Under the pieces are notes generated by a model, which was not told the DNA's origin, did not search any database, and saw nothing but the letters and a program-made list of their open reading frames with translations. From positions 1-58,588 of the IMG/VR virus record IMGVR_UViG_3300046167_000685: DNA of 58,588 bases, one strand, 5' to 3'. The DNA comes from a virus. The position numbers and the translations under genes were made by a program. Of this stretch, positions 1-58,588 are shown in pieces. Each line of letters begins with the position of its first letter. Positions within the stretch are counted from its first letter, which is position 1.

Positions 1-520
1 GCCCGGCCCCGGGCCTCGAGGACCGCGCCAAACGTACCGGACGCCGTGCAGCTCGATCGTAAAACCGGGCAAAACGGCCCGAAACCCCCGGAAACCGGGC
101 AATTCTCGAGCAGCTCGACGCACTAGGACACGGCGTACCGGCACGAGATCGACGAGAGACGGCCTTTCGTGCGGCGAAAATCGCTCAGCAGCGGGCCGAA
201 CCCCGGCCAGTGGCTTATAACTTTTTCGCTCTTTTTTGTGGTTTTTGCCAGAAATCGCCAAAAAACCGCAGAACCCGGTCCCGAAATCTGGAGCGAATTT
301 TCAGCAAAAAATCACGAATTGGCGGAAAACCGCCAGTTTTGCCAAAAAAAAACTAGGACCGGGTTGCACGATCCGCGCCCGCTGCTGAACAAAATCCGGC
401 GCACAGGTCGCCAGATCAGGCAGGGGCCCCGGCCTATCGGGTCAGATCGACCTGCCTCAATCATCGGGTCCCGCCCAACGTCGCGCCCGGCCCGCGGTGC
501 TGCCAGACGGGTGCTAGGGC
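1..520. repeat. Left copy of the 520-bp direct terminal repeat
   Basis: The 520 bases are identical, base for base, with the last 520 bases of the window (offset 58068). The repeat is GC-rich and shows no convincing gene. It holds a small perfect hairpin, TGGCGG-AAAA-CCGCCA at 320-335, and several A- and T-rich tracts between 220 and 355. Exact terminal redundancy of this length fits a phage with direct terminal repeats cut by terminase; it also fits a circular or circularly permuted molecule assembled past its start. Ends placed exactly at the repeat borders favour a complete genome. Confidence 0.95.
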
Positions 521-558
521 CATGTTTCTGACAAATAATCCTGTGAAAAACGATATAG

Positions 559-576
559 ATGTTTCACGTGAAACAT
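559..576. promoter_or_regulatory. parS: parS-like centromere site (perfect 18-bp palindrome)
   Basis: The core at 560-575 reads TGTTTCACGTGAAACA, which equals the consensus of bacterial chromosomal parS, the site bound by ParB (Spo0J). One further base on each side extends the palindrome to 18 bp. A chance exact 16-mer match in 58 kb is of order 1 in 100,000. No parA- or parB-like gene is visible in the window, so the natural reader would be the host ParB. Function in the phage is inference: segregation of a plasmid-like genome, recruitment of host ParB/SMC, or titration of ParB. Confidence 0.8.
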
Positions 577-594
577 TGCCTAATTATTAGGCAA
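576..594. promoter_or_regulatory. Second perfect palindrome next to the parS-like site
   Basis: TTGCCTAATTATTAGGCAA is a 9+1+9 perfect inverted repeat that shares one base with the preceding 18-bp palindrome. Its AT-rich centre and position 75 bases upstream of terL suggest an operator or a recognition site for a dimeric protein. I do not recognise the binding family. The whole spacer 521-668 is AT-richer than its flanks and holds no supported gene. Confidence 0.5.
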
Positions 595-668
595 ATGCTC
601 AAGGCTTGTTCACTGTCAAATAAAAGGGCATATTCTTGCATACTGTTTGTGCACTTTAGGGTCCCCCG

Positions 669-1568
669 ATGGATGTATCTGATCAGGAGTTAAAGCTCCA
701 ACTTCGACTTGCTCAGCTCGAGAAAAATGAAGCTTGTCAGGATGAGTTTCTGCCGTTTGTAAAATCTATGTGGCCGGAGTTCATTGCCGGTCGTCACCAC
801 AGGATCATTGCAGAAAAGTTAGAACGTGTTGCCCGCGGGGAGCTCAAGCGTTTGATCATCAACATGGCCCCGCGGCACACGAAGTCTGAGTTCGCATCCT
901 TCTTGTTCCCGGCGTGGATGATGGGCAAGAACCCGAAGATGAAGATCATTCAGGCTACCCACACGACGGAACTTGCGGTTAACTTTGGACGTAAGACGAA
1001 GAACTTGATTGACAGTGACGAGTACAAGGAGGTCTTTCCGAATGTCAAACTCGCTTCTGATAGTAAAGCTTCTGGTCGTTGGGACACTGCTTCTGGCGGG
1101 ATGTACTACGCCGTTGGTGTGGGATCGAACCTTGCCGGGCGTGGTGGCGACTTGGTAATTATCGATGACCCGCACTCAGAGCAGACAGCTATGTCAACAA
1201 ACGGATTTGATGATGCTTGGGATTGGTACACCGGGGGCCCCCGGCAGCGTCTCCAGCCGGGCGGAAGTATAGTTCTGGTTCAGACCCGGTGGTCCGAGAA
1301 GGACATGACGGGTCAGTTGCTCCGTGCAATGGCTAAAGATCCGCTAGCTGACCAATGGGAGGTTGTAGAGCTTCCGGCCATTTTTGACGACGACAAGCCC
1401 TGTTGGCCGGAGTTTTGGTCTCTTGAGGATCTGACCGCGGTCCGCGCATCTATTCCCCCGAGCAAGTGGAACGCGCAGTATCAGCAGAACCCGACGGGTG
1501 AAGAGAATGCGATCATTCCTCGTCAGTGGTGGAAGAAGTGGGAGAAGGGACAACATCCCGAATCTTGA
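669..1568 (+). CDS. terL: Terminase large subunit, ATPase part (frame-interrupted)
   Basis: This 299-aa frame carries the packaging ATPase of a large terminase. Visible are a degenerate Walker A around residues 67-73 (APRHTKS), Walker B near 163-167 (VIIDD followed by PHSE) and the coupling segment with TRW near 205-208. The frame then runs into a stop at 1566-1568 just after the segment that normally links ATPase and nuclease. The nuclease part continues in the +1 frame from about 1549. Dropping one G from the run at 1547-1549 joins both parts into a normal terminase of about 480 aa. The start is the first ATG; its ribosome site is weak. The partner small subunit lies at 53523-54155, near the other genome end. 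Confidence 0.9.
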   Translation: MDVSDQELKLQLRLAQLEKNEACQDEFLPFVKSMWPEFIAGRHHRIIAEKLERVARGELKRLIINMAPRHTKSEFASFLFPAWMMGKNPKMKIIQATHTTELAVNFGRKTKNLIDSDEYKEVFPNVKLASDSKASGRWDTASGGMYYAVGVGSNLAGRGGDLVIIDDPHSEQTAMSTNGFDDAWDWYTGGPRQRLQPGGSIVLVQTRWSEKDMTGQLLRAMAKDPLADQWEVVELPAIFDDDKPCWPEFWSLEDLTAVRASIPPSKWNAQYQQNPTGEENAIIPRQWWKKWEKGQHPES

Positions 1569-2115
1569 ATATGTGATTCAGAGCTATGACACGGCGTTCT
1601 CGAAACGCGAAACTGCTGACTACTCGGCGATCACGACTTGGGGTGTTTTCAGGCCGGAGGAGGTTGGGGGCCCTCCGGGACTCATACTTTTGGACAGTAC
1701 GAAGGGTCGATGGGATTTTCCGGAGTTGAAGCAGGCGGCTTTAGAGCAGTATAAGTATTGGGACCCCGACACCGTCATAGTAGAAGCCAAGGCTTCTGGG
1801 TTGCCTTTGACGCATGAATTACGGAATATGGGTATTCCTGTTGTTAACTTTACGCCTAGTAAGGGTAATGATAAGGTTACGCGAGTTCATTCTGTATCGC
1901 CGTTATTTGAGGCTGGCATGGTTTGGGCCCCCGACACCACCTTCGCTGACGAGATGATTGAGGAGGTGGCGGCGTTCCCTAACGGGGAGCATGACGACTT
2001 GGTAGATAGCATGACGCAGGCTTTGATGCGTTATCGGCAGGGCAACTTTGTACAGTTGCCGACTGACGATTGGGGCGAAGAGGATACGGGAATGCAAGTT
2101 AGGGCCTATTACTGA
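1498..2115 (+). CDS. terL: Terminase large subunit, nuclease part (frame-interrupted)
   Basis: The useful coding part begins at about 1549 and encodes the RNase H-like nuclease that cuts concatemeric DNA. The three expected acidic sites are present: Asp in YDTAFS, Glu in VEAKASG and Asp in HDDLVDS. Residues before this point, read from the GTG at 1498, overlap the upstream frame and match nothing in a terminase. The stop TGA at 2113-2115 overlaps an ATG at 2115, so the next gene was probably translationally coupled. Either the gene is split by a one-base insertion or assembly error, or expression needs a +1 shift; I favour the first because four similar breaks follow. Confidence 0.88.
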   Translation: MKRMRSFLVSGGRSGRRDNIPNLEYVIQSYDTAFSKRETADYSAITTWGVFRPEEVGGPPGLILLDSTKGRWDFPELKQAALEQYKYWDPDTVIVEAKASGLPLTHELRNMGIPVVNFTPSKGNDKVTRVHSVSPLFEAGMVWAPDTTFADEMIEEVAAFPNGEHDDLVDSMTQALMRYRQGNFVQLPTDDWGEEDTGMQVRAYY

Positions 2116-2291
2116 TGGCCGAAGTATACCGAGGCTATCTGCCGGGCGAGTCCCACTGTAGGTGATATACCTATTTTGGGGCCCGTGGTCAGTGCGCTAG
2201 CTCCTGTCGAGCGCGATGTCATCACACCGCCGGAAACCACTTACATCGAAGACATGGGTTGTTCGCTACCCGGTGACTACGGAGGGCGAGT
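2115..2291 (+). pseudogene. 5' part of the polyvalent-protein gene, in three frames
   Basis: From the ATG at 2115 a short reading begins MAEVYRGYLPGE and stops at once. Skipping one base in the CCC run at 2152-2154 opens a second frame (PTVGDIPILG and onward), and skipping one G at 2256-2258 opens a third (VVRYPVTTEGEYGDPRVG). A further single-base skip at the GGGG run 2329-2332 joins this to the long frame that follows. Each segment reads like coherent protein, and TGATG coupling to terL supports the start. I read this as the damaged or mis-assembled 5' end of the next gene. Confidence 0.55.
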
Positions 2292-3389
2292 ATGGGGATC
2301 CTCGCGTTGGGACTCCTGCTGCGGTACAGGGGTATTCTCGACTTTGTTCAGTACCTAAGAGACGATCCCAAGGCCGCGGCTTCTGCTATTGGCGCGGGGA
2401 TTGCGTCAATACCAGAGCAGCAGTTTTACGGTGGTCTTGCTATGACGCAGGGCTTTGACGCTGCGTATAACCCGGAGACGGGAGAGACTTACACATATGA
2501 CTCGTTGCTTTTACCGGCGACCACGGCGGCGGGGACTATGGCTAGTATTGCGCGTACCGCGGACGACGGCTCTACGGTTCTCGGCATCATGGGCGGTCGC
2601 ATGGCAAAGTCGGGGCCCAGTAAGTTTAGCGAGGCCCGCGCGGCGCGGCGCACGAAGGACGAGCAGGAGCTTTTTGACGAGACGGGCGCGTACTTTGATG
2701 ACGAACTTTTCCCGGATGAGGGTGATGCGTTTCGCTTTGAGATACCCACGGTAAACTCGGAGCTAGTTGGTATTGAGAATGTTGTCCGTAAGTCGAATGA
2801 CAGTTCTGCGGGCCCGGGGCCCCGCAACTATTTTTACATGGACGACAAGACAGACGTTACTGCTTTGAAGCAGGACGTTGTGAGTGCCAACATCTTTGAT
2901 GATGGCACGGTTAGTTTTGAGTCGCAGTTTGTGAACGCGGCTGGTGAGCTTGAGCCTGCTAAGTACCCGCGTCTTTCAGAGATTCTGGATTTTCCGGAGC
3001 TGTATGAGCAGTATCCGCAGTTGAAAGATGTTTATGTTGCCCGGCTGAATGCTAATGCTCAAGCGGCTATGATAGAGGATGGGATTGGTGGCCGCCCGAC
3101 CATTGCTCTTAGCCCTGCTTTTAGCCCTCAGATGCTTCAATCGTATTTGTTGCACGAGGTTCAGCACGTAGTTCAGAAGATTGAGGGCTTTCCTCGGGGC
3201 GGTGACACGATGAAGATGTCGGACGCTGATTACAACCGTCTGGCTGGTGAGGTTGAGGCTCGGAACGTAGAGGACCGGTTTTTGGCTGCGCGGGGTTTTC
3301 AAAAGAGTGGGGCTAGGTCGGACACGATTCCTCCGATATATGATCCGTCAAAGGTTGTTCCGACACAGACGCGGGATACGAAACCCTAG
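2292..3389 (+). CDS. Zincin-like metallopeptidase / large polyvalent protein domain
   Basis: The 365-aa frame has a HExxH zinc-protease signature, HEVQH, near residue 290, followed about 35 residues later by a conserved AGEVEAR segment. This pairing is typical of the LPD23-type zincin-like domain of phage 'large polyvalent proteins', which are thought to be delivered with the DNA. A local GGAGG sits before the ATG at 2292, but the true gene probably begins at 2115 in other frames. At the 3' end, removing one C from the run at 3384-3386 bypasses the stop and extends the protein to 3522. Role in infection (host protein cleavage or virion maturation) is inferred. Confidence 0.7.
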   Translation: MGILALGLLLRYRGILDFVQYLRDDPKAAASAIGAGIASIPEQQFYGGLAMTQGFDAAYNPETGETYTYDSLLLPATTAAGTMASIARTADDGSTVLGIMGGRMAKSGPSKFSEARAARRTKDEQELFDETGAYFDDELFPDEGDAFRFEIPTVNSELVGIENVVRKSNDSSAGPGPRNYFYMDDKTDVTALKQDVVSANIFDDGTVSFESQFVNAAGELEPAKYPRLSEILDFPELYEQYPQLKDVYVARLNANAQAAMIEDGIGGRPTIALSPAFSPQMLQSYLLHEVQHVVQKIEGFPRGGDTMKMSDADYNRLAGEVEARNVEDRFLAARGFQKSGARSDTIPPIYDPSKVVPTQTRDTKP

Positions 3390-3522
3390 CCAGATTCTGT
3401 TGAAAGCCCAAGGCGGCGTAGTCAGCATGGTCGATCTTGCGCGGAACGCGGGCCGCGGCCCTCGGGGCGTAGCTAGTCTAGCCCCTGTAGCTAGGAATAT
3501 GAACCGGTCTATGTTAGGTTGA
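3390..3522 (+). pseudogene. 3' extension of the polyvalent-protein gene in the +1 frame
   Basis: Read in the +1 frame after the CCC run at 3384-3386, the sequence encodes about 44 further residues with a low-complexity, conserved-looking end (VVSMVDLARN, then VARNMNRSMLG) and stops 17 bases before the portal gene. This ends the gap neatly and resembles C-termini in related phages, so the stop at 3387-3389 is probably created by a single extra C. Confidence 0.5.
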
Positions 3523-3539
3523 CGTAAAGGAGATTATAC

Positions 3540-5960
3540 ATGGCGCGTGAACCGATTGCCGGGATGGTGGAAAACCCTATTCCGACGCAGCTTGATCCGG
3601 AGGATTTGGCGGCAGAGGTAGAGCTGGAGCTTCCGGGTAGCCAAGAGACCGTAGCTTTTGAAGGTATGGCCGAGGGCATGGACATTGAGATTGTGCCCGA
3701 GGACGACGGCGGTGTTGTGATCGACTTTGATCCGCAAGACCAGCGTGGGCAAAATGATGATTTTTATGGGAACTTAGCAGAGGAAATGCCAGATCGCGAG
3801 CTCGGGCGTATTGCCAGTGAGCTGCTGGGCGAGTTCGATGCTAACAAAGCTAGTAGACAGGAGTGGGAAGATGCTTACGCCAACGGTTTGGAGCTTCTTG
3901 GTTTCTCCTACGAGGAGAGAACCCAGCCGTTCCGAGGAGCTACCGGTGTTACGCATCCCTTGCTTGCAGAGGCAGCTACACAGTTCCAAGCGCAAGCCTT
4001 TAACGAGTTGTTGCCAGCGTCTGGGCCAGTGCGTACTGCGATCATCGGAAACGAGACTAGGGAGAAGCAGCAGCAGTCTGACCGCGTAAGGCAGTTTATG
4101 AACTACTACATCACCAATGTGATGGAGGAATATACGCCTGAACTGGATCAGATGCTGTTTTATTTGCCGCTAGCGGGCAGCACGTTCAAGAAAGTTTATT
4201 ATGACGAGACCATGGGCCGCGCTGTAAGCAAGTTTGTGCCTGTTGAGCAGCTTGTGGTGCCGTATGAGACGGCAGATTTGGAGACTTCCCCGAATATTAC
4301 GCAAGTTTTGCGTATGTCTCTTAACGATTTGCGTAAAAAGCAGGTATCGGGCTTCTACTTAGACATCGATGTCATTCCGGCACAGGCTGAATTGAGCAGT
4401 GTGGGTAGTGAGATTGAGCGTATTGATGGTGTTTCGCCATCTCAGATTGATTATGACTGCACTTTGTTGGAGTGCCACGTTGATTTGGACCTCGAGGGGT
4501 ACGAGGACGCCGATGAAGACGGTGAACCGACCGGTATCAAGGTGCCGTATGTGGTTACGATCAGTCAGGACAACGGTCAGATCTTGTCAATCCGTCGAAA
4601 TTACCGCGAGGACGACGAAAACAAGAAGAAAATCCAGTATTTTGTGCACTATAAGTTCCTTCCGGGTTTCGGTTTCTACGGTTTGGGTCTTATTCACACG
4701 ATTGGCGGGCTGTCACGGACCGCCACGGCGGCTCTGAGGCAGTTGATCGACGCTGGTACGTTGTCCAACCTCCCAGCGGGCTTCAAGGCCCGCGGACTAC
4801 GGATCAGAGATGACGATGACCCGCTTCAGCCCGGTGAGTTTCGCGATGTGGACGCTCCCGGAGGGGCTATTCGTGACAGCCTGATGCCGCTGCCCTTCAA
4901 AGGCCCTGATCAGACGCTATTTAATCTTCTTGGATTCGTAGTAGACGCTGGTCGGCGCTTTGCAACCATCACGGACATGAAAGTTGGCGATGGGAACGAT
5001 CAGGCGGCGGTTGGAACGACGCTTGCGCTGATTGAGCAGGGCTCTCGGGTGATGAGTGCGGTGCACAAGCGGCTTCATTATGCCATGCGGATCGAGTTCA
5101 AGATTTTGTCTCGTGTGATGGCGGAGAGTTTGCCGCCGGAGTACCCGTATGCGGTTGAGGGGGCTGAGTCTGCGGTCAAGCAGACGGATTTTGATGACCG
5201 TGTGGATGTTTTGCCGATCTCTGACCCGAATGTGTTTAGTCAGGCGCAACGCATAACGCTTGCTCAGACCAAGTTGCAGTTGGCGGGGGCGGCTCCTGAG
5301 ATGCACAACATGCACGAGGTGTATCGTGACATGTATGATGCTTTGGGCGTTAAGGATGTTGACCGGATCATGCGTAGGATTCCGGACGATGAGCCGACTC
5401 CCAAGGATCCTGCACAGGAGAACATCGACACCATGGACATGATCCCGCTGAAGGCGTTTGAAGGTCAGGAGCATCAGGCTCACATCATGGCGCACATGGT
5501 CTTCGGCTCTACGCCCATGGTGGCTGGTATGCCCGCCATGGCGATGGCGCTTCAGAAGCACATCATGGAGCACGTGCAGATCGCAGCACAGGAGCAAGCC
5601 ATGCAGGCTATGGCTCAACAGATGCCTCAAGCGGCTCCAGAACAGATGGAGCTTGCCATGCAGGGATTGGTGGCTCAGTTTGTTGCCGAAGGTATGCAGC
5701 AGGTCAAGCAGCTCTCGCAGCAGGTATCTGGTCAGGGGCCCGATCCGTTGGTCCAGCTCAAGGAGCAGGAGCTTCAGATACGGGCACAGGCCGAGCAGGC
5801 GGATGCACAGGTGGATCAGGCCAAGCTCAATCTCGAGGCACAGGGTCAGCAGATGCGATCCGATCAATTCCAGCAGCGGTTGGCGAGTCAAGAGCGTCAG
5901 ACCGCGGCACGTATAGATGCTGCCATGCAGCGTGAGTTTATTAAAGGAAGGGGACAGTAA
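3540..5960 (+). CDS. Portal protein (P22-type)
   Basis: At 806 aa this is the length of a large podovirus portal, the dodecameric ring through which DNA enters and leaves the capsid. Its place after the terminase region supports the call. The N-terminal third is acidic, the middle has the mixed alpha/beta portal core, and from about residue 640 the chain is very rich in Gln, Met and Ala with long predicted helices, as in P22-type portal barrels. An AAGGAG ribosome site precedes the ATG. The stop at 5958-5960 overlaps the ATG of the next small gene. Confidence 0.88.
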   Translation: MAREPIAGMVENPIPTQLDPEDLAAEVELELPGSQETVAFEGMAEGMDIEIVPEDDGGVVIDFDPQDQRGQNDDFYGNLAEEMPDRELGRIASELLGEFDANKASRQEWEDAYANGLELLGFSYEERTQPFRGATGVTHPLLAEAATQFQAQAFNELLPASGPVRTAIIGNETREKQQQSDRVRQFMNYYITNVMEEYTPELDQMLFYLPLAGSTFKKVYYDETMGRAVSKFVPVEQLVVPYETADLETSPNITQVLRMSLNDLRKKQVSGFYLDIDVIPAQAELSSVGSEIERIDGVSPSQIDYDCTLLECHVDLDLEGYEDADEDGEPTGIKVPYVVTISQDNGQILSIRRNYREDDENKKKIQYFVHYKFLPGFGFYGLGLIHTIGGLSRTATAALRQLIDAGTLSNLPAGFKARGLRIRDDDDPLQPGEFRDVDAPGGAIRDSLMPLPFKGPDQTLFNLLGFVVDAGRRFATITDMKVGDGNDQAAVGTTLALIEQGSRVMSAVHKRLHYAMRIEFKILSRVMAESLPPEYPYAVEGAESAVKQTDFDDRVDVLPISDPNVFSQAQRITLAQTKLQLAGAAPEMHNMHEVYRDMYDALGVKDVDRIMRRIPDDEPTPKDPAQENIDTMDMIPLKAFEGQEHQAHIMAHMVFGSTPMVAGMPAMAMALQKHIMEHVQIAAQEQAMQAMAQQMPQAAPEQMELAMQGLVAQFVAEGMQQVKQLSQQVSGQGPDPLVQLKEQELQIRAQAEQADAQVDQAKLNLEAQGQQMRSDQFQQRLASQERQTAARIDAAMQREFIKGRGQ

Positions 5961-6121
5961 TGTCAGTAGTTAAGATTGTGACGAATAAGCCGGGCCCTGC
6001 GCCCAAGCCGGAAGCAACCGGTAAGTTGAAAGAAGTTTCAATACCGCAGAATCTGACCAAGATGACTGCTCGTGGCATGGGCGCGGCAACAAAAGGCGGC
6101 AGTTACATGGGTTACAAGTAA
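5960..6121 (+). CDS. Small basic protein after the portal
   Basis: A 53-residue protein starts on the last A of the portal stop (TAATG), with GGAAGGGG as ribosome site. It is Lys- and Gly-rich, with a C-terminal GGSYMGYK. I do not recognise a family. Tight coupling to the portal suggests a structural or assembly role. Confidence 0.65.
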   Translation: MSVVKIVTNKPGPAPKPEATGKLKEVSIPQNLTKMTARGMGAATKGGSYMGYK

Positions 6122-6151
6122 CGCTGACTGTGGGGCTACGGGAACACGGCC

Positions 6152-6844
6152 ATGGATCCAGTAACTGCTATGGCGACCGCTTCGGCGGCGTTTGGGGCAC
6201 TTAAAAAAGGTTTTGCGATAGGGCGGGACATTGAGTCAATGGCTTCTGACTTGTCCCGGTGGATGGGTGCGCTTTCTGATCTAGATCAGATGGAAAAAGA
6301 AGCTAAGAATCCCCCCATTTTTAAAAAGCTTTTCTCTGGGCAGAGTGTTGAGCAGGAAGCGATCACCACATTCGCCAACAAGCAAAAGGCTCAACAGCAG
6401 CGATACGAGCTACAGCAGTGGATTTCCTTGACCATGGGCAAGTCCAAATGGGATGAGCTTGTTCGCATGGAAGGCCAGATACGAAAAAGACGCCAAGAAA
6501 CTTTGTACAAGCAAAGAGAGCGCAGGCGAAGGTTTGTGGAGGTTGTGGCGTGGGTTATTGTAGTTGGCGTTGGTTTTAGCGCTTTGACGGCGTTCATAAT
6601 GTTTTTAAAAGGTCAAACCGCTTACGCTGACCAGATGACAACTTGTCGTAAAGTTAAGTGCGAAAAAATGGACAATCGTCAGGTAGTTTGTGTTTTTCGA
6701 GGTCAGAACAATACGATTGAATCTCAGATATTTGAGTACATGGAGTTTATCCCCTCGGAGTATCAGTGCAAATACGATCCGAATGCTAAAAAAGAGATGA
6801 CCGTACAAGAGACACTTAGAGCCGTGCGGGACAGTCAGAAATGA
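6152..6844 (+). CDS. Membrane-anchored protein of the lysis region, unknown
   Basis: The 230-aa product has an N-terminal helical, charged region and one clear membrane segment around residues 131-152, preceded by a strongly basic stretch that would stay inside the cell. A cysteine-containing domain follows, probably exported. The stop overlaps the start of the next membrane protein (ATGA). Its place just ahead of EF-hand, holin and endolysin genes suggests a spanin-like or regulatory part in lysis, but no motif proves this. Confidence 0.6.
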   Translation: MDPVTAMATASAAFGALKKGFAIGRDIESMASDLSRWMGALSDLDQMEKEAKNPPIFKKLFSGQSVEQEAITTFANKQKAQQQRYELQQWISLTMGKSKWDELVRMEGQIRKRRQETLYKQRERRRRFVEVVAWVIVVGVGFSALTAFIMFLKGQTAYADQMTTCRKVKCEKMDNRQVVCVFRGQNNTIESQIFEYMEFIPSEYQCKYDPNAKKEMTVQETLRAVRDSQK

Positions 6845-7158
6845 GCAAGAAGTTCCAAGAGGATACAGAGTACGCTAAGTACGACCTCGATGGGGATGGG
6901 GAGATAACGGACGACGAATTAGAACACGCCAAGGAGATACGAGAAACAGAGCGGGATCTTCGGAAGAGTTTGGCTCAGCTACGAATGGCGAGGTTTACAT
7001 TGATTGGTATGGGGGTATTTACTGCCGCCATGTTTACCCCTTGGGTTTCAGTAGAAAGGATTGAAGCGCTGAGTGAAATCAGCAGCTTATTCTACATTTC
7101 GGGAGCGGGCATAGTTGGAGCGTATATGGGGACCACGGCTTGGATGGCACGAAAGTGA
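6841..7158 (+). CDS. EF-hand membrane protein
   Basis: This 105-aa protein has one canonical EF-hand calcium loop at residues 15-26 (DLDGDGEITDDE, with D15, D17, D19, E21 and E26 as ligands), a charged helix, and two membrane segments at roughly 55-72 and 82-103. It overlaps the preceding gene by four bases and lies two genes upstream of the holin. A calcium-sensing role in lysis timing is possible and is inference only. Confidence 0.65.
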   Translation: MSKKFQEDTEYAKYDLDGDGEITDDELEHAKEIRETERDLRKSLAQLRMARFTLIGMGVFTAAMFTPWVSVERIEALSEISSLFYISGAGIVGAYMGTTAWMARK

Positions 7159-7386
7159 ATGATCGACGCTTTTTTGCTTATGGTTTATTTAGGCACGGGT
7201 GATTTTCGCAAATTAGAAAGCGGAAACATGTACTTTTACTCCATCACGGAATGCAACTACTTTGCTGAACAAATTTCAAAAAGGTATGGTAATTACGGGT
7301 TTTCTGAGTATATGGACCCTAAAGACCGCGTTACTGCGTACTGTATTCCGAAACAGGTGGACCCTGAGATAATAAAGGTTTATTAA
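7159..7386 (+). CDS. Small secreted or anchored protein, unknown
   Basis: The 75-aa protein begins with a hydrophobic run (FLLMVYLG) that could be a short signal or anchor, then a polar region with two cysteines. It starts directly after the stop of the EF-hand gene. It could be a spanin-like or accessory lysis protein, but I do not recognise it. Confidence 0.5.
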   Translation: MIDAFLLMVYLGTGDFRKLESGNMYFYSITECNYFAEQISKRYGNYGFSEYMDPKDRVTAYCIPKQVDPEIIKVY

Positions 7387-7472
7387 TGACAATGTGGGAC
7401 ATGCACAATAGAACCACGCCCGAACAGGCGGAGCGAAACAGGAGACAGCGATGCTTCAAGCTCTCATAGGCC
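7386..7472 (+). CDS. Possible 28-aa peptide overlapping the holin start
   Basis: An ATG overlapping the previous stop opens a 28-residue frame, MTMWDMHNRT and onward, that runs 22 bases into the holin gene. It may be a coupling leader rather than a functional protein, because its main effect would be to bring ribosomes to the AGGAG before the holin. Confidence 0.3.
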
Positions 7473-7846
7473 CAGTTACAGGGATTCTGGACAAGTTCAT
7501 AGAGGACAAGGACCAGAAGAACAAGTTGGCGCATGAAATAGCGACCATGGCCGAAAGGCAGATGCACGAAGCCAACATGGGTCAGATAGAGATCAACAAG
7601 GCAGAGGCGCAGCATAGGTCTGTGTTTGTTGCGGGCTGGCGGCCCTTCCTTGGTTGGGGACTAGCGGTTGCCATGATATGGCATTTTGTATTAGCGCCAG
7701 TCACTATGTTTGCATTTGCATATGCGGGCATGGAGCCGCCAGAACTTCCCACCTTTGACATGGACAGCTTGATGACTGTTCTCCTTGGGATGCTCGGTCT
7801 TGGCGGTCTTAGGACGGTAGAAAAGGTTAAGGGCTTAACAAAGTAA
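7451..7846 (+). CDS. Holin, GTA 3-TM family
   Basis: The 131-aa protein has an amphipathic, charged N-terminal half and then hydrophobic segments (near residues 58-75, 77-92 and 108-120). The segment RPFLGWGLAVAM is typical of the 'holin of 3TMs' family (GTA_holin_3TM) found with alphaproteobacterial gene transfer agents and related phages. It would open the inner membrane to release the endolysin. AGGAG lies seven bases before the ATG, and its TAA overlaps the endolysin ATG, making a holin-endolysin pair. Confidence 0.8.
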   Translation: MLQALIGPVTGILDKFIEDKDQKNKLAHEIATMAERQMHEANMGQIEINKAEAQHRSVFVAGWRPFLGWGLAVAMIWHFVLAPVTMFAFAYAGMEPPELPTFDMDSLMTVLLGMLGLGGLRTVEKVKGLTK

Positions 7847-8370
7847 TGGAAGCTAATTTTTTCAAAAGTCTAGAGATGGTTCTCAAGCATGAGGGCGGTT
7901 TTGTAGATCACCCGGAAGACCCGGGCGGCGCTACAAACAAGGGGATTACGCATAAAACATATTCTGATTTCCTTGGTCGGCCTCTTGAAGATGTGAATGA
8001 ACTCAAGAACATACCGGATGATCACGTAGAACTGATTTATAAGCAGGGCTATTGGGATCGTGTGAAGGGGGATCAGCTCCCTGCGGGCGTAGACTTTTGC
8101 ATTTTTGATTGGAGCGTGAACAGCGGTCCGGGGCGAGCGGCCAAGGCTTTGCAGAAATCTGTCATGGTTTCTCAGGACGGGGCGATTGGCCCTCGGACGA
8201 TGATTGCGGTTGAAGAAAAAGATCCAATGAAAATCATCGAAGAAGTAACAACAGAACGGGAACAATTTTATCGTTCTTTGCGGACGTTTGACACGTTTGG
8301 CAAGGGTTGGTTACGTCGAAACGATGAGACATGCGAGTATGCTTTGTTGCTCGCGGGAGGTATGACATAG
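7846..8370 (+). CDS. Endolysin, glycoside hydrolase family 108
   Basis: The 174-aa product matches the GH108 muramidase layout: an N-terminal KHEGGF motif with the probable catalytic Glu16, then DPGGATNKGIT, and a C-terminal PG_binding_3-like part with AIGPRT. It would cleave the glycan strands of peptidoglycan. There is no signal peptide, so export depends on the holin encoded just upstream, with which it overlaps by one base. Confidence 0.9.
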   Translation: MEANFFKSLEMVLKHEGGFVDHPEDPGGATNKGITHKTYSDFLGRPLEDVNELKNIPDDHVELIYKQGYWDRVKGDQLPAGVDFCIFDWSVNSGPGRAAKALQKSVMVSQDGAIGPRTMIAVEEKDPMKIIEEVTTEREQFYRSLRTFDTFGKGWLRRNDETCEYALLLAGGMT

Positions 8371-8568
8371 GTGGATGAAGTCTTTTTTGCTGACGCTGTT
8401 TTGCGGATTGTGCGGGACAGGCGGTTAGCAGTTCAAGACTTGTTGATTTACGACAACGTCAAGAACATGGAGCAGTATCGTGAGCTCATGGGTAATTTAA
8501 AATCCCTAGATCACGTGGAACAGGAACTCAAGAGCCTGCTAGATAAACAGGAGCGCAACGATGGTTGA
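8371..8568 (+). CDS. Small helical protein, unknown
   Basis: The 65-aa frame opens with GTG directly after the endolysin stop; GGGAGG lies about 15 bases upstream. The product is mostly charged helix, perhaps coiled coil in its second half. It overlaps the co-chaperonin gene by eight bases. No family recognised. Confidence 0.55.
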   Translation: MDEVFFADAVLRIVRDRRLAVQDLLIYDNVKNMEQYRELMGNLKSLDHVEQELKSLLDKQERNDG

Positions 8569-9001
8569 TCTTGCTGGTGCCGCACAGGGCGCTGAAAGCT
8601 TAGCATCTGCATATGTAGATGTACCTACTGATAAGAAGTTGGACCCCGAAGCCATCGGTGGTTCTCTTTTAGAAAGAATGCCGGAGCCGACAGGTTGGCG
8701 TCTTCTCATCCTGCCCTATCGAGGTAAAGGAAAGACAGACGGGGGTATTTATTTACCTGACAAGTTTGTTGAGGAGAACTCTGTCTCTACGCAGGTTGGT
8801 TATGTCCTGAAAGTGGGGTCATTGGCATATAAGGATTCCGAAAAATTTCCGGTTGGTCCGTGGTGTGAGCAAGGCGATTGGGTCATGTTTGCGCGGTACG
8901 CTGGCTCGCGTTTTCGGATTGACGGCGGGGAAGTCAGGATTCTTAACGATGATGAGATTCTGGCACGGATCAAAGAACCCGAAGACATTCTTCATTTCTA
9001 G
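8561..9001 (+). CDS. GroES-like co-chaperonin
   Basis: The 146-aa protein contains a Cpn10 fold: PTGWRLLILPYR as first strand, a mobile-loop-like segment ending in GGIYLP, then VGYVLKVG, GDWVMFARYAG and a C-terminal EVRILNDDEILARI. An extra 40-residue N-terminal tail precedes it. By analogy with T4 gp31, it would pair with host GroEL to fold phage proteins, most likely the capsid protein. Its place immediately before scaffold and capsid genes supports that role. Confidence 0.82.
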   Translation: MVDLAGAAQGAESLASAYVDVPTDKKLDPEAIGGSLLERMPEPTGWRLLILPYRGKGKTDGGIYLPDKFVEENSVSTQVGYVLKVGSLAYKDSEKFPVGPWCEQGDWVMFARYAGSRFRIDGGEVRILNDDEILARIKEPEDILHF

Positions 9002-9010
9002 GAGTAAACG

Positions 9011-9886
9011 ATGGCTGACGAAAAGGCTCAAATTGAGCTAGATCTTGAAAAAGATGTAGAAGTAGAAGTTCTTGAGCAGGACGAACAGCAGGACAACGCG
9101 CCTGTTGAGGTCGCTCAAGAGGATGACAATTTTGATAAAGCAGAGAATGCTACGCAAAAGCGGATTGACCGCTTGACTAAAAAGATGCGTGAAGCAGAGC
9201 GTCAAAAGGAAGAGGCCCTAAAATATGCACAAAGTGTGCAGGTTGAGGCCCAACAGCTCAAACAACGCATGGACACTCTTGATACCAGCTATGTTCAAGA
9301 GTATAGCAGCCGCGTAGAAAGTCAGATGGCTTCTGCGGAGGGAGAGCTTGCTAGGGCCATGGAGATGGGGGATACTAATGCTGTTGTAGAAGCGCAGCGT
9401 AAAATCACTCGTTTGGCTATTGAGAATGATCGAGCAGAACAGGTCAAAGCTCAGCAAGAAAGAAACGCACAGTCGGCTCAAGCTCAACCGCAAGCGCAGG
9501 TTTCTCAAGCTAGCCCCCAAGCACAGCCTCGCCGACCGGATCCGAAGGCTGAGTCGTGGGCGCAAAAGAACGAGTGGTTTGGCTCCGACGAGGCCATGAC
9601 TTATGCCGCTTTTGGTATTCACAAAAAATTAGTCGAAGATGAAGGGTTTGACCCCAAGTCAGATGATTACTATACTGAATTGGACAGGCGTATGGGGGAC
9701 GAGTTCCCACATAAGCTTGGCAACTCCGGTGGAAGCAAACGGCCCGCTCAGACCGTAGCTTCTGTATCCCGCAACTCATCTGGGCGCAGCAGTGGGAAAA
9801 AGGTTAGACTCACCCCTAGCCAAGTCGCGATAGCGAAGAAATTGGGTGTGCCGCTTGAAGAATACGCAAAGCACGTGAAGGAGTAA
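9011..9886 (+). CDS. Capsid scaffolding protein
   Basis: The 291-aa protein is acidic at the N-terminus, forms a long predicted coiled coil at about residues 50-150, has a Gln/Ala/Pro-rich linker and ends in a short basic region. This composition and its place two genes upstream of the major capsid protein are those of an internal scaffold. Start is supported by AGGAG before the ATG. Confidence 0.72.
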   Translation: MADEKAQIELDLEKDVEVEVLEQDEQQDNAPVEVAQEDDNFDKAENATQKRIDRLTKKMREAERQKEEALKYAQSVQVEAQQLKQRMDTLDTSYVQEYSSRVESQMASAEGELARAMEMGDTNAVVEAQRKITRLAIENDRAEQVKAQQERNAQSAQAQPQAQVSQASPQAQPRRPDPKAESWAQKNEWFGSDEAMTYAAFGIHKKLVEDEGFDPKSDDYYTELDRRMGDEFPHKLGNSGGSKRPAQTVASVSRNSSGRSSGKKVRLTPSQVAIAKKLGVPLEEYAKHVKE

Positions 9887-9889
9887 AAA

Positions 9890-10369
9890 ATGACTGAAGA
9901 AATGTTTGAAGGCTCGGTTACGAGAACTCCTCGCGCAAAAAACACTAGGGAGAAGGCGGCTAGGCGTAAGCCGTGGGCTCCCCCGTCTATGTTAGAGGCA
10001 CCGCCTGCACCGGATGGGTTCAAGCATCGTTGGATCCGGGCTGAAACCCGGGGTTTTGATGATACGAAGAACATCAGCGCAAAGTTGCGTGAGGGCTGGG
10101 AATTGGTTCGTAAGGACGAGTACCCGGACTTTGAGGCCCCGGTAGTTGAATCAGGTAAATACGAAGGTGTGTTTGGTGTAGGTGGGCTTGTTCTCGCTCG
10201 CATTCCATTGGAAACCGTTGAGGAACGGAGCGCCTACTTTGACCGTAGGACTCAAGACCAGATGGACGCAGTGGATCACGATATGATGCGCGAGAATGCA
10301 CATTCGACGATGACGATCAGTAATCCTGAACGTCAATCCCGTGTAACCTTTGGGGGTACAAGAAAGTAA
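9890..10369 (+). CDS. Conserved capsid-region protein, unknown
   Basis: A 159-aa charged protein with a basic N-terminus and a compact middle (KLREGWELVRKDEYPD, then VFGVGGLVLARIP). AAGGAG precedes the ATG. It lies between scaffold and capsid genes and is probably a minor head component. No named family recognised. Confidence 0.65.
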   Translation: MTEEMFEGSVTRTPRAKNTREKAARRKPWAPPSMLEAPPAPDGFKHRWIRAETRGFDDTKNISAKLREGWELVRKDEYPDFEAPVVESGKYEGVFGVGGLVLARIPLETVEERSAYFDRRTQDQMDAVDHDMMRENAHSTMTISNPERQSRVTFGGTRK

Positions 10370-10393
10370 CCCCGCAATCTGGAGAAGAAGCAG

Positions 10394-11026
10394 ATGGCAA
10401 ATGAGCTAACTGGCGGCTATGGTCTTCGTCCGATTGGGATTACGGGTAGCGGCCCTAATTCTACTGGAACTACCCAGTATGAAATCGCATCCGACTACAC
10501 CACCGCCATTTACAAAGGTGGTATCGTAATCCCTCTCGCGGCAGGTACTATCGCCATTTCTGATCAAGCGGTTGCTCCGCTTGGTGTATTCAACGGCTGT
10601 GAATATGTGGACTCAAACACAGGTAAAACTGTGTTTAGCAACCACTGGCCCGGTTCAAACAATGCAAGCGTTGACACAAATCATCCTGTCAAAGCTTTCG
10701 TGTTTGATAACCCGATGCAGCTTTATGTTGTTGCCGCAGATGGCACCAACACCAATCGTGCTACCGCACTCGCAGATGTTTTTTCAAACTGCGATATGGC
10801 ATCCGTGAACGGCGGCAGCAACAACACAGGCCAAGCCAGCGACATGTTGGACATCAGCTCTGCGGCGACCACCGCTAACCTTGATGTTCGTATTGTTGGT
10901 TTGTTTGAGGATGCGGCAAATATTGATTACTCTGCTTTGGGTCATCAGTACATTGTACGCCTCAATGCGCCATTCAACTCGGGCTTCGCTGCTGCCGTTG
11001 GCACTGCCGCGAATACCGGTATTTAA
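10394..11026 (+). CDS. Putative head decoration protein
   Basis: The 210-aa product is rich in Thr, Ala, Asn and Gly with few charged residues, a composition of beta-sandwich decoration or cement proteins, and is encoded directly before the major capsid gene. GGAG precedes the start. A capsid-surface role is inferred from composition and place. Confidence 0.55.
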   Translation: MANELTGGYGLRPIGITGSGPNSTGTTQYEIASDYTTAIYKGGIVIPLAAGTIAISDQAVAPLGVFNGCEYVDSNTGKTVFSNHWPGSNNASVDTNHPVKAFVFDNPMQLYVVAADGTNTNRATALADVFSNCDMASVNGGSNNTGQASDMLDISSAATTANLDVRIVGLFEDAANIDYSALGHQYIVRLNAPFNSGFAAAVGTAANTGI

Positions 11027-11039
11027 GGAGGGCTTGTAA

Positions 11040-11948
11040 ATGGCTATTTCTCGCGCACAACTGGCGAAAGAGCTTGAGCCCGGCTTGAATGCTCTTTTCG
11101 GCCTTGAGTTTGATCGTTATGAAAACGAACATGCCGAAATCTTTGACGAAGAAACTTCTGATCGTGCCTTTGAAGAAGAGGTGATGCTCGGGGGTTTTGG
11201 AACTGCTCCGGTTAAGTCCGAAGGTGGAACCATTAGCTTTGATGACGCGCAGGAGACTTACACTGCACGTTACACACACGAGACCATTGCTCTGGCTTTC
11301 TCGATTTCCGAAGAAGCCATTGAAGACAATCTGTATGATCGTCTGGCCTCGCGTTACACTAAAGCTTTGGCTCGCTCTATGGCTCAGACCAAGCAGATCA
11401 AAGCTGCGGCAATCTTGAACAATGCGTTCAGCACCGGGGCAAGCGCCATCGGTGATGGCGCGGCACTGTGTTCGTCTTCTCACCCGTCTCTTTCTGGCAA
11501 CCAACGTAACTTGTTGTCTACTGCGGCGGATTTGAATGAAACCTCGCTTGAGCAAATGCTCATCGACATTGCTGGTTTCACTGACGAGCGCGGCCTAAAG
11601 GTTGCTGTACGTGGTATGAAGCTCATCATTCCAAAAGAACTGCAATTTATTGCGGAGCGGGTGATGAACTCAAACCTTCGTGTGGGCACCGCCGATAATG
11701 ATGCAAACGCCATGAAGAACATGGGAATGCTGCCGGAAGGTGCAGTGGTTAACCACTTCCTGACGGACACAGATGCTTTCTTCATCAAGACGGATGCACC
11801 TAACGGCTTCAAGATGTTCAATCGCTCACCAATCAAAACCGCTATGGAAGGCGATTTTGATACCGGTAACATGCGCTTCAAGGCGCGTGAGCGTTACAGC
11901 TTCGGTGTTTCCGATTGGCGCTGCGTTTTCGGTACACCCGGCGCATAA
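11040..11948 (+). CDS. Major capsid protein (Mu gpT-like HK97 fold)
   Basis: The 302-aa protein resembles the Mu-like major head subunit group: an N-terminal helical arm with FEEEVMLGGFGTAP, a middle with ARYTHETIALAFSIS, a cysteine/His-containing loop (ALCSSSHPSL), and a C-terminal domain ending GVSDWRCVFG. A strong AAGGAGG site precedes the ATG, consistent with high expression, and a strong terminator follows. The length is normal for the family. Confidence 0.85.
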   Translation: MAISRAQLAKELEPGLNALFGLEFDRYENEHAEIFDEETSDRAFEEEVMLGGFGTAPVKSEGGTISFDDAQETYTARYTHETIALAFSISEEAIEDNLYDRLASRYTKALARSMAQTKQIKAAAILNNAFSTGASAIGDGAALCSSSHPSLSGNQRNLLSTAADLNETSLEQMLIDIAGFTDERGLKVAVRGMKLIIPKELQFIAERVMNSNLRVGTADNDANAMKNMGMLPEGAVVNHFLTDTDAFFIKTDAPNGFKMFNRSPIKTAMEGDFDTGNMRFKARERYSFGVSDWRCVFGTPGA

Positions 11949-11980
11949 TTCCCTAGTTCAGGGATACACATCAGCAGGGA

Positions 11981-12010
11981 GGGCGGCAGTATTGCCGCCC
12001 TTTCTTTTTT
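11981..12010 (+). terminator. Intrinsic terminator after the capsid gene
   Basis: GGGCGGCA, a four-base loop and TGCCGCCC form a perfect 8-bp stem, followed by TTTCTTTTTT. It probably ends or attenuates the head operon while the capsid message stays stable. Confidence 0.9.
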
Positions 12011-12034
12011 AGTATATAGTTTTTACATTCCTGA

Positions 12035-12053
12035 CAGTCACATTGGGTGACTG
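12035..12053. promoter_or_regulatory. Inverted repeat in the leader of the gene after the capsid
   Basis: CAGTCAC-ATTGG-GTGACTG is a perfect 7-bp inverted repeat with a five-base spacer, between the terminator and the next ribosome site, with no T-run behind it. It may be an operator or a 5' mRNA hairpin. Confidence 0.4.
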
Positions 12054-12078
12054 ACACTAGCCACGACAGGAGATGTAC

Positions 12079-12540
12079 ATGGCTACCACTACTTTTTCTG
12101 GCCCAATCAAAGCCGGACCTATTAAGAACACAACAGGAACTACCCTTGGCACCAACATTGCGAATGTTGGTCAAGTCGTTATGGCTCAAACCTTTTCAGT
12201 AGATCTTTCTGGAGGTGCTGTTGCAGCCGAAGTTACTAATGTTGTTATCCCTGCTAACTCTCAGATTATTGATTGTGTGATTGACGTAATCACTGCGGCG
12301 AGTGGCGCAACTAACCTTAGTGTTGGCGATACTGTTGGCGGTGCGGCCACAATTCTTAACACCTTCGCGATTGGGACGACGGCGGGCCGAAAGTATCCAA
12401 CAACTCAAGCTGGTGCAGCATTGGCGTGGCAAGATACTGGAACAGCCGATATTCGTCTGACCGTTACAGGTTCTGCTGCGACAAGTGCGGGCCTAGTTCG
12501 TGTTACAATCCTGTATCAGCAGAACAACAATCTTGCTTAA
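12079..12540 (+). CDS. Beta-rich structural protein, unknown
   Basis: From the ATG at 12079 (AGGAG six bases upstream; the ATG at 12073 abuts the ribosome site and is unlikely) a 153-aa Thr/Ala/Val-rich, low-charge protein is encoded. Its composition resembles virion surface proteins. No family recognised. Confidence 0.6.
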   Translation: MATTTFSGPIKAGPIKNTTGTTLGTNIANVGQVVMAQTFSVDLSGGAVAAEVTNVVIPANSQIIDCVIDVITAASGATNLSVGDTVGGAATILNTFAIGTTAGRKYPTTQAGAALAWQDTGTADIRLTVTGSAATSAGLVRVTILYQQNNNLA

Positions 12541-12552
12541 TAGGAGATTGGC

Positions 12553-12825
12553 ATGTCTGGATCTGATGTAAGATCGAAAAGAGTTACTGGCACAGGTTCA
12601 CTCGGTGTTGGCCCCGCTCGTATTAGACAGATACAGTTAACAACGGGTTCTGGAACTCCACGGCTCACTATTACAGATGGTTCTGGCGGTGCTACGGTCT
12701 TAGATTTGGACTTCAACGCTTCCACCACACACTCTGTGAACATTCCTGCTGAAGGTATTAGGGTGACTGACATTTTTGTTGGCACCTTAACTAACATAAC
12801 AGCAGTAACTTTCTTTTTTAGTTAG
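12553..12825 (+). CDS. Small beta-rich structural protein, unknown
   Basis: A 90-aa Thr/Gly-rich protein with AGGAG before its ATG. Alternating hydrophobic residues suggest a beta fold. It follows a similar protein and precedes the basic-protein cluster; probably virion-associated. Confidence 0.55.
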   Translation: MSGSDVRSKRVTGTGSLGVGPARIRQIQLTTGSGTPRLTITDGSGGATVLDLDFNASTTHSVNIPAEGIRVTDIFVGTLTNITAVTFFFS

Positions 12826-12832
12826 GTGAGTT

Positions 12833-13117
12833 ATGGCTTCGCGTGATGATAAAATGCCGAAGCGAAACAAAAAAAACTTCCGCCCCACAAAGTCTGGGGC
12901 GGGGATGACTAAGGCTGGGGTTGCGGCTTATAGAAAAGCAAACCCCGGCTCTAAGTTAAAAACAGCGGTTACTGGCAAGGTAAAAAAGGGTTCAAAAGAT
13001 GCGAAAAGGCGTAAGTCCTTTTGCGCTCGCTCTGCTGGACAAATGAAAAAATTTCCTAAAGCCGCAAAAAACCCAAACAGTCGTTTGAGACAGGCTCGCA
13101 AAAGGTGGAAATGTTAA
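12833..13117 (+). CDS. Basic protein, DUF6321-like
   Basis: The 94-aa product is about one-third Lys/Arg. The segments AYRKANPGSKLKTAVTG, KRRKSFCARSAGQM and a C-terminal RKRWKC are those of a family common in marine phages (DUF6321, recalled from memory). Charge suggests contact with packaged DNA or RNA. The ATG at 12854 is an alternative start. The stop overlaps the next ATG (TAATG). Confidence 0.7.
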   Translation: MASRDDKMPKRNKKNFRPTKSGAGMTKAGVAAYRKANPGSKLKTAVTGKVKKGSKDAKRRKSFCARSAGQMKKFPKAAKNPNSRLRQARKRWKC

Positions 13118-13275
13118 TGAAAGCCGATGATGTTTTAAAACTTTTGGAAAAACACGAAAAAGAGTGCGGTAGTCGGTATGCTCAGATACAGAAACAGTTG
13201 GATAAGTTAGATCAACGTCTCTGGGGTATAGCGGGCCTGATAATAGCTGCGGCAGTTGTGCAAAAGGTGTTCTAA
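13117..13275 (+). CDS. Small membrane protein with helical N-terminus
   Basis: A 52-aa protein: a charged helical first half with one cysteine, then one membrane segment (GIAGLIIAAAVV) near the C-terminus. This is the layout of haemolysin XhlA-like phage proteins, but the match is by shape only. It overlaps both neighbours by one base. Confidence 0.6.
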   Translation: MKADDVLKLLEKHEKECGSRYAQIQKQLDKLDQRLWGIAGLIIAAAVVQKVF

Positions 13276-13508
13276 TGGGAAGTGTAGTAAACATTGGCTC
13301 TGGGGCCTGCCCTGTTCGTAAAGCGGGGAAAAACGCTGTCGTCCGCATGAAAAAAGGCGGAAAGGTAAAAAGTGGTGGCAAGATTTGTCCGAAAGGAAAG
13401 GCATGGGCTAAACGGACGTTTGATACATACCCGTCAGCCTATGCAAACATGGCCGCGTCAAAATACTGTAAAGATCCCAACTACGCCAAAAAATCAAAGG
13501 GCAAGTAA
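13275..13508 (+). CDS. Basic cysteine-containing protein, conserved in marine phages
   Basis: The 77-aa product is Lys/Gly-rich with three cysteines and a conserved-looking core, CPKGKAWAKRTF followed by YANMAASKYCKDPNY. Function unknown; highly basic character and neighbours suggest a virion or DNA-associated role. Coupled by TAATG to both neighbours. Confidence 0.65.
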   Translation: MGSVVNIGSGACPVRKAGKNAVVRMKKGGKVKSGGKICPKGKAWAKRTFDTYPSAYANMAASKYCKDPNYAKKSKGK

Positions 13509-13894
13509 TGGGCCAGCTTAAAGAATGGGTAAAACAAGATTGGGTAAGGATAGGCAGCGATGGTTCTATCAAAGGTAAGTGTGGTACTTCAAAAGATAAG
13601 AAAAACCCTGATCGTTGTCTTCCAAGAGCTAAAGCGAACAGTCTTTCAAAGGCTGAACGCGCTACGACAGCTCGTAAGAAAAAAAGAGCCGGATCCAAAG
13701 GTAAAACCGTCGTTGCAAACACCAAGAGAGCGAAAGTCACCAACCTCAAAAACGGCGGGGCGGTCGGCTACGAAACGAAAGCCAAAAGGCCCTTCAGGGG
13801 CAAAAAAGTAGCCGGGACAGCGGTCGCCCGGGGGTGTGGGGCAGTAATGCCTGACCGCAGGAAAAGAACTAAGGGTTCAGTAAGTCAAGCGTAG
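13508..13894 (+). CDS. Basic protein, DUF5872-like
   Basis: The 128-aa protein contains KQDWVRIGSDGSIKG, CGTSKDKKNPDRCLPRAKA and SKAERATTARKKKR, a pattern I associate with DUF5872 proteins of marine phages. Cysteines at about 33, 44 and 111 could bind metal. The C-terminal half is an extended basic tail. Confidence 0.68.
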   Translation: MGQLKEWVKQDWVRIGSDGSIKGKCGTSKDKKNPDRCLPRAKANSLSKAERATTARKKKRAGSKGKTVVANTKRAKVTNLKNGGAVGYETKAKRPFRGKKVAGTAVARGCGAVMPDRRKRTKGSVSQA

Positions 13895-13903
13895 GAGCGT
13901 GAA

Positions 13904-14170
13904 ATGGCTAAAGAATTTATGACAATGGACGAATATGCCGCCTCTCTCGTAGGCGGGGGCATGAAGTCTAAAGGCATGGCCCGAGGCGGCAAAGTCGGCA
14001 TGAAAAAGAAGGGTTATGCCAAGGGTGGAAAGGTCGCAAAAATGGCTGGTGGCGGCAAAGTCGGCATGATGAAGAAGAAAGGCTACGCGAAGGGCGGCAA
14101 GGTCGCAAAAATGGCTGGTGGCGGCATGATGAAGAAAAAGGGTTATGCCAAGGGCGGCAAGGTAAAGTAA
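13904..14170 (+). CDS. Lys/Gly/Met repeat protein
   Basis: The 88-aa protein has an acidic-to-neutral start of about 30 residues, then tandem copies of a unit close to MMKKKGYAKGGKVAKMAGGG (three full or partial copies), repeated at DNA level between about 13990 and 14170. Extreme basicity suggests nucleic-acid binding inside the virion. AGGAG precedes the ATG. Repeat number could vary between isolates by slippage. Confidence 0.7.
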   Translation: MAKEFMTMDEYAASLVGGGMKSKGMARGGKVGMKKKGYAKGGKVAKMAGGGKVGMMKKKGYAKGGKVAKMAGGGMMKKKGYAKGGKVK

Positions 14171-14171
14171 C

Positions 14172-14849
14172 TTGCCCTATCTTCAAAGCAACATTCCGCA
14201 CTTTAAATGTTGGGTGCGGAAGGAATACACCTGTAATCATTTGAATTATCATGGTGAGTTTATTCACGCCATGGCTATCGCGGTGACGACTATGCCTAGC
14301 CGTTGCCTGAGTTTTCAAATGATATTTACAGGTTGTGAGGCCGATGGGGATGATCAACCAAATGTTCACGGAGGTGCGATGTGGGCAAGAATGCCCATAA
14401 CGGCTCTTGTTGGGGATACGCCGCTTGAAGAATGGCCAGAGCCTATGCCCGTTCATTTAGCGCAACCTTGGGATTGCATGTCCCACACTCACGCTGTCTA
14501 CCGTTTAGATCGGGCACACCCGTGTCCGTGGATTGCTAAGATAGGGCCCGATTTCTACCCGGCTAAATACTATTTTACTGTAGATTACACCGAAAGTGAA
14601 ATTGCCGACGACCCCGCACAGCACAAGCAAAGCCACGTTTTGGAGCTTTTAGACGCGGGGCCCTACACGGGAAATATCGTTGCTTTGCCTAACAATCGAG
14701 TGCGCGTAACGCATCCTGCGTGGTTTGAAACAGGTGAAGGTCCCCCGGACTTCTTGCCCTCACAACACATACACTATTCAAAATCGGATTTAGACTATAC
14801 CATGGATGTAAATCAGATTTTTGACAATCTGTATGCGGAGAAAAAGTGA
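14172..14849 (+). CDS. Conserved protein of unknown function at the head-tail border
   Basis: The 225-aa frame most likely begins at the TTG at 14172. It is rich in His, Cys, Trp and Pro, with a FKCWVRKEYTCNHLNY segment near the start and HSH-type clusters (CMSHTHAVY). Metal binding is possible. The stop TGA overlaps the ATG of the next gene. I know similar sequences only as unnamed marine-phage proteins. Confidence 0.6.
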   Translation: MPYLQSNIPHFKCWVRKEYTCNHLNYHGEFIHAMAIAVTTMPSRCLSFQMIFTGCEADGDDQPNVHGGAMWARMPITALVGDTPLEEWPEPMPVHLAQPWDCMSHTHAVYRLDRAHPCPWIAKIGPDFYPAKYYFTVDYTESEIADDPAQHKQSHVLELLDAGPYTGNIVALPNNRVRVTHPAWFETGEGPPDFLPSQHIHYSKSDLDYTMDVNQIFDNLYAEKK

Positions 14850-15517
14850 TGGCCATTTCGGGTAGCACCAATTTTGAATTAGACGTATCGGATTACATAG
14901 AAGAAGCTTTTGAGCGTTGTGGCCTTGAGGTTCGTACCGGTTACGATCTTAAAACAGCGCGAAGGTCTTTGAACTTGATGTTAGCCGAGTGGGCTAATCG
15001 CGGCTTAAATCAATGGACTATTACGGAACGGTCTCAAGCCTTAACAGATGGCACCGCAGCGTATTCGTTGGGAACGGATGTAATTGACATTCTTTCTGTG
15101 GTGGTTCGTAGAAGCGGGACTGATTTTGCTTTAGAACGTATTAGCCGGGATGCCTATCAAAACATTCCAACAAAAAGCACCGAGGGCCGTCCTTCTCAGT
15201 TTTTCTTGGATCGTCAAATCACGCCTTCTTTGAAACTATGGCCTACACCGGAAAACAGCACGGATGTTGTGTATTACAATGCTTTGACTCGCATGGATGA
15301 TGCAGATCTAGCAACTAATACTTTAGAAGTACCGTTTCGGTTTTATCCTTGTTTAGCCGCTGGTTTAGCGTATTACATTGCAATCAAGCGAGCTCCAGAT
15401 CGAATACAGCTCTTAAAGGCTGTATATGAAGAGGAATTTGAACGAGCCATGACGGAAGATCGAGATCGAGCGTCTTTCAGCGTTGTTCCACAATACGAGT
15501 ATTTTAGGGTGGGGTGA
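14849..15517 (+). CDS. Head-tail adaptor (tail accessory, P22 gp4-like)
   Basis: From the ATG at 14849 (GGAGA upstream; GTG at 14846 is the alternative) a 222-aa protein is made. The start DYIEEAFERCGLEVRTGYDL, then SLNLMLAEWANRGLNQW, is typical of the adaptor placed under podovirus portals. It would seal the portal and join it to the tail tube. Confidence 0.75.
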   Translation: MAISGSTNFELDVSDYIEEAFERCGLEVRTGYDLKTARRSLNLMLAEWANRGLNQWTITERSQALTDGTAAYSLGTDVIDILSVVVRRSGTDFALERISRDAYQNIPTKSTEGRPSQFFLDRQITPSLKLWPTPENSTDVVYYNALTRMDDADLATNTLEVPFRFYPCLAAGLAYYIAIKRAPDRIQLLKAVYEEEFERAMTEDRDRASFSVVPQYEYFRVG

Positions 15518-16317
15518 TGTCTAAATTTGCTACGGGTAAATATTCTTATGCCATATCTGACCGATCCGGGTTTAGGTATCGGTACAAGGACATGCGCCGA
15601 GAATGGAACGGTTTGCTTGTAGGAAAAGATGAATACGAGACAAAACAACCACAATTAGGGCCTTTTCGAGTTCCGTCGGACCCGCAAGCTTTACGGAACC
15701 CAAGGCCAGACACCCAAAACCGTTTTTCGGTAAATGTCACATTTCCAACCTTTGATCTGACAACTGTTCAATACATACCCTTAAGGGCGATGTTAAGCTC
15801 TGTGGGTCAAGTAGTTGCCACCGGCAGTGCGACGGGAGAAGCTGTTTCTGTGGCAATAACCGGTATTTCTGCCGAAGGTTATGTTGGAAGCGTGGTTGCG
15901 TCTAACATAGCCTCTGCAACGGCGGCGGTAACTGGCGTAGCGGGAACAAGTGCCGTAGGTTCAGTTTCTGTAGTAGCGATAACAGTTTACACTGTAACGG
16001 TTTCAAGCGATGGATACGGTAATAAATACTATATTGCAGGTCTTTCAGGGGCTGCCCCAACCCTCACCCTCAACGAGGGAAGCACTTATCGATTTGATCA
16101 GTCTGATTCCAGTAATTCCGGGCACCCATTTAGGTTCTCTACCACATCTAATGGAACACATGCTGGCGGCAGTGAGTACACCACCGGTGTAACGCATAGC
16201 GGCACTCCGGGTAGTTCAGGGGCTTATACACAGATCACGGTAGCCTCTGGTGCTCCAACTCTGTATTATTATTGCACAAATCACAGTGGTATGGGCGGCA
16301 CTGCAAACACGCCATAG
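15517..16317 (+). CDS. Structural protein with C-terminal cupredoxin-like domain
   Basis: The ATG at 15517 overlaps the previous stop (GTG at 15514 is an alternative), giving 266 aa. The first 80 residues are a unique anchoring part, then a Val/Ala/Ser-rich repetitive linker, then from about residue 155 a beta domain. This domain has His in GHPFRFS and the cluster YYYCTNHSGMGG, which gives Cys, His and Met in an order like the type-1 copper ligands of plastocyanin-like proteins. The His-to-Met spacing is shorter than in plastocyanin, so copper binding is uncertain. Confidence 0.65.
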   Translation: MSKFATGKYSYAISDRSGFRYRYKDMRREWNGLLVGKDEYETKQPQLGPFRVPSDPQALRNPRPDTQNRFSVNVTFPTFDLTTVQYIPLRAMLSSVGQVVATGSATGEAVSVAITGISAEGYVGSVVASNIASATAAVTGVAGTSAVGSVSVVAITVYTVTVSSDGYGNKYYIAGLSGAAPTLTLNEGSTYRFDQSDSSNSGHPFRFSTTSNGTHAGGSEYTTGVTHSGTPGSSGAYTQITVASGAPTLYYYCTNHSGMGGTANTP

Positions 16318-16326
16318 GAGTAGAAA

Positions 16327-16749
16327 ATGGCCTTTTCTGGAAATTTCTTGTGTACGTCTTTCAAGAGCGAACTGTTCAATGCAGTTCATAATTTTGGAAG
16401 TCATACTTTTAAGGTCGCATTGTTTACTAACAGCGCGACATTGAATGCAACCACAACCGCATACTCAAGCACCAACGAAGTTAGTGGTACGGGTTACAGT
16501 GCAGGTGGGGCAACTGTTGCAAATGTTAGTGTAAATACTAGCGGAACCACGGCGTTTATAGATTTTGATGACGTTGCCTTTTCAAGCTCTACGATAACTG
16601 CGAGAGGCGCACTTTTGTACAACAGCAGTGCTTCTAACAAAGCCGTAGCAGTGTTTGATTTTGGTGCGGATAAATCTTCGTCGTCCTCAACATTTACAAT
16701 CACAATCCCGACGGCGGATGCGAGCAATGCGATAGTTAGGATTGCCTGA
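16327..16749 (+). CDS. Beta-rich tail-region protein
   Basis: The 140-aa protein begins with a hydrophobic helix-like segment (CTSFKSELFNAVHNF) followed by a Thr/Ser/Ala-rich beta region. AGGAG precedes the ATG. The same layout (helical start, then surface-like beta domain) occurs in the 142-aa protein at 17415-17843, so the two may be distant paralogues flanking an adaptor. Confidence 0.6.
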   Translation: MAFSGNFLCTSFKSELFNAVHNFGSHTFKVALFTNSATLNATTTAYSSTNEVSGTGYSAGGATVANVSVNTSGTTAFIDFDDVAFSSSTITARGALLYNSSASNKAVAVFDFGADKSSSSSTFTITIPTADASNAIVRIA

Positions 16750-17402
16750 TGAGCTTTACGTATGGCGAGTTAAAGACAGCAATTCAAAATTTTACAGACA
16801 ACGAAGAAACAACCTTCGTCACCAATCTGCCTGTCTTTATTCGTTCTGCCGAAGATCGAATATTTAAGTTAGTCGATCTTGAGGTGTTTCGTAGAAATGC
16901 CACAAGCACTTTAACTCAAAACGATCCTTACTTGTCTGTTCCTACAGACTATTTATCTTCTTTTTCAATGTCTGTAACAAACAGTTCTAGCAAAGAGTTT
17001 TTGCTTCAAAAAGACGTTAACTTTCTACAGACCTATAATCCCAATCCCGCTACTACGGGAACACCAAAGTATTATGCTTTTTTTGATGTAAATAACTTTA
17101 TATTATCGCCGACGCCCGACTCAAACTACGCGGTAGAGCTTCACTACTATTACCGGCCAGATAGCATTACAAAATCACCCGGAGCCGACAGTCAAACGAC
17201 TTGGCTCAGTGAAAACGCTCCAAATGCGTTGCTTTACGGTTCATTGATGGAAGCGTACATTTACATGAAGGGCGAACAAGACATGCTTCAGATGTACGAG
17301 AAACAGTTCGCCGAAGCTCTAAGTCGAATTAAGGATCTGGCGGAAGCTAGAGAAAACAGCGATGCGTATCGCAGAGGTCTGCCAGATCGGCCTCGTACAT
17401 AA
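16749..17402 (+). CDS. Head-tail adaptor / tail tubular A-like protein
   Basis: The 217-aa protein resembles gp11/gp4-type adaptors: FIRSAEDRIFKLVDLEVFRRNA near the N-terminus, a central beta part (YYAFFDVNNFILSPTP), a segment with YYYRPDSI, and a helical C-terminus with ALLYGSLMEAYIYMKGE. It would sit between portal/adaptor and tail hub. It overlaps the preceding stop. Confidence 0.72.
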   Translation: MSFTYGELKTAIQNFTDNEETTFVTNLPVFIRSAEDRIFKLVDLEVFRRNATSTLTQNDPYLSVPTDYLSSFSMSVTNSSSKEFLLQKDVNFLQTYNPNPATTGTPKYYAFFDVNNFILSPTPDSNYAVELHYYYRPDSITKSPGADSQTTWLSENAPNALLYGSLMEAYIYMKGEQDMLQMYEKQFAEALSRIKDLAEARENSDAYRRGLPDRPRT

Positions 17403-17414
17403 GGAGTAGAAGAC

Positions 17415-17843
17415 ATGGCAACGTCAAACGCAGCAACCACCTACATGGAGCATGCACTATTGCAGTTCCTGTTTAAGAACAACGCGGAGAGTTTTGCAAC
17501 TCCGGGTAACAGCATATATGTTGGCCTTGCAACCGCCGTATCTAGTATTGAGACAGGCTCTCTAACAGAGGCCACGTTTGGGTCTTACGCTAGGCAGCAG
17601 GTTCAGGCTTCCGGCTGGACAGTTCCAGCAGTGGGAACAGATACTCAGACAGCAGTAAATGCTGCGAATATTGAGTTCCCGGCGTCTACCGGCACAAACA
17701 ACACGATCACACATGCCTTTGTTGTAGACGCTGCCAGCAGCGGAAACATCTTGTTTATAGGTGCCTTGGACGCAAGTAAGACAATCGCCACTGGCGACAT
17801 CTTCCGCATCAACGCAGGCAACCTGTCGATAGAGCTAAAGTAA
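17415..17843 (+). CDS. Beta-rich tail-region protein, second of two
   Basis: A 142-aa Ala/Thr/Ser-rich protein with a helical start (YMEHALLQFLFKNN) and a long beta region. AAGGAG precedes the ATG. Similar in plan to the protein at 16327-16749. Probably virion-associated; function unknown. Confidence 0.58.
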   Translation: MATSNAATTYMEHALLQFLFKNNAESFATPGNSIYVGLATAVSSIETGSLTEATFGSYARQQVQASGWTVPAVGTDTQTAVNAANIEFPASTGTNNTITHAFVVDAASSGNILFIGALDASKTIATGDIFRINAGNLSIELK

Positions 17844-17844
17844 C

Positions 17845-18621
17845 ATGGCACTTGTTCTCAGAGATCGCGTAAAAGAAACGACCACTACCACCGGCACTGC
17901 AACGTACACGCTTGCAGGCGCTGTTTCTGGTTTTGAGACTTTCGGCAGCGTGGGCGACGGGAACACGACATATTACGCTTGTTCTGACGGCACCGACTTT
18001 GAGGTCGGCATTGGAACCTACACTGCGTCAGGCACCACACTAGCCAGAACTACGGTGCTTCAGTCGAGCAATAGCGATGCTGCTGTGAACTGGAGTTCCG
18101 GCACAAGGACGATTTTCTGCACGTTGCCAGCGGAGAAGATGTCTTTCCTTGATGCCTCTGGAAATGTGGTGGCGGCTAACGGTAGCAATTTGACAGCGCT
18201 CAATGCCAGCAACCTTGCTTCTGGCACGGTTCCAGACGCTAGGTTCCCTGCAACTCTGCCAGCGGCCAGTGGTGTAAACCTCACCGCACTGAACGCCAGC
18301 AATCTTGGCTCTGGTACAGTCCCAGATGCGCGGTTCCCAGCTACACTACCGGCGGCGAATGGTAGTAATCTGACGGCACTGAACGCCAGCAATCTTGCTA
18401 GCGGGACGGTAGCCAACGCCAGATTAGACGCACAGTTACAGGACGTAGCGGGTCTAGCTACAACAGATGGCGGGTTTATCGTGGGGGATGGATCTAACTT
18501 TGTACTTGAGAGCGGCGCAACGGCGAGAACGTCCCTTGGATTGGGTAGCGCAGCCACATCTAACACAACCGACTTTGATGCCGCAGGAGAAGCCGTGGCA
18601 CTGGCGATAGCACTGGGGTAG
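17845..18621 (+). CDS. Tail fibre protein with NLTALNASNL repeats
   Basis: The 258-aa protein has a globular N-terminal domain (about 1-100), then three near-identical blocks around NLTALNASNLASGTVPDARFPA, also visible as DNA repeats at about 18180-18420, then a short tip. Such repeats form trimeric beta shafts in fibres. First of the fibre-gene series; starts one base after the previous stop. Confidence 0.75.
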   Translation: MALVLRDRVKETTTTTGTATYTLAGAVSGFETFGSVGDGNTTYYACSDGTDFEVGIGTYTASGTTLARTTVLQSSNSDAAVNWSSGTRTIFCTLPAEKMSFLDASGNVVAANGSNLTALNASNLASGTVPDARFPATLPAASGVNLTALNASNLGSGTVPDARFPATLPAANGSNLTALNASNLASGTVANARLDAQLQDVAGLATTDGGFIVGDGSNFVLESGATARTSLGLGSAATSNTTDFDAAGEAVALAIALG

Positions 18622-18628
18622 TAGAGCA

Positions 18629-18976
18629 ATGGCTAATAATTTTAAGACCTTCACCGCTCAGAACATAGATACTAGCAGTAGCAAGGCTACGCTCTATACC
18701 TGCCCCTCTTCCACAGAAACCACGATAATCGGTCTGAACATTGCGAATATTCTGACCGTTTCTATAACGGTTACGGTTGAGCTTCACGATGGCGGTGAAA
18801 GTGGCACAACTAATCTAAGACACATTGTGAAAAACGCAATCGTGCCGGTAGGCTCGTCGCTGGTTGTTGTCGGCGGCGACCAAAAGATCGTGATGAACTC
18901 TACAGATGTTTTAAAAGTCTACGGGTCAGAAGCAAACTGCTGTGACGCGGTTCTTAGTGTGTTGGAGATTACCTGA
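18629..18976 (+). CDS. Small fibre-locus protein
   Basis: The 115-aa protein is beta-rich (TTIIGLNIANILTVSITVTVEL) and lies between two fibre genes, overlapping the next one by one base. Similar small domains occur as baseplate or fibre attachment proteins. Exact role unknown. Confidence 0.6.
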   Translation: MANNFKTFTAQNIDTSSSKATLYTCPSSTETTIIGLNIANILTVSITVTVELHDGGESGTTNLRHIVKNAIVPVGSSLVVVGGDQKIVMNSTDVLKVYGSEANCCDAVLSVLEIT

Positions 18977-20106
18977 TGGCACTTAGTAAGATTGGCACTA
19001 ATCAGCTTGATTCTACGGCAACGCCAACCTTTGCTGAGTTGGATGTTGATAACGTCAAGGTAAACGGCAACACAATCAGCAGCACAGATACGAATGGCAA
19101 CATCACGCTCGACCCTGATGGCACGGGCGATACGGTTATTGCGTCGGGCAACGTGGGCATCGGCACATCTTCGCCAAACAACCTCCTGACCTTGCAAAGT
19201 AGCGGTTCGACAAAACTAAATCTACGACACACTGCTAGCGGCGATGATTACGGCTATATATTCCGCACTACTGGTGCAACCACCAATGACTTGATTGTGG
19301 AAAGCGAAGTCAATGGCACGGCAACAGAACGTATGCGTATCGACAGCAGCGGCCAAGTAATGATTGGCACAACCACGGCTGGTGGACAGTTTACAGTTAC
19401 GGAAGGCGATGCGACTACAATAATTGACCGTGTTGGCACGAATGTCGCTGGCATCAAGACAGGCAGTGGCGATGATTTCTGCGTCGGTACTGCTGACTAC
19501 ACACAAGCAATCAGGATTAAAAATTCTACTGGTCATGTGGGGATTGGTACAACAGACCCCAGTAGTGGTCACCTCTCTGTCGAGACAGCGCAAAATGAAA
19601 ATGCGGTGTTTGTTCATAACAATGCGTCTAGTATGACCACAAGTTCAGTTCAAGTCTCATCATCAAGAAATACAACGAACGGCACATACCGACATATTCA
19701 AGCCTCTATTCATGGCGTTGCTGACAAGTTTAGGGTTTACGATAGCGGCAACGTAGAAAATTCAAACAACAGCTACGCTGGTATTTCTGACCAACGCATG
19801 AAAGAAAACATTGTAGATGCTGCATCTCAGTGGGATGACATCAAGGCACTACAAGTTCGCAAGTTTAATTTTATAGGTAGTGAATTAACTCAGATTGGTG
19901 TGGTAGCCCAAGAATTAGAAGCTGTTGGTATGGACGGGTTAATTACTGAAACCGAATGGCTTGATGTTGCGGCTAATCCTGACAACGAAGTTCGTAAGTC
20001 AGTCAAATACAGTGTGTTGTACATGAAAGCTATCAAAGCCTTGCAGGAAGCAATGACCCGCATTGAAACCCTCGAAACCAAAGTCGCAGCGCTGGAGGCT
20101 GGCTAA
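18976..20106 (+). CDS. Tail fibre with S74 self-cleaving chaperone domain
   Basis: This 376-aa fibre ends in an intramolecular chaperone (Peptidase_S74). The signature SDQRMKENI places the catalytic pair at Ser271 and Lys276, five residues apart as in endosialidase-type chaperones, and the C-terminus is a coiled coil. The chaperone trimerises the beta-helical fibre and then cuts itself off at Ser271. Upstream are repeats such as NVGIGTSSPNN and HVGIGTTDPSS, typical of beta-helical shafts. Joined to neighbours by one-base overlaps. Confidence 0.85.
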   Translation: MALSKIGTNQLDSTATPTFAELDVDNVKVNGNTISSTDTNGNITLDPDGTGDTVIASGNVGIGTSSPNNLLTLQSSGSTKLNLRHTASGDDYGYIFRTTGATTNDLIVESEVNGTATERMRIDSSGQVMIGTTTAGGQFTVTEGDATTIIDRVGTNVAGIKTGSGDDFCVGTADYTQAIRIKNSTGHVGIGTTDPSSGHLSVETAQNENAVFVHNNASSMTTSSVQVSSSRNTTNGTYRHIQASIHGVADKFRVYDSGNVENSNNSYAGISDQRMKENIVDAASQWDDIKALQVRKFNFIGSELTQIGVVAQELEAVGMDGLITETEWLDVAANPDNEVRKSVKYSVLYMKAIKALQEAMTRIETLETKVAALEAG

Positions 20107-21281
20107 TGGCATATATTGGCAAAGCGCCCAACACAGCGATAGTAAACCAGACAACGAGCCAGTCGTTTAACGGCACTGGTTCTGCGACTGCGTTTACGCT
20201 GAACAGGTCCGTCAATGTAGGCGAAGACCTAGAGGTGTTTGTCAACAACGTTCAGCAGGAACCCGGTTCAGGCAAGGCGTACACCGCATCCGGTACGACA
20301 CTGACGTTCAGTGCAGCCCCAGCTTCAGGCACCGGCAACATCTATGTCATCTACCGTGGTGAGGCGACCATTAACCCGCGCCTTGAGCATGATGCTAACG
20401 CTGCGCTGGCAGCGACGACGGGTACGTTTAGTGGCGCGTTTACATCACCCGGCATCGACGACAACGCTGATGCAACCGCCATCACGATTGATAGCAGTGA
20501 AAATGTGCTGATAGATAAAACGTCTTCAAATTATCAGACTGTTGGTCACGAGTTGCGAAATGGCGGGAGAGCATTTCACACAGCAGATGGCAGCAAAACT
20601 CTAAGTTTAAATAGATTGAGCAGCGACGGCGGGATTTTAGATTTTTACAAAGACAACAGTGAGGTGGGCACCATTGGCACTTCTGGAAGTCAATCGTACA
20701 TTCACGGTGCTGGAACAGACACTGGCCTGTATTGGGGTTCAAATAATATATACCCGTATCGGTCAACAGGGCTTAACGATAACACTATTGATTTAGGACA
20801 ATCTAGCAAACGCTTCAAAGACCTATATCTTGGCGGCAACCTGTATCTTGGCGGCACCGGCAGTGCCAATGCGCTGGATGATTACGAAGAAGGCACGTTT
20901 ACGCCACATTTTCAGATGGGGCTTACATCACCCGGATATTCCGTCCAACAAGGCACCTATGTAAAAATTGGGTCATTAGTTGTTTGTTCTATTTATTTAC
21001 GAGCCAACAGCGGCACTGAGAACGGTGACCACATCTATGTAGGGGGGTTGCCATTCACAGTTATCACTGGCGGTAGCATTGACCACCAATACGGAGCCTT
21101 TTTTACCTACAATGGTGGGTTCTGGACTTCTGATGCTAATACGCAATGGTTGGCTCTTAAAAATCAAACAAATCTTGCATTTTACAAACAAGCTGATGGT
21201 GGAGCCATTCAAGGTACCACTTCAGGCGTGGCAACTAATCTCAACGCAGATTTGAGGCTCGTTGCTGTTTACAGGTCATAA
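20106..21281 (+). CDS. Tail fibre / receptor-binding protein
   Basis: The 391-aa protein starts with an anchoring domain (MAYIGKAPN, then GTGSATAFTLNRSV and QEPGSGKAYTASG) closely related to that at 22403. In the middle is DDNADATAITIDSSENVL, found again at 21623-22381. The C-terminal part starts with NALDDYEEGTFTP, a module widespread in marine phage fibres. It is probably a mosaic receptor-binding protein. Confidence 0.72.
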   Translation: MAYIGKAPNTAIVNQTTSQSFNGTGSATAFTLNRSVNVGEDLEVFVNNVQQEPGSGKAYTASGTTLTFSAAPASGTGNIYVIYRGEATINPRLEHDANAALAATTGTFSGAFTSPGIDDNADATAITIDSSENVLIDKTSSNYQTVGHELRNGGRAFHTADGSKTLSLNRLSSDGGILDFYKDNSEVGTIGTSGSQSYIHGAGTDTGLYWGSNNIYPYRSTGLNDNTIDLGQSSKRFKDLYLGGNLYLGGTGSANALDDYEEGTFTPHFQMGLTSPGYSVQQGTYVKIGSLVVCSIYLRANSGTENGDHIYVGGLPFTVITGGSIDHQYGAFFTYNGGFWTSDANTQWLALKNQTNLAFYKQADGGAIQGTTSGVATNLNADLRLVAVYRS

Positions 21282-21333
21282 TAATAACCCCACCGGAGGT
21301 GTGGGTCGGACAGTCCAAGCATAGGAGATAAAA

Positions 21334-21612
21334 ATGGCACTGACAGAAGAAACATTAGAAGACAAGATTGAAGTGGTAGGCGATTACAAAGCCGTGCAAG
21401 TACGCACTGCAACCGTTATCAAGAAAGATGGCGTTGAGATTAGTCGCAGCTTTCATCGACATGTGTTGCATCCCAGCACAAAGGCAAGCGGCTCGTGGGC
21501 CGACACAGACATCAGCGGCGAGAGTACTGAGGTGCAAGCTATCTGCAACGCCGTGTGGTCAGACGCTGTGAAGACAGCGTATCAGGCTGCTATGGACGCA
21601 CAAGAAGTATAA
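21334..21612 (+). CDS. Small protein in the fibre locus, unknown
   Basis: A 92-aa protein with a good AGGAG site. It is not fibre-like: mixed charge, one cysteine, an Ala-rich helical C-terminus. Similar small proteins near fibres act in attachment or assembly; no motif decides. The spacer before it (21282-21333) holds a GC-rich C4/G4 inverted repeat also seen, altered, before 22403. Confidence 0.6.
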   Translation: MALTEETLEDKIEVVGDYKAVQVRTATVIKKDGVEISRSFHRHVLHPSTKASGSWADTDISGESTEVQAICNAVWSDAVKTAYQAAMDAQEV

Positions 21613-21622
21613 GGATTAGGCA

Positions 21623-22381
21623 ATGGGACTGAGTAAAATCGTAAGAGACAGTTTAAACACTGGCATTGATGATAACTCAGATGCCACCGCCATCACGATT
21701 GATTCGTCAGAAAATGTTCTTATTGGAGACGCTTCACCACAAGTTACAAGCAAGTTAACTGTTAGCGGAAATGGCAGCGCCGATACCGCAACATTTATGT
21801 ACGATGGAAGTGCTGGAACATATCTCGATATCAATACAAACACTGCCAATGGTATTATTTCTTTAGAAGCTAATGCCCGTAGCGGAAACTACCCACCTCT
21901 GACTTTCATTACAAGCGGCTCAGAACGACTACGCATCCAAGCTGGTGGCGGCATCTCCTTCAACGGCGACACGGCGGCTGCAAATGCGCTGGATGACTAT
22001 GAGGAGGGCGCGTTTACAGTAACTGTTGCTTCTGGTATTTCGGTTTCAAGCTATGACCATCAGATTGGGCATTATGTAAAAGTAGGAAGAATGGTCACTG
22101 CTTGGGTCTTTATGGAATACAACGGCAGCAGCCGCACTAGCAGTCATTTTATTATTAGCGGGTTGCCGTTTACATCATCTAATGACACCAGCAATGAAGC
22201 AACTATGGGGGGCTTTATTACATATCAGAATGGATTTTCTAACGCCTATAACATCATTCACGTTGCCAGAAATAACACCAAAGCCTTTTTCTATGAATTA
22301 GACGGCAGCGACTTAATAGGTAGTGAATTAAGTGGTGCATCTGGCGAAGTCAGATTTGTTGTTCAGTATACAGTAGCTTAA
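21623..22381 (+). CDS. Tail fibre protein with shared NALDDYEEG module
   Basis: The 252-aa protein shares two blocks with the fibre at 20106-21281: DNSDATAITIDSSENVL near residue 12, and ANALDDYEEGAFTV near 122 followed by a similar C-terminal beta domain. It lacks the anchoring N-terminal domain, so it looks like a second distal-tip version. Confidence 0.7.
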   Translation: MGLSKIVRDSLNTGIDDNSDATAITIDSSENVLIGDASPQVTSKLTVSGNGSADTATFMYDGSAGTYLDINTNTANGIISLEANARSGNYPPLTFITSGSERLRIQAGGGISFNGDTAAANALDDYEEGAFTVTVASGISVSSYDHQIGHYVKVGRMVTAWVFMEYNGSSRTSSHFIISGLPFTSSNDTSNEATMGGFITYQNGFSNAYNIIHVARNNTKAFFYELDGSDLIGSELSGASGEVRFVVQYTVA

Positions 22382-22402
22382 CCCCACCAGAGGAGGGGCA
22401 TA

Positions 22403-23137
22403 ATGGCCTACATAGGCGTAGACCCAAATATAGGTGATATCACCTTTCAGACCTTTACCGGGACAGGTAGTGCGACGGCTTTCACGTTGGCGCAAAGCGT
22501 CGTGTCTGGTGAGGCTCTGCTTGTCACCATTGGTAACGTCGTGCAAGAGCCGGGAACCAGCAAGGCGTATACGGCGCAAGGCAACACCCTGACATTCTCT
22601 GCTGCCCCTGCTAACGGCGACGTAATCACTGTGCGCTTCTTTGGCCGCGCTGTAGACCAGCCGACCAGCTACGCGATGCAGCTATTTAAGTATGTGGCTA
22701 CGAACAACCAGACGGCATTTACGGGGGCAGATGCAAATGGTGCGATACTGGCTTTTAGTGGTGACGACGTTGATGTTTACCTTAACGGGGTGCATCTGGA
22801 CAGTTCAGACTTCACAGCAAGCAACGGCAACACAATCACACTTGGCACCGGGGCCGCGACTAATGATGAGTTGGTAATACGCGCCTATCGTGCTTTCACT
22901 GTTACTGATACAGTATCCAAAGCGTCTGGCGGCACGTTCAGCGGTGAGATTACCGCACCGTCCTTTCAGACAACGAACACCTTAGTGGACACGGCGGCGT
23001 TCCGCACCAACGACAAGACGGTCAGCGAGAACACCACCATAGCCGCCACCAAGAATGCCCTTGGCATCGGTCCTCTGACGATTGCTGATGGCGTAACAAT
23101 AACGGTTGCCAGCGGTGGCAGTCTGACAATCCTGTGA
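22403..23137 (+). CDS. Tail fibre protein, paralogue of the 20106 N-terminal domain
   Basis: The 244-aa protein begins MAYIGVDPN and contains GTGSATAFTLAQSV and QEPGTSKAYTAQGNTLTFS, clearly the same domain as at the start of the 391-aa fibre. A second domain with DVYLNGVHLDSSDFTASNG follows, then a short repetitive end. GAGGAGGGG precedes the ATG. Confidence 0.7.
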   Translation: MAYIGVDPNIGDITFQTFTGTGSATAFTLAQSVVSGEALLVTIGNVVQEPGTSKAYTAQGNTLTFSAAPANGDVITVRFFGRAVDQPTSYAMQLFKYVATNNQTAFTGADANGAILAFSGDDVDVYLNGVHLDSSDFTASNGNTITLGTGAATNDELVIRAYRAFTVTDTVSKASGGTFSGEITAPSFQTTNTLVDTAAFRTNDKTVSENTTIAATKNALGIGPLTIADGVTITVASGGSLTIL

Positions 23138-23144
23138 GGCGCGT

Positions 23145-23651
23145 ATGGCTTCGATAATAAATGTAGACAAGGTACGGGCAACCGGCAGCACGACGGATGG
23201 GCTGGTTGTTGATTCTACAGGTCGTGTGACGCAACCTGCGTTACCTGCATGGAGTGCATATAATTCTACCGGGGCTTACATCAACACCAGTCCTATTGTT
23301 TTAAACTCAACGGAAGTCAATAGAGGTTCAATATACAATACCAGCACAGGTGTTGTGACCATTCCGGTAGCAGGCGTCTACTGTATCAACTGTTATCTTT
23401 ACGTAAGAGTTAACAATAGTGAAGACGGCACCCTTCGCTTACAAAAAAGCACAGATGGTGGTTCAAACTTCAGCAACGTGACATATGCGTATTGTTACAC
23501 AACAGGTGTGACGGAAATTCATGTGACAGTGACCTTGAGCCATCTTCTTGATTTGTCCGCCAACGACCAACTCCGTATAACTTTTGGCGGCTCTGGAGAT
23601 TATTACAGCGGTTCTCAAGAGAGCCGTTTCAGTGGATTTTTGTTGGGGTAA
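23145..23651 (+). CDS. Short fibre / C1q-like tip protein
   Basis: The 168-aa protein starts with a short attachment peptide (MASIINVDKVRATG) and continues with a beta-sandwich-like domain (VTIPVAGVYCINCYLYVRV) resembling C1q/TNF-like trimeric tips. It is the first of three small fibre genes in a row sharing the start pattern 'short strand, VD or VSEI, polar loop'. Confidence 0.62.
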   Translation: MASIINVDKVRATGSTTDGLVVDSTGRVTQPALPAWSAYNSTGAYINTSPIVLNSTEVNRGSIYNTSTGVVTIPVAGVYCINCYLYVRVNNSEDGTLRLQKSTDGGSNFSNVTYAYCYTTGVTEIHVTVTLSHLLDLSANDQLRITFGGSGDYYSGSQESRFSGFLLG

Positions 23652-23654
23652 GCC

Positions 23655-24143
23655 ATGAGCACACTATTCGTAGACACCATCAACGAGAAGACCAGCGGCA
23701 ACGGAGTGGCTATTCCGGGTCATGTGATTCAAGTGAAATATCGTACAATACAAAACGCGGGCATTAGCACCACTAGTACATCTTTCACAGACTGCACGAA
23801 TATTTATGTGGATATCACGCCGAAATCATCTTCAAATCTTATAGTGTGGCAATGTACGCAAACCTTTAATTTGAACGATGAAAACGGATATGCCCGATTC
23901 CGTATCGTAGATTCCAATAACAGTGACGCTACTTGGAGTAGCAACACTTACATGGCTTCAGTCGCATACTACCAACCTACAACCACTTATATAGACTACC
24001 CGATGTTCCATATTAATACCGCAGGGTCTACTAGTGGAATGCGGCTACAGTTGCAGGTTTTAATTGAAAGCGGAGGCACTTTAACCAACAACTGGTCCAC
24101 TCTAGATGCCAGATCAATTATGGCGATGGAGATTGCCCAATGA
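23655..24143 (+). CDS. Short fibre protein
   Basis: This 162-aa product begins MSTLFVDTINEKTSGNGV, with IPGHVIQVKY, a start common in marine phage short fibres, then a beta-rich domain. Paralogous in plan to both neighbours; it overlaps the next gene by four bases. Confidence 0.65.
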   Translation: MSTLFVDTINEKTSGNGVAIPGHVIQVKYRTIQNAGISTTSTSFTDCTNIYVDITPKSSSNLIVWQCTQTFNLNDENGYARFRIVDSNNSDATWSSNTYMASVAYYQPTTTYIDYPMFHINTAGSTSGMRLQLQVLIESGGTLTNNWSTLDARSIMAMEIAQ

Positions 24144-24628
24144 GCAGCATACTGAAAGTCTCCGAAATCCAAGACCCGACAGGCAAGAAAATCTTGCAAA
24201 ACACTGGCAGCATCTTACAGGTTGTTAATCACAGCTATACAACAAATACTAGTACGACGGGTGGGTATGTAGATGCTGGGGGCAGTAGCTTCACTATCAC
24301 TCCCACGAGCGCCACTAATAAAATATTAATTATAGCCGATACATCTCTACAGTTTACAGGCGGTGGAGGTGAGCGGCCAAGTGGTGCCGCCGCTATAAAT
24401 TATAACGGTAGTATCGTCGACCCATACTCAAGCGACATAGACTTTTTACACTCAGTCGTTGACCAAACTTTTTACATTCGTCAATCAAGGCAAGTCTACG
24501 TTACGGCGGGTTCAACGTCAGCAGTTACAGTCAAAATGCAAATCAAGAAGTACAATGGAACTAACGCACAGGTAAACGGCGCTTCGGGCGCGACAAGCTA
24601 TGTGACCGCGATGGAAATTTCGGCTTAA
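24140..24628 (+). CDS. Short fibre protein
   Basis: Also 162 aa, beginning MSSILKVSEIQDPTGKKIL and followed by a beta domain with FTITPTSATNKILI. Third of the short fibre series; translationally coupled to the second by ATGA overlap. Confidence 0.65.
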   Translation: MSSILKVSEIQDPTGKKILQNTGSILQVVNHSYTTNTSTTGGYVDAGGSSFTITPTSATNKILIIADTSLQFTGGGGERPSGAAAINYNGSIVDPYSSDIDFLHSVVDQTFYIRQSRQVYVTAGSTSAVTVKMQIKKYNGTNAQVNGASGATSYVTAMEISA

Positions 24629-24639
24629 AGGAGCAACAG

Positions 24640-25029
24640 ATGGCAACAATAGCAGACGCAATCACAGCCCTCATCCCTGACGAACAGTGGGTGCTTCGTG
24701 GTGAGCCGACCACAGAGAACGAGTTCAACGCCATGTTCCGCCGGATAATCGGCGAGGACGACAATGGCAGCGCAGTCGAGTCCGACAACCCGCACAACTG
24801 GGGCGTATCGTGGACCACGGTATCTGCAAAGAAGGCCGAGCTTGATGCCGCCGAGCCTATGAAGCTGCTGCGCGAGGAGCGGAACCGCCGTATCGCCGAG
24901 ACAGACTGGTGGGCCTCTTCGGATCTGACCATGAGTGCGGAGCGCACGGCGTATCGTCAGACGCTGCGTGACATTACCGACAGCGCGACCAGCCTTGACG
25001 ATGTAACGTGGCCGACAAAACCGGAGTAA
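24640..25029 (+). CDS. Tail fibre assembly chaperone-like protein
   Basis: The 129-aa protein ends with RNRRIAETDWWASSDLTM, YRQTLRDITD and DVTWPTKPE, the hallmark C-terminus of the phage tail assembly chaperone family (Phage_TAC / APC type). It probably helps fold or attach the fibres encoded around it. A good AGGAG site is present. Confidence 0.75.
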   Translation: MATIADAITALIPDEQWVLRGEPTTENEFNAMFRRIIGEDDNGSAVESDNPHNWGVSWTTVSAKKAELDAAEPMKLLREERNRRIAETDWWASSDLTMSAERTAYRQTLRDITDSATSLDDVTWPTKPE

Positions 25030-25032
25030 GTG

Positions 25033-26130
25033 ATGAGTAGAGCGCGTGAATTTGCAGACCTTGCTGGTTCGGCTGATGCCGGTGGTATCACGGGCAAGAA
25101 TCTTGTCATCAACGGTTCGTTTGCTGTCTCGCAGAGGGCCACCTCAGTGACTGGTGTAACAGGAGATGGGTATCAGGCTGTTGACCGCTGGCGTACAAAC
25201 TCTGGCTCGTTAGGCACATTTACTTTATCCCAATCGACTGATGCCCCAGATGGATTTGCTACATCACATAAATATGACTGCACGACAGCAGATGCTTCCC
25301 CTGCTGCCGGTGACTTTCTGATATTTGAACAGCGTGTTGAAGCGCAAGACTTACAGCAACTTAAATATGGAACATCATCGCCGAATAAAGTTACCCTGTC
25401 TTTTTACGTTAAGTCTAACAAGACAGGTACCTACATTGCTGAATTAGCACTGCCTGATGCAAGCAACAATTCAAATAACCAGCAGTCCTACACAATCAAC
25501 TCTGCAAACACTTGGGAGCGTAAAACGCTTACATACGTTGGGAATACAACTGATGCCATAAACAATGACACTGGCGTAGGGATGAATGTTTTCTTTTGGC
25601 TGGGAGCCGGAAGCACATATTCTGGCGGAACTTTGACACAAAATACTTGGGCTAATACATCCGCAGCAAACCGTGCGGTGGGTCAGGTAAACATCGCAGA
25701 TAGCACCAGCAATGAATGGCTCATCACCGGAGTCCAGCTTGAGGTTGGCGAACAGGCCACGCCGTTTGATTACTCAGAAAGCTATGGCGAGACTTTGGCT
25801 AAATGTCAGAGGTATTATTTCAGAACGACAGGCAGCAGCACTGGATACGGAAATCTTGCTACCGTTAGCCGTATTGGCAACACCCTTTACAGGGGAGTTG
25901 TTGAGTTCCCTGTAACTATGCGGTCACGCCCCTCTTTCTCAAGTAGTGGCAGCTTTCAAACGCTAGATAGTGGATTTACTTTTTCGTCCATGAGTGGGGG
26001 TGATGGAGCAAGTTTTGATAGTCACGGCGTTCAAGTAACCATGACTTCAAATGGCTCTGCGGGTCAGTCTACGCTTTTGAGACAAGCTGCTGATGGTCAA
26101 GCTGCACTTATTTATGATGCGGAGTTGTAG
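25033..26130 (+). CDS. Tail fibre with carbohydrate-binding-like domain
   Basis: From the ATG at 25033 (GTG at 25030 is possible) a 365-aa protein is encoded. Residues about 20-240 form a beta-jelly-roll-like domain (GKNLVINGSFAVSQRATS, GVQLEVGEQATPFDY) often seen as a sugar-binding module in phage adhesins. A distinct C-terminal part follows. Likely receptor binding. Confidence 0.7.
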   Translation: MSRAREFADLAGSADAGGITGKNLVINGSFAVSQRATSVTGVTGDGYQAVDRWRTNSGSLGTFTLSQSTDAPDGFATSHKYDCTTADASPAAGDFLIFEQRVEAQDLQQLKYGTSSPNKVTLSFYVKSNKTGTYIAELALPDASNNSNNQQSYTINSANTWERKTLTYVGNTTDAINNDTGVGMNVFFWLGAGSTYSGGTLTQNTWANTSAANRAVGQVNIADSTSNEWLITGVQLEVGEQATPFDYSESYGETLAKCQRYYFRTTGSSTGYGNLATVSRIGNTLYRGVVEFPVTMRSRPSFSSSGSFQTLDSGFTFSSMSGGDGASFDSHGVQVTMTSNGSAGQSTLLRQAADGQAALIYDAEL

Positions 26131-26307
26131 ATGAATATTACATCAGCACAATATGTAACAGTTTTCGGCGGCAGTGATAACGCCTGCATCAAGGCGACTA
26201 TTGACGGCGTTGAAATGTGGGTTCCTATTGAGGCTGACAACCGCCACTACGACGAAATCATGCGACAGGTCGAGGCCGGTGACTTGACCATTGCGGACGC
26301 TGACTGA
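26131..26307 (+). CDS. Small protein between fibre genes, unknown
   Basis: An ATG directly after the previous stop opens a 58-aa acidic protein (start MNITSAQYVTVFGG, end GDLTIADAD). Its TGA overlaps the next ATG. It resembles short phage proteins beside fibres that handle attachment, but no family is assigned. Confidence 0.6.
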   Translation: MNITSAQYVTVFGGSDNACIKATIDGVEMWVPIEADNRHYDEIMRQVEAGDLTIADAD

Positions 26308-27020
26308 TGTTCGGCGAACTGGCACTATCTGAAAGGGCGATAGCCGCACAGGGCATTCTGTCTTTCGGCAGTTCCAGTATGATTGGCACCTTTAGCAAGG
26401 TGAGTGCCGCCGCCGGTCTGTTGACTGGCATCATGGAAGCATCTGCTAACTTTACCCAAGACACTGACGCGGTAATGATTGCCAGCGCAGATGTTGTGAA
26501 GTCATTCAACTTTACACAGACCACAACAGGGATACGGGTGCAGACCGGAGCAGCAAGCTCCATTTTTGACTTTACGCAAAGCGCCGCCGGGATATTCATT
26601 GGCTCTGGCGTGTCTACGCTTGATGCAAACTTTACGCAAAGTAGCGCGGGCATAACAGTTGTCAGCGGTATATCAGAGCAATCGTTTAACTTTACACAGG
26701 TCAGCACAGCAAGCCTGATCGCTCACGGCCTTATAAACATCAACACACAGTTTGATCAGACGACTGTCGGCATCAGAATTAGAACCGACAGCGCCACAAT
26801 GGACTTTGCGTTTGATCAGACGACGGCGGCTAACCTTATTCTTAGCGGCGCGGCGGAAATTATCGCTGTTTTTGTAATGACCACGGACGGCGGTCTGTTG
26901 TGGGAGCGTATAGATCCCGGCGGTTCGCCGAATTGGGCAGCAATCACACACAGCGGCGACTCGTGGACAGAAATCTCTACAGGTGGTACAACAGATACAT
27001 GGACAGAAACGGTGGTTTAA
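26307..27020 (+). CDS. Tail protein with tandem FTQ/FDQ repeats
   Basis: The 237-aa product carries about six tandem units of roughly 23-25 residues, each centred on NFTQ, DFTQ or FDQT followed by a TxxGI-type strand, spanning about residues 45-195. The end contains a Trp/Thr-rich tail (SWTEISTGGTTDTWTETVV). The repeats probably form a beta-solenoid rod. It couples to the preceding small gene (TGATG). Confidence 0.7.
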   Translation: MFGELALSERAIAAQGILSFGSSSMIGTFSKVSAAAGLLTGIMEASANFTQDTDAVMIASADVVKSFNFTQTTTGIRVQTGAASSIFDFTQSAAGIFIGSGVSTLDANFTQSSAGITVVSGISEQSFNFTQVSTASLIAHGLININTQFDQTTVGIRIRTDSATMDFAFDQTTAANLILSGAAEIIAVFVMTTDGGLLWERIDPGGSPNWAAITHSGDSWTEISTGGTTDTWTETVV

Positions 27021-28271
27021 ATGGCTTCCACATATACAGTAAACAGTGGCATTGAAAAACCCGGCACCGGAGAACAGTCCGGTACTTGGGGTGCGACCAC
27101 AAATACAAACTTTGACATTATTGACCGTGTCCTTAACGGCGTCGGCACACTTACGCTGACAGGCACAACCACCACATTAAGCACGTCAGATGGTTCTTTG
27201 TCTGATGGGCATTATAGAGTTTTGGTTCTGGGGGGATCTCCTTCTGGCACCAACACAATAACCATTAGCCCGAATGATCAGAGTAAATTTTTTGCGGTGT
27301 ACAATGGCTCCGGGCAAAGTGCTGTGTTTACTCAAGGCAGTGGGGGTAACGCTACCATTGCAAACGGTGATTTTGGTTTAATTTATGCAAACGGCGCTGG
27401 CGCAGGTTCGGCAGTGACGTTGATGGCATTCCCAGTTACGTCAGGTCAGATTGCTGCGGACGCTGTAGCAACGGCCAAAATTGCAGATAGCGCAGTAACT
27501 TCCGCCAAGATAGCGGACGGCACAATAGTTGCCGGAGATATGGCAGATGATGCGGTAACCGCAGCAAAACTTGCTAGTGACGCAGTGGTGAACGCAAGTG
27601 TTGCTTCTGGAGCAGCAATCGCATTTAGCAAAATGGCAAATCTCACTACATCTCGTGCTTTGGTTTCAGACGGCAATGGAGATGTATCTGTAAGCGCTGT
27701 CACAAGCACAGAGATTGGTTACTTGGACGGCGTAACCAGCAACGTACAAACACAGATAAATAACATTGCTGGATATCCTCAAGTCATCACAGTCTTAACA
27801 TCCGGCTCCAGTTATTCAATTCCGTCTGGAGCGCAAGCGGTGTTAATCAGAGCGTCTGGTGGAGGTGGCTCTGGCGGTTCTTCTCAGTTTAGTGGAAATT
27901 ATACAACCAATGGTAATGTGGGCGGCGATACTACAGTAAGTAATAGCACCCTTAGTATTTCAATCACTGCAAAAGGCGGCGCATCGGGTAGAGGCTCTAC
28001 TGGTGGGACCGCCTCAGTCCAGACAGGCGATTCTGGAGGGGATGTCCAATCCGCCGCTGGCGCAGCGGGTGGCGCACCGGGGATGAACAACTTTGATATT
28101 TCATGTTCCTTCGGCGGCAACGGAAACCTAGTAACAAAATATGTAACAGGATCAAATGTAGGTGGAGAAACTTTAACACTTTCTATCGGCGGGGGCGGTT
28201 CTGGCGCAACGGCAGGAAGTACAACTAGTGCGCCGGGTCAAACAGGTTTCGTTGAAATTTGGGTGTGGTAA
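27021..28271 (+). CDS. Tail fibre with glycine-rich tip
   Basis: The 416-aa protein has an N-terminal domain (GIEKPGTGEQSGTWGATTN), typical of phage fibres that attach to tails, a shaft with AKIADSAVTSAKIADGT repeats and, from about residue 275, a very Gly-rich tip with ASGGGGSGGSS and GGGGSG runs. Gly-rich tips of this kind form polyglycine-II-like receptor-binding heads in other phages. Ends immediately before the tail hub gene. Confidence 0.78.
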   Translation: MASTYTVNSGIEKPGTGEQSGTWGATTNTNFDIIDRVLNGVGTLTLTGTTTTLSTSDGSLSDGHYRVLVLGGSPSGTNTITISPNDQSKFFAVYNGSGQSAVFTQGSGGNATIANGDFGLIYANGAGAGSAVTLMAFPVTSGQIAADAVATAKIADSAVTSAKIADGTIVAGDMADDAVTAAKLASDAVVNASVASGAAIAFSKMANLTTSRALVSDGNGDVSVSAVTSTEIGYLDGVTSNVQTQINNIAGYPQVITVLTSGSSYSIPSGAQAVLIRASGGGGSGGSSQFSGNYTTNGNVGGDTTVSNSTLSISITAKGGASGRGSTGGTASVQTGDSGGDVQSAAGAAGGAPGMNNFDISCSFGGNGNLVTKYVTGSNVGGETLTLSIGGGGSGATAGSTTSAPGQTGFVEIWVW

Positions 28272-30149
28272 ATGCCGCTTAGAAAGCTACAATTCAAACC
28301 CGGTGTAAACCAAGAGATCACCTCGTACTCTAACGAAGGTGGCTGGCGCGATTGTGATAAAATCCGATTTCGCTTTGGCTACCCTGAAAAGATAGGCGGG
28401 TGGGAAAAATATAGCTCTGCCACATATCTTGGTTCTGCTCGTGCGCTGCACAACTGGATCGCGCTTGACGGTTCTAACTACTTGGGCGTCGGCACTCACC
28501 TTAAATATTACATTGAAGAAGGTCAGGCGTTTTCGGACATCACCCCTATTCGCTCTACTACAGGTGCGGGGGACGCGACGTTTGCTGCGACCAACGGCAG
28601 TGCCGTCATCACTGTAACTGATAGCTCTCATGGTGCAGTCGAGAATGACTTTGTTACTTTTTCAAGCGCAGCCTCTCTAGGGGGCAACATCACCGCTGCG
28701 GTTCTTAATGTTGAGCATCAGATCACGCAAATCGTAGATGCAAACAGCTATAAAATTACGGCAAGTGCCACTGCAAGTGGATCAGATTCTGGTAACGGCG
28801 GCAGCAACACCGTTGCAGCGTATCAGATAAATGTGGGTCTTGATTCTGTCGTCGGCGGCACCGGTTGGGGTGCAGGGACGTGGGGTCGAGGCGCGTGGGG
28901 TTCTGCGGAGCCTAACGGTTTGACAACGACTACTGAAATCAGGCTTTGGTCGCATGACAACTTTGGTGAAGACCTGTTAATCAACGCCAGAGACAGTAAT
29001 ATCTTTTACTGGGACAGAACAAACAACCTCTCTACACGAGCGATTGAACTGTCCACTATTTCTGGAACAAAACGAAGTGTGCCTACGATTGCAAAACAGA
29101 TCTTGGTGTCTGATCAAGATCGTCATGTGATTGCCTTTGGTTGTGACGGGCTGAACTCAAGCAATACCGCAGCGCAAGGTAACGGCACACAAGACCCACT
29201 GTTGATTAGGTTTTCTTCTCAAGAAGACCCAATAGATTGGTATCCTACGGCCACAAACACCGCTGGTGACATACGTCTTGGTGCCGGTTCTACCTTTGTA
29301 CAGGCCGTCGAAACAAAGCGAGAGATACTTGTCTGGACAGATACCGCTCTAAATTCTATGCGATTTATTGGACCGCCGTTTACTTTTGGCCTGCAACAGC
29401 TTGCATCCAACATTACGATCATGGGTCCAAATGCAGCGGTAGCCACTGAAGACGTTGTCTTCTGGATGGGCATCGACAATTTCTATGTGTATGCCGGTCA
29501 GACGCAACAGTTGCCATGCACCGTAAAAAACAAGGTGTTCCTAGACTTTAACTTTAGTCAGACAACTAAAGTCATTGCAGGCGTCAACTCTGAGTTTTCT
29601 GAGGTATTTTGGTTCTACCCATCGGCGGCAAGCAATGATAATGACCGGTATGTTGTGTATAATTACGGTGAAAAAGTCTGGTATTTTGGCACTATGTCTA
29701 GAAGTGCTTGGCTGGACCGTGGGGTGCGGCAATACCCAATCGCTGCGGAATCATCTTATTTGTATAACCATGAGCTAGGGTATGACGACGATGGCTCAGC
29801 GATGAACTCGTTCATCGAGTCTGCCGCTCTTGATATCGAAGACGGGGACCGCTTTGTTTACATAAACAAGGTGATACCTGACCTGACATTTACAGGGTCA
29901 ACAAATTTGAGCAGTCCGCAAGCCACGTTTACTGTCAAGGCCAGAAACTTCCCCGGAGCTAGTTTTGATAACACGGCGGCATCTGCGGCTATACGAACAT
30001 CTGAATCTCCGGTAGAAAAGTTTACAGAGCAGCTATATTTGAGGGCGCGGGGCAGATCTTTTGCGATGCGTATCGAATCAGAGGCACTAGGTGCCAAGTG
30101 GAAACTGGGTAGCCCGCGTGTTGATATGCGGCCTGATGGGAGACGATAA
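28272..30149 (+). CDS. Tail tube / hub protein (P22 gp10- or tubular B-like)
   Basis: The 625-aa protein starts with FKPGVNQEITSYSNEGGWRD, a signature of the podovirus tail hub family also called tail tubular protein B. Its beta-rich body contains WYPTATNTAGD and TFGLQQLASNITIMGPNA. It would form the nozzle below the adaptors, which are encoded before the fibre genes. Its stop overlaps the next ATG. Confidence 0.75.
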   Translation: MPLRKLQFKPGVNQEITSYSNEGGWRDCDKIRFRFGYPEKIGGWEKYSSATYLGSARALHNWIALDGSNYLGVGTHLKYYIEEGQAFSDITPIRSTTGAGDATFAATNGSAVITVTDSSHGAVENDFVTFSSAASLGGNITAAVLNVEHQITQIVDANSYKITASATASGSDSGNGGSNTVAAYQINVGLDSVVGGTGWGAGTWGRGAWGSAEPNGLTTTTEIRLWSHDNFGEDLLINARDSNIFYWDRTNNLSTRAIELSTISGTKRSVPTIAKQILVSDQDRHVIAFGCDGLNSSNTAAQGNGTQDPLLIRFSSQEDPIDWYPTATNTAGDIRLGAGSTFVQAVETKREILVWTDTALNSMRFIGPPFTFGLQQLASNITIMGPNAAVATEDVVFWMGIDNFYVYAGQTQQLPCTVKNKVFLDFNFSQTTKVIAGVNSEFSEVFWFYPSAASNDNDRYVVYNYGEKVWYFGTMSRSAWLDRGVRQYPIAAESSYLYNHELGYDDDGSAMNSFIESAALDIEDGDRFVYINKVIPDLTFTGSTNLSSPQATFTVKARNFPGASFDNTAASAAIRTSESPVEKFTEQLYLRARGRSFAMRIESEALGAKWKLGSPRVDMRPDGRR

Positions 30150-30379
30150 TGTCATCAAATCAGATTGCACCACCACGATTACCCGAAGCTCCTGCGGAAT
30201 ACACCCCGCAGTACATGTCGGATTTACTAAGGGCTTTAGAATTGTTTATCGCGCAAGAGAGAAATCCGGGCGAGCTTCGCGGAACACGGATCACGCTCAC
30301 TGAGTTGCCCACCAGCGCAACGGGTTTAGAGACAGGTGCACTGTTTAATGATAGTGGAACTGTGAAGATTGTTACTTAA
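30149..30379 (+). CDS. Small protein after the tail hub
   Basis: A 76-aa Pro/Leu-rich protein: N-terminal APPRLPEAP, a helix (YMSDLLRALELFIAQERN) and a short C-terminal strand region. Found in my experience after the hub gene in similar phages, without a known function. Confidence 0.62.
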   Translation: MSSNQIAPPRLPEAPAEYTPQYMSDLLRALELFIAQERNPGELRGTRITLTELPTSATGLETGALFNDSGTVKIVT

Positions 30380-30403
30380 TAAAAAGTAAGGTAAGATTCA
30401 GCC

Positions 30404-31879
30404 ATGGGACAATCTGTTCAAAAAGAGGACATGCTCAGCGTACCGTCAGGCGGTATCGCTGATTTTTACATGTCGGACGACGACATTGCTGTAATTGAAC
30501 AGGAAGAGGCGCAAAAAGCCTTTGGTTCTGAAGGGGTTGCAGCCTTTGACACCGTCGCCAAGAAGATGGCCTCTTACGGTCGTTTTGGCGATGATCGGAT
30601 TGTTCACGTAGAAAGCGGCGAGATTGTTGTGCCGCGAGCCCTGATTGAGCAAAGTCCTGAACTGAAGGATTCCATCTTCTCACACTTGCGGGAGCAAGGT
30701 GTAGAGGATCCCGAGCGGTATGTTGTGGGCTCTTCGGCTAACAGCCTGAACCCTGAGACCGGTCTTCCTGAGTTCTTTTTAGGCAAGATTGTAAAGGGCG
30801 TTAAGAAAGCCTTTAAGGGCGTGGGCAAGGTTCTAAAGAAAGTAGCCCCCGTAATTCTGCCGATTGCACTGTCGATGACGCCACTTGGCCCTATATATGG
30901 CGCTGCCGTAGGTTCTGGTATCGGCACACTGATGCAGGGCGGCAGCATTGAGGATGCGTTGAAGAGCGCGGTCATTGCAGGCGGCACAGGTGCTGTGTTT
31001 AAAGGGTTTACGGGCCCGGGAACTTTTGGAGAAAACGTCAGCGCGGGCTTCGCGAACCCCGGCGCTCGGTTCTCGCAACTGGGTCAGGGCATGACGGGCT
31101 CGGAGTCCTTCTTCCGTCCGTTTGATGCTTCTACGGTAGCGTCAGCGCCGCCAGCGGGCAGCGCAGAGGTCGTTCAAACAACCATGAATCCTTTAGATAG
31201 TCCTCAAGATTTTGCAATGACTCCTCAAACAGGGCCCAATGTTCCAGCGGGTTCTACGACCACCGACCCGTCGTTCCTTGACCGCACTGGCGATTACATG
31301 TTCCGCGGTGGGCAAAGCAAGGCTGATTTGTTGATAAAAGGGGAACAGGCGGGCGCAGAGTACCTTGCTAAAATGAAAGATCTCGGAATACCTGCAACTG
31401 AGGCGGGGTATAACGCTGCGGTAGCCACGGCACAACCCGGGATGCTAACGAAATTTGGCCCTAGCGTAGCTCTCGCAGGTCTTGGCGCATCAGCCGCGGG
31501 CTTCTTTGACACCCCCGAGGAGGACGAGCCTGAGTTCTTGACTGGCGCGGACTTGCTAGAACAAGATCCAGACAAGTACAAGCTGCCTGACGAAGAAATT
31601 CAGTACGTAGCGCCGTATGACCCGTTTGTTCCGCAGCGCCCCGTATTCACCGCCGCTGATGGCGGTGTAGCCGAAATTTTCCCACGCCGCACGGGCGGTA
31701 TCATGCCTGACGAGGGCATTGCTGGCGAGGACAGTGTAAGGGCGATGCTGATGCCGGGCGAGTTTGTGATGACAACAGACGCTGTCAAGGGCCTTGGCAA
31801 CGGTAATAATGATCAAGGTATCCGCAAGATGTATGATATGATGCGGGGCCTTGAGGCTAAAGGAAGGGCTATGGCGTAA
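30404..31879 (+). CDS. Internal virion protein with amphipathic membrane segment
   Basis: The 491-aa protein has a central strongly amphipathic, Lys-rich stretch (KIVKGVKKAFKGVGKVL, residues about 127-145) followed by a hydrophobic Gly/Ala segment to about 190. This could insert in membranes during DNA ejection. A C-terminal part repeats a motif of the N-terminal one: ESGEIVVPRALI near 70 and PGEFVMTTDAV near 455. Place between hub and large internal proteins supports an ejected or pore protein role, which is inferred. Confidence 0.65.
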   Translation: MGQSVQKEDMLSVPSGGIADFYMSDDDIAVIEQEEAQKAFGSEGVAAFDTVAKKMASYGRFGDDRIVHVESGEIVVPRALIEQSPELKDSIFSHLREQGVEDPERYVVGSSANSLNPETGLPEFFLGKIVKGVKKAFKGVGKVLKKVAPVILPIALSMTPLGPIYGAAVGSGIGTLMQGGSIEDALKSAVIAGGTGAVFKGFTGPGTFGENVSAGFANPGARFSQLGQGMTGSESFFRPFDASTVASAPPAGSAEVVQTTMNPLDSPQDFAMTPQTGPNVPAGSTTTDPSFLDRTGDYMFRGGQSKADLLIKGEQAGAEYLAKMKDLGIPATEAGYNAAVATAQPGMLTKFGPSVALAGLGASAAGFFDTPEEDEPEFLTGADLLEQDPDKYKLPDEEIQYVAPYDPFVPQRPVFTAADGGVAEIFPRRTGGIMPDEGIAGEDSVRAMLMPGEFVMTTDAVKGLGNGNNDQGIRKMYDMMRGLEAKGRAMA

Positions 31880-32796
31880 TGGCTACCGAAACCAGTGTAC
31901 AGATAGTCCGAGAAGCTCCTGAAATTGAAGCCTATAAATTAGGTCTTTTAGAACAGGCTAAAAAGCTCGCTGAAAAGGGAATAACCCTGCCAAAGTATCA
32001 AGTTGCAGGTTTTGGCGAACTTCAAGACGACGCTTTTGATCTCGCAAAGGCGGGAATCGGTGGGTATCAGCCGTTTTTAGATGCTGGTCAAAGCGCCATA
32101 ACTGGCGGCCTTGGGCGCGTTACAGGTGCGGAACCCATGCTTCAGGGCGCGGCCCGCCGGGTAACTGGAGACGAAGTCTCTCAGTATATGAATCCGTTCC
32201 AAGACGCGATTCAAGCTGAAATCAACCGCGCTTTTGACAAAAGCCAAGCGGAACAAGGATTACAGGCCGTTCAGCAGGGCGGAGGGGCCGCGGCCTTCGG
32301 ATCTCGCGGCGATTTGCTTCGCGCAGAAACTGAGCGGGGCCGAGCAGATGCCTTGGCTCGCGCTGCTGCCGACAACTATATGAACGCAACGGGATTGGCA
32401 GAACGGCAGTTGGAGCGCGAGCGCGGTATTGCCGATCAGATGGGTATTATGGGCCTTCGTCAGGCGCAGTTGGGTCAAAACCTCGCTGGTCTTGGCCAAC
32501 TGGGTAATGCTTTGGGCCGGGAAGAGGCTGGGTTCTTGTTTGATCTCGGTGAGCGGGACCGTGCACAACGACAGTCGGGTATTGATGCCGTGCGTCAAAC
32601 ACAGCTACAACAGGCTTATGAGCCATATCAGCGGTATGGATTCTTGTCAGATATTTTCAAGGGCGCTCCGTCTTCGCAACAGACGCTACTGCAAGCAGCA
32701 TCACCGGCTGTTTCGCCCTTTCAACAGTTCGCCGGTCTAGGCATTGCGGGCTTGTCCGCAGCAGCGGGTGCACAAAAAGCGGGGCTTTTCGGATGA
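31879..32796 (+). CDS. Helical internal virion protein
   Basis: The 305-aa Ala/Gln/Gly-rich protein is mainly long amphipathic helices (LERERGIADQMGIMGLRQ and neighbours) with a hydrophobic Gly/Ala C-terminus. This is the composition of small ejected proteins of podoviruses (T7 gp14-like in role; no sequence proof). It overlaps both neighbours. Confidence 0.6.
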   Translation: MATETSVQIVREAPEIEAYKLGLLEQAKKLAEKGITLPKYQVAGFGELQDDAFDLAKAGIGGYQPFLDAGQSAITGGLGRVTGAEPMLQGAARRVTGDEVSQYMNPFQDAIQAEINRAFDKSQAEQGLQAVQQGGGAAAFGSRGDLLRAETERGRADALARAAADNYMNATGLAERQLERERGIADQMGIMGLRQAQLGQNLAGLGQLGNALGREEAGFLFDLGERDRAQRQSGIDAVRQTQLQQAYEPYQRYGFLSDIFKGAPSSQQTLLQAASPAVSPFQQFAGLGIAGLSAAAGAQKAGLFG

Positions 32797-35279
32797 TGAA
32801 CAGAAGCGTAATGCAAAGACAGATGTTCGCTAAAGGCGGAGCGGCGTTTCCGGACATGAACAACGACGGCGACATTACTCAGGCCGACATCCTGATGGGT
32901 CGTGGTGTAGAGTTTAAGCAAGAGGGCGGAATTGCAGGTATGATGCAGCCGCCTGCCGCAGAGCAGCTTGACCCGCAGGCTGTTGAGCAGATGATGATGA
33001 CGGCTAGTCAGAGCACCGGGGACCTCGAGGGGGCTCAGGACTTTGAGCAGATGATGAACATGGTCCGCGGCGATGACGCTTCAATGGGCGAGCGCCGTGA
33101 AGAACTTGCGGGAGTAGTTGGCCCAGAGGACGCCATGCAGACGCCTGAGTCGGTTCTGGCACTCGTGCAGCCGGTTATGCAGATAGCTTCTGTAGATCAG
33201 GGTATTGGTGAATTGGCGCAGCAGGAAATGCAGCAGCCGATGGAAGGCCCAATGGCTGGCGGCATCATGTCTACCATGGCACCTCCACCGCCGCCCGCGG
33301 CACCTCCGACGGCACCTCCTATGATGGGAGGACCCCCTCCCGCAAATTTTAAGGATGGCGGGCTGGTCCGCCGCGGAGACAACCAGCCGGTTCAAATGTA
33401 CGCCCCCGGCGGCGAAGTTGAAGAACCCAGCGCGTTGCAGAGCGTTTATGAGAAGCGCCTGCCGACATATATGCAGATTCTTGGCGATCCCAGCGCACAA
33501 CTTGCCGACCAAAAGCGTCTGACACAGGCGCAAATGTTGTTTGACCTTGCCAATACCGGTCTGGCTTTCGCTGCTCCGATGCAGGGCGAACGCCCGGGGC
33601 TGTCCGCGGCGGAGCGTCTGGCTATGGCCGCACAACAAAGCCAGCTATTTGACAAGATCGGAGCCCGTGCTCAGGCCCAGCAGGACCGCGTTGCTGCGGC
33701 AGAGCAGGCCAAGCAGGGTATTCGGTCCGCGGCCCTGACATCTTCTGAAGCTGAGCTGACCGCAGAGCGCAAGGCAGAAGCTGCTGCTGCACTACAAAGC
33801 CAAAAGGATGCTGCCGCGCTTGCACAGATAGACCGCAAAGACGCGCTTTCCAGTGCTTCGGCACAGGCGCTTGAACTGCTCAAGCAGGCGGGTAGGATTC
33901 AGATTAAAGATATCGAGGGCGCTCAGTCGATGACGCTTGAAGAGCTTAGGCAGGCAGGCGCTATCTCTCTTGAGGATGCTAGACAGGTCAATCGTGTGTC
34001 TCTGGAAGGGGTTCTTCAGCAGAACCGCGAAGCGATTGAAACATTGCGTCAGTCTGGAACTCAGGCAAACACCATTCTTGCTGACAAGCTGGAGAAGGAA
34101 AACATCCTCCTGCGCGGCGATATCGATCTTGCCAAGATGGGTGTGGCAAATACCTATGAGCTTGAGAAGATGGAAATCGGTCAGGGCTATGCCACCGAGC
34201 TTCAAAACTCGCGGCTCGCGGTTCAACAGAATATTGCGGATAACGAGCTTGAACTTAAAACACTAAACTCTGCCCTTAATCAGGCACGTGCCGACAAGCA
34301 GATTGCTCTTGATCAGGAGAAGTTTGCTCTGGCTCAGCAAACCGAAGCGCGTATTAAAAGCATGGAGGAGCAGAAGCTTGCTCTTGAGACCCGCAAGGTG
34401 GATCTGGACGAACTTACCCAGCGCCTCGAGGTCTTTGGCTCTAGCGGCAAGAATAAGGCGCAGTCCATTCTGGCTAACCAAGCCCTCATGGACAAGTATG
34501 CCAACGGCGAGCTTGACGCAACACAAACCACCATGGTTAACAACGCCATCGACATGTTGTCTACTCGTGAGACGATTGTGGACAGCGAGGGCAACACCAG
34601 AAAGACCGGCGGCGCGATCCCGGAGAATGCTCGTAGAGCGGTTATCGCCCGTAATCAGCTCCTTACGGGCGAAGAAGGTGCTCCAGATCTGGCTATGCCT
34701 CGTGATACCTCACGCATTACAGCAGGCCCGGCAGACTTTGGTGAAGCCGTCTCTCTGATCATGGAAGGTGTTCCTGACGTTACGAAGGCGTTTGGTTCGG
34801 ATGCTTTTGGCAGAAATGTTATAAATGTGGTGGTAGAAGCAGCGTCCTTTGGGATGTTTGATGCTCCGTTTGCAGATACGGACAAGGCTATCAGCTCGGT
34901 AAACCAGCTTAATCTTGATACACTGACACACTTCCAGCAGATCAAGGAGCTGCGGGACAGCGTGGCTTTGATGAACAAGCTGGAGAAGCAGACAGCTAAC
35001 CCGGGTGAGTTCCTGACCGGCGACACCAAAGCTAAAAACAAGACTAACACGATACTCAACACCATCGACGAGCTGATTTCGGTTATCGACTTGAAGATCG
35101 GCAACATGTCTGACGTTGAGGAGGTCAATGCCGCGAAGCTGAACAAGCAGAAGGCGCTTCAACTCCGTGCTGGCTTTGAGGTCATCGACCGAGCATACTC
35201 GACCATGTACCCGGGCGGCGACACGATGACTCCTAATCGTCAGCAAGCGGGTGCGGACATCTTGTTTGGAGCTAACTAA
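32793..35279 (+). CDS. Large helical internal virion protein with dockerin-like loop
   Basis: An 828-aa protein. Residues about 22-33 hold a calcium-loop-like motif, DMNNDGDITQAD, resembling dockerin or EF-hand loops. A Pro-rich linker (APPPPPAAPPTAPP) lies near 165, and residues 270-570 are a very long Ala/Gln/Glu-rich coiled-coil region. The C-terminal domain is globular. Length and composition fit an ejection protein. It overlaps the previous gene by four bases and the next by one. Confidence 0.65.
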   Translation: MMNRSVMQRQMFAKGGAAFPDMNNDGDITQADILMGRGVEFKQEGGIAGMMQPPAAEQLDPQAVEQMMMTASQSTGDLEGAQDFEQMMNMVRGDDASMGERREELAGVVGPEDAMQTPESVLALVQPVMQIASVDQGIGELAQQEMQQPMEGPMAGGIMSTMAPPPPPAAPPTAPPMMGGPPPANFKDGGLVRRGDNQPVQMYAPGGEVEEPSALQSVYEKRLPTYMQILGDPSAQLADQKRLTQAQMLFDLANTGLAFAAPMQGERPGLSAAERLAMAAQQSQLFDKIGARAQAQQDRVAAAEQAKQGIRSAALTSSEAELTAERKAEAAAALQSQKDAAALAQIDRKDALSSASAQALELLKQAGRIQIKDIEGAQSMTLEELRQAGAISLEDARQVNRVSLEGVLQQNREAIETLRQSGTQANTILADKLEKENILLRGDIDLAKMGVANTYELEKMEIGQGYATELQNSRLAVQQNIADNELELKTLNSALNQARADKQIALDQEKFALAQQTEARIKSMEEQKLALETRKVDLDELTQRLEVFGSSGKNKAQSILANQALMDKYANGELDATQTTMVNNAIDMLSTRETIVDSEGNTRKTGGAIPENARRAVIARNQLLTGEEGAPDLAMPRDTSRITAGPADFGEAVSLIMEGVPDVTKAFGSDAFGRNVINVVVEAASFGMFDAPFADTDKAISSVNQLNLDTLTHFQQIKELRDSVALMNKLEKQTANPGEFLTGDTKAKNKTNTILNTIDELISVIDLKIGNMSDVEEVNAAKLNKQKALQLRAGFEVIDRAYSTMYPGGDTMTPNRQQAGADILFGAN

Positions 35280-38200
35280 TGGGCGTAGTATCGGGCGAAC
35301 CAGTACGGCTTTCCAAGCCTCAGATCGACAAGTTCTATGAGACCTTTTCGGACACCAAAATCCTTGGTTCTGACGGCGAGACTGTAATTGGTGACGGCGC
35401 GGACTCTGCGCTGGCACAGCAGCTTGTAGGCCGTTTCGCTAGTGAAAACCCAGAGCTGTTTCCCGGTGGTTACATCGGTTTTCGAGAATCACAGATATCT
35501 GGCGATTTTGAAAACCACCCGTTGTACAAGGCGCTCAGCGCGTCCGACCTGTACAAGGGCAAGCCGGTCTCAGATGTAGATATCATCAATCTGTTCGCTC
35601 GCGACGAAGAGGGCAACCCGTTTCAAGAGGGAACTTTCTTTGGTGGCATGAAACGAGAGCTGTTTCCGTCAGTATTCTCACTAGCAGGCGCTACTGCTGG
35701 AGCCAAGGCAGGCTCGGCGCTCACCGCGGCGGTTCCTCCGGTAACCATGCCAACTGCTGCCATTAAATTTGGAGTTCCGGTTTTCGGCGCAATCAGCGGC
35801 GGTCTTTTCGGCTATAACCTCGGTGAAAAGACCGCGGATCTTGCCTTCGGGGCAGAGATGCCGGTCAGCCCGGGTAGCCGAGTTACTTACGAAATGGGCA
35901 AAACTGCTATGTCCGGCACCGGCTGGGCTTCGATGCCCTATCTCTTGGGGCCCAAGATAAGTCTCGGTGGAGCAGAGTATCTTGCTAATTATGCCAGAGC
36001 ACAGGCCACCAACCCTTTGAAAACCGGTCAAGCAATCATTGTCAGCGGTAAAACCGGTGCGGCAGAAGTTGGTAAGCTGAAGGGCCTTGGGGACTTTGGC
36101 ACAGAGTTTCGGTTTGACCCAAGAGCTGGGGGCACCTTTTTTACTCCTACTTTCCGAGGTTCTCGTGCGGTCAAAGACCCCGGGCCAAGGTCCGCGAGAG
36201 CTGTAAAATTCCTTGAGGACATGCTTGGCGAAACAGGGGCCGCGGCTCGCCGCTCTCCTTTGACCGTAGGCTTGGGCGAGCTTGGGTTTACGGGCGGAGC
36301 CACGCTTGGAGCTGGTGCCGCTGAAAGCACCGCGCCCGGCGAAGCGTTGCCAAGACTAGCCTATGAGATGCTCTTTGGGATGCCCGGCGGATACGCGGGC
36401 GTTCTCGGTGAGAAGGGATCTCAGCTCTACACTGCGGCACGTGAGGGTATGCAGCAGCAGGGCGGCATCAAAGGTGTTCTCAAAGCTTTTCAGGCGGCAC
36501 GTCGCAGTGAGGGTGTGGATCGCATCGTTGCTATTCTTGAGTCTCAAGGCTACGAGCCTAGTGATATTGACGCGATTGCCAAGGCACTTTCTGATGAGAG
36601 CATTTCTGCACAGCTAATTGATGAAGCCACCGGTAAGCCGATTGAAATGACCGCAGGTCTCAAAAGTGGCGATCCGGTTATGATGATGATTGAGGCTGCG
36701 ATTGCCCAAAACAGCACCGCCCTTGGTCAGCAGCGGGACACGGCAACAGAGCAGGCAGGCAGCTTGATTCGTAACCAGATCAACGCGCTTATTCTTGCCT
36801 CAAAGGGTGAGGCCGGGGTTAACGAGCAGGCCCTGCAACAGGTGTCTCAAATCACTTACAACACCTTCACCTCGGGTATGACGGCTCGCCTCGGCAGAGC
36901 TACAGACGAGGTGCTACGAGCATACGATCAAGTTGTTAGCAGAGTTGATGCCGACGGTAATCCCATAGATTTTGACCAGACTCAACTTGGGGAACGCTTG
37001 TTTAACGTAGTTGAAAGCCAAATTGCATTCGCTCGTCGGCAGGAAAAAGCCCTTTGGCAAGATGTTCCTGATATTGACATCACCACCTTCCGTAATGCTG
37101 ACGGCGATGAAATAGACACCCCTAACTTCCTGACTGCTTGGGACACCTCTATGCCCAAGACACAAGAGGCCGCGGAAGATGTTGAAAGTATGCTTCGGCC
37201 CTTAGCTAAATTTGTAGACCGAAAGCGGACTGAATTAGGGTTTACCGCTCCTCGCCCTTCTGGCCCAACTAAAGTTGACAAAGCTTTAGAAAAAATCACC
37301 GGGACTAGCTTTGAGAACAGCTACACTAAGCTGCTGACAGACATCGGTGAGCTGTCCACAGAGGATCAGGTAAAGAGGCTTCGTGAGGTAGCTAGCCAAA
37401 ATCGTGGCCGGTTTGGAAACAAGCGTACTCGAGATTACGCTGCGCTTCTTGACGCAAAAGCAGAGGATTTGGCAACCCCGCCGCCACCTCCGGGCGCAAC
37501 TCCTAGTGCGCCGCTGACCCTAACTGAAGTTCAGGACATGCGGCAGAAAGCTTTGTCTCTTGCGAAAAGCCTCACTGCAAGTGGCAATCTAAACGAAGCA
37601 CGAATTGCATATGGATTTGCTGATGGGCTTTTGAACGACCTCAACGGGCTCGACGACTATGCCGACGCTTCATACCAAGCCGCAAGGGCTTACTCCCGGG
37701 CTCTAAATGATACGTTCACTCGCACCTTTGCCGCAGACGTTCTTGGAACCGCTAAATCCGGAGCTCCGCGTATTGCCCCAGAACTGTTGGCCGAGCGCGT
37801 CTTAAGGGGTAGTCAAGATGCCGTTCTCCTGCGGGTAGACCAGCTTTTATCAATACCAGATTTCCAACGTCGGTTTGAAGTTCCCGGGGCGGGGGAAACC
37901 CCCGAGCAAGGGGCAGAAACAGTGCGAACAATTACCGGCGTAGTTGACAGTATGCTTCGTAACGTCCGGGCAGATGCCTACCGCATTGTTACCGACTCAG
38001 ATGGGCGTGAGGTAAAGCGTATTAATCCAGATGCTCTTAAAACATACCTGTCTAAAAATGAAAGACTTTTTGGAGAAGACTACTTTGCATCTCTTGGCCG
38101 CGACCTTCAGGACTCTGCCAAGGCCGAGGTCCTTCTGGATGAAACCAGTGCTTTAAACAAGCGCATCCAAGCAAAGCTCAAGGATCAAGGTATCTTCCAA

Positions 38201-39199
38201 AACTTGCTGCCGGAGTCGTCTGAAAGCCCGATACACGCGGTCCACGAAGCTATTCGCGGAAACCGCGGAAAGCAAGCGTTCAAACGCTTAAACACACTCG
38301 TGGGCCTGACTAACAACAAGAACCTGTCTGCCTCTCAAAGAGACGCCGCCAAGCGGGGCCTGCAATCTGTGATGTTGGAGTGGGCAAAGACCGGATCGGG
38401 CCTGACCGGGGGCAGCTTTGATGCTCGCACCATGTACAAGAACCTGTTTGAGCCGATGGTAAAAGGCTCTGACCAGACCCTGATGGGCTACATGGAGTTC
38501 AGGGGCCTGATAGACGAAGCTCAAGTGAAACGCACAAAGACGCTTCTGACCGATCTGGCTCGCATCGAAACCGCCTCAGTCAATGGCAACCTCGTAGACA
38601 TTGCCAAAGAGCTGGGCCCGATGGTTGACTTTTACGTTTCTATCGCCGGTTCTGCCGCCGGTACACGAGCCTACAATCTGCTAGTGGGCGGCTCGGGCCC
38701 GGGCGCGATTACCGCTGCTGGACGCGGTCAGCAGTTCCTGCGCGATGTCTTCTCCAAGGTTCCAGAAAGCATGAAGATGGATGTTATGGGCGAGCTCATG
38801 GCTAACCCACGCCTGCTTGGAGACTTGCTGTCCAAGCCCAAGACAGAGCGCGAGAAGCTTGCCACCTTGGCTAGTATCAAATCTCAGTTTATCGAGCTCG
38901 GCTTCATTCGCCCCGTCCGCCGCGAAGCTGGCTCTGTCATTCGCGAGACCGACGAGGAGGTCGAACAGCAGACCTTCACAGTGCCGGAGCAGCCGCCTGT
39001 GCCCGTTACACAGGCACCTCCTGCCGTCGCTCCCGCTCCACAGGTGCCGACACAGGCTTCAGTCGTTCCCACCATGAATCTTGTGTCGGCTTCGCCGTCC
39101 GCCGCCCCACCACAAGGGACCACCGTCAACCGCTCGCGGTTCGCGGCCCTGTTCCCTGAAGATCGTGCGCTTATCGAAGGCATAGGGAGTCTTGGCTAA
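35279..39199 (+). CDS. Very large internal virion / ejection protein
   Basis: At 1306 aa this is the largest product. An N-terminal region with a Gly/Ala-rich hydrophobic stretch (about residues 135-190) may cross the membrane; the rest is helical and charged; a Pro/Val/Thr-rich linker lies near 1245-1285. I see no lytic transglycosylase motif. By size and position it corresponds to the large ejected proteins (T7 gp16-type in role) that carry DNA across the envelope. Confidence 0.62.
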   Translation: MGVVSGEPVRLSKPQIDKFYETFSDTKILGSDGETVIGDGADSALAQQLVGRFASENPELFPGGYIGFRESQISGDFENHPLYKALSASDLYKGKPVSDVDIINLFARDEEGNPFQEGTFFGGMKRELFPSVFSLAGATAGAKAGSALTAAVPPVTMPTAAIKFGVPVFGAISGGLFGYNLGEKTADLAFGAEMPVSPGSRVTYEMGKTAMSGTGWASMPYLLGPKISLGGAEYLANYARAQATNPLKTGQAIIVSGKTGAAEVGKLKGLGDFGTEFRFDPRAGGTFFTPTFRGSRAVKDPGPRSARAVKFLEDMLGETGAAARRSPLTVGLGELGFTGGATLGAGAAESTAPGEALPRLAYEMLFGMPGGYAGVLGEKGSQLYTAAREGMQQQGGIKGVLKAFQAARRSEGVDRIVAILESQGYEPSDIDAIAKALSDESISAQLIDEATGKPIEMTAGLKSGDPVMMMIEAAIAQNSTALGQQRDTATEQAGSLIRNQINALILASKGEAGVNEQALQQVSQITYNTFTSGMTARLGRATDEVLRAYDQVVSRVDADGNPIDFDQTQLGERLFNVVESQIAFARRQEKALWQDVPDIDITTFRNADGDEIDTPNFLTAWDTSMPKTQEAAEDVESMLRPLAKFVDRKRTELGFTAPRPSGPTKVDKALEKITGTSFENSYTKLLTDIGELSTEDQVKRLREVASQNRGRFGNKRTRDYAALLDAKAEDLATPPPPPGATPSAPLTLTEVQDMRQKALSLAKSLTASGNLNEARIAYGFADGLLNDLNGLDDYADASYQAARAYSRALNDTFTRTFAADVLGTAKSGAPRIAPELLAERVLRGSQDAVLLRVDQLLSIPDFQRRFEVPGAGETPEQGAETVRTITGVVDSMLRNVRADAYRIVTDSDGREVKRINPDALKTYLSKNERLFGEDYFASLGRDLQDSAKAEVLLDETSALNKRIQAKLKDQGIFQNLLPESSESPIHAVHEAIRGNRGKQAFKRLNTLVGLTNNKNLSASQRDAAKRGLQSVMLEWAKTGSGLTGGSFDARTMYKNLFEPMVKGSDQTLMGYMEFRGLIDEAQVKRTKTLLTDLARIETASVNGNLVDIAKELGPMVDFYVSIAGSAAGTRAYNLLVGGSGPGAITAAGRGQQFLRDVFSKVPESMKMDVMGELMANPRLLGDLLSKPKTEREKLATLASIKSQFIELGFIRPVRREAGSVIRETDEEVEQQTFTVPEQPPVPVTQAPPAVAPAPQVPTQASVVPTMNLVSASPSAAPPQGTTVNRSRFAALFPEDRALIEGIGSLG

Positions 39200-40431
39200 T
39201 GAATTTTTTTGCAGATCGAATGAAAGATTTTGCTCAGGCCGTGCAGCCTACTCAGGTTAGCCAAGTAACACCCTCTGGTAATACGAGGTCTGGGCAAGGC
39301 CGCGGCGAAGACTCCCCGAGCGCGGCCAGAGATGACCGAATAGCTTTTGAAGAGTTTAAAAAAACGACGGGCCGCTCTGATAGAAACCCTTATGGTGATG
39401 CGGGTCTTTTTGGATCAAGTGCTGACTATAGCAACAACATGAGTCAGGGCCAGATCGATAGAGTAAACAGACAAGCATACAACCAGTATTTGGGGCTTGT
39501 ATCTGGTCGGGGCACCCAAAGGGGCGGGCAAGGTGATTTAATCCCCGGTTATGCCCCGGCTCTAAAACTTGGTTCAGAAACCCCTAGCGGAACAGTGGTC
39601 GCGGCACCTAACCAACCGGAACCGGCAATGGGCGGTATCCTTAACTTTCTGCCGGGTGTTGGTATGCTTCAACGCTTGTTTCAAGGGTCTAACACCCCTC
39701 GGGTGTTGGACGATGGCGGTGTAAATTACAGTACGGAGGGCATTGAAACCTTGATGTCCCCCTCCGCAGCTCCGGTGGAGACAAGCAACATTGCAAGGTC
39801 TCCAACTTTAGTCAGCGCACAGCCCAGAAAGAACAATAAGTTTACGATCCCGTTTAACTTAGACCAAGTTCTTAGGGATGTTCCTAAAAGCGGTATTGGT
39901 AGATTTATTGAACAAGGCCAAGAGGGATTTCAACTCGGTCCGGGACGTCTCCAACCTAACATAAATGATGGCCGCTTTGGGTTTACTTACAAGATACCTA
40001 TTGCTCAGAAAGTTGCGATGTCCAATCCAAACATACAATCTCCCGAATCCGTACAAGATATGTCCGACGAAGATTTTATGAATCGTCAAGAAAAGTTCGG
40101 AGAAGCATATGATTTTCGTAGAGATAGAATGATGAGACAGGCTCTTAGGGATAAATATTTTGAAGGTCAGTCGGATGTAGGGGTGTTCACCCCGCCTCCC
40201 TCCCCTCGACCTTCTTACAAGTCTCAAACTCTTTTAAGCGATAGAAGAGAAACTATGCCGGAACAGTACGGAGGTTTTGCTGACCCGTTAGTCGGAGGTA
40301 CTCTTTCTGAGCAGTTAAACCGACAAGCACAAAGTCAAGCATTACAAAATCAGCCTCTGCCCGACACCTATTCACCCCGTCGAGTAGCACGAGAGTCGCT
40401 TCTGTCTGGAAGACCTTTTCAAGGAATTTAA
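39199..40431 (+). CDS. Virion-module protein, unknown
   Basis: The 410-aa Gln/Gly/Pro/Arg-rich protein closes the rightward structural block. It is largely disordered in appearance, with a short hydrophobic piece near 145-160 (ILNFLPGVGMLQRLF). Its start overlaps the previous stop, and its 3' end overlaps by four bases the 3' end of the leftward helicase gene. Possibly another ejected protein. Confidence 0.55.
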   Translation: MNFFADRMKDFAQAVQPTQVSQVTPSGNTRSGQGRGEDSPSAARDDRIAFEEFKKTTGRSDRNPYGDAGLFGSSADYSNNMSQGQIDRVNRQAYNQYLGLVSGRGTQRGGQGDLIPGYAPALKLGSETPSGTVVAAPNQPEPAMGGILNFLPGVGMLQRLFQGSNTPRVLDDGGVNYSTEGIETLMSPSAAPVETSNIARSPTLVSAQPRKNNKFTIPFNLDQVLRDVPKSGIGRFIEQGQEGFQLGPGRLQPNINDGRFGFTYKIPIAQKVAMSNPNIQSPESVQDMSDEDFMNRQEKFGEAYDFRRDRMMRQALRDKYFEGQSDVGVFTPPPSPRPSYKSQTLLSDRRETMPEQYGGFADPLVGGTLSEQLNRQAQSQALQNQPLPDTYSPRRVARESLLSGRPFQGI

Positions 40432-41876
40432 ACTAACCAAGCCCTAGCCTTCTCGCCCAGCACCTGACCGGCGAGATTGATCTTGCCGCGTAGGGCTTTT
40501 AGGATCTTCTCGTCTATCGTGCCCGGCGATACCAGATCGATATATGTCACCTTGTTAGTCTGACTGATGCGGTGCGCCCGGTCCTCGGACTGTAAGCGCG
40601 TAGCAAGGTCATAGCTGTTGTTGTAGTAGATGACCGTATTAGCAGCAGTCAGCGTGATGCCCATACCGCCGGTCAACGGCTGGCCTACAAAGAAGCGCAG
40701 CTCGCTGTCCGGCTCTTGGAACCTGTCCACGATGGCCTGCCGCTCATCTTGTGGTGTGTCACCATAATAGGTTGCGACCGCTTCGGGCCCAAAGCGGTCG
40801 CGCAGGGCCGAAGCTATCTGTTGAATGCCGTGTGTATACGACGCCCAAATGATAGCTTTTCCCTGTAGCTCTTCTGTAATCTCCAGCAGCTCTTTCAGAC
40901 GATTGTTCTCGACGGGCTGTATCTCGCCCTCGTCCGGTTGCAAAAAACCACAGCATATCTGTTGTAGACGCATGATTTGCGTCAGGACGCTGGCAGTTGT
41001 AGCCAGCTCACCGTTTTCCAGCTTCGCCAGTGCCAGCTTCTTCATCTGACCGTACAGGCGCTTTTGTTCATCTGTTAGAGGCACGTCTCGCCGCGTGTAC
41101 AGCTTGTCTGGCAGGTCAAGGCAGTCCTCTTTCAGGACGCGGTTGCTAAACCGGTCCAGCCGCTCGTTGAGTTCATCAAGCCTGCGGTAGCCTACAATCT
41201 CTTGAAACGCCCGGTTGCCCATCTTACGGTTCTGAACAACGGCGTATCGGTTTTGGAAAGCAAAGTAACTCTTGAAGTTAAGCGCATCTTTAGACAGGAA
41301 GGCGCACTGGCTAAACAGGTCCATTGGGCTCTTAGTAATCGGCGAGCCGGTCAGGATGCGTTTGTACTTAGCGTAGTTTGACAACGTAAGAATATTCTTA
41401 GAGCGCGTTGCTTTACGATTTTTTATAGTCGTGCTCTCGTCTACAATCATCATGTTGTCCGGAAACTTTTGAAGAAAAGCAACCGCAGCTTTAGTTCCTC
41501 GCGACGTAGACAATGCCTCAACATTCATAACGAATATTCTCATCCCGCGGAACTCGCCAAACAGGAACTCCCACATCTCATCTTGGTATCTTTTTGTGAT
41601 GGCGGGCGTCCAACGCATGATCTGCCGGTCGATATGGTCTGGGAGATGTGTAGGTATTTCTCCTTTTACCCAGTTGTCATAGACGCCCTTCGGTGCCACT
41701 ATGAAGGCAGCATTGATCTTCTCCATCATGTGCAAGATGCCGATGGTATCAATAGCCACCTTGGACTTGCCTGTTCCCATCTCCATGAACAGCGCATAAT
41801 ACTCCGCGGCCCACGAATCTGTGAGTGCCTGCCTCTGGTGGTCAAACGGTTCAGTCTTGAACTTGTACTTTTTCAC
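40428..41876 (-). CDS. SNF2/DEAD-like helicase (superfamily 2)
   Basis: The gene reads leftward, 482 aa from a GTG start at 41876-41874 that has a perfect AAGGAGG seven bases upstream; reading further upstream in frame has no such support. Walker A is MGTGKS (residues 33-38), Walker B with DES appears in MIVDESTTIKN, then GSPITKSP, and motif VI is RAHRISQ, the pattern of SNF2 family ATPases. It may remodel or unwind DNA at replication forks. It is the only clear leftward gene of the window and has its own promoter. Confidence 0.88.
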   Translation of the reverse strand: MKKYKFKTEPFDHQRQALTDSWAAEYYALFMEMGTGKSKVAIDTIGILHMMEKINAAFIVAPKGVYDNWVKGEIPTHLPDHIDRQIMRWTPAITKRYQDEMWEFLFGEFRGMRIFVMNVEALSTSRGTKAAVAFLQKFPDNMMIVDESTTIKNRKATRSKNILTLSNYAKYKRILTGSPITKSPMDLFSQCAFLSKDALNFKSYFAFQNRYAVVQNRKMGNRAFQEIVGYRRLDELNERLDRFSNRVLKEDCLDLPDKLYTRRDVPLTDEQKRLYGQMKKLALAKLENGELATTASVLTQIMRLQQICCGFLQPDEGEIQPVENNRLKELLEITEELQGKAIIWASYTHGIQQIASALRDRFGPEAVATYYGDTPQDERQAIVDRFQEPDSELRFFVGQPLTGGMGITLTAANTVIYYNNSYDLATRLQSEDRAHRISQTNKVTYIDLVSPGTIDEKILKALRGKINLAGQVLGEKARAWLV

Positions 41877-41886
41877 GATTTCCTCC

Positions 41887-41927
41887 TTGACTATGCGAAA
41901 ATATAGGCATATATACAGGTCTGTCAA
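41887..41927. promoter_or_regulatory. Overlapping divergent sigma70-type promoters
   Basis: On the plus strand TTGACT (41887-41892), a 17-base spacer and TATATA (41910-41915) face the replication operon. On the minus strand TTGACA (41922-41927), a 16-base spacer and TATATT (41905-41900) face the SNF2 helicase. The two elements interleave, so polymerase at one should block the other. Both are close to consensus, fitting early transcription by host RNA polymerase. Confidence 0.75.
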
Positions 41928-41966
41928 GACCCGATAGGCGTCTTTAATCACGAAAGAGGAATCACG

Positions 41967-42563
41967 ATGAGCGATATCTTTGAAGCTATGGAGGAGGACT
42001 TCGAAAAGAAGTTGAACACCTCCGTCGAGAAGCTCGATCAGAGCGACTTGAGTAGCGTAGCCGGTCTGGCTAAAGCAATCCGTGAACAAGAGGACTTTGT
42101 TGCAAGTCTTGAGGGCGACCTCAAAGCTGCGAAAAAGAAGCTCCTTAAGATGACGGATGAAGAGCTCCCAACTATGTTGGCCGAGATTGGTCTATCCAGC
42201 TTCAAACTGGATGACGGTTCCGAGGTCACAGTCAAGCAAACATATGGTGCATCTATTACTAATGGCACTAACGGCACTGTGGACAACCGTCCGCAGGCTT
42301 ACGCATGGCTGCGTGACAACGGTCACGGCGATCTGGTCAAGAATGTCATCTCCTGTCAATTCGGTATGGGGGAAGACGAAAAAGCCGAGAAGTTCCGCAG
42401 AATTGCAGAACAGAGCGGTTACACGGCTGAGCAGAATACATCTGTTCACTCGTCAACTCTACGCGCCTTTGTTAAGGAGCGTTGTGAAGCTGGCGACGAG
42501 TTCCCTATGGAATTGTTTGGGGCCTACGTCGGACAGAAAGCCATAATCAAGAGGAGCAATTAA
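41967..42563 (+). CDS. First protein of the replication operon, unknown
   Basis: The 198-aa acidic protein has a helical, probably coiled-coil N-terminal half (residues 35-75) and a mixed C-terminal half. GAGGAA precedes its ATG. It stands just before the SSB-like gene and is common at this place in marine podoviruses in my recollection. No enzyme motif; a role as partner of recombination or SSB proteins is a guess. Confidence 0.6.
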   Translation: MSDIFEAMEEDFEKKLNTSVEKLDQSDLSSVAGLAKAIREQEDFVASLEGDLKAAKKKLLKMTDEELPTMLAEIGLSSFKLDDGSEVTVKQTYGASITNGTNGTVDNRPQAYAWLRDNGHGDLVKNVISCQFGMGEDEKAEKFRRIAEQSGYTAEQNTSVHSSTLRAFVKERCEAGDEFPMELFGAYVGQKAIIKRSN

Positions 42564-42566
42564 GCC

Positions 42567-43358
42567 ATGGCTGGTAAAAAAAATGAGGTTGCAGAGACCA
42601 AATCTGCGGAAGTAGTGCAATTCGATCCGACCATGTTCGAGGCAGATGCCGGAATGGGTCTGGAAAACATGGGCGCTGAAGATCTTGCGCTGCCGTTTCT
42701 GAAAATTCTGGGCGGTATGAGCAAGGAACTGGATGTATTGGAAGACGCTCGCAAAGGTGACATTTACAATACCGTCACTGGAGCCGTTTTAAAGGGCAAG
42801 GAGGGCGTTAGAGTCGTCCCGTGTGCCTACCAGCGTCGGTTCATCCGTTGGGCCCCTCTGGGCGAAGGGACGGGCGCTCCTGTGGCCGTCTACGCACCGG
42901 GCGAGGCCATGCCGAAGACGAAGCGGTCTACCGAGGACAATAAAGACTATGTCGAAGACGGTTCCGGTGACTACATAGAAGAGACGCACCAGCACTATGT
43001 GCTCGTGCTGCATGAGAACGGTCAGATAGAGACCGCGCTGGTTGCCATGAAGTCTACGCAGCTCAAGAAGTCGCGTAAGTGGAACAGCATGATCTCTTCC
43101 CTGACTGTGCAGGGCAAGAACGGCCCGTTCACCCCGCCACGCTTCAGCCACGTATACCTGCTGAAAACGCAACTCGAGGAGAACTCTAAGGGTAGCTGGC
43201 ACGGCTGGGAAATGAGCCGCGTCGGCCCAATCGAAGACATGGCAACTTACCAGCGTGGTAAGGACTTTGCCGCCAGCATTGCTGCCGGAGATGTCGTCGT
43301 GAAGCATCAGGACGAGTCCGCGAGCGGGGATATTAACCCCGACGACGTACCGTTCTAA
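42567..43358 (+). CDS. SSB-like replication protein
   Basis: The 263-aa protein has a mixed beta core (FRRFIRW-type strand near 90, FTPPRFSHVYLLKT near 190) and ends in an acidic tail closing with NPDDVPF. Bacterial SSB proteins end in DDIPF-like peptides that dock partner enzymes; the match in type and position is good. Encoded directly before primase and polymerase, it is most likely the phage single-strand DNA-binding protein. The OB fold itself cannot be proven by eye. Confidence 0.6.
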   Translation: MAGKKNEVAETKSAEVVQFDPTMFEADAGMGLENMGAEDLALPFLKILGGMSKELDVLEDARKGDIYNTVTGAVLKGKEGVRVVPCAYQRRFIRWAPLGEGTGAPVAVYAPGEAMPKTKRSTEDNKDYVEDGSGDYIEETHQHYVLVLHENGQIETALVAMKSTQLKKSRKWNSMISSLTVQGKNGPFTPPRFSHVYLLKTQLEENSKGSWHGWEMSRVGPIEDMATYQRGKDFAASIAAGDVVVKHQDESASGDINPDDVPF

Positions 43359-43364
43359 TCAGTT

Positions 43365-43402
43365 GGGGCGGCAGGCGTTTGCACGGTTTCACCTGTCGCC
43401 CC
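43365..43402 (+). promoter_or_regulatory. Hairpin in the leader of the primase gene
   Basis: GGGGCG-G-CAGG pairs with CCTG-T-CGCCCC across a 16-base loop (an 11-pair stem with one G-T pair). No T-run follows, so it is not a typical terminator. It may stabilise the mRNA between SSB-like and primase genes or tune expression. Confidence 0.5.
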
Positions 43403-43421
43403 ATCCTTCACGGGGGCACAC

Positions 43422-44960
43422 ATGTCAGTTGATACTTTTTCAGCTATATTTGACGGGCTAAAGCTCGCCTATGGCACATATAAAATCGAAAAACAGCAGG
43501 CTAACGGTAAGAATACTGGTAGAGCTGCCATCATCCGCGAACCGCGGAACACGGCTCTTTGGGAGGGCCATCTGTCTGGTAAGGGCCGCGGCATTGGCAT
43601 CATCCCCATCAACGAGGACAACAAGTCTGTTTGGGGCTGCGTAGACGTTGACCAGTATCCGCTCGACCATAAGGTTCTAGTCGAGAAAATTCGTAAGCTG
43701 AAGCTGCCGCTTGTCGTCTGCCGGTCAAAGTCCGGCGGGGCGCATTGCTTCCTGTTCACCACCGAATGGGTGGATGCCAAGGACATGCAGGCCACGCTGC
43801 AACAAATCTCCGCTGCGCTGGGCTACGGCGGCAGCGAAATATTTCCAAAACAGATCAAGCTCAACCTTGACCGCGACGATGTCGGCAACTTTTTGAACCT
43901 GCCGTACTACGACGCCGAGGACGGGCTGCGCTACGCTATTAAAGACGACGGCACCTCTGCCACCCTCGAGGAGTTCTTTGCGCTCTACGAGAACTACAAG
44001 CAGACGCCCGAGCAACTGACGGCGCTACAGGTGGGCGATCCTGAAGAGGTATTACCCATGAAGGACGGCCCGCCGTGCCTTCAGTTCCTGCTCAAGAACA
44101 AGATATCCGAGGGTGGCCGCAACAACGGGCTGTTCAACATCGGCGTCTATCTGCGTAAGGCATACCCGGATAGCTGGGAATCGGAGATATTGACATACAA
44201 CATGCAGTATCTGGAGCCGCCGCTGCCGCTCAGCGAGGTCAACATCGTTGCCAAGCAGCTTGAGAAAAAAGACTACGCCTACCGGTGTAGCGACTCTCCA
44301 ATCAACGCGCACTGTAACAAGGACCTGTGTCAGACCCGCAAACATGGCATCGGTGCAGCCATCCAAGGCGCGGCAATCGCGAACCTTCGCAAGTATAACT
44401 CAAACCCGCCGGTCTGGTTTCTGGATGTAAATGGCGAGCCCGTCGAGCTGGATACAGAGGCTCTGATGAGCCAACCCGCGTTTCAAAAGTGCTGCATGGA
44501 GCAGCTTAACTTCATGCCCCGGTCTGTTAGCAAGCAGGTTTGGGAAGGCCGTATTGGCGGGCTAATGAACGAAATGCGGGACAATGAAAGCGCTATCATA
44601 GATGTTGCCGAAGACGCCAGCATCAACGGCCAGTTTTACAGCTATCTAGAAGAGTTCTGCGCCCATATGCAAAAGGCCAATGATAAGGAAGAAATATTGC
44701 TCAAGCGTCCATGGACGGATGAGGAGACCAATACGACACTCTTCCGTTTGAAGGATTTTGAGGCGTATCTCAAGCGCAACAAATTCTTTGAGTACAAACT
44801 GCACAAAATCGCCCAACGCCTACGCGACATGGGAGGTCAAAGCCGGGCTCTCCGTATTAAGGGGCGACTTGTTAAAGTTTGGGAAGTGCCTGCTTTCGAC
44901 GAAGCAGACGTAGACATTAAAACGCCATCCTTTGGCAGTGGTGAAGGAGCACCCTTCTGA
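43422..44960 (+). CDS. Archaeo-eukaryotic-type primase (TOTE-like AEP)
   Basis: The 512-aa protein has AEP primase motifs: GCVDVDQYP with the metal-binding D75 and D77, RSKSGGAHCFLF with His108, and SEIFPKQ near 140. This set is typical of the AEP branch found in phages and TOTE conflict systems. A cysteine cluster around residues 287-303 (CSDS, HCNKDLC) resembles a zinc-binding PriCT-like region. It would lay RNA or DNA primers for the family A polymerase. Its stop overlaps the ATG of the next gene (TGATG). Confidence 0.82.
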   Translation: MSVDTFSAIFDGLKLAYGTYKIEKQQANGKNTGRAAIIREPRNTALWEGHLSGKGRGIGIIPINEDNKSVWGCVDVDQYPLDHKVLVEKIRKLKLPLVVCRSKSGGAHCFLFTTEWVDAKDMQATLQQISAALGYGGSEIFPKQIKLNLDRDDVGNFLNLPYYDAEDGLRYAIKDDGTSATLEEFFALYENYKQTPEQLTALQVGDPEEVLPMKDGPPCLQFLLKNKISEGGRNNGLFNIGVYLRKAYPDSWESEILTYNMQYLEPPLPLSEVNIVAKQLEKKDYAYRCSDSPINAHCNKDLCQTRKHGIGAAIQGAAIANLRKYNSNPPVWFLDVNGEPVELDTEALMSQPAFQKCCMEQLNFMPRSVSKQVWEGRIGGLMNEMRDNESAIIDVAEDASINGQFYSYLEEFCAHMQKANDKEEILLKRPWTDEETNTTLFRLKDFEAYLKRNKFFEYKLHKIAQRLRDMGGQSRALRIKGRLVKVWEVPAFDEADVDIKTPSFGSGEGAPF

Positions 44961-45535
44961 TGAAAGACCGTAACGACTACATTTACGAGCAGCGCGTAGT
45001 GCAGCTCCGCACCTATCAATCCATCGCAGATGAGGTGGGCCTGTGCCGCGAGCGTGTGCGCCAAATCGTAGTTGCCGTGTCTCAGCGCATTCGCTGGGAG
45101 CAAGAGATTGAAGCCCTGCCGGACAAGCCGGACAAGATGTGCCACCTCGTCCTGCCCCGCAGGGTCCGTAACTGCCTCAAGAACGAGTTCCTGTTCGACC
45201 TGACATTTGAGGAGTTTATCGAATACGCCGAGAATAAGAAGCTCGACAACATACCCAACCTCGGCAAGGGCAGTATCACGTTACTTGAAACGCGGCTCGC
45301 GGAGCAAGGTTATGTCCTGCCCAATCGACTACGTAACAAAGCCAGCCTGCTTCGTGATGCAGTCCAAACCAAGCGCGAAGTTCGGTACGCAAAGTATCGG
45401 CAGATTATGAAATGGCGAGAAGAGCGGCGCAGCATCAAATGGATCGCTTATGAAGTGGACATGAGCTACGGCGGTGTTGTTCAAATCATTCAACGCTTCC
45501 TTGCCAACCCCGAGGCCCTCGATGGAACAAAATAA
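44960..45535 (+). CDS. Sigma4-like / RNAP alpha-CTD-like DNA-binding protein
   Basis: The 191-aa protein has three parts. Residues 17-45 form a helix-turn-helix with SIADEVGLCRERVRQI, close to sigma70 region 4. Residues 62-124 align with the C-terminal domain of RNA polymerase alpha: RRVRNCLK places R68, N71, C72 and K74 at E. coli R265, N268, C269 and K271, and PNLGKGS (99-105) places G102 and S105 at G296 and S299. These residues contact UP-element DNA in E. coli. Residues 145-181 are a second helix-turn-helix. A transcription regulator acting at host RNA polymerase or directing origin opening is inferred. Coupled to the primase gene. Confidence 0.7.
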   Translation: MKDRNDYIYEQRVVQLRTYQSIADEVGLCRERVRQIVVAVSQRIRWEQEIEALPDKPDKMCHLVLPRRVRNCLKNEFLFDLTFEEFIEYAENKKLDNIPNLGKGSITLLETRLAEQGYVLPNRLRNKASLLRDAVQTKREVRYAKYRQIMKWREERRSIKWIAYEVDMSYGGVVQIIQRFLANPEALDGTK

Positions 45536-47090
45536 AATATTCCGAATCTACGGCCCGCCCGGCACCGGTAAGACCACCGCGCTGCTCAACAAAGTGGACG
45601 AAGCTCTCAGTAACGGCGTAGATCCCGCGCATATCGGATACTTCGCTTTTACTCGTCAAGCCGCTAACGAGGCGATTGAACGTGCCTGTAAACGCTTTCA
45701 CCTCGAGCCCACGCAACTGCCATGGTTTCGTACACTGCACAGCTTTGCTCTGCGCCTGTCAGGCATACGCCAAGAACAAGTTATGCAGACAGAGCACTAC
45801 AAGGAGCTGGGCCACGCTATCGGGTTTGATCTGACTGCTGGCGGTCAAGGTATAAGTGAAGACGATGCTTTTGACCTGACCAAAAATGACAACCCTGTCA
45901 TCAGCCTAATCAATTTAGCTCGCCTTCGTAAAGTTCCGTTGCGTGAACAATACGACGAGAGCGGTATGGATATGGATTGGAACCGGGTGAAGTACATTTC
46001 CGACAGCCTGACAGAATACAAAAACAGGTTTCAGCTATATGACTTCACAGACATGCTAGAGGTGTTTGTGCGAGAAGGCGCAGATTTCTGCCCTCGTCTT
46101 GCCATCACCTTTATCGACGAGGCGCAGGATTTATCGCCATTGCAGTGGGACGTAGCTCATATACTCGAGAAACATTCCGAGCGCATCTACTGCGCCGGAG
46201 ATGACGACCAAGCGATTTACCGCTGGGCCGGTGCAGATGTAGAACACTTCATCAACCTCAACGGTGGATACGAGGTGCTCGAACAATCGCACCGCGTACC
46301 TGCTGCCGTCCACCCGCTGGCCGAGCGCATAGCCAAACGCATCCACCGCCGCGTCCCTAAAACCTACCTTCCCCGTAAGGACCCGGGGCTCGTGGAGCGC
46401 GTACCTGATGTAAACTATTTGGATTTTAATGATGGATCGTGGCTCGTGCTGGCACAGGCCGGTTACTTTTTAGCACCCGTGACCCAAGAACTCAAAAGCC
46501 GGGGCATCCTCTACAGCTATCGCGGACGAAGGTCCATTTCCGAAAAACTGAGTGAAGCCATCAACGGCTGGGAGCAAATGAGGAAGGGTCACCGAATAAC
46601 AGGCGTGGCCGCACGAGCCGTGTATAGTTATATGTCTGTCGGCGAGCGGGTCAAGCGCGGATTCAAAAAACTACCCGGACTTGATGACGATGAGCCAGTG
46701 TCACTGGATGAGCTGATCGCGCATCACGGCCTTATGGAACTGGTGCACATCATGGGCACCCCACGCATCGAGGAAAACATTCGGGACTGCATATGGCACG
46801 AAGCCATGGACAAGCTGCCCAGTGCCGACCGTGCGTACATCACGGCACTACTGCGCCGGGGCGAAAAGTTTAATGCCACGCCCCGCATTGAGCTGTCCAC
46901 GATTCACGGTTCCAAAGGCGGGGAAGCCGACAACGTCGTCCTGTTTACCGATCTATCCCCCGCAGCAGCAAAAGCCGCTGAGCAGTCCCCTGACGACCTG
47001 CACCGGGTGTTCTACGTAGGCGTCACGCGCACCAAGGAAAACCTGTATTTGGTGGACCCCGAAGATGACAACAGGAGCTACTTGATATGA
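45522..47090 (+). CDS. UvrD/PcrA-like superfamily 1 helicase
   Basis: The start at 45522 lies inside the end of the previous gene and gives 522 aa beginning just before Walker A (GPPGTGKT, residues 11-18). Further motifs are DEAQDLSPLQW, GDDDQAIYRWAGAD, SKGGEADNVV and FYVGVTRTKENLYLV, the ordered set of UvrD-type helicases. It is shorter than cellular UvrD (about 720 aa), with reduced 1B/2B insertions. Likely replicative or repair helicase beside polymerase. It overlaps the next gene by four bases. Confidence 0.9.
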   Translation: MEQNKIFRIYGPPGTGKTTALLNKVDEALSNGVDPAHIGYFAFTRQAANEAIERACKRFHLEPTQLPWFRTLHSFALRLSGIRQEQVMQTEHYKELGHAIGFDLTAGGQGISEDDAFDLTKNDNPVISLINLARLRKVPLREQYDESGMDMDWNRVKYISDSLTEYKNRFQLYDFTDMLEVFVREGADFCPRLAITFIDEAQDLSPLQWDVAHILEKHSERIYCAGDDDQAIYRWAGADVEHFINLNGGYEVLEQSHRVPAAVHPLAERIAKRIHRRVPKTYLPRKDPGLVERVPDVNYLDFNDGSWLVLAQAGYFLAPVTQELKSRGILYSYRGRRSISEKLSEAINGWEQMRKGHRITGVAARAVYSYMSVGERVKRGFKKLPGLDDDEPVSLDELIAHHGLMELVHIMGTPRIEENIRDCIWHEAMDKLPSADRAYITALLRRGEKFNATPRIELSTIHGSKGGEADNVVLFTDLSPAAAKAAEQSPDDLHRVFYVGVTRTKENLYLVDPEDDNRSYLI

Positions 47091-47377
47091 ACCGCAAAGA
47101 GGTCCTCGAGAAGGCAGAGAGCTTGGTCAACGGCCCAAGGGCCCAAGACTACGGCGATGCCTACGACAACCATGAGCGCATAGCCAACATGTGGTCCGTG
47201 TTGCTCGGGACAAACGTAAGTGTCTCACAAGTCTACCAATGTATGGTTGCGGTCAAGCTAGCAAGGCTTATAGTGACGCCAGACCACGAAGATAGCTGGG
47301 TAGATATTTGCGGCTACGGCGCACTAGGAGGAGAAGGCAATGGCCTTACAGATGGCGATGTTCGCACCAAAAAGTGA
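47087..47377 (+). CDS. DUF6378 protein
   Basis: The 96-aa protein has a compact all-helical pattern (LEKAESLVNGPRAQDYGDAY, then QCMVAVKLARL, DSWVDICGYGAL) that I associate with DUF6378, common next to phage polymerases and nucleotide genes. An NTP-pyrophosphatase-like role is possible but not shown. Its 3' end overlaps the polymerase start by 38 bases. Confidence 0.7.
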   Translation: MNRKEVLEKAESLVNGPRAQDYGDAYDNHERIANMWSVLLGTNVSVSQVYQCMVAVKLARLIVTPDHEDSWVDICGYGALGGEGNGLTDGDVRTKK

Positions 47378-49232
47378 GTGGGTGCCGCCCGCGGAACTGC
47401 CAGACATCTTCGACGCCAAGCAGATTGCTATCGACGTTGAGACCAGAGACCCCAACATCAAGTCCAACGGTCCCGGCTGGCCGACCGGGGACGGGGAGGT
47501 GGTCGGCTATGCTATAGCAGTGGACGGCTGGTCCGGTTACATACCCACTCGCCATGAGCATGGCGGCAACCTAGACGAGCGCATCGTCAGCAAGTGGCTC
47601 AAGAAAGTGTTTGAGTCCCCTGCCGACAAGATCATGCACAACGCACAGTATGATGCGGGGTGGATACGGCGCATGGGCTTTACCATCAACGGGCGCATCA
47701 TCGACACGATGCTGGTAGCTGCCCTGCTAGATGAGAACCGGTTCAGCTACAGCCTCAACGCCCTGTCCTACGATCTGCTCAAGAAAGTAAAACAGGAAAA
47801 GACACTACAAGAAGCAGCTCGTGAGTTTGGTCTAGACCCAAAAGCAGAGATGTGGAAGATGCCCGCCATGTATGTCGGGCCATATGCAGAGGCCGACGCG
47901 GAACTAACGCTAGAGCTTTGGGGCTATCTTTCGGCTCAGCTAACAAAAGAAGAGCTCTGGCCGATAGCTGATCTGGAGCTCAAGCTTCTACCGTGTCTGG
48001 TGGACATGACATGGCGCGGCGTCCGCGTGGACCAAGACCGTGTAGAGCGCACCCGCAACCACTTGATCAAGGAAGAAAAGGCCACGCTTGCCAAGATTAA
48101 AAACGTAGCCGGTCAGGATGTAGAGCTTTGGGCCGCAGCATCAATAGCGAAAGCCTTCGACAAGCTTAGCATCTCATACCCACGCACTGAGAAGAACGCA
48201 CCGTCCTTCACCAAGTCGTTTCTAGCGGACCACCCGCACGAGCTCGCACAGCTAATCGTCCGGGCCCGCAACCTAAATAAAACAAGCGGCACATTCATTA
48301 ACACCATTATGAAGCACTGCCGCGCAGACGGACGCATCCACGGGCACATCAACCAGATCAGATCGGATGACGGCGGCACCGTATCGGGCCGCATATCTAT
48401 GTCCAACCCCAACCTGCAACAAATCCCGGCCCGCGACCCTGAGCTCGGCCCTATGATCCGCAGTCTGTTTCTACCGGAAGAGGGCGAGCAATGGGCGGCG
48501 ATTGACTTCTCGCAACAGGAACCGCGGATCTTGGTCCACTACGCCTATGTGTATGGCCGGTCCCGCGGCGCACAGATGGCAGGAGTCGAGGAGTTCGTCA
48601 CCGCTTACCGAGAAGACCCGGACATGGATTTTCACACCATGGTGGCAGAGATGGCTAACATCCCGCGTAAGCAGGCCAAAACAATAAATCTGGGAATGAT
48701 GTACGGCATGGGCGTCAACAAGCTATCCGACCAGCTCGACATCGAGGTAGATGAAGCCAAAGCGCTAGTCAGCCAGTACCACGACCGCGTCCCCTTCGTT
48801 AAAGGATTAATGAACGGCGTGATGAACAGCCTCAATAGCAGGAGCTCAAGCGGCTCTGTGCGCTCTATCTTAGGCCGCAAATGTCGGTTTGAGCTCTGGG
48901 AACCAGCTACTTTTGCCATGCACAAAGCCCTACCATACAAAGATGCGCTCAAAGAGTATGGAGAAACTACTCGGCTAAAAAGAGCATATACCTACAAAGC
49001 CCTTAACAGGCTCATACAAGCGTCAGCAGCAGACATGACTAAACAGGCCATGGTGAATATTTATGAACAAGGACGCCTGCCTCTGGTGCAAATCCACGAT
49101 GAAATCGCCATGTCTGTGAAAAATCGTGAAGATGCAAATACTGTTGCTGAAATAATGGAAAATGCTGTACCGTTGGAGGTGCCAAGCAAATGCGATGTTG
49201 AGATCGGCCCAAGCTGGGGCGAAGCAAGCTGA
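47340..49232 (+). CDS. polA: DNA polymerase I family (family A) with 3'-5' exonuclease
   Basis: The 630-aa enzyme starts at an ATG behind AGGAGG. The exonuclease has D32 and E34 in AIDVETRD and HNAQYDAGW. Polymerase motif A is DFSQQEPR (D389), motif B RKQAKTINLGMMYG (R443 to G456), motif C QIHDE (H586, D587, E588). No 5'-3' exonuclease domain. The residue equivalent to E. coli Phe762 is Leu451. In virioplankton, this site (Phe, Tyr or Leu) has been linked with phage replication strategy, Leu tending to slower or temperate types. It ends the replication operon, ahead of a terminator. Confidence 0.93.
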   Translation: MALQMAMFAPKSEWVPPAELPDIFDAKQIAIDVETRDPNIKSNGPGWPTGDGEVVGYAIAVDGWSGYIPTRHEHGGNLDERIVSKWLKKVFESPADKIMHNAQYDAGWIRRMGFTINGRIIDTMLVAALLDENRFSYSLNALSYDLLKKVKQEKTLQEAAREFGLDPKAEMWKMPAMYVGPYAEADAELTLELWGYLSAQLTKEELWPIADLELKLLPCLVDMTWRGVRVDQDRVERTRNHLIKEEKATLAKIKNVAGQDVELWAAASIAKAFDKLSISYPRTEKNAPSFTKSFLADHPHELAQLIVRARNLNKTSGTFINTIMKHCRADGRIHGHINQIRSDDGGTVSGRISMSNPNLQQIPARDPELGPMIRSLFLPEEGEQWAAIDFSQQEPRILVHYAYVYGRSRGAQMAGVEEFVTAYREDPDMDFHTMVAEMANIPRKQAKTINLGMMYGMGVNKLSDQLDIEVDEAKALVSQYHDRVPFVKGLMNGVMNSLNSRSSSGSVRSILGRKCRFELWEPATFAMHKALPYKDALKEYGETTRLKRAYTYKALNRLIQASAADMTKQAMVNIYEQGRLPLVQIHDEIAMSVKNREDANTVAEIMENAVPLEVPSKCDVEIGPSWGEAS

Positions 49233-49260
49233 GCTTTTTCATGGTTTTCCTCCCTAAACT

Positions 49261-49289
49261 GGCCCTGAGCTCCGCTTGGGGCCCTTTTT
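49261..49289 (+). terminator. Intrinsic terminator after polA
   Basis: GGCCC-T-GAGC pairs with GCTT-G-GGGCC over a 3-base loop and is followed by CTTTTT. It closes the primase-polymerase operon. Confidence 0.75.
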
Positions 49290-49339
49290 CTCTTGTATCT
49301 CTGCCACTTGTCCTATATATTCCCTTACAGGAGGTGTAA

Positions 49340-49480
49340 ATGGATACATCTAAATGGAAATCTGTGCTTGTACCGATTGAGGTATACGAACAGATTCGCA
49401 AGATAGCTCGCCAAGAAGGACGGACCATTAGTGGTCAGCTCCGGATCATGTGGGATATCTACAGAAAACACCAATCCTGA
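49340..49480 (+). CDS. Small ribbon-helix-helix-like regulator
   Basis: A 46-aa protein behind GGAGG: an N-terminal strand-like SVLVPIEVYEQIRKIA, then REGRTISGQLRIMW-type helix pair spacing as in Arc/CopG folds (strand, helix, turn with GRT-IS, helix). Such small proteins bind operators as dimers. With the GATAAGTC-like boxes nearby it is a candidate regulator, which is inference. Confidence 0.6.
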   Translation: MDTSKWKSVLVPIEVYEQIRKIARQEGRTISGQLRIMWDIYRKHQS

Positions 49481-49506
49481 CGGCTGAATAACGAGTGTCA
49501 ATTCAG

Positions 49507-49548
49507 TTGACATCTTTTTTTAGCTATAGTATGGGATAAGTTCTATTT
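49507..49548 (+). promoter_or_regulatory. Promoter region with GATAAGTTCTATTT box
   Basis: A consensus -35 hexamer TTGACA (49507-49512) is followed after 17 bases by TATGGG and overlaps a box GATAAGTTCTATTT (49535-49548) of the kind repeated in the right arm. It stands 24 bases before the AT-hook gene. Confidence 0.5.
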
Positions 49549-49571
49549 AATCGTATAGCGAGGGTTTACTA

Positions 49572-49811
49572 ATGCTAAGAAATCTACTCAAAATATTGTT
49601 TCCGAGCTTCTTTGAGGAGCCGGAAAGAGCGCGAGACAAGAAAGGCCGGTTGATGGGCGACGATGCGTCCACACCAACTTTCAACGAAGCATGGGTCGGG
49701 GGCAAAGCCCCGGTACAACAGAAAGCCCCACCGAAAAAGCGGGGCAGGCCGGTAGGAAGCAAGAATAAACCGGCAGCTAAAAAGAGAGGGCGTCCGAAAA
49801 AAAATGCTTGA
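49572..49811 (+). CDS. AT-hook DNA-binding protein
   Basis: The 79-aa protein has a hydrophobic N-terminal helix (LLKILFPSFF) and a basic tail with two AT-hook cores, KKRGRPVGSKNK and KKRGRPKKN, which grip the minor groove of AT-rich DNA. It may act on AT-rich phage regions or compete with host nucleoid proteins. It overlaps the SleB-like gene by eight bases. Confidence 0.72.
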   Translation: MLRNLLKILFPSFFEEPERARDKKGRLMGDDASTPTFNEAWVGGKAPVQQKAPPKKRGRPVGSKNKPAAKKRGRPKKNA

Positions 49812-50232
49812 TGCTACTTTAGTGTGTTTGGCTACAGCTATTTATTTTGAGTCCAGAGGCGAACCATTCGTCGGACAGTCCGCTGTAGCCCACGTTGTGC
49901 TAAACCGGGTCGAAGATACCCGGTTCCCCAACGACATCTGTTCTGTAGTGAAGCAGGGCCCCACATATGCGTGGAAACCCGACTTCCCTGTCCGCAACAT
50001 GTGCCAGTTTAGCTACTACTGCGATGGCAAGTCTGACCAGCCAACCGATGAACAGGCATGGCAGACCGCGGTCCTCGCGGCTTTTGGAGCTGTGTCTGGC
50101 CGTACATATGATCCCACTGAAGGCGCAACTCACTACCATGCCGATTATGTCAATCCCGCATGGGCTGAAGTTAAATACAAAACCGTCCGGATCAATGACC
50201 ACATATTTTATAAATGGGAAGGAGACAGATGA
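49804..50232 (+). CDS. SleB-type cell wall hydrolase
   Basis: The 142-aa protein matches the Hydrolase_2 (SleB/CwlJ) domain: AIYFESRGEP with the probable catalytic Glu16, AHVVLNRV, CSVVKQG, CQFSYYCDG and ATHYHADYVNPAW. These enzymes cut peptidoglycan glycan strands. It lacks an obvious signal peptide. It is a second lytic enzyme away from the lysis cassette, so its role could be in envelope remodelling or late lysis. The stop overlaps the next ATG. Confidence 0.88.
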   Translation: MLDATLVCLATAIYFESRGEPFVGQSAVAHVVLNRVEDTRFPNDICSVVKQGPTYAWKPDFPVRNMCQFSYYCDGKSDQPTDEQAWQTAVLAAFGAVSGRTYDPTEGATHYHADYVNPAWAEVKYKTVRINDHIFYKWEGDR

Positions 50233-50390
50233 AACCTTGTCCAGAATGTGGCGGTAAGGGAGAATGTGAATATGAAGTCGCCGTATCTGCACCAATGGCG
50301 TGGAGCGGCGGCTGGCTCGAAGGACGCATTATGGAATGCCAACTGTGTGAAGGAACAGGAGAAGTAGATGAGGATGAGGCCGAAGAATAG
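50229..50390 (+). CDS. Small zinc-ribbon-like protein
   Basis: The 53-aa protein has CPECGGKG near its start and CQLCEGTG at about 37-44, a DnaJ-like pair of CxxCxGxG knuckles, with an acidic end. It starts within the previous stop (ATGA). Zinc-binding, nucleic-acid or protein contact likely. Confidence 0.65.
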   Translation: MKPCPECGGKGECEYEVAVSAPMAWSGGWLEGRIMECQLCEGTGEVDEDEAEE

Positions 50391-50559
50391 AGAGCTTCAG
50401 TACCCTACCATCGGGGATCCGGGCGTGATCCAAAAACGGCTGGACGCAGGCCGCTGCCCAAAGTGCGATACCCAGCTCAAAGAGCCCACGCGCTGCGGCT
50501 CTTGTAAACTGCAACTTCCCGAAAACTTAGCTCCTAAAAAGTCCTTGTCTTTCCCATAA
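50368..50559 (+). CDS. Small zinc-ribbon protein
   Basis: A 63-aa basic protein with CPKC (residues 30-33) and CGSC (43-46) as a probable zinc ribbon. AGGAGA precedes the ATG. It overlaps the previous zinc-ribbon gene by 23 bases. A terminator follows at 50593. Confidence 0.65.
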   Translation: MRMRPKNRELQYPTIGDPGVIQKRLDAGRCPKCDTQLKEPTRCGSCKLQLPENLAPKKSLSFP

Positions 50560-50592
50560 GATCGCGTATGTTGGGATCGTTCCCGTAGTTGG

Positions 50593-50627
50593 GCCCCGGA
50601 GAGAAATCTCCGGGGCTTTTCTTTTTG
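50593..50627 (+). terminator. Intrinsic terminator
   Basis: GCCCCGGAG, a six-base loop (AGAAAT) and CTCCGGGGC form a 9-bp stem, followed by TTTTCTTTTT. Ends the AT-hook/SleB/zinc-ribbon unit. Confidence 0.9.
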
Positions 50628-50629
50628 TG

Positions 50630-50658
50630 TTGACTATGTATGCGATAAGTCTTATATA
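50630..50658 (+). promoter_or_regulatory. Sigma70-type promoter of the HNH unit, with GATAAGTC box
   Basis: TTGACT (50630-50635), 17 bases, TATATA (50653-50658). The box GATAAGTCTTATATA (50644-50658) fills the spacer end and the -10, so a protein bound there would block polymerase. Sequence around -35 and -10 is nearly the same as the plus promoter at 41887-41915 (both end in TATATACAGG). Confidence 0.75.
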
Positions 50659-50686
50659 CAGGTTACACCAACTAGGGAGAACTTAA

Positions 50687-51541
50687 ATGCCGACACTCCG
50701 GGAAATGTCAGACGCCGCGGAAGCGCGGGGGCATAAAACATTCAACACCGGCAAGCCGTGCGTCAGGGGCCATACTTGTGACAGATATGTCGGGGTGCCG
50801 TTTGGTTGCAAAGAGTGCGTCAGGGAAAACAAGTACGAGCGAATAAACCCGGACAGCCCAAGAGGCATTGCTAAGGCCAAAGGTTTAAAGCGATACCGCG
50901 ACGGCAAGCCCTGTAAAAAGAAAGGGCATATCGCGGAGCGCTTCACCATGAGCGCACGATGCTGCGAGTGCGAAGCAGAACGTCAGCGCAGCCCAGAGGC
51001 AAAAGCCTACCGTGAAAAGTGGCGGCAGGAAAACAAAGAGCACTCTCAGAAATGGGCGAGAGACAGGTATCAAAACCCGGATTCCCCGCACCGGGAGGAA
51101 TACCTGCGGCGCAAAAGGCAGCATAGCCGGGACAACATCGAATACTACAAGCGGAAAGACAAGGAACGCCGCGACAGCTTTACGGAACAAGACAAGGAAA
51201 GAAACAAGCGCAACGCTCGGAGGTGGGCTAATCAAAACAAGGAACGTGTGTCTGCTTATGGGCGCTTGAGCCATAACAAACGTAAACGGGCAAAGCTCAA
51301 AGGGGCAAGCTGGGATTCTTTTGTGCCAATTTACGAGAAGCGTGAGCGCCTAACGAGAGAAACCGGCGTTAAGCACCACGTTGATCATTATTACCCGCTA
51401 ACTCACGACAGAGTGTGCGGGCTGCACGTGCCTTGGAACCTGCAAGTAATTACCGCTGCGGAAAACTTGGCTAAAGGCAACAAGATGCCCGAAGAGTTTT
51501 ACGGGCCTGACCACCAACTAGGGAGAGACCACAATGCGTAA
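50687..51541 (+). CDS. HNH endonuclease
   Basis: The 284-aa protein has N-terminal CxxC-type clusters ([28 protein letters not shown]), a long basic helical middle and a C-terminal HNH domain: [31 protein letters not shown]. It could be a homing nuclease or assist packaging. It is a stand-alone gene inside the right arm, between a promoter and small genes. Confidence 0.85.
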
Positions 51542-51719
51542 GAAAGAAGAGCTGTTCGATATCGTCCGCGGCATGGAGTATACTGATGCCGTGGCCGCAG
51601 TCTCCAGCGCAATCAACGCGCAAACGTCCACCATTGCAGCCAAGGGTGATTATAGCCGTGAGGCCGTCGAAACAGCAGAAAACCTGCTTGCGGCGTGGTT
51701 AAGGGTACAACGCGGATGA
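51534..51719 (+). CDS. Small protein after the HNH gene, unknown
   Basis: A 61-aa helical, mostly Ala/Thr-rich protein that overlaps the HNH gene by eight bases; GGGAGA precedes the ATG. Its own stop overlaps the next ATG. No family recognised. Confidence 0.6.
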
Positions 51720-51961
51720 GCGACGATCTCGAAAAGCAGTTCGACTATGCAGGCGACGAAATGAACGCCCTGCTCGATCAACTAGAAACCGACGGGTTTG
51801 ATACCGGCGCGGTACTGGGCGGAGCTCTTACAGCTCTTCTGTTCCGGCTCGTAGTCGCAAGCCCCAACGGCAGCACCGCAATCGGTATGCTGTCTTCAGC
51901 CATGCACCAAGCAGCAACCATTGCCCGTGCATATGACGAGGAAGAGGAGACCAAACATTGA
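51716..51961 (+). CDS. Small acidic protein, unknown
   Basis: Start set at 51716 because ATGA overlaps the previous stop; 81 aa. Acidic ends flank a hydrophobic middle (AVLGGALTALLFRLVV) that may be a membrane segment. Unknown role. Confidence 0.6.
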   Translation: MSDDLEKQFDYAGDEMNALLDQLETDGFDTGAVLGGALTALLFRLVVASPNGSTAIGMLSSAMHQAATIARAYDEEEETKH

Positions 51962-52227
51962 CTAATTTTACTTTGAGCGAAGAGGCGCGGCGCGAGTTGT
52001 TGCAGTCTTACAACGAACTGCGTACGGCTATGTCAAACATTTGGGAATGCCAAGACCTGTGGATGTCTGACATTACCAACCTCGAAAAGTTGGTGAACCG
52101 GATGCAAAGGCACTTGGACTTTGCTCAACCAACAGAAGGCCACGCATATATGAATTATGTGCTGGCAGAAGATAACAAGCCCGCACCCAAAAAACGTGGA
52201 CGGCCCGCAAAGGGAGCAAAAAAATGA
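51958..52227 (+). CDS. Small protein with an AT-hook-like tail
   Basis: The likely start is TTG at 51958, overlapping the previous stop, with GAGGAG upstream; 89 aa. A helical body ends in KKRGRPAKGAKK, an AT-hook core like those in the protein at 49572-49811. Probably DNA-binding. Confidence 0.6.
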   Translation: MTNFTLSEEARRELLQSYNELRTAMSNIWECQDLWMSDITNLEKLVNRMQRHLDFAQPTEGHAYMNYVLAEDNKPAPKKRGRPAKGAKK

Positions 52228-52409
52228 CAAAGCTTAATGAACATCAAGCAGCAGCCGCGCTGCTGAACCAAGCTATCCACGCCGTCAACGATTTGTGGCT
52301 GGAAGCAGATGGCGACGATAAGCCCTTCTTAGATCAAGCAATCAGCAAGCTGCACGAAGCGCAGTCCCTAATGCTGAAAGCGCGGTTGCGAGTTGACAGC
52401 CCAAAATAA
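52224..52409 (+). CDS. Small helical protein, unknown
   Basis: The 61-aa protein starts in the stop of the AT-hook-like gene (ATGA). Two helices separated by an acidic turn; nothing recognised. It closes this four-gene run. Confidence 0.58.
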   Translation: MTKLNEHQAAAALLNQAIHAVNDLWLEADGDDKPFLDQAISKLHEAQSLMLKARLRVDSPK

Positions 52410-52454
52410 AGGTCTTAGTTTTTCCCATATCAACTACATAAAGGGAGAAAGCTG

Positions 52455-52682
52455 ATGGCTAAATTTTACCACTGGCAGGGAGAAGGGTCCGACGGCAACG
52501 TCTACGAAGGCGAATATAAGTTCACTGCAAAAGAAGCAAAGAACGATGCAATCAAACACGGGATGCCTCAACCAGACGGGTTCACCATCTTTGAGACAAA
52601 GGTTACCGACACGGCAACCACGCTCCGTAATCTCTTAAACCAAGAGATGAAAATAATCGGAGAAGTAAAGCCGGTGGGATAA
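52455..52682 (+). CDS. Small protein, unknown
   Basis: A 75-aa protein with GGGAGA before the ATG. N-terminal aromatic part (FYHWQGEGSDGN) and mixed fold. Single gene between the spacer at 52410 and a terminator. Confidence 0.58.
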   Translation: MAKFYHWQGEGSDGNVYEGEYKFTAKEAKNDAIKHGMPQPDGFTIFETKVTDTATTLRNLLNQEMKIIGEVKPVG

Positions 52683-52713
52683 CTCCCATCCTGGACCTAA
52701 CTTTTGAAAACGT

Positions 52714-52747
52714 AAGGGGTGCGGCACGATGTCGCACCCCTTATTTT
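52714..52747 (+). terminator. Intrinsic terminator
   Basis: AAGGGGTGCG and CGCACCCCTT form a 10-bp perfect stem with a nine-base loop, followed by ATTTTG. The A-run before the stem could let it work in both directions. Confidence 0.75.
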
Positions 52748-52763
52748 GTCGTGTATAGTATAA

Positions 52764-52777
52764 GATAAGTCGCATAT
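52764..52777 (+). promoter_or_regulatory. GATAAGTCGCATAT box
   Basis: This 14-base box, after the terminator at 52714 and 100 bases before the next gene, is the fullest copy of the right-arm motif. AT-rich DNA with a weak promoter-like TATAGTATAAG surrounds it. Confidence 0.5.
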
Positions 52778-52876
52778 GGGACATCTCTTTTAACTCATTG
52801 ATTTATAATATAAAGATAAGAAGAGCGCAAAAGCGCCCACGCTATTTGAAACCGTCAACAACTACGGGAGGTCAGT

Positions 52877-53185
52877 ATGACTGACACCAACGCCGCATCT
52901 GTCTGGGTCGTCGAGAGCAAGCTGCTCGAAACCGCCGATAAGGAATACGAGTGGGGGGACTGCATGTCCTTTACCTCGATCCTTATCGACGAGTGTAACG
53001 GCCATCGGTTAGACGAGGTCGAAGACAACACCTTCGATCTAGGTTACGTACGCGCCGTGGAATACGCTTCCCGAATGGGTAGGATGTATGCCGCAACTCA
53101 ATACTTTAGGGTTACCCTTAAAGACAGCCGTTTCGATAACGTCGGAAAAGAGTTCGTCTTCAAGGGGACAAGCCAAAGGACCTGA
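52877..53185 (+). CDS. Small acidic protein, unknown
   Basis: The 102-aa acidic protein (start MTDTNAASVWVVE) has a GGGAGG site. Two cysteines, alternating strands and helices. Single gene followed by a strong terminator. Function unknown; early takeover protein is one possibility. Confidence 0.6.
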   Translation: MTDTNAASVWVVESKLLETADKEYEWGDCMSFTSILIDECNGHRLDEVEDNTFDLGYVRAVEYASRMGRMYAATQYFRVTLKDSRFDNVGKEFVFKGTSQRT

Positions 53186-53212
53186 GAAGCATAAACCGCG
53201 GCTCACGGATCA

Positions 53213-53239
53213 GGGCTCCGCTTCGGCGGGGCCCTTTTT
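53213..53239 (+). terminator. Intrinsic terminator with UUCG loop
   Basis: GGGCTCCGC-TTCG-GCGGGGCCC, a 9-bp stem (one G-T pair) with a C(UUCG)G tetraloop, then TTTTT. Confidence 0.92.
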
Positions 53240-53478
53240 GTTACTGTTACCTATATAGGGAGAAAATTAAAAAAAATAAAAAACACAAAAAATATGCGGT
53301 AACATCGGTAACAAAAGTAACAGTACTCTGTAATCGTTACTCACTAAGGATTACAGAAGTATAGGAGTGTTACTTTTTGTGTTACTTATTTGAAACCAAA
53401 AAAGTAACAGAGGAAATGACCTTAAAGGGGGGTTCGCGGGATTTTTTTTAAAAATATTTTTTGCTCTATATAAGTAAC
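53240..53478. repeat. Iteron-like array of GTAAC/GTTAC boxes, AT-rich
   Basis: Ten GTWAC pentamers start at 53240, 53246, 53299, 53308, 53317, 53336, 53369, 53381, 53404 and 53474, on both strands; about half a copy is expected by chance. Extended copies read AAGTAACAG or TGTTACTTNTT. An AT-only tract of about 20 bases lies at 53441-53460. The gap between the gene ending at 53185 and terS holds no gene. Features fit a replication origin or an operator with several binding sites. Confidence 0.6.
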
Positions 53479-53522
53479 CTCTGTAAAAAGGATGGGAGTT
53501 GACCTTTTTAACTGAGGAAACG

Positions 53523-54155
53523 ATGGCGGCAAGAAAGAGAGCGTCGAAGCTTACTGGCAAACCCATGGAGACCCGGGGCCGTCCCCCGGTGACAGCACAA
53601 TCGGCTTTGACCCGAAAGCAGGAGCTTTTTGTCAAAGAGCTGGTCAGTAAGGACGGTCAGATAACTTTGAGAGAAGCAGCGGTCAACGCGGGTTACTCTG
53701 TTGGTTCCGCGCACACCCGAGCCTATGAGCTCACCAATCCACACATCTCGCCGCATGTTGTCGCTGCTATACAGGCTTATCGCAGAGAGCTAGATGAAAA
53801 GTATGGTGTGACCTACCAACGTCATCTACGGGACCTTCAACAGATACGGGACACTGCTTTGCAAAACGGGGCTTACTCTGCTGCCGTTCAGGCGGAATAT
53901 CGGCGAGGTCAGGCACAAGGGGACATTTATGTTAGCAAATCCGAGATTCGTCACGGCTCGATAGACAGCATGAGCAAGGACGAGGTTTTGAAAGCCCTCG
54001 AGGAGATTAAGAATAGTTATGCCCCGGTCACCATCAACATCACCCCAGAAGATGAAAATGCCTCCAATCGCGACAAAGCGAGAGGCAGGCTTTTACAAGC
54101 AAGTGAAGGAAGCAGCGCAGAGGTCGAGACGGAAGCTGCTTTTGACGAGGATTGA
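53523..54155 (+). CDS. terS: Terminase small subunit
   Basis: Start taken at the ATG at 53523 with GAGGAA before it; 210 aa. The N-terminal region LTRKQELFVKELV, AAVNAGYSVGSAHTRAYELT is the helix-turn-helix of the Terminase_2 family, which recognises packaging sites. The C-terminus is acidic. It lies 4.4 kb from the right end, so in a circular or concatemeric molecule it precedes terL by about 5 kb with the terminal repeat between them. Overlaps the next gene by about 100 bases. Confidence 0.82.
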   Translation: MAARKRASKLTGKPMETRGRPPVTAQSALTRKQELFVKELVSKDGQITLREAAVNAGYSVGSAHTRAYELTNPHISPHVVAAIQAYRRELDEKYGVTYQRHLRDLQQIRDTALQNGAYSAAVQAEYRRGQAQGDIYVSKSEIRHGSIDSMSKDEVLKALEEIKNSYAPVTINITPEDENASNRDKARGRLLQASEGSSAEVETEAAFDED

Positions 54156-54480
54156 AAATTACATTGGGGCCGGGATTCCTGACCTGATGATATGTGATGA
54201 GGTCGGTGACTTTCATCTGGTCGAGCTCAAGTACATTACCGGCAACGCGGTAACACTCCGTCCGTCACAAGTGGCGTGGCTATCTCGTCACCAGCACTCT
54301 AGCTGCTGGGTTCTGATTAAGCGACAGACCAAGGCTACTGAACCGTCTGAATGCCTCTTGTATCCGGCAGCGGCCGCGGTCGATCTGAAGATGGACGGCA
54401 TCGAGAAGGTTGAGCCCTTGTTACGTTGTCAACAGCCTTTTCACTGGGACACAATATTTGACTTGATTTGTCCGCAATAA
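54058..54480 (+). CDS. VRR-NUC-like / resolvase-like nuclease
   Basis: Start at 54058 (AGAAG upstream; 54052 is close) gives 140 aa. The core ENYIGAGIPDLMICDE, HLVELKYI, LRPSQVAWLSRH carries the PD-(D/E)xK signature G(I)PD...ExK of VRR-NUC and phage Holliday-junction-type nucleases. It could resolve branched DNA before packaging, in line with its overlap with terS. Confidence 0.75.
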   Translation: MPPIATKREAGFYKQVKEAAQRSRRKLLLTRIENYIGAGIPDLMICDEVGDFHLVELKYITGNAVTLRPSQVAWLSRHQHSSCWVLIKRQTKATEPSECLLYPAAAAVDLKMDGIEKVEPLLRCQQPFHWDTIFDLICPQ

Positions 54481-54521
54481 TCCCATATATCAGGGAGACA
54501 ACTTCAACACGGGAGATTGCG

Positions 54522-54818
54522 ATGAAAAAACAAGTTTTATATGCCGGTGATCAGATGAGACTTGGCAACACCATTAAAGCGCTGGCGGATATGATTCATA
54601 TGTTTGAAGTGTTCGATCAGAACGTCCAAGGTAAAGGGGAGTTTTCTGGTGTGGGTGTTTTGGCTCCGATGAAAATTCATAATCACCCGGATAACCCCGA
54701 GTATAACCCGAATGCCGCCACCCACATGAACGAAGAAAGCGACTTTGACAAAATCGAGCGGATGCAAAAAATAGTCCGGGTTATTGGTGACATTCGTGAA
54801 AAGTGGGTGACTACCTGA
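54522..54818 (+). CDS. Small protein, unknown
   Basis: The ATG at 54522 with GGGAG upstream gives 98 aa. Helical start, a Pro/His/Asn-rich middle (IHNHPDNPEYNPNAATH) and a charged helix. Coupled to the next gene by the TGATG at its end. Confidence 0.58.
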   Translation: MKKQVLYAGDQMRLGNTIKALADMIHMFEVFDQNVQGKGEFSGVGVLAPMKIHNHPDNPEYNPNAATHMNEESDFDKIERMQKIVRVIGDIREKWVTT

Positions 54819-54946
54819 TGTTTTTGTTCCGCTTGATCGGCAAGCTTCTTTATGGTGACGACTTCGACAAATATTCGGGGAACCAGACAAGTCAGAAATA
54901 CATTTCAAAAGATCGTCGCATGAAACCCCGACGACGCCGCAAATAA
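54818..54946 (+). CDS. Small basic peptide, unknown
   Basis: A 42-aa peptide starting MFLFRLIGKLLYGDD with an Arg-rich end (RRMKPRRRRK). The hydrophobic start and basic end suggest membrane or nucleic-acid binding. Overlaps the previous stop. Confidence 0.5.
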   Translation: MFLFRLIGKLLYGDDFDKYSGNQTSQKYISKDRRMKPRRRRK

Positions 54947-54953
54947 AAAAGAA

Positions 54954-54979
54954 GGCCCGCCATATTGACGGGCCTTTTT
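54954..54979 (+). terminator. Intrinsic terminator
   Basis: GGCCCG, nine-base loop, CGGGCC, then TTTTT. Confidence 0.85.
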
Positions 54980-54996
54980 GTTTTCTATATATGTGG

Positions 54997-55011
54997 GATA
55001 AATCGCATATA
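54997..55011 (+). promoter_or_regulatory. GATAAATCGCATATA box
   Basis: Fourth member of the right-arm box family, between a terminator and the gene at 55031, with TATATGTG on its left making a loose inverted repeat with the right half. Confidence 0.5.
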
Positions 55012-55030
55012 ACTACGGGAGCAATTAACC

Positions 55031-55801
55031 ATGTTGAAAACTACAGCAATAAGCAGCGCAAAGAAAACCGCCGGGTGCGCTGTCACATACCGGGCCGGGA
55101 GCTCGGAAAAATTTGGAACTTGCCCGGCATCTTGTGAGCTAAACCCGAGCGGGCGCGGTTGCGGCGAAGGACAAATTGATTTTGATTATCTCGACGCCGT
55201 ACTGGACGCAAAACCCCGGCGCGGCTTTTCGTTTACTTATTCGCACTTTCACCCGCTTTTCTGGTCTCACAAATTGAGCCCTAAAAAAACCGTGATTAAC
55301 TACAGCGCGGCCGACCCGGACGCTGCATTGCTGGCACAACAGGCAAGCCCTGCCCCTGTTGTCACCGTCGTAAAGCCTGAATATTGGATATCTGCCCCGG
55401 TCTATGAATACGAGCTCGGTGTTGCCGGTTTGCATAAATATCGGCGCGTCGGTGGCATCCGGGTTGTACGTTGCCCGGCAGAATATAACGACTCGGTAAC
55501 TTGCCGGAATTGCGGCGGGAAGGACGGCCCGTTATGTGCCCGCTTGAACCGCGATTTTATCATCGGGTTTACAGCGCACGGGGCCAGCAAGAAAAAAGCC
55601 GCCACCGATGATCCGGGCGGGTGCTATGCGGCGGGCGGCAATGTTGCCTTGCACTGGACCGCCACCGCGAACCAACAGCAGCCGGAGACCGACGGCGACC
55701 GCCTGCGGGCATTTGTTAAAACCCTGCCCCCGGGCTCGGTTATTCGTCACCATGTGGCCGGTGATATCGGTCTTGATAAAGGAGCAGAAAACAATGGTTA
55801 A
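55031..55801 (+). CDS. DUF7227-like protein with permuted segment order
   Basis: The 256-aa protein contains blocks I recall from the phage family DUF7227: TCPASC near 31, a RRGFSFTYSHFHP block near 63, SAADPDAALLAQQ with PVVTV, then CPAEYNDSVTCRNCGG and IIGFTAHG. GCYAAGGNVALHW and LPPGSVIRHHVAGD, which usually follow the first CPxxC, here come at the C-terminus. This suggests a circular permutation or segment shuffle. The cysteines may bind metal or a cluster. Function unknown; overlaps the next gene by eight bases. Confidence 0.6.
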   Translation: MLKTTAISSAKKTAGCAVTYRAGSSEKFGTCPASCELNPSGRGCGEGQIDFDYLDAVLDAKPRRGFSFTYSHFHPLFWSHKLSPKKTVINYSAADPDAALLAQQASPAPVVTVVKPEYWISAPVYEYELGVAGLHKYRRVGGIRVVRCPAEYNDSVTCRNCGGKDGPLCARLNRDFIIGFTAHGASKKKAATDDPGGCYAAGGNVALHWTATANQQQPETDGDRLRAFVKTLPPGSVIRHHVAGDIGLDKGAENNG

Positions 55802-55997
55802 ATATTCTGAAAAACTAATCGAACAGGGCTTAGCCGACACCCGGGCCGAGTCACTGGCCCGGGCAATGGATAGCTTGCACGGGTCGGTCGCGAGAATGGA
55901 CCAGCGCAACCTAGATCTGTTGCGAGAGCTCGAGCCCGGATTGATCGAGTCATTGAACCGATACGCCAGAACCGAGGACATATTGCGGGAGTTTTGA
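55794..55997 (+). CDS. Small helical protein, unknown
   Basis: From the ATG at 55794, behind AGGAGCAG, 67 aa, mainly charged helix (LARAMDSLHGSVARMDQR). It overlaps the preceding stop and lies before a strong terminator. Confidence 0.6.
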   Translation: MVKYSEKLIEQGLADTRAESLARAMDSLHGSVARMDQRNLDLLRELEPGLIESLNRYARTEDILREF

Positions 55998-56020
55998 ACC
56001 CGCAGCCGACCCCCCCTTTA

Positions 56021-56050
56021 TAAGCCCGCCACCCGGCGGGCTTATTTTTT
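56021..56050 (+). terminator. Intrinsic terminator
   Basis: TAAGCCCGCC-ACCC-GGCGGGCTTA, a perfect 10-bp stem with a four-base loop, then TTTTTT. A copy of the CGCAGCCGACCC element (56001-56012) stands just before it. Confidence 0.93.
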
Positions 56051-56074
56051 GGGAAATTAACTTGCGTATGGTGG

Positions 56075-56085
56075 GATAATGTGAG
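56075..56085 (+). promoter_or_regulatory. Weak GATAA box before the DUF932 gene
   Basis: GGGATAATGTGAG matches only the left half of the right-arm box, between terminator and gene, with TTGCGT upstream (56062-56067) as a possible -35. Confidence 0.35.
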
Positions 56086-56136
56086 ACAACACCCAGACGG
56101 CCCAAGCCGGGCCGCATTTTAACGGGAGCATAACCA

Positions 56137-57417
56137 ATGCAAAATAACGATCTAATCACCATTGACGGCCAGCCGCAGAACGGAATCATTCACGGCGAGC
56201 TTCAGCACCGACACAACGCCCCAGTAACGGGCGCATATCAAACCGACGCAATCCGCCACGGGATCGGCAACAGCGCGGTATCGTCTAATTGGTGGAACCG
56301 CCCGGACGATGAGCGGTTTTTGTCCCTTGCCGATATGCTGGCCTTTAAGAGAGACGACGCCCAGCAGATGCACAGCCAAATTGTGAACACTCACAAGATG
56401 CAGGTTATAGGCGAGCTTGACGAAGAAAACCCCACCCGGGGCAATGTGCTTATTGAATACACCGACGAAGACGGGCGCGAACATTTAAACAAGCCTACCA
56501 ACTGGTCCTTCAATCAGCTTGCAAACCTTGCCGGTGCACCTGCCGGATATCTGCGCGACTTGCCCGCACCCATTGCCGCCGACGCTATGCAATGGGGCTT
56601 GCGGTATAACCGCAGCCGGGACCTTGTGAAGGCATACGGGCACGGCACCGAGGGCGGCGAGCTCAGAGCCACCACCGGCCCAGATTATGGCCGGATTTTT
56701 GACTGGGAGATGCTGCAAACAATCAACCGCTTTGCGGGCGAGGGCAGCGGCTGGAAAATCCCCGGCATGATGACCGGCAGCGCAAACGGGCGGGCGATTT
56801 ATGACCCCTTTGTGCCAGTGACAAAGGACACGACCACCCTTTACGCCAGTGACCGGGACGTGTTTGTTTTTCTGGTAGACGACACCCGGCCCATTGAGAT
56901 TGGCAAGCTCGAGAACGGCGACCCGGATTTAGTTTTCCGGGGCTTTTACGCATGGAACAGCGAAACCGGCAGCAAAACCGCAGGGGTTGCGGCAATGTAT
57001 CTGCGGGGCGTTTGTATGAACCGCAACTTGTGGGGCGTCGAAAATTTCCAAGAAATCAAGATTCGTCACACAAAATTCGCGCCGGATCGTTTTGCTATGG
57101 AAGCAGCCCCGGCGCTGCAATCATTCGCGCATGGTTCAACCTTTGATTTTATGGAGGGCGTAAAGGCCGCGCAGGCGGCAAAGATTGCCGACGATGAAGC
57201 CGAAGCCCTCGAGTTTTTGCACAGGCGGGCCGGGCTCAGTAAGAGCCGCAGCCGCGCCGCAGCAGCCCGGCACGTGAAAGAAGAGGGCAGGCCCATTGCC
57301 AGCGTATGGGATGCCGCGCAGGGCATCACCGCACTGGCTCGGGATATTCCGCACCAAGACGACCGCATCGAGCTTGAGAAAAAGGCGGGCGCGATCCTCG
57401 ACAAGGTAACGGCCTAA
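56137..57417 (+). CDS. DUF932 (phage/plasmid-like, TIGR03299-type) protein
   Basis: The 426-aa protein matches DUF932: WSFNQLANLAGAPAGYLRDLP, LRATTGPDYGRIFDWEML, TLYASDRDVFVFLVDD, FRGFYAWNSETGSKT and YLRGVCMNRNLWGVENF. The family is widespread on plasmids and phages; function is unproven, with links to DNA metabolism. Usual length is 300-430 aa. GGGAGC stands before the ATG. Single gene flanked by terminators. Confidence 0.85.
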   Translation: MQNNDLITIDGQPQNGIIHGELQHRHNAPVTGAYQTDAIRHGIGNSAVSSNWWNRPDDERFLSLADMLAFKRDDAQQMHSQIVNTHKMQVIGELDEENPTRGNVLIEYTDEDGREHLNKPTNWSFNQLANLAGAPAGYLRDLPAPIAADAMQWGLRYNRSRDLVKAYGHGTEGGELRATTGPDYGRIFDWEMLQTINRFAGEGSGWKIPGMMTGSANGRAIYDPFVPVTKDTTTLYASDRDVFVFLVDDTRPIEIGKLENGDPDLVFRGFYAWNSETGSKTAGVAAMYLRGVCMNRNLWGVENFQEIKIRHTKFAPDRFAMEAAPALQSFAHGSTFDFMEGVKAAQAAKIADDEAEALEFLHRRAGLSKSRSRAAAARHVKEEGRPIASVWDAAQGITALARDIPHQDDRIELEKKAGAILDKVTA

Positions 57418-57441
57418 ACACCGGCCCGCAGCCGACCCACT

Positions 57442-57468
57442 GGCCCGCCACTCGGCGGGCCTTTTTTT
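57442..57468 (+). terminator. Intrinsic terminator
   Basis: GGCCCGCC-ACTC-GGCGGGCC, 8-bp stem, then TTTTTTT. A CGCAGCCGACCC element (57428-57439) precedes it. Confidence 0.93.
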
Positions 57469-57555
57469 ATGCTTTTAATACTGGCAAAAATCCCATATAA
57501 AAAATTATGTGAAAAAGTATCAAATGATACTTTGCAAGTATGGGAACGAAAACCA

Positions 57556-57987
57556 ATGACAAATACAGCAGAAAATTTGATCCTCGACCGTTTTTCTGAC
57601 GAAGCACTGACGCAGGCCGACCCGACCGCATTGCTGGCACTGGCGAAGGAATTGCGCGAGCAGCGCGACATTAACGACCGCGCCCGGGGTTCAGCTTGCG
57701 CTAATCTTAACGATATGCAGCGCAACCAAGATCGGCTAGCCGAGGCCCTGATGATCGTTTTGGGCGATCCTATCGAGGCTTTGATAGAGTCGAAGATAGA
57801 AACCAGTGACCGGGATATGTTCGACGGGTTCGACATCGAAGACTATCGGTCTGACGTTGAATATTGGGTCACTGACATGATTGACGAGCGGGTCGGAGAA
57901 ACCGAGAGCGAGGACGACCGGCAACAGGCGGTTGAGGAAATTGTCAAAGACGTTATTTCCGGCGCGTCAATTTCAATCGACATTTAA
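57556..57987 (+). CDS. Acidic helical protein at the right end, unknown
   Basis: The ATG at 57556 gives 143 aa; a weak GGGAA lies about 10 bases before it. Very acidic, with a coiled-coil-like N-terminal half and a C-terminal half rich in Asp/Glu (DRDMFDGFDIEDYRSDVEYW). Possibly a DNA mimic or partner-binding protein; this is a guess from charge alone. An inverted ATCAAATGATAC-type repeat lies in its leader at 57517-57531. Confidence 0.6.
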   Translation: MTNTAENLILDRFSDEALTQADPTALLALAKELREQRDINDRARGSACANLNDMQRNQDRLAEALMIVLGDPIEALIESKIETSDRDMFDGFDIEDYRSDVEYWVTDMIDERVGETESEDDRQQAVEEIVKDVISGASISIDI

Positions 57988-58013
57988 CCGGCCAGCAGCC
58001 GAACCCATCCGAG

Positions 58014-58043
58014 CCCGTCCGGAGCGATCCGGGCGGGTTTTTT
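58014..58043 (+). terminator. Intrinsic terminator at the right end
   Basis: CCCGTCCGGA-GCGA-TCCGGGCGGG, a 10-bp stem with one G-T pair, then TTTTTT. It is the last element before the terminal repeat and would stop right-arm transcription before the genome end. Confidence 0.9.
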
Positions 58044-58068
58044 CTTTACCATTAAACCAGTGAATCAT

Positions 58069-58588
58069 GCCCGGCCCCGGGCCTCGAGGACCGCGCCAAA
58101 CGTACCGGACGCCGTGCAGCTCGATCGTAAAACCGGGCAAAACGGCCCGAAACCCCCGGAAACCGGGCAATTCTCGAGCAGCTCGACGCACTAGGACACG
58201 GCGTACCGGCACGAGATCGACGAGAGACGGCCTTTCGTGCGGCGAAAATCGCTCAGCAGCGGGCCGAACCCCGGCCAGTGGCTTATAACTTTTTCGCTCT
58301 TTTTTGTGGTTTTTGCCAGAAATCGCCAAAAAACCGCAGAACCCGGTCCCGAAATCTGGAGCGAATTTTCAGCAAAAAATCACGAATTGGCGGAAAACCG
58401 CCAGTTTTGCCAAAAAAAAACTAGGACCGGGTTGCACGATCCGCGCCCGCTGCTGAACAAAATCCGGCGCACAGGTCGCCAGATCAGGCAGGGGCCCCGG
58501 CCTATCGGGTCAGATCGACCTGCCTCAATCATCGGGTCCCGCCCAACGTCGCGCCCGGCCCGCGGTGCTGCCAGACGGGTGCTAGGGC
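58069..58588. repeat. Right copy of the 520-bp direct terminal repeat
   Basis: Identical to 1-520. The window ends exactly on its last base. No gene supported inside. Confidence 0.95.

Follow-up and report, generated by a model that had tools for sequence, protein, structure and literature searches.

A lone chromosomal-type parS site close to the genome terminus of a marine phage family, a candidate for recruitment of host ParB

Introduction

Chromosomal ParB binds the parS sequence and, once closed into a CTP clamp, spreads (PMC12704722), and parS sites are also where recruitment of SMC happens (PMC10197239). A chromosomal par operon together with one parS stabilises plasmids, heterologous hosts included (PMC7022226). 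Phage-plasmids, such as P1 and the extrachromosomal mycobacteriophages, possess their own parABS and are maintained as plasmids (PMC7157519); the genomic island SGI1 has parS-like sites but no parAB, and exploits the ParB of an IncC plasmid, its helper (PMC10954446).

Here we analyze a stretch of viral DNA of 58,588 nucleotides (the window, by which the whole stretch is meant), in which a preliminary description had pointed out a parS site. The sequence of this site is the same 16 bp as in the chromosomal (ParABS/Spo0J) systems, but it lies on a phage genome with terminal repeats and without parA or parB, beside the genome terminus, rather than on a bacterial chromosome near oriC and parAB. 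The phage-plasmids and the window family both carry a centromere-like site, but the latter encodes neither ParA nor ParB; because both genes were sought and not found, the system is not a phage-plasmid parABS. The ParB-Tls locus resembles the window in that a ParB-related function is found beside terminase genes, and differs in that a phage ParB-like protein is encoded there (PMC6536676) whereas the window contributes a DNA site only. By analogy, the window parS would work most like the parS-like sites of SGI1, given that both belong to mobile elements with parS and without parAB that (for the window, putatively) rely on the ParB of another replicon. However, SGI1 mimics a plasmid parS and borrows a plasmid ParB, whereas the window site is of the chromosomal type and its carrier is a phage without an integrase; moreover, binding has been demonstrated for SGI1, whereas for the window site it is predicted.

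With respect to the phage itself, the closest described viruses are the HTVC023P-type marine podoviruses (HTVC027P, HTVC023P, 023Pt), which have genomes of about 58-60 kb and, like the window, a PolA. The TerL of the window is 51-60% identical to those of HTVC027P, 023Pt_psg01, DSL-LC04 and HTVC023P; judged by this, by the PolA and capsid genes, each compared singly, and by the size of 58.6 kb, the phage may belong to the HTVC023P type or to a sister clade of it. The two differ in that 023Pt_psg01 has no parS at up to two mismatches and the match in HTVC027P is a coding coincidence.

Results

The window is a complete-looking phage genome of 58.6 kb. Its first 520 bases are identical to its last 520 and form a direct terminal repeat (left copy 1-520, GC 61%, at the left physical genome end; right copy 58069-58588). 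The inner edge of the left copy carries the conserved motif GGGC/CATGTTT (517-527, plus strand; slash, end of the repeat), the presumed terminase cut. The same boundary is present in the relative G004 (57,546 bp), whose exact terminal repeat of 301 bp ends GGGCC/ATGTTT, and the left ends of the two agree as well (AATCAT/GCC in the window, AATCATG/CC in G004); since these end sequences are shared, the termini of both contigs are very probably real and fixed. Between relatives, the repeats differ strongly in sequence and length (301 bp in G004 against 520 bp), whereas the end motifs AATCATG and GGGCCATGTTT are conserved. We also observed an internal motif ending in CTATCGGGTCA in the terminal repeat, about 100 bp ahead of the boundary, and a GGGGCCCC or GGGTCCCC box that recurs before terL (657-668 in the window, and in relatives, where it reads AGGGGCCCCCT) and within the terminal region.

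The large terminase subunit occupies two plus-strand ORFs, an N-terminal (ATPase) part at 669-1568 and a C-terminal nuclease part (Terminase_6C) at 1498-2115, which overlap in different frames at 1498-1568; the relative L179 has a single ORF of 481 aa, and the frameshift in the window probably reflects either a sequence error or a real break. The small subunit is encoded at 53499-54155 (plus strand). Other identified genes encode a portal, a capsid protein, an endolysin, a GroES-like protein, an AEP-TOTE primase-like protein, a UvrD-type helicase and PolA; several genes have no family assigned. Two further features listed in the preliminary description were recovered, namely a DUF932 gene, which matches above the Pfam cut-off, and a polymerase with leucine at the position equivalent to 762, the PolA motif reading RKQAKTINLGMMYG. 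The iterons listed alongside them were not: Tandem Repeats Finder reported no iteron-like array near the genome ends; short dispersed repeats are present at 56.8-57.8 kb. An SNF2-type helicase gene (40428-42089, minus strand) is apparently the sole large minus-strand gene of a genome that otherwise reads from the plus strand.

The site in question, TGTTTCACGTGAAACA at 560-575, is identical in 16 of 16 bases to the chromosomal parS consensus TGTTNCACGTGAAACA, as originally claimed, and sits at the centre of a perfect palindrome of 18 bp (559-576). It occurs once, the runner-up in the window being already three mismatches off, whereas the chance expectation of an exact 16-mer, at the length and composition of the window, is 1.2e-5 (order 0) to 2.1e-5 (order 1). 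Its assignment as parS rests on this match and on conservation in relatives. To assess the latter, we used 80 relatives gathered by TerL alone, a set that is hence unbiased for parS, and left four of them (L148, L159, L174, L190) out of the count as too truncated. Scanning relatives had been proposed as a check of the borrowing idea, with absence from close ones as the refuting outcome; this did not occur, as most have the site: the exact 16-mer is found between the genome terminus and terL in 62 of the 76 assessable relatives, and a copy with one mismatch in two more (L128, L168). The remaining 12 have no parS and not one of them has a decayed copy. In L163, L169, L171 and their kin (at least six records), parS and palindrome are cleanly missing with both flanks kept; the clean loss in this clade indicates that the site is not essential. 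Among family records of 21-60 kb, 14 of 15 have exactly one site and the fifteenth, that of L204, has two.

On a TerL DNA tree, the 16 parS columns of the 65 genomes with the main arrangement together underwent a single change, compared with a mean of 6.0 changes per flanking column and at least 29 changes in every other flanking stretch of 16 columns. The rows for this count were chosen at zero or one mismatch, which biases it downward, but this matters little because the unbiased TerL set contains nothing between one mismatch and absence. Thus, parS is under purifying selection as DNA, and its conservation is very strong. A 22-aa ORF at 522-590 that ends ...DVSRET... was considered and rejected, since the distance of parS from the terminus motif can be 40, 41 or 42 bp and the reading frame is not kept; the constraint is therefore on the DNA, and coding of the peptide VSRET is excluded for the window's family.

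The link to the boundary of the terminal repeat, which the preliminary description did not mention, is the most informative feature of the site. In the window, parS begins 39 bp inside the repeat boundary, and in all relatives of class A it starts 40-42 bp past the first base of the [GA]CCATGTT motif, whereas its distance to terL ranges from 72 to 1058 bp. In one clade, parS is separated from terL by a small-terminase gene, homologous to that at 53499-54155 of the window, and by a gene next to it, while the distance from parS to the terminus is unchanged. An operator at a fixed distance from terL was rejected on this variation. In the clades of class B (L183, L191, L201, L204, L097, L206 and others), parS occupies another place within the same terminal stretch, 66-113 bp away from the motif, and L204 and L097 have a second site there, TGTTCCACGTGGAACA, which is again parS-like. 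Changes of state between class A, class B and absence number at least six on the TerL tree. Repeated loss and relocation of an otherwise unchanged 16-mer within a single intergenic stretch fits the expectation for a protein-loading site that tolerates shifts in position.

Directly abutting parS, and sharing base 576 with its palindrome, is the perfect 19-bp odd palindrome TTGCCTAATTATTAGGCAA (576-594), present as initially described. Proposed as a partner element of parS, it fared poorly in the comparison: its columns show about 1-16 changes each on the TerL tree, against 0-1 for the parS columns, and many relatives that keep parS have it broken or missing. RNA folding of this region is also ordinary (z -0.65). 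Poor conservation and ordinary folding together rule it out as part of a parS module, and it is probably an element separate from parS.

Searches for partition genes returned no ParB_N (PF02195; 0 of 15 above cut-off), HTH_ParB (PF17762; 0 of 26) or ParA-type AAA_31 (PF13614; 0 of 11) in the window, nor any above cut-off in the relatives scanned whole, while control genomes match each model. No tyrosine integrase (PF00589) was found in the window, nor any above cut-off in the relatives scanned whole, again with matches in the control genomes. On both counts, the preliminary description, which reported neither par genes nor an integrase, holds. A phage DNA-binding protein beyond the reach of the Pfam ParB models is conceivable. 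Assignment of a host through genome bins was abandoned as unusable, the MAG bins being inconsistent and spread over many phyla; the SAR11 single-cell phage contigs found via those bins have no parS.

Lone parS sites recur among phages, on at least two occasions next to a terminase gene. The exact 16-mer was found in at least 120 IMG/VR stretches, compared with 11 and 9 for two control palindromes of similar make-up; we do not use this enrichment as a measure of function, as it is inflated by coding-only sites (a simple gene finder places 56 of the 120 matches listed in this group) and possibly by contigs of host origin. In GenBank phages, a 30-base parS query matched 350 records and a 33-base control palindrome query three, in records that are redundant and with part of the sites coding. 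By whole-genome scan, Roseobacter phage DSS3P8 and Butyrivibrio virus Arian each have three exact copies, and Roseobacter phage DSS3_MAL1, Lactobacillus phage Bacchae and Gordonia phage PatrickStar two each; the sites by which these five cultured phages were found are intergenic, and ParB_N was found in none of the five. Furthermore, an uncultured marine phage family (L017, L044, L053), with TerL about 27% identical to that of the window and 84-90% among its members, has 3-5 exact parS clustered near terL, and ParB_N was not found in these contigs either. A search of the open literature, which reached few subscription journals and no bioRxiv preprints, found no report of a lone host-type parS on phages, and priority is not established.

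Several exact matches lie within genes. In L067, L072, L121, L054, L043 and G018, the 16-mer is coding as VSRET, often after GGD, QD or QN and in different proteins; the sites of L067 and G018 were discarded as intergenic parS, being in a protein frame (DVSRET, DVSRGT). The second site of G018 reads DVSRGT and is parS-like in its DNA form, which hints at selection at the DNA level inside genes. HTVC027P was likewise discarded as a cultured carrier, since its CGTTTCACGTGAAACA is in the frame ...SPHQ-AFHVKHPNN... (read by eye), which is common to its relatives.

Discussion

The strong conservation of parS combined with the lack of phage parA and parB points to host ParB as the natural ligand. 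With moderate confidence, we propose from these sequence comparisons that the phage has borrowed a host centromere, onto which host ParB loads. Of the original suggestion, the part that concerns borrowing gains from a real, conserved parS without phage par genes, whereas the extrachromosomal persistence stage attached to it is not borne out: positive evidence for such a stage was not obtained, and the wider family has in HTVC027P a cultured representative for which an obligately lytic life is described (PMC12753301), although its own parS-like match is the coding one noted above. The missing tyrosine integrase is compatible with a plasmid-like prophage state yet is no evidence for one.

Following established ParB biology, host ParB would bind parS near the phage genome end, close as a CTP clamp and spread over the DNA close to the terminus, the leader of terL included. 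Less certainly, host ParA, the nucleoid and SMC might then treat the ParB-coated phage DNA as they would an additional origin region. Phage genomes, both on infection and during replication, could in this way stay attached to the nucleoid close to the origin domain of the host, and could be shared out if a slow-growing host divides before lysis. We take nucleoid tethering and sharing-out of phage genomes in a slow infection to be the most likely role of the recruited ParB; the latent period of HTVC027P is about 18 h (PMC12753301). Counting against this reading, one clade has cleanly lost the site, a purely lytic phage has little to gain from partition, and the close coupling of parS to the terminus suggests that it serves the ends or packaging rather than simple partition.

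The strongest rival, owing to the fixed spacing, is accordingly a function at the terminus, which we nevertheless consider somewhat unlikely: ParB near the concatemer junction would aid genome entry, circularisation or packaging, whether as a roadblock or marker for the terminase or as clamps on the first DNA to enter. This reading accommodates the constant distance from the terminus motif against a widely varying one from terL, the short distance between parS and a physical end in the two resolved genomes (559 bp in the window, 339 bp in G004), the clustered sites near terL in the unrelated family of L017, L044 and L053, and the phage ParB-like genes beside terminase genes at the ParB-Tls locus. 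Against it, the terminus motif is unchanged where parS is deleted (L163, L169, L171) or moved (L183, L191, L204), and no link to an end is established in DSS3P8, Bacchae or Arian.

Less probable again is control of transcription, in which ParB spreading would keep the late operon of terL silenced or insulated in the early phase of infection, to be titrated away later as phage copies accumulate. The site does lie in the terL leader, within ParB spreading range, and with P. aeruginosa ParB expression can drop when parS is placed beside a promoter (PMC7022226). However, the first downstream gene in the -1056 class is terS and not terL, the site of class B is elsewhere in the leader, and a convincing promoter was not detected at the site.

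That replicating parS copies act as a decoy, titrating ParB and SMC off the host chromosome and disturbing host segregation, is improbable. The number of copies would grow with phage replication, and the parS-like sites of SGI1 destabilise their helper plasmid by titration (PMC10954446), but a decoy would be expected to have several sites per genome, whereas the window's family keeps one, and titration needs no fixed place near the terminus. Many DNA-binding proteins of phages remain unassigned, as do several genes of the window, but an operator of a phage-encoded regulator that became parS-like by convergence is very improbable in view of the identity of all 16 bases to the chromosomal consensus, the additional parS-like sites of some relatives, the occurrence of an identical site in unrelated phages and the lack of fixed spacing to any gene.

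Returning to the borrowed centromere, a broader version can be offered tentatively, at a confidence below that for the window itself: recruitment of host ParB by a lone parS might be a general, overlooked strategy of phages without par genes, which, at a minimum in one marine family and in another unrelated to it, would act beside terL and the genome end, coupling host ParB and SMC to the entry, positioning or packaging of phage DNA. A parS that hardly varies within a large family of marine phages and turns up again in cultured phages unrelated to them would, if host ParB is recruited, mean that phages directly exploit the chromosome-segregation machinery of bacteria, and would link phage biology to ParB/SMC organisation. 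If this is true, parS provides a sequence tag that can be tested in lab-grown hosts, for example Ruegeria pomeroyi DSS-3, the tractable host of DSS3P8. In the Roseobacter-group phages DSS3P8 and DSS3_MAL1 (L384, L385), the two or three exact parS are clustered within a few kb, between genes.
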